Of a DNA stretch of 13,545 nt, positions 1-13,545 are shown in pieces. Position 1 is the stretch's first letter. Every line of letters starts with the position of its first letter. Made by a program: the position numbers and the translations under genes. The DNA is from a bacterium (GTDB lineage: Bacteria > JAMCPX01). Below the pieces are notes generated by a model that worked only from the letters and a program-made list of their open reading frames with translations, was not told the origin of the DNA and did no database searches. The stretch covers positions 1-13,545 of the forward strand of contig JAJYJX010000026.1 in assembly GCA_021789095.1 (NCBI GenBank). Direction: 5' to 3'.

Positions 1-42
1 AAAAAAACAACCAGTTTTGATATTTTGTCAATAATTAACAAG

Positions 43-62
43 TAAGAGTAGGTAAGAGTAGG
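43..62. repeat. Two tandem copies of TAAGAGTAGG
   Basis: Two exact, adjacent copies of the 10-mer TAAGAGTAGG (43-52 and 53-62). The second copy runs into the left inverted repeat of the transposase unit. It could be a duplication made at the edge of the element or plain local slippage; the sequence does not decide. Confidence 0.6.
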
Positions 63-85
63 GGTCAGCCCTTGACATTGGACAT
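59..85 (+). repeat. Left 27-bp inverted repeat of the transposase unit
   Basis: Positions 59-85 are the exact reverse complement of 1081-1107 (27 of 27 bases). Inside is a small dyad, GTCA-N5-TGAC. The tetranucleotide GTAG sits at 58-61, directly before it; REP sequences handled by REP-associated tyrosine transposases usually have GTAG or GGAG next to a small hairpin. The right copy reads ATAG at that place, so the GTAG match is only half supported. Confidence 0.85.
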
Positions 86-129
86 TTGGTGTTGTAGGCT
101 GAGAGAAACGTTTGATAAGGAGCTGACCA

Positions 130-1101
130 ATGGCGAGACCGCTGAGGTTTGCATATAAAGGCGCCCTCTATCATGTCCATGCACGGGGTAATGAGCGCAG
201 GAAGATATTCTTTACAGATACGGATTATCAGAAATTCAAAGACTACATAGCCGGAGCAATAGAGAAATACCACTGTCTTGTCCACTGTTATGTGTTGATG
301 GGCAACCATTATCACCTGATCATAGAGACACCGGAAGCAAATATCAGTAAGGTAATGCATTATATCAGCGGCTCTTATACCACGTATATCAATATCAAAC
401 GGGGAAGAAACGGTCATTTATTCCAGGGACGATACAAATCAATCCTTGTGGATAAAGACCCTTATCTGATGGAGTTGAGCCGGTACATACATTTGAATCC
501 GGTCCGTGCCAAGATGGTCGAAAAGCCAGAGGAGTATGCATACAGCAGTTACAATTCCTATATAACCGGGAAACCGGAAAAGATAGTAACAACAGATTTG
601 ATATTGGAGATGCTGTCCAGACAGAGAAAAGAGGCGCAGAATGAGTACCGGGGTTATGTAGAGAATGGGATAGGGGAAGCGCTGAAAAATCCTCTGGATA
701 ATGCTTATGGAGGGATCATACTCGGCGGTGAGCGGTTTATCAAAAGTGTACTCAGGACGATAAAGGAAGGTTATACCGTAAGGGCAGAAGTATCGCACCG
801 AAAGGCATTGAGAAACGAGATAGTGATGGAAGAAATTATCGAAGGAGTATGCCGGTATTTCAAGGTAACAAGGGAAGCAGTTGTCAAGCGGCAGAGAGGG
901 GACATCAAGAATATAGCGATATACCTGATCAAGCGGCACACCGGCGCTACGAACAACGAGATCGGGGAGCTGTTCGAAGGCGTGAGCTACTCTGCAGTAT
1001 CGAAGACCTATCAGAGAATGCTCGAGAGACTGCAAGCTGACCGGGAGCTGAGAAAAAAAGTGGAAAAGGCAGATGCCTCAATGTCCAATGTCAAGGGCTG
1101 A
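130..1101 (+). CDS. REP-associated tyrosine transposase (Y1/HUH) with DnaA-like C-terminal domain
   Basis: The 323-residue protein is an IS200-like HUH single-strand transposase of the REP-associated (RAYT) type. The N-terminal Y1 domain (about residues 1-145) begins MARPLRF.YKGALYHV and contains the metal-binding HUH motif H60-Y-H62 in MGNHYHLIIE, the GHLFQGRY block near 95-102 and RYIHLNPVRA near 118-127, where Y119 is the likely nucleophile. The C-terminal part (about 225-310) resembles the DnaA DNA-binding domain: a helical stretch followed by NIAIYLIKRHTG..NNEIGELF and a helix around S288-R296. Such C-terminal helix-turn-helix domains occur in long RAYTs. The ATG at 130 follows AAGGAG (117-122) at 7 bases. 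The last five codons and the TGA lie inside the right inverted repeat. No frameshift or missing catalytic residue is visible, so it is probably active. Confidence 0.93.
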   Translation: MARPLRFAYKGALYHVHARGNERRKIFFTDTDYQKFKDYIAGAIEKYHCLVHCYVLMGNHYHLIIETPEANISKVMHYISGSYTTYINIKRGRNGHLFQGRYKSILVDKDPYLMELSRYIHLNPVRAKMVEKPEEYAYSSYNSYITGKPEKIVTTDLILEMLSRQRKEAQNEYRGYVENGIGEALKNPLDNAYGGIILGGERFIKSVLRTIKEGYTVRAEVSHRKALRNEIVMEEIIEGVCRYFKVTREAVVKRQRGDIKNIAIYLIKRHTGATNNEIGELFEGVSYSAVSKTYQRMLERLQADRELRKKVEKADASMSNVKG

Positions 1102-1107
1102 CCCCTA
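1081..1107 (-). repeat. Right 27-bp inverted repeat, containing the transposase stop codon
   Basis: Exact reverse complement of 59-85. It encodes the last residues of the transposase (M-S-N-V-K-G) and its TGA stop at 1099-1101. The gene end is therefore built into the recognition repeat. Confidence 0.85.
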
Positions 1108-1115
1108 TACTCGCC

Positions 1116-1502
1116 GTGTATGACACGGAATCCAGAGCAGATAATCAAAGAGAACTGGATTCCCGCTTTCGCGGGAATGACGGAACCCGGGATAACGGCA
1201 ACAATACTGTGACCATAGAGCCCAAGGCATTGTTAAAAGAGATCATATCAGATGTTGAGGGGCTTAAGGTCAAACTCGATAACAAAGAGGATAAAGAAAA
1301 GGTCTTAACCCTATTAAATAAGCTGCAATCAGAGCAGGATACTCTCAAACCACAAGCGGTTGCAGAAGCAATCCTTAAAGCTATAGATGAGCTGATGGAA
1401 ATCAAATCAGCAGATATAACCCAACAAATAATACAGATAAGGCTTAACCTGGATGTGGAACTGAAAATATTGGCTATGGGCGTTACTACAGATAAAAAAT
1501 AG
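1116..1502 (+). CDS. Hypothetical 128-residue protein; N-terminus runs through a palindromic repeat
   Basis: I do not recognise this protein. The open frame from ATG 1116 encodes 128 residues, but the first ~25 translate a dRS3-like palindrome (the run LDSRFRGNDG is what such repeats encode in this frame) and are unlikely to be native. No good ribosome binding site precedes 1116. The GTG at 1209, just after the repeat, would give about 98 residues (starting near VTIEPKALLKEI), also with a weak binding site. The remainder is charged and helical, rich in K, E, L and I, with no signal peptide or membrane segment. It starts 14 bp after the transposase stop and converges on the cyclase gene. It may be a small cytoplasmic helical protein or the 3' remnant of a gene cut by repeat insertion. 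Confidence 0.45.
   Translation: MYDTESRADNQRELDSRFRGNDGTRDNGNNTVTIEPKALLKEIISDVEGLKVKLDNKEDKEKVLTLLNKLQSEQDTLKPQAVAEAILKAIDELMEIKSADITQQIIQIRLNLDVELKILAMGVTTDKK
1156..1183. repeat. dRS3-like palindromic repeat (ATTCCC-N8-GGGAAT)
   Basis: The core ATTCCCGC-TTTC-GCGGGAAT (1159-1178) is a perfect 8-bp hairpin with a 4-base loop and fits the ATTCCC-N8-GGGAAT form of the Neisseria dRS3 repeat. Similar TGGATTCCCGCTTTCGCGGG repeats are scattered through many proteobacterial and environmental genomes. Here it lies directly after the transposase unit. Confidence 0.75.
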
Positions 1503-1507
1503 CTTAG

Positions 1508-1541
1508 CTGCTAAAATATCCTATTTTAATATTTTCAGCAG
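1508..1541 (-). terminator. Hairpin terminator at the end of the cyclase operon
   Basis: CTGCT-AAAATAT (1508-1519) pairs with ATATTTT-C-AGCAG (1529-1541), with one bulged C. It overlaps the stop codon of the minus-strand cyclase gene. Read on the minus strand, a run of six T follows about 8 bases after the stem (complement of 1495-1500). This suits termination of the minus-strand unit and may also block the convergent gene. Confidence 0.5.
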
Positions 1542-3031
1542 ATCACCAGATACACGGTTACCGGGTTTTGTTTTCCTTTCACTTCTGTTGTTCCGATCAA
1601 TTTCGTATTGACCGGTGTTTTTATAAAGCTGTTTGTATCGCTCGAGATCAGTATCTGGTTGATATCTGCCATGGACTGCAGCCGTGACGCCACGTTGACC
1701 GTGTTGCCGATGACCGTGTATTCAAGTCGCTGCGCAGAGCCTACCATGATACCCACGACAGGTCCTGTATCCATTCCTATCCTCAATGTTATCCTGATCC
1801 CGTTCTCTTCTTTCTTCACCCATTCGATCAGCGAGACCGAGGACTTTATGGCCCTGTCGGCATCATCGGCATGAGAAACGGGCGTGCCGAATACTGCCAT
1901 AAACCCGTCGCCCAGGAACTTGTTTATCGATCCTCCGTTTGAGAGTACAACGGTTGTTGCCTTTTCAAAGAAGGCTCGCAGTATCCTTGCAATCTCTGCA
2001 GGGCTGCTTTTTTCCGCCATAGTCGTGAAGCCTACTATGTCGGCGAACATTACGGTGGTCCTGTTTACTTCCTGTACGTTCCACATGGATGACGGGTTGT
2101 TTTTGATCATGTCGAGCAGGCCTGCAACAGCCTCCATAGGTACAAACCTTTTAATCTGTTCCGCGATATTCCTTTCGTCCGCTATCTTGTGGCTCAATCT
2201 TTCATGGGCAATATTGAGCGCAAGCAGGTTTGCTATAATTGTAACGAAGTTCAGATTTTCTTCGCTGAACTGCACCCGGCTTATTCTGCGGTCGGCATAG
2301 ATTGCGCCGTAGACATGTTCCTTTTCCCATATGGGTGCGCAGAGGGCTGAATATATGCCCATATTCTGTATGGTGCTGTCATTTAAGAACCTGTTGTCTG
2401 CAGATGCATTCCTGACAAGCAAGCCCGCCCTGTTTTTTACGGATTGATTGAGTATGGATGAACTGATGCCGCGTATACCCTGCCCGTAGTCATGATTTGC
2501 AGCGGTCAGAGCCAATTCCCCTGTTTCCCCGCTGATCAACAATATTGCTCCGTATTCGGCCTTTACGGCGTCGCATACCAGCCTTATTGTATCAGCGTAA
2601 AACTGTGCCTGATCGTGCAGGTATAAGGCATTTCTTGCAACCGAGAATATAATGTCGAGGTAAACATTGTTCAGCAGCGACGGCGAAGATGCAATGGTGT
2701 TTAGTTCTGAGGAAGGGATTTCCTTGATTGTTGTAAGCTCTTCTTCCCTGAAGACGAAGGTAACACTGCCGGCCGATATCTGATCCAGATCATTCAGCCT
2801 TGCCCTGCTGTCTATCTTTTTGTTGTTCAGGAATGTTCCGTTTGAACTGCCGTTATCATAAATATAATATCCGCCGGATTCCCTTTTTATTATGAAATGG
2901 TTTCTTGAGACGCTTGAATCAAGAAGGGCAATATCGTTTGACGGGAGCCTTCCTGCACTGACGGTATCTTTCTCGATCTTATAAACCTCTTCGTGCGGGC
3001 TATCTTTGTATTTATAATACAACGAAGGCAT
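1535..3031 (-). CDS. FHA-GAF-class III adenylate/guanylate cyclase
   Basis: The 498-residue protein makes a cyclic nucleotide (probably cAMP) from a nucleoside triphosphate and has no signal peptide or membrane segment. An FHA domain at about 5-96 binds phosphothreonine: G27-R28, S42-R-N-H45 and N60-GSSNGT66 are the conserved loops. A GAF domain follows (about 125-280). The class III cyclase domain (about 322-498) keeps both metal aspartates, D331 in MFADIVGF and D375 in FLGDGFMAVFG. It also keeps the adenine-selecting pair K371 and T439 (EYTVIG), and the transition-state residues N446 and R450 (NVASR). The K/T pair favours ATP over GTP. It lies 10 bp after the pentapeptide-repeat gene and is probably co-transcribed with it. 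The ATG at 3031 has only a weak purine-rich site upstream, so translational coupling is likely. FHA and GAF inputs suggest control by a Ser/Thr kinase and a small ligand, neither visible here. Confidence 0.92.
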   Translation of the reverse strand: MPSLYYKYKDSPHEEVYKIEKDTVSAGRLPSNDIALLDSSVSRNHFIIKRESGGYYIYDNGSSNGTFLNNKKIDSRARLNDLDQISAGSVTFVFREEELTTIKEIPSSELNTIASSPSLLNNVYLDIIFSVARNALYLHDQAQFYADTIRLVCDAVKAEYGAILLISGETGELALTAANHDYGQGIRGISSSILNQSVKNRAGLLVRNASADNRFLNDSTIQNMGIYSALCAPIWEKEHVYGAIYADRRISRVQFSEENLNFVTIIANLLALNIAHERLSHKIADERNIAEQIKRFVPMEAVAGLLDMIKNNPSSMWNVQEVNRTTVMFADIVGFTTMAEKSSPAEIARILRAFFEKATTVVLSNGGSINKFLGDGFMAVFGTPVSHADDADRAIKSSVSLIEWVKKEENGIRITLRIGMDTGPVVGIMVGSAQRLEYTVIGNTVNVASRLQSMADINQILISSDTNSFIKTPVNTKLIGTTEVKGKQNPVTVYLVIC

Positions 3032-3041
3032 CGGCCCCGGT

Positions 3042-4502
3042 TCATAAAAGAATTATTACATACGCAATAAAGTTTACCGCTGAAACGGCAATTGCCCCTT
3101 TCAGGTATCCTGCACCTTCGAGAAGCGGTCTGCGTCTCAAAAACAAAAGTATCAATAATGACATGAGGAAGCTCAATACGTTCAGCAGTATGCCCGCCTG
3201 GAATACAGGGGAAAGCAGCCACACCGGCAAAAACTTTATTTTAAGCAAATAGAGACTTCCGAGTATAAACACGGCCGGCCCCCCTATGAGGCTTAGTATG
3301 GGCAATAAGACAAATGAGGGCATGTTTTTAATAACAGGCTCTGCAATATCAAGCGGTTTTCCGCATTTTTCACATTTCTCTTTTGTATCCTGTTGATGTC
3401 CGCACCACGGGCACACCGATGTCACGGTTTTCTTCGTGATCTGTGCCTGTGTCAATATTGTATTGTGCAGTATCACGCCTTCCATCTCTGCTTCCCTCAG
3501 ATCTGCATTGCTCAGGTTTGCGCTGCTCAGATCGCTGTGGGAAAGCGCGGCATTGTTCATGATAGCACCCGACAGGTTTGCTTCTTTGAAAGTAGATTTC
3601 GTCGTTATGGCGTGACTGAGTATTACGCCCTTCATATTGGTCATTGAAAAATTCGTATTCATGCAGGATGCATGGGACATGCTTGAGCGCTCAAGAATGG
3701 CGCCGGTCAGCACGGCATTGTCAAGCTTTGCATAGTCCAGTACAGCGCCTGACAACTGTGCATAATCGATCTGGGATCCCTCGAGATTGGCTCCCCGCAG
3801 GTTTGTATCAGTCAGGTTTATGTTCCCCATCTGTGCCGAGGTAATAACAGCTTCCGACATATCCAGCCCGGAAAGATTAAGCCCGCGCAGGTCGCTCGAC
3901 GGCATAAACACCTTTCTCAGGGATACCCCTGATAAGAGCGCTTTATTCAAGTTTGAGCCTTTCAATGTTGAACCGGAGAAGTCAGCACCGCGCACGTCGG
4001 CCTCGGACAGATCAGAGGATTCAAGGTTTGCATTGACAAAGCTTGCCCTGTAAAGCAGTGCTCCTTTTAACTTAAGGCCCTGTGCCCTTATTGAATCAAA
4101 TGTAGCTTCTTTGCCGTTAACACCTGTTAATATCGCTCCTGCCATCTGGCATGCGGTAAAATTGGCGTGTTCAAGCGTTGATGACGACATATTGGCCTCC
4201 TGAAGCGTTGAACCGGAAAAATTGGCGTTCCTTGCATCTGTTTTCGTAAGGTTTACACCCTGCAGGTTGGAGTGTTTGATCGATGTTCCCGCAAGCTTCG
4301 CTTCTTTTATCAGGCAGAAAGACAGGTCCGCATTATCAAGCACAGCCTCGGAAAGATCAACGCCTGTGAGATCCGAATTTCTCATTTTTACCCCTGTGAG
4401 GTTAAGCCCCTTGAGATTTTCTCCGGATAGCTTCACGTTCGAAAGTTCCAGAGCTTTGTCCTTATGGTCGGATAGGTACTTTATCAATTCATCCCTTGTC
4501 AT
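3042..4502 (-). CDS. Pentapeptide-repeat protein with zinc ribbon and C-terminal membrane domain
   Basis: From ATG 4502 this is 486 residues in three parts. Residues 1-20 (MTRDELIKYLSDHK) are the short helix that often precedes pentapeptide repeats, which is why I prefer this start; the frame extends 28 codons further up to 4586, but neither start has a good ribosome binding site. About residues 20-355 are A(D/N)LXX-type pentapeptides (more than 60), expected to form a long right-handed quadrilateral beta-helix. A zinc ribbon follows (C364-P-W-C367 and C377-E-K-C380). The last ~90 residues are hydrophobic and form three or four membrane helices ending at the C-terminus. The protein should be an inner-membrane protein carrying a cytosolic beta-helix rod. 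Pairing with the FHA-GAF-cyclase 10 bp downstream suggests a scaffold or sensor for it; this is inference. It is divergent from the export operon. Confidence 0.88.
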   Translation of the reverse strand: MTRDELIKYLSDHKDKALELSNVKLSGENLKGLNLTGVKMRNSDLTGVDLSEAVLDNADLSFCLIKEAKLAGTSIKHSNLQGVNLTKTDARNANFSGSTLQEANMSSSTLEHANFTACQMAGAILTGVNGKEATFDSIRAQGLKLKGALLYRASFVNANLESSDLSEADVRGADFSGSTLKGSNLNKALLSGVSLRKVFMPSSDLRGLNLSGLDMSEAVITSAQMGNINLTDTNLRGANLEGSQIDYAQLSGAVLDYAKLDNAVLTGAILERSSMSHASCMNTNFSMTNMKGVILSHAITTKSTFKEANLSGAIMNNAALSHSDLSSANLSNADLREAEMEGVILHNTILTQAQITKKTVTSVCPWCGHQQDTKEKCEKCGKPLDIAEPVIKNMPSFVLLPILSLIGGPAVFILGSLYLLKIKFLPVWLLSPVFQAGILLNVLSFLMSLLILLFLRRRPLLEGAGYLKGAIAVSAVNFIAYVIILL

Positions 4503-4592
4503 CAGATAAATTACTATAACAATTGCTTTTAACATGCAAGACAAACATAGCTGCTGTGACAGCTGTTCGGGTACTTTAAAACACAATCATCG

Positions 4593-4678
4593 TAAACCCC
4601 GTTAGGAGTTCCTTAATCAGAGGCGGATCTTTCATAAAAGTGAAGAGTTACAAACATTCAAACTTCTAACGGGGTAAA
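4593..4678. repeat. Short inverted-repeat element, copy 1 (TAAA-CCCCGTTAG...GGGG-TAAA)
   Basis: 15-base arms, ACCCCGTTAGGAGTT (4596-4610) and AACTTCTAACGGGGT (4661-4675), are complementary except for one G-T pair. The CCCC...GGGG core is flanked on both sides by TAAA in direct orientation (4593-4596 and 4675-4678). Copy 2 at 12573-12676 has the same ends but a different interior. It is too short to code. It looks like a MITE or REP-like non-autonomous element. Confidence 0.75.
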
Positions 4679-4806
4679 AATTCGTTACAATAGTAAACAA
4701 TATTTGGCCAATTTTAAACATTTATTGGCTTCAGCTATAATTTGCCGTTTAATTGCAATATATTAACCCGAAAAATGCAATAAGGAAGTCTGCTTACTCA
4801 CTCGGG

Positions 4807-4832
4807 GCACCCATCCGGGGGATGGGTTGTGC
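4807..4832. other. Strong hairpin upstream of the export operon
   Basis: ACCCATCC-GGG-GGATGGGT (4809-4827) is a perfect 8-bp stem with a 3-base loop. Alternatively GCAC (4807-4810) can pair with GTGC (4829-4832) around a CCATCC/GGATGG stem with a GTT bulge. It stands out as GC-rich in AT-rich surroundings. A run of six T lies about 20 bases downstream, too far for a standard intrinsic terminator. It could be a protein-binding dyad, a small-RNA structure or another dispersed repeat. Confidence 0.5.
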
Positions 4833-4923
4833 GATCCACCTAAGATATATACGTTTTTTGTTATAAAGGATGTTAAAGTCCTCTGTAAGTTTATATGCAG
4901 TCGCCTTTCATATTGTTTTTGCT

Positions 4924-4940
4924 GATATTCGAAGAATATC
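4924..4940. promoter_or_regulatory. Perfect dyad, candidate enhancer site for a sigma-54 activator
   Basis: GATATTC-GAA-GAATATC is a perfect 7-bp inverted repeat with a 3-base spacer. Its centre (4932) is about 116 bp upstream of the transcription start predicted from the sigma-54 promoter, within the usual -80 to -150 range of bacterial enhancer-binding protein sites. The activator gene is not in this window. Confidence 0.5.
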
Positions 4941-5021
4941 TTTGTTTGACGCAGGCTTATCGCTCATTACTCAAACTTCCTTATTTTTGAAACGCATTTT
5001 TCAGGTTAAGCAAATTTGTTT

Positions 5022-5037
5022 TGGCATAAATATTGCC
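5022..5037 (+). promoter_or_regulatory. Sigma-54 (RpoN) promoter of the export operon
   Basis: TGGCATAAATATTGCC fits the -24/-12 consensus TGGCAC-R-N4-TTGCW with the exact GG-to-GC spacing; the differences are T for C at the sixth base and C for W at the last. The expected start of transcription is near 5048, giving an 88-base leader to the ATG at 5137. It is the only such match I found in an intergenic region of the window. Confidence 0.72.
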
Positions 5038-5107
5038 TCATATATATTTATGGCAGATATTTTTGCTGTTCCGTTTTATGATATAAAATACAGGCGGAGG
5101 TGTTTTA

Positions 5108-5152
5108 TTGATTGACAGTGTAAGTTCTGGTGATATATGGTTAACTGTATGA
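5108..5152 (+). CDS. Possible 14-codon leader peptide coupled to the export operon
   Basis: The best Shine-Dalgarno sequence in the leader, GGAGGTG (5096-5102), is 5 bases upstream of a TTG codon opening a 14-codon frame. Its TGA (5150-5152) overlaps the ATG at 5149 as ATGA, the usual layout for translational coupling. ATG 5149 begins the compact signal peptide MKIANKLFLF. TTG is a rare start and the frame is very short, so this is a candidate only. Confidence 0.3.
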   Translation: MIDSVSSGDIWLTV

Positions 5153-6267
5153 AAATAGCAAATAAATTATTTTTGTTTGTATTGTTATTTTTATCATCTG
5201 TTAGCCCGCTGCATGCGCAGCAATATGTAAGTGAAGGAGCATGGGCAGTCGGTCTGGTAAGAGGCCTTGACTGGGAGAGCAAGGGTATACCGGCACAGCC
5301 GTCTTTGATGGACTATTTTGATCTGCTGTCAGGCAGAAACTTCGTAAATGTCGATCTGAAAACATACGCAACAAGACTCGGTGTAATGCCGGAGACCCTT
5401 ACTTACAATGTAAACCTTGCACACAGCGGCAGGTACCGTCTTATAGCTTATGTTTACGGCAATCCGGTTATGTTTACGGTTGACGAAGAGCCGACTGCAT
5501 CATCTGCGATATCAAACGGATGGAACTTCGAAGATATGGGTACATTGGTCTTAAAAAGAGGTGTACACAGATTGAGTATTACCGTGCCCAGAGGCAGCTC
5601 AATAGGGGCGGTATATCTCAGTTCATTGGCTGTCGATGCAATACAGCCCAAGGATGGATGGGTTGCCAGTAAGGTCCTTGATTATGGTACCCAGGCAAGT
5701 ACAATGGCAATGGCAATGGAGGCAGCCGATAAATTGCCTCTCAAAGCCCGTATACCTACAACAATAAAAACCGGTGCAAATGTGCGTGAATTTATGTTCC
5801 AGTTACCTGCAGACCCGGTTATAAATTTCAGTATGCTGTTTGCAAGCGCATCAAAGGGTTATATGATGGTGGATAATTCCATCGTTATCACCTATGAAAC
5901 TTCAGGCGGCCGGACGCCGTTGAACCTGAAGACAATCAGCCTTGGTCCGGGACAGCATATCGCATACCTTAAGGTACTATCCGGTCAGCCGCCCTATGCG
6001 TTCGGCATATATCAGCATAACGATTCTCCGGATGCCTATGTGGCACTGATGAGATCCATGGGGTACAACGTGGGATTCGCATACCAGCCGGTACCCTATT
6101 ATGTTGCACGTTCATTGATCGGACAATTGATCGCGAGGGTGGTAAAGAAAAAGCCTTCGGAAGAAATTTATCTTACGGGAATAGAAGCGAAGGAAACTGA
6201 ATTGCCTTCGCAGATGGTTCTGAGAACGTACAAAGAACCAATCAGTCCGATGATACCTTTTGAATAA
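5137..6267 (+). CDS. Secreted protein of unknown family, first gene of the export operon
   Basis: The 376-residue product has a Sec signal peptide, with a hydrophobic core at about 11-22 and probable cleavage after L-H-A27; no lipobox is present. I do not recognise the family. The mature protein is rich in beta-strand patterns. Two stretches (about 88-165 and 225-300) have alternating hydrophobic strands and a 'G.HR/G.HIAYL' turn reminiscent of jelly-roll carbohydrate-binding modules: one around SGRYRLIAYVYG...LKRGVHRLSITV, the other around LNLKTISLGPGQHIAYLKVL. This is suggestive, not a domain assignment. ATG 5137 has GGTGA 3 bases upstream; ATG 5149 is the alternative, giving 372 residues, coupled to the leader frame. 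It begins the six-gene operon, 8 bp before the next gene. A periplasmic or surface glycan-binding role is inferred. Confidence 0.8.
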   Translation: MVNCMKIANKLFLFVLLFLSSVSPLHAQQYVSEGAWAVGLVRGLDWESKGIPAQPSLMDYFDLLSGRNFVNVDLKTYATRLGVMPETLTYNVNLAHSGRYRLIAYVYGNPVMFTVDEEPTASSAISNGWNFEDMGTLVLKRGVHRLSITVPRGSSIGAVYLSSLAVDAIQPKDGWVASKVLDYGTQASTMAMAMEAADKLPLKARIPTTIKTGANVREFMFQLPADPVINFSMLFASASKGYMMVDNSIVITYETSGGRTPLNLKTISLGPGQHIAYLKVLSGQPPYAFGIYQHNDSPDAYVALMRSMGYNVGFAYQPVPYYVARSLIGQLIARVVKKKPSEEIYLTGIEAKETELPSQMVLRTYKEPISPMIPFE

Positions 6268-6275
6268 ATATTGCT

Positions 6276-6818
6276 ATGAAGCACATCGTTATACTATTGG
6301 GAATATTGCTGTTTTCTTACAGTGCGGCTTTCGGTGACGAACTTGTTTATTCACAGGATGGTTTTGGCCTTGCACAGGGTTCAAGTGTTGCAATAGCTCC
6401 TTTCCAGGATCTTACGCGTTCGCTGGCTGTAGGCGATAAATTTGCAGGCTATATTGCACAGGCACTGAAACAGGAAGGAACAATACGTATTATCGGGGAG
6501 GATCAGTTTAAAACAAGCCTTGCCTATAACAGGTTTAAGCAAGGGCTTTCTGTTGACAGATCAATTGCCCAGAAAATAGGACAGCAGCTCGGGGTAAACT
6601 ATGTGATATTCGGCAGTGTTATAGAGTATGGCTACGAGCTTGCACCAGACGGTAAGAAGACGCTGCCTATTGCGGGAGTGGATGTAAGAATAGTAAGTGT
6701 GAATTCCGGAAGGATTGTGTTTGCAGGCTCTTTTGCAACGGAGGGTTCACCGGGCAGTCAGCTTGACAATGTTGCAATGGAAGCTGCAAAGGCATTTTAT
6801 GACAGAGTGAGACAATGA
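6276..6818 (+). CDS. CsgG/TolB-N-like periplasmic protein
   Basis: The 180-residue protein begins with a signal peptide (MKHIVILLGILLFSYSAAFG, no lipobox cysteine). The mature part follows the CsgG/TolB-N/LpoB-like alpha-beta pattern. A strand SVAIAPFQDLT (about 38-48) is followed by a helix, then RIIGEDQF, a helix, AQKIGQQLGVNYVIFGSVIEYG (about 99-120) and a final strand-turn-strand (VDVRIVSVNSGRIVFAGSFAT). It lacks the transmembrane hairpins that would make it a full CsgG-type pore by length, so an accessory periplasmic role is more likely. The start lies 8 bp after the upstream stop with little ribosome binding site, and its TGA overlaps the next ATG (ATGA), so these genes are translationally coupled. 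Confidence 0.75.
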   Translation: MKHIVILLGILLFSYSAAFGDELVYSQDGFGLAQGSSVAIAPFQDLTRSLAVGDKFAGYIAQALKQEGTIRIIGEDQFKTSLAYNRFKQGLSVDRSIAQKIGQQLGVNYVIFGSVIEYGYELAPDGKKTLPIAGVDVRIVSVNSGRIVFAGSFATEGSPGSQLDNVAMEAAKAFYDRVRQ

Positions 6819-7852
6819 GATCTGGGAGATCCGGGCAATTCTGGATAAGATTAATTGCAGCAATCTTTTTATTTTTTACGGGCTGTGAGGCCCCGGTATC
6901 AACAAATTTTCTTATACCGCCTGCCAGTGTTAACAATATAAGCTGCATTGCGGTTCTACCGCTGAAAAACGACACACAGAATCCGAATGCAGGCAGCATA
7001 ATTTCTGATGTCCTTTCTATAGATCTTATGAAGTACGGCGGATTTAATGTTATGGACAGGATGGAGGTTGAAAGGGTTTTAAAGGAAAGGGACATATTCA
7101 CGCCAGACGGCATATCGCCCAATGACGCACAGGGTGCAGGTATCATACTTGGAGTACAGGCTGTTTTTACAGGAGAAGTGAAAGAGTACTTCTATAAGCC
7201 GTCAAGCCTGGCAACGCAGGGTGCAGTTCCGACAGTCAGTTTAAGCCTGTCTCTTATTGATGCTGCAACAGGCCAGGTTATTTGGACAGGCAACGGCACA
7301 TTCACACCTTCAGGTTTAATCGCTGCTGGAACGACACCGATTACAGATGTAGTTCAGGAAGGAGTGTCTGAACTTCTTGATACGTTCTACGACGGAATAG
7401 GCCCAAGACCCGCAACACCATCAAGGGTATGCTGGTATGATCCTAATACCCTATTTGCGAGGCTCATTGTTACCAACCAGCCAGCACCACAGCAGCCTCA
7501 GGCACAACCACAGCCTTCGCCGGGTGCCTCACAACAGCAGGTAGCTTCGGTACAACAACCTGAATATAAGCCTCAGGTGCAGGTTCCTCCGGCAAAGGTA
7601 TCGGTACTGAATGCAAGCGGCAACCCCAAGGCATCAATGCTGATAGGTGTTACTCTTATTAAGAACAAGATAAATGTCGTAAATGTAAGTGTAGAAAAAT
7701 CTGCAAAGCCAAAAACTACGATATACTACAGGCCTGATTATTATGACCAAGCTCTTCGTATTGCAAAATTGTTAAAGAAGAAGCCTCAGCTTGTTCAGTC
7801 AGGGGCATACAAATGGGATATAACGCTTATTGTCGGCAGGGACTTAAGGTAG
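6815..7852 (+). CDS. Lipoprotein with CsgG-like domain fused to a LytR_C domain
   Basis: The 345-residue protein has a lipoprotein signal peptide ending F-F-T-G-C24; E at +2 does not match the inner-membrane retention signal, so outer-membrane anchoring is likely. Residues ~42-195 have the CsgG pattern: IAVLPLKNDTQ, then GFNVMDRMEVERVLKERD, AGIILGVQAVFTGEVKEY and VSLSLSLIDAATGQVIWTG. A Q/P-rich linker (about 222-258) leads to a C-terminal LytR_C-type domain (about 260-345): KVSVLNASGN, TTIYYRPDYYDQALRIAKLL and WDITLIVGRD. LytR_C domains are found at the C-terminus of LytR-CpsA-Psr wall-glycan transferases and also alone. A CsgG-LytR_C pairing is unusual to my knowledge. It overlaps the upstream gene by 4 bp. 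A role in outer-membrane secretion or in docking envelope glycan is inferred. Confidence 0.82.
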   Translation: MRSGRSGQFWIRLIAAIFLFFTGCEAPVSTNFLIPPASVNNISCIAVLPLKNDTQNPNAGSIISDVLSIDLMKYGGFNVMDRMEVERVLKERDIFTPDGISPNDAQGAGIILGVQAVFTGEVKEYFYKPSSLATQGAVPTVSLSLSLIDAATGQVIWTGNGTFTPSGLIAAGTTPITDVVQEGVSELLDTFYDGIGPRPATPSRVCWYDPNTLFARLIVTNQPAPQQPQAQPQPSPGASQQQVASVQQPEYKPQVQVPPAKVSVLNASGNPKASMLIGVTLIKNKINVVNVSVEKSAKPKTTIYYRPDYYDQALRIAKLLKKKPQLVQSGAYKWDITLIVGRDLR

Positions 7853-7871
7853 TGTTAAGCGGAGAAATTAA

Positions 7872-9014
7872 ATGAAATGGATTGGTTTATTTTTTGTCGT
7901 AGTATCGGTTATCGGATGGATCTCGGTATCTGATAATGCACTTGCCCAGCAGGACGATAAACATTTGTTCAAAGCTTACCTGTCTTTAAGTGATGCATAT
8001 GATTCGAATGTTTTAAAAGCCGGTGAACAGTCGGCAGAGAAAGGTGATAATATTATTTATGTTCAACCGTCGCTGTCGGTGCTGCTGCCGTTCAGGTTTG
8101 GGGCGGACCTTAATGTGGATTATACATTTACGTACTTAAAATACAGTAAGTTTTCAGTTTATGATACCTATTATAATGATTTAAACGCTTCACTTAATTT
8201 CTATCCCGTAAAGAATCTTGTATTCGGAATCCTCGATTCTTACACGGTTGTGCCGATTTCACCCCAGCTGCCCACCTTTGCGGCCACCAATATAACGCAG
8301 GAAAATTACCTTGACCCGTACATTACCTACGATTTTTATATAACGCCGAGGTTTTATCTCAATGTCCGGTATGATTATATCAAGGTTGATTTCCCGGGCT
8401 CGCTTGGCATAGCATACACGGTCAGTCAGCCGCAGATCAGCGCTGCCGTACTTCTGAACCATTACCTGAAGATAAAACCCGGATTCAAATACATATCCCA
8501 GACATTCACGGCGTCATCCATTGGGACAATCAATCAATCCGAGCCTTTTATAGAGATTGATATAGCCAATGGTTCACGATTGTCTTTTACGGGAAGCTAT
8601 GGCTATCTGGCATTCAGCTTTACCAATACCTCCCAGTCCGGGAGTATATACCTCGCAAACCTTACGTATAAACCAGATGACAGACTCAACGCGGATATAT
8701 ATGTGCACGGTTCAAAGCTATTTGATATATTCGGCAGGCTGTACACGCAATTTGAGGTCGGCCTGGATGCGAGGTATAATCTTACGGAGCGAGTATCAAC
8801 AAATGCTGAAATAAAGTATCTGAAATTGAAATATGCAGGAGAGAATTATTATACGGACGCATCGGGAGGAGATATAGGAATAAATTACAGGTTTATACGG
8901 TGGTCTGAATTGTTTGCAACGTATTACTATTATGATAATAAACCGGAGACTTCAAATGGCTCTCAATACCAGGATTCGCGAATACTCGTTGGCATCCGTG
9001 CTGGACTCCTGTAA
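7872..9014 (+). CDS. Outer-membrane beta-barrel protein of a polysaccharide export operon
   Basis: The 380-residue protein has a signal peptide ending A-L-A25 and then many amphipathic strands with aromatic girdles (YVQPSLSVLLPFRF, LNVDYTFTYLKYSKF, YNDLNASLNFYPVKNLVFGI, FYLNVRYDYIKVDF, RLSFTGSYGYLAF, RLNADIYVHGSKLFD). The segment LSLSDAYDSNVLKAG (about 35-49) resembles the 'DSNV' opening of the EpsL/BBP2_2 barrels found in exopolysaccharide operons. It ends in GIRAGLL rather than a terminal phenylalanine. ATG 7872 has GGAG at 7861-7864. The last 59 bp overlap the next gene's 5' end. It probably forms the outer-membrane channel or a partner of the Wza-like protein. Confidence 0.82.
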   Translation: MKWIGLFFVVVSVIGWISVSDNALAQQDDKHLFKAYLSLSDAYDSNVLKAGEQSAEKGDNIIYVQPSLSVLLPFRFGADLNVDYTFTYLKYSKFSVYDTYYNDLNASLNFYPVKNLVFGILDSYTVVPISPQLPTFAATNITQENYLDPYITYDFYITPRFYLNVRYDYIKVDFPGSLGIAYTVSQPQISAAVLLNHYLKIKPGFKYISQTFTASSIGTINQSEPFIEIDIANGSRLSFTGSYGYLAFSFTNTSQSGSIYLANLTYKPDDRLNADIYVHGSKLFDIFGRLYTQFEVGLDARYNLTERVSTNAEIKYLKLKYAGENYYTDASGGDIGINYRFIRWSELFATYYYYDNKPETSNGSQYQDSRILVGIRAGLL

Positions 9015-9864
9015 AGTTATCCTTCCGGTACTGGTTTTGCTATTCACTGCCCCTGCGGGTCTTCATGCGCAGGGTGAATACCTTGTAGGTCCCGGAGATG
9101 TGCTTCATGTGGAGGTTTTTGGAGAAAAAGACCTTTCAGGAGATGTAACTGTTTCGCAGGACGGTACAATAAAAAATATCCTTCTTGGCGATGTCAATGT
9201 TCAGGGCCTTACAACAGTCCAGATAGAAGATCTGCTTGCAAAGGATCTGGGCAAGGATTACCTTGTAAATCCTAAAGTTTCCGTTTCTGTAACAGACTAC
9301 AGAAGCCACAAAGTATATGTTCTTGGCGAGATCGACAAACCAGGCACCTATGCGCTTACGACAGACAGCAAGCTGCTGGACATACTTCTTAAAGCCGGCG
9401 GACCAACATCAAATGCGGGCGATAATGTATCAATACTGCGCCGTGAAAATGATACGCTTATGCATATAAAAGTGGACATCACAAGGCTCTTTGTCGACGG
9501 GGACCTGTCACAGAATATTCCCATAAAAGACGGTGATATAATATACGTGTCAAGAGAAGAAAAAGGCAATATTACCAGCAGGTTCTATGAGAAAAGGCTG
9601 AACCTTTTCTATGTCGTTGGTGAAGTCAAATCGCCGGGCGCTTATGAGCTTCACGAGGGCTATACAGTACTCAATGCCATATTGCAGGCAGGAGGTTTTA
9701 CGGATTATGCGAAAAAGAACGGGGTAATGCTCGTCAGGTATGAGAACGGGGCTAAGAAGGTTTACAATCTTAAGATGGGCGATATTATGAACAAAGGGGA
9801 CATTGCAAAAGACATGCACATACAGGCAGCAGATCTGATTATTGTGCCGGAAAGCTTGTTTTAG
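8956..9864 (+). CDS. Wza-type polysaccharide export protein (Poly_export + two SLBB)
   Basis: From ATG 8956 the protein has 302 residues. I prefer this start because GGAGA (8944-8948) lies 7 bases upstream; the frame is open to 8914, and a GTG near 8996 would give a shorter signal peptide. The signal peptide core is VILPVLVLLFTAPAGLHAQ, without a lipobox. The Poly_export domain (about 41-115) begins GEYLVGPGDVLHVEVFGE. Two SLBB domains follow, each with the V.GE...PG.Y.L signature (122-134 and 220-232). It lacks the extra C-terminal amphipathic helix of E. coli Wza, so the outer-membrane pore may be supplied by the neighbouring beta-barrel. It overlaps the barrel gene by 59 bp and touches the kinase gene (TAG directly followed by ATG). 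Role: periplasmic conduit for secreted polysaccharide. Confidence 0.9.
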   Translation: MALNTRIREYSLASVLDSCKVILPVLVLLFTAPAGLHAQGEYLVGPGDVLHVEVFGEKDLSGDVTVSQDGTIKNILLGDVNVQGLTTVQIEDLLAKDLGKDYLVNPKVSVSVTDYRSHKVYVLGEIDKPGTYALTTDSKLLDILLKAGGPTSNAGDNVSILRRENDTLMHIKVDITRLFVDGDLSQNIPIKDGDIIYVSREEKGNITSRFYEKRLNLFYVVGEVKSPGAYELHEGYTVLNAILQAGGFTDYAKKNGVMLVRYENGAKKVYNLKMGDIMNKGDIAKDMHIQAADLIIVPESLF

Positions 9865-11718
9865 ATGACTTCATCATTACCTGATACAAGAAATGATTTA
9901 GTATACTATTTAGAACTTTTGTACCAGCGCCGCCTGCTTTTTGCCATAGTGTTTGCTGTTACCATGCTGATGATTGTAATAGGTTTTGCCGTGACTCCTC
10001 CGACGTATACCGCAAGGGCGAAACTGCTAATTGAACCGGAACATTACACAAACATTAATACGGGGAACCAGGAACAGGAGCCGCAGACTTTTTATTTCCA
10101 GACGCAGCTTGAACTTGTGAGAAGCGAACCTATATTTACCCTCGCAGCAACCAGCATCGGGGTACAGAGAGGAACACGTGATTTCGATGTCATGGTCAAC
10201 AGCCTGAGAAGGGACGTTTCTGTGGAGCGTGTTCAGGATTCAAGGATATTCATAATTTCCGTGAAATCACGCAGCCCTTCATTTTCAGCCCGTGCAGCCA
10301 ACGCCGTAGCAGACGGCTACATACAGTTTTTGAATGAACAGAAAAAGCAGCAGATAAACGATGTTACCATGTGGTTGCAGGGAGAGCTGACATCACTGAA
10401 GAACAAGGTGGAGAAGTCAGAGATGGAGTTGATAAAATACATTGAACAACAGGAGGCAACCAGTAGCGGAGACTCCATAATGTTTTTCGGCGACCCTTCT
10501 GATAATGCCGGCACGAAGGCATTGTCGGAACTCGAAACAAAGTATATCACGCTCCAGATAGAGCTGACAAACATGCTGCAGAAATATAAGGACAAATACC
10601 CACTGGTTGTCCAGATGCAAAACGACATCAAGGGGCTTAACATAAGGATCAACATGATGAAGCAGGCAATGCTCGAGGCAAACAAAAAACGGATAAAATA
10701 CATCATGTTAAACAGGGATGCAGAACTTAGCAAGGACCTGTACAGTATGCTGACAAAGGAACTGAAGGAAGTGGATGTGTTCGGACAGATCGGCTTTCCT
10801 ACAGCTGCAATTATAGAGCATGCCAATAAGCCCATGAGAAGATCGGACCAGGGTTTGATATTCTGGCTGTTGTTTGGTTTGTTTGCATCAACGATTGCGG
10901 GAATTGCTTCTGCAATTGTTGCGGACCAGATAGACAGCAGCATAAAGGGAGAAATGGATGTTGAACGGTTCATAAAATATCCCATTATAGGCGCTCTGCC
11001 GTTCATGGAAGAAATCAGGGGCGGCGGACCTAATAAACTGATAGGTATTCTTAACAGTGCATCGTCCCAGGTTTATACGGAGGCACTGAGGCTCATAAGA
11101 ACAAACCTTAAATATTCTTTCGTGGCAAAATCAGGGAAAGTATTGCTTGTGACATCCACAGGGGAGAACGAAGGAAAAACGACCATGTCGGCAAGTCTCG
11201 CTTATATACTGTCTATCACAGGGTCAAAGGTATTGCTTCTCGACGCCGATGTCAAAAGACCTGCAATCCACAAATTTTTCAACAGCGATCAAACGCCCGG
11301 CTTTACGGAATTACTGATAGATGAAAAGCTTAATATCGCAGATATAGTTAAACACAGCAATTATAATTCCCTCCATTACCTTACCGCAGGCAGGCAGCCG
11401 CCAAATTTTGCAGAGCTGATTGACTCACCGCGTTCAAAGGAATTCATAGAAATGCTCAGGACAAACTTTGATTATGTTATCATAGATTCACCGCCCATAG
11501 GTATTATTTCAGATGCCGCAATACTTTCGTCCCAGGTGGATGGTGTGATGTTTGTTATCAAGGCCAATGGCTATCCCAGGGAGCATATCATGAGGAGCAT
11601 CAAGGCACTTGCATCGATCAATGCAAAAATAGCGGGTGTTGTCTTGACATATCTGGAAAAAGGCAAAAGCTATTACAGGGACTACTATTACAGGAAGGGT
11701 TATTACCATGAACGGTGA
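9865..11718 (+). CDS. Wzz-type chain-length protein fused to a BY-kinase (Wzc-like)
   Basis: The 617-residue inner-membrane protein sets chain length and drives export of polysaccharide. TM1 is at about 24-44 and TM2 at about 331-352, enclosing a periplasmic coiled Wzz domain; a proline/arginine stretch (NKPMRRSD) precedes TM2 as in Wzz proteins. The cytoplasmic bacterial tyrosine kinase domain has Walker A STGENEGKTT (431-440), Walker A' LDADVKRP (459-466) and Walker B VIIDSPP (538-544). The Walker A has E-N where P-G is common. The C-terminus carries a tyrosine cluster (Y603, Y604, Y607-Y609, Y613, Y614), the expected autophosphorylation tail. All parts are in one chain, as in proteobacterial Wzc, not split as in Firmicutes. 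It starts directly after the export gene's stop. No cognate low-molecular-weight tyrosine phosphatase gene is in the window. Confidence 0.93.
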   Translation: MTSSLPDTRNDLVYYLELLYQRRLLFAIVFAVTMLMIVIGFAVTPPTYTARAKLLIEPEHYTNINTGNQEQEPQTFYFQTQLELVRSEPIFTLAATSIGVQRGTRDFDVMVNSLRRDVSVERVQDSRIFIISVKSRSPSFSARAANAVADGYIQFLNEQKKQQINDVTMWLQGELTSLKNKVEKSEMELIKYIEQQEATSSGDSIMFFGDPSDNAGTKALSELETKYITLQIELTNMLQKYKDKYPLVVQMQNDIKGLNIRINMMKQAMLEANKKRIKYIMLNRDAELSKDLYSMLTKELKEVDVFGQIGFPTAAIIEHANKPMRRSDQGLIFWLLFGLFASTIAGIASAIVADQIDSSIKGEMDVERFIKYPIIGALPFMEEIRGGGPNKLIGILNSASSQVYTEALRLIRTNLKYSFVAKSGKVLLVTSTGENEGKTTMSASLAYILSITGSKVLLLDADVKRPAIHKFFNSDQTPGFTELLIDEKLNIADIVKHSNYNSLHYLTAGRQPPNFAELIDSPRSKEFIEMLRTNFDYVIIDSPPIGIISDAAILSSQVDGVMFVIKANGYPREHIMRSIKALASINAKIAGVVLTYLEKGKSYYRDYYYRKGYYHER

Positions 11719-11746
11719 TCCGGTTTAAAACTATTCTATAACCGAT

Positions 11747-12433
11747 ATGGACCTGTTGTCTAAAACGGATTTGTCGACACAATTCTTCCTTGAGCTGCCC
11801 GATAATGCAAGAAATGTCCTGCTTTCAAAAGGGATAAAACGTAGTTTTAAAAAAAGAACATTACTGTTCAGCGAGGGAGAAAAGACAGGCAAACTCTGGA
11901 TAATAAACAAGGGCAGCATACATGTATACAAAACAACCCCTGAGGGCAAGGAAATTACTCTTTATGTTCACAGTAAAGGTTCTGTATTAGGCTTGATGTC
12001 CGTATTGACAGATGATGTTTATTCTGTTTCAGGCGAAGCAATAGAGGATATTGATGTTGTGATAATTGGGAAAAGCGCATTTGCGGAGTTCTTAACAGAG
12101 TATCCAGAAACATCGCTGCAATGGCTGAAGATGATGGCATTCAGGCTAAAGCTTTGTTTTGAAAGGGTGAAGGACATCGGTACTAAAAATGCACAGTTGA
12201 GAATAGCCCAGTTACTTTTAAACCTTAAAACAGAAGATAATGATATCGTTAAACTACCTTTCAGCCAGGACAAGCTTTCGTTGATTATAGGGATAAGGCC
12301 GGAAACATTTTCCAGGGTTTTAAAGCATTTTGAGGACAGCGGTGCCATCCAGAGGCTGGGCAAAAGAGGCTTTAAAATCCTTGATACAGATAAACTTCTC
12401 ATATTCGAAGACATAAACTTATCGATTGTATGA
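11747..12433 (+). CDS. Crp/Fnr-family transcription regulator, not a classical cAMP receptor
   Basis: The 228-residue protein has a cyclic-nucleotide-binding-type beta-barrel (about 30-115), a dimer helix (about 118-150) and a winged helix-turn-helix (about 165-215). Aligned to E. coli CRP, the cAMP phosphate ligands are lost: GEL becomes GLM (81-84) and the R-S-A triad becomes Y-S-V, so cAMP binding of the usual kind is doubtful. There is no N-terminal cysteine cluster (only C137), so it is not an Fe-S FNR either. The recognition helix reads RPETFSR with E186, S189 and R190, the pattern FNR uses to read TTGAT. It follows the kinase gene by 28 bp with no terminator, so it is probably the last gene of the export operon. 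The ATG has no clear ribosome binding site. Its ligand is unknown. Confidence 0.88.
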   Translation: MDLLSKTDLSTQFFLELPDNARNVLLSKGIKRSFKKRTLLFSEGEKTGKLWIINKGSIHVYKTTPEGKEITLYVHSKGSVLGLMSVLTDDVYSVSGEAIEDIDVVIIGKSAFAEFLTEYPETSLQWLKMMAFRLKLCFERVKDIGTKNAQLRIAQLLLNLKTEDNDIVKLPFSQDKLSLIIGIRPETFSRVLKHFEDSGAIQRLGKRGFKILDTDKLLIFEDINLSIV

Positions 12434-12506
12434 GATTGTTTTAAAGTTATCTTAATAAGCACGCTGTTTTTCAACACATCTCCCTGGTTAGTCAATTTAA
12501 TCCTTC

Positions 12507-12530
12507 GGCATGAAAGATAAATGCCTTTTT
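12507..12530 (+). terminator. Weak intrinsic terminator after the Crp/Fnr gene
   Basis: GGCAT (12507-12511) pairs with ATGCC (12521-12525) across a 9-base loop, followed directly by five T (12526-12530). The stem is short, so efficiency is uncertain, but it sits between the regulator's stop and the next promoter elements. Confidence 0.45.
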
Positions 12531-12531
12531 C

Positions 12532-12545
12532 TTGATCTGAATCAA
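12532..12545. promoter_or_regulatory. Perfect FNR-type operator
   Basis: TTGATCTGAATCAA matches the FNR consensus TTGAT-N4-ATCAA at all ten fixed bases. It lies 98 bp after the Crp/Fnr-type gene, whose recognition helix has the E-x-x-S-R residues that read TTGAT in FNR. Its centre is 41.5 bp from the start predicted from the -10 box at 12568, the class II activator position. Confidence 0.75.
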
Positions 12546-12567
12546 TGAAACCTTTTTGTGCTGCGTA

Positions 12568-12573
12568 TATATT
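12568..12573 (+). promoter_or_regulatory. -10 box of an FNR-box class II promoter for the FmdE-like gene
   Basis: TATATT differs from TATAAT at one base. With -12 at 12568 the transcription start is about 12580, exactly 41.5 bp from the operator centre. There is no good -35 box, as usual for activator-dependent promoters. The transcript would start inside the left arm of the inverted-repeat element. Confidence 0.55.
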
Positions 12574-12676
12574 AAACCCCGTTAGAAAGTCCTCCACAAT
12601 TGGATTTCCTGAGGACAGACTGGTCTCGGGCTTAAGTCTTCTGGTGGAAGATGGCGGGATTTTCTAACGGGGTAAA
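12573..12676. repeat. Short inverted-repeat element, copy 2
   Basis: The ends ACCCCGTTAGAAA (12576-12588) and TTTCTAACGGGGT (12661-12673) are perfectly complementary over 13 bases, and pairing continues with mismatches (TCC/GGA; TCCAC at 12593-12597 with GTGGA at 12644-12648). TAAA flanks both sides in direct orientation (12573-12576 and 12673-12676), as in copy 1. The interior shows no evident similarity to copy 1. As RNA it would fold into a long imperfect hairpin in the leader of the FmdE-like gene. Confidence 0.78.
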
Positions 12677-12705
12677 ATCAAAAAAATAAAAAGGAGGATA
12701 CGGTT

Positions 12706-13320
12706 ATGATTAATCCAAAAGAATATCTTGAAACAGGGTTCAAACTTCATGGACACAAGTGTCCTGCAATGCCGCTCGGACTGAGGGCAGGTGCGGCAGC
12801 TATGAACGCCCTTGGCGTGGAGCGTTCCACGGACGGTCAGCTTATGGCCCTTGTTGAGCTCGGGGATGCGCACTGCTCTCACTGCTTTGCAGACGGAGTG
12901 CAGGTGATAACCGGGTGCACATTCGGCAAAGACAACATACACCAGCTCGGGTACGGGAAGTTCGGACTGACCCTTATAGACGTTGCCCGTCAAAAAGCAG
13001 TGCGCGTGGTTCCAAAGGCAGAGGTCCAGACGGCAACCAAAAAGACGGACTTCTTTAAGAATTACCGGGAGAAAGGGATTCCTGCATCAAAGGTGCCGCG
13101 TGATGTCGTGGAGCCGCTCATAGAAAGGGTAATGAGTATGCCTGATGATCAGCTTATGAATATCAGCGAGATATTCGAGTATGAGGTAAAGAAAGGCAAA
13201 GACTCATTTACGTCCTTTGTCTGCGACAAGTGCGGCGACATGGTCGTCGAGAAATACGGGCGTGTTTATGACGGGTTGAAGGTGTGCATCCCGTGTCAGC
13301 AGAAGTTGATGGCCGATTAA
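12706..13320 (+). CDS. FmdE-family protein with C-terminal zinc finger
   Basis: The 204-residue cytoplasmic protein belongs to the family named after subunit E of molybdenum formylmethanofuran dehydrogenase, which is widespread in bacteria that make no methane; its biochemical role is not established. The core (about 1-160) has HGHKCP (15-20) with H15, H17 and C19, the cysteine/histidine run AHCSHC (55-60) and TGCTFGKDN (69-77), which together form a probable metal or ligand pocket. The C-terminal finger has CDKC (C173, C176) and CIPC (C194, C197), matching the treble-clef zinc finger found in some members. The start is secure: AAGGAGG (12691-12697) is 8 bases before the ATG. It is transcribed from the FNR-box promoter through the inverted-repeat element, so expression may respond to redox or anaerobiosis. 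Codon use does not look foreign. Confidence 0.88.
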   Translation: MINPKEYLETGFKLHGHKCPAMPLGLRAGAAAMNALGVERSTDGQLMALVELGDAHCSHCFADGVQVITGCTFGKDNIHQLGYGKFGLTLIDVARQKAVRVVPKAEVQTATKKTDFFKNYREKGIPASKVPRDVVEPLIERVMSMPDDQLMNISEIFEYEVKKGKDSFTSFVCDKCGDMVVEKYGRVYDGLKVCIPCQQKLMAD

Positions 13321-13329
13321 ACAACAATA

Positions 13330-13358
13330 GCAGGGACTGTTTAATAGACAGCCCCTGC
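13330..13358 (+). terminator. Hairpin after the FmdE-like gene
   Basis: GCAGGGACTGT (13330-13340) pairs with ACAGCCCCTGC (13348-13358) with one mismatch and a 7-base loop. It sits 9 bp after the stop codon. No T-run follows, so it may act with Rho or as a 3'-end stabiliser, not as a classic intrinsic terminator. Confidence 0.55.
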
Positions 13359-13399
13359 ACAAGCAAAACATATCCTATTTTGAATATAAAAGGTGCAAT

Positions 13400-13545
13400 A
13401 TGAAGAAAATTATTGGTTCTATGGCTGTTACTTTGTTCCTCGCATTTACCCCTCTAACGGGGTTTACAGGCACAGCTTACACAGATCAGGACTCGGTGCA
13501 TTCAGAGTATATTCCGGATATTTCAGGATATATTCAGGCAAGAGG
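13400..13545 (+). CDS. 5' part of a secreted-protein gene, cut by the window edge
   Basis: ATG 13400, preceded by AAAAGG (about 13388-13393), opens a frame of 48 codons that runs off the window without a stop. It begins with a typical Sec signal peptide: MKK, a hydrophobic core to about residue 22 and probable cleavage near G-T-A26. The visible mature part (YTDQDSVHSEYIPDISGYIQ) is not enough to name a family. The codons for residues 16-23 (F-T-P-L-T-G-F-T) carry a minimal copy of the TAAA-CCCCGTTAG repeat. Confidence 0.7.
   Translation, partial: MKKIIGSMAVTLFLAFTPLTGFTGTAYTDQDSVHSEYIPDISGYIQAR
13445..13466 (-). repeat. Minimal copy of the inverted-repeat element inside signal-peptide codons
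   Basis: Read on the minus strand this 22-mer is TAAA-CCCC-GTTAGA-GGGG-TAAA. It has the same TAAA flanks, the same 13-base left end (TAAACCCCGTTAG) and the same GGGGTAAA right end as copies 1 and 2, with the interior missing. It sits in frame in the coding sequence. Confidence 0.55.

Follow-up and report, generated by a model that had tools for sequence, protein, structure and literature searches.

Short inverted-repeat elements with paired ends and a small GIY-YIG nuclease gene: a candidate family of ultra-small transposons in bacteria

Three short inverted-repeat elements in a 13,545-bp stretch of bacterial DNA (the window) are probably non-autonomous copies, the two long ones hairpin-ended, of an ultra-small transposon that would be moved by a lone GIY-YIG nuclease. 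We infer from sequence comparison that this nuclease would be the catalyst of movement. Its gene lies outside the window, in the same genome, between ends of the same family.

All three elements lie where an earlier note on this DNA had placed them. Exact matches to the 13-mer TAAACCCCGTTAG lie at 4593-4605 (+), 12573-12585 (+), and 13454-13466 (-), and the inverse ends (TTTACCCCGTTAG, minus strand) of the two long copies occupy 4666-4678 and 12664-12676. The features are as follows.

4593..4678, plus strand: copy 1, with TAAA at 4593-4596 and 4675-4678 and a 78-bp core at 4597-4674
12573..12676, plus strand: copy 2, with TAAA at 12573-12576 and 12673-12676 and a 96-bp core at 12577-12672
13445..13466, minus strand: copy 3, with TTTA at 13445-13448, a 14-bp core CCCCGTTAGAGGGG (minus strand) at 13449-13462, and TTTA at 13463-13466
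13400..13545, plus strand: beginning of a porin-like gene, with copy 3 inside its signal peptide, MKKIIGSMAVTLFLAFT-PLTGFT-GTAYTDQ...

The arms of copy 1 (CCCCGTTAGGAGTT / AACTTCTAACGGGG) form the stem of a hairpin (folding z -5.3), and copy 2 likewise folds into a hairpin (z -5.7). Copy 2 lies directly upstream of an FmdE-like ORF (12706-13320) and precedes its start codon; the loci of 2.7 to 3.2 kb that carry this downstream gene in four relatives contained no exact CCCCGTTAG or CTAACGGGG. Two other repeats share the window. A RAYT-like gene (Y1 transposase with a DnaA-type C-terminal HTH) at 59-1107 sits between perfect 28-bp inverted ends, TAGGGGTCAGCCCTTGACATTGGACATT. Another dispersed repeat at 4779-4985 contains CTTAGGTGGATCGCA (minus strand, 4830-4844) and recurs at about five places in the genome, at several of which a CCCCGTTAG element is close by.

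The 22-bp size reported for the minimal copy is right. Relative to orthologs, copy 3 is a net 18-bp in-frame insertion in the signal peptide of the porin-like protein. From the Met to the conserved PDIS/PDVS motif there are 38 residues in the window porin, 32 in orthologs L363 and L365, and 35 in L362; the six additional residues over L363 and L365 fit 14 bp plus 4 bp, or six in-frame codons. Excising copy 3 would leave MKKIIGSMAVTLFLAFTGTAYTDQ, a predicted signal peptide of ordinary look. The reading frame of the porin meets an N stretch at the window end (13545), where contig C143 continues.

Are these elements mobile DNA, and is the flanking TAAA a duplicated target or a fixed part of the element? 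A genome-wide search of the kind that the earlier note had proposed found the 13-mer TAAACCCCGTTAG 42 times in the 2.15-Mb genome, versus 0 for the reversed control, and CCCCGTTAG 125 times, versus 9 in the control. The genome holds about 60 elements, and 61 distinct ones were extracted from the fetched stretches; most have cores of 60 to 125 bp, and 42 of the 61 lie between ORFs. We searched the relatives for the joined flanks of these copies and found empty sites with a single TAAA/TTTA. For example, copy L025 reads ...gattTTTA[element]TTTAttag..., and the corresponding sites in G005 and G004 are element-free (...gattTTTAttgc... and ...gattTTTAcatc...); copy L022 is absent from G001, G003, G006, and G007. 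At copy L016 the sequences had diverged too far for the site to be aligned legibly. The copy number together with the empty sites in other genera bears out the view that the family is mobile.

The flanks also decide between the two readings of TAAA that the note had offered. Among 18 elements with non-TAAA flanks, the two sides agreed in 6 (shuffled mean 1.1, P 0.0002), the matched duplications being TCAA three times, TATG, TTAA, and TGAG. Since flanks match even when they are not TAAA, and since the empty sites carry one copy, TAAA marks a preferred target site of which 4 bp are duplicated, and is not constant element sequence. Copy L031 reads TTTA/TTTA relative to its interior. Neighbours in the tandem elements L067, L087, and L148 share a single tetranucleotide. 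Duplications around nuclease-bearing copies are often imperfect (TTCA/TAAA, TTCA/TTTA).

Analysis of the arms revealed a longer inverted repeat than the 9 paired bases described before. Arm bases 1 to 10 hardly vary. At positions 11, 12, and 13 the base differs among elements, yet the two ends of any one element agree: in the cross-phylum set, pairing at these positions was 0.94, 0.94, and 0.84, versus 0.64, 0.79, and 0.43 with shuffled partners, and all four pair types were seen at position 13. Because positions 11 to 13 covary and pairing is at chance level from position 14 on, the inverted repeat formed by the arms is 13 bp long. Such covariation would be expected if a stem of 13 bp were recognised as a structure; it may also be compatible with a dimer reading each end symmetrically or with one end being copied onto the other.

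A search for an autonomous element with CCCCGTTAG ends, also suggested by the note, led to a locus outside the window that encodes a GIY-YIG nuclease instead of a known transposase.

G000:C172:298-575: nuclease-bearing element (L231), 278 bp, with the gene at C172:298-555 as its only gene

Its two 13-bp inverted ends consist of CCCCGTTAGA plus 3 element-specific bases, and the gene between them codes for an 86-residue GIY-YIG protein (PF01541, E 6.5e-16). The genome has three PF01541 genes; the other two (a 96-residue ORF and a long UvrC-like ORF) are not inside such ends. We regard the 278-bp element as the presumptive autonomous form of the family. GIY-YIG genes inside the same ends also occur in Patescibacteria and Omnitrophota, and in L114 (Yanofskybacteria) two elements with family ends encode small GIY-YIG proteins. 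The right-hand duplication frequently supplies the stop codon (TAA or TGA) of the GIY-YIG ORF. Across 35 homologs, Y5, Y16, G18, R26, H30, and E50 are invariant, residues that we take to fit the GIY-YIG active site. The AlphaFold model (pLDDT 92.9) shows the whole domain followed by a C-terminal helix, and its nearest solved structures, UPF0213 BH0048 and Slx1-Slx4, rank ahead of I-TevI in Foldseek matches with weak E-values (1e-3 to 5e-2) and probability 1.0. Slx1-Slx4 is a nuclease of branched DNA.

How tightly is the nuclease tied to the ends? We searched with this protein 50 genomes selected because they carry the ends, and 89 unrelated genomes. Homologs of any degree were present in 42 of the 50; homologs with E <1e-20 were found in 22 of the 50, compared to 1 of the 89 (P 7e-11), a contrast that may be partly phylogenetic as the comparison genomes belong to other lineages. 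The physical association is stronger evidence than this co-occurrence. The closest homologs (E <1e-20 to the query) mostly have matched inverted ends, whose sequences are of many kinds: close homologs are bounded by CCCCGTTAGAG ends, and less close ones by other mutually matching inverted ends, e.g., CCCTGTTAAATA, GCCCAGTGTAAT, CCCCCACACCAATT, CCGGGTAGTGAAAATTCGAT, and CCCCGCCCTTCCT. Among homologs of intermediate similarity (E 1e-20 to 1e-29), some had no recognisable matched ends in the end-matching test, and for GIY-YIG homologs with E above 1e-15 the end-matching score was within the null. The gene was undetected in several relatives rich in copies, e.g., G004 (an 87% complete MAG).

In the fetched loci, which were scanned for wider end pairs, no transposase gene lay between ends, and a GIY-YIG nuclease was the sole gene type found inside them. 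Long composite elements bounded by two ends were considered as well and proved mostly to be adjoining mini-elements, the exception being the GIY copies of L114. The mini-elements of the genome differ from the 278-bp nuclease element in their interiors and mostly at arm positions 11 to 13, and blastn revealed no GIY homology in their interiors in the fetched loci. Degraded GIY remnants were present only in relatives (L377 and L378), and these attest to decay of such elements by truncation or internal deletion.

Two further groups of GIY-YIG genes came to light. At loci L301, L310, L314, L319, L320, and others, the inverted ends around the GIY-YIG gene are of quite another sequence (CCCCCACACCAATT among them), and each such set may have a mini-element family of its own. 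In other genomes, more distant GIY-YIG genes adjoin tRNA genes (L287, L291, L322, L331, L370, L371, and L373), several with a partial tRNA copy at the other side of the gene, which suggests a related class of nuclease elements inserting into tRNA genes.

The ends are constant across phyla. A scan for the 14-mer TAAACCCCGTTAGA across one genome per species found, among the matches listed, an inverse matching end within ~330 bp at 97 of 113 loci, with titles naming Omnitrophota, Patescibacteria, Nitrospirota (Nitrospirae), Deltaproteobacteria, Phycisphaerae, Cloacimonadota, and others. Spread by viruses was considered and rejected: the 14-mer occurred in 94 viral stretches, yet was paired in only 2 of the 80 checked, compared to the 97 of 113 listed genome loci. 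Phage and plasmid collections held no homolog of the GIY-YIG nuclease.

Like copy 3, elements elsewhere lie in frame within genes, with a hot spot in prepilins. In the TTTA orientation, the ends read TTT-ACC-CCG-TTA-GA, F-T-P-L-(E), and CTA-ACG-GGG-TTT-A, L-T-G-F-(T). The prepilin motif LTG|FT[LM][IVL]E directly follows 17 of 449 distinct ends; where both ends were found, all 14 copies are in frame, with core + 4 a multiple of 3 and the frame open (several of the 14 pairs are related, so that independent events number fewer than 14). Among them are MKITRFTPLEIRRLPKGKLSLTGFTLLELVV (L181) and QKGFTPLEMKSLTGFTLIELILA (L150), and in L114 and L266 the GIY-YIG ORF itself runs into the pilin. The genome that holds the window has one prepilin insertion (L004, NRGFTPLES...LTGFTLLEIL), which is missing from the orthologs in G001, G002, G003, and G006; G004 retains an apparent right end. 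Insertion in the TTTA of the prepilin GFTLIE codons recreates G|FTLIE, and judging from the encoded peptides the mature pilin should be unchanged, with its peptidase site recreated. Of all 128 elements whose ends are exact, 71 have a core + 4 length divisible by 3 (P 2e-7 if independent). This excess of frame-keeping lengths suggests that the elements were shaped by passage through coding sites.

One potential explanation other than a nuclease-driven transposon is that the elements are true MITEs of an ordinary transposase, with the GIY-YIG gene as a passenger, or as a homing nuclease that has moved into one of them. GIY-YIG nucleases are classically homing enzymes, which according to a 2006 survey do not, unlike transposases, recognise their own mobile DNA (PMC1564403), and the interiors of most copies in the genome are not GIY-derived. 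We nevertheless judge this explanation unlikely, given that nuclease and ends co-occur so strongly, that the fetched loci have no transposase gene between the ends, and that the same nuclease clade lies inside many different end sequences that match within each element.

Two other explanations fare far worse. Movement of REP/BIME-like palindromes by a RAYT (Y1) transposase would suit short hairpin elements of high copy number, and the RAYT gene of the window is 3.5 kb from copy 1. That gene, however, has its own 28-bp ends (TAGGGGTCAGCCC...), the elements are flanked by TAAA duplications and have long interiors, and phmmer with the window RAYT over the fetched loci gave 2 matches, neither adjoining an element. 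The note had called the RAYT repeats unrelated; we concur and consider a RAYT origin very improbable. Least credible of all is that the elements are conserved cis-regulatory or structured RNA elements, even though the hairpins are stable and copy 2 precedes a start codon: empty orthologous sites contradict it, copies lie within genes, no Rfam match was found, and orientation to downstream genes is without bias (23 same versus 18 opposite).

A nuclease-driven transposon of this kind resembles several known systems in part. As in MITEs, the elements are short, numerous, bounded by terminal inverted repeats and a target duplication, without a transposase gene of their own, and share ends with a larger gene-bearing element in the same genome (L231, of presumed autonomy); unlike in MITEs, the partner is a lone GIY-YIG nuclease, not a DDE or other known transposase, and part of the arm covaries in sequence. 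Known insertion-sequence families, DDE or other, are defined by a transposase between matching ends, which is lacking here. Rickettsia palindromic elements (RPE) are likewise palindromic, about 100 to 150 bp, and in frame in protein-coding genes (PMC10969869); compared by description, they differ from the present family with its cross-phylum constant ends, 4-bp duplication, nuclease partner, and hot spot at prepilin signal codons. Stand-alone GIY-YIG homing endonucleases are also the sole gene of a mobile element, with catalytic residues that are conserved here, but they move only into the cognate homologous allele, whereas this family has matched inverted ends, target duplications, non-autonomous copies, and about 60 unrelated sites in one genome. 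RAYT/REP and IS200/IS605 systems share single-strand hairpins and many copies; here there is no Y1 transposase flanked by the same palindromes, and duplications are 4 bp. The family is one of MITE or minimal-IS anatomy with an enzyme of the homing-endonuclease class and an RPE-like in-frame habit, and it lacks a defining feature of the homing class and of known IS families.

In the mechanism that we propose, the nuclease would recognise the ends in their paired state, probably folded into a hairpin or cruciform, which would suit a structure-selective Slx1-like fold, and would free or nick the element. It would also make a cut staggered by 4 nt in target DNA, at TAAA-like tetranucleotides; filling of the gaps by host repair would give the 4-bp duplication. 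GIY-YIG enzymes are known as hydrolytic nucleases, so strand joining would need host repair. Copies with matched ends that have lost the gene could move in trans.

The 2006 survey raises the question of whether further GIY-YIG members could be molecular parasites (PMC1564403). In 2024, a study of CPR rRNA genes described insertions that code for GIY-YIG proteins, look like no intron, and, by its authors' account, seem to fall outside spread by homing (PMC11270868); these insertions resemble our elements in their encoded GIY-YIG protein and differ in that the study makes no mention of inverted repeats (0 occurrences). In the open-access papers that our search covered, we found no description of prokaryotic GIY-YIG elements that combine inverted ends with target duplications, or of LTGFTLIE/GFTPLE. 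The novelty of the family rests on this limited search and on our inference that mobility is due to the nuclease.

The enzymes known to drive DNA transposons are of the DDE, HUH, serine, tyrosine, or Cas1 type. We lean toward the view that the family represents a new enzymatic class: a transposon of ~280 bp, present in many bacterial phyla, whose sole gene would be a stand-alone Slx1-like GIY-YIG nuclease recognising structured hairpin ends, with mini-elements whose ends appear tuned for translation and recreate the prepilin peptidase site. If so, the 86-residue GIY-YIG transposon would be among the smallest autonomous elements. It could explain why small "GIY-YIG nuclease family" genes are so numerous in uncultured phyla and might account for the GIY-YIG insertions in CPR rRNA genes that were not attributed to homing. 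The prepilin case would then be a selfish element hidden in a peptide that is normally cut off.
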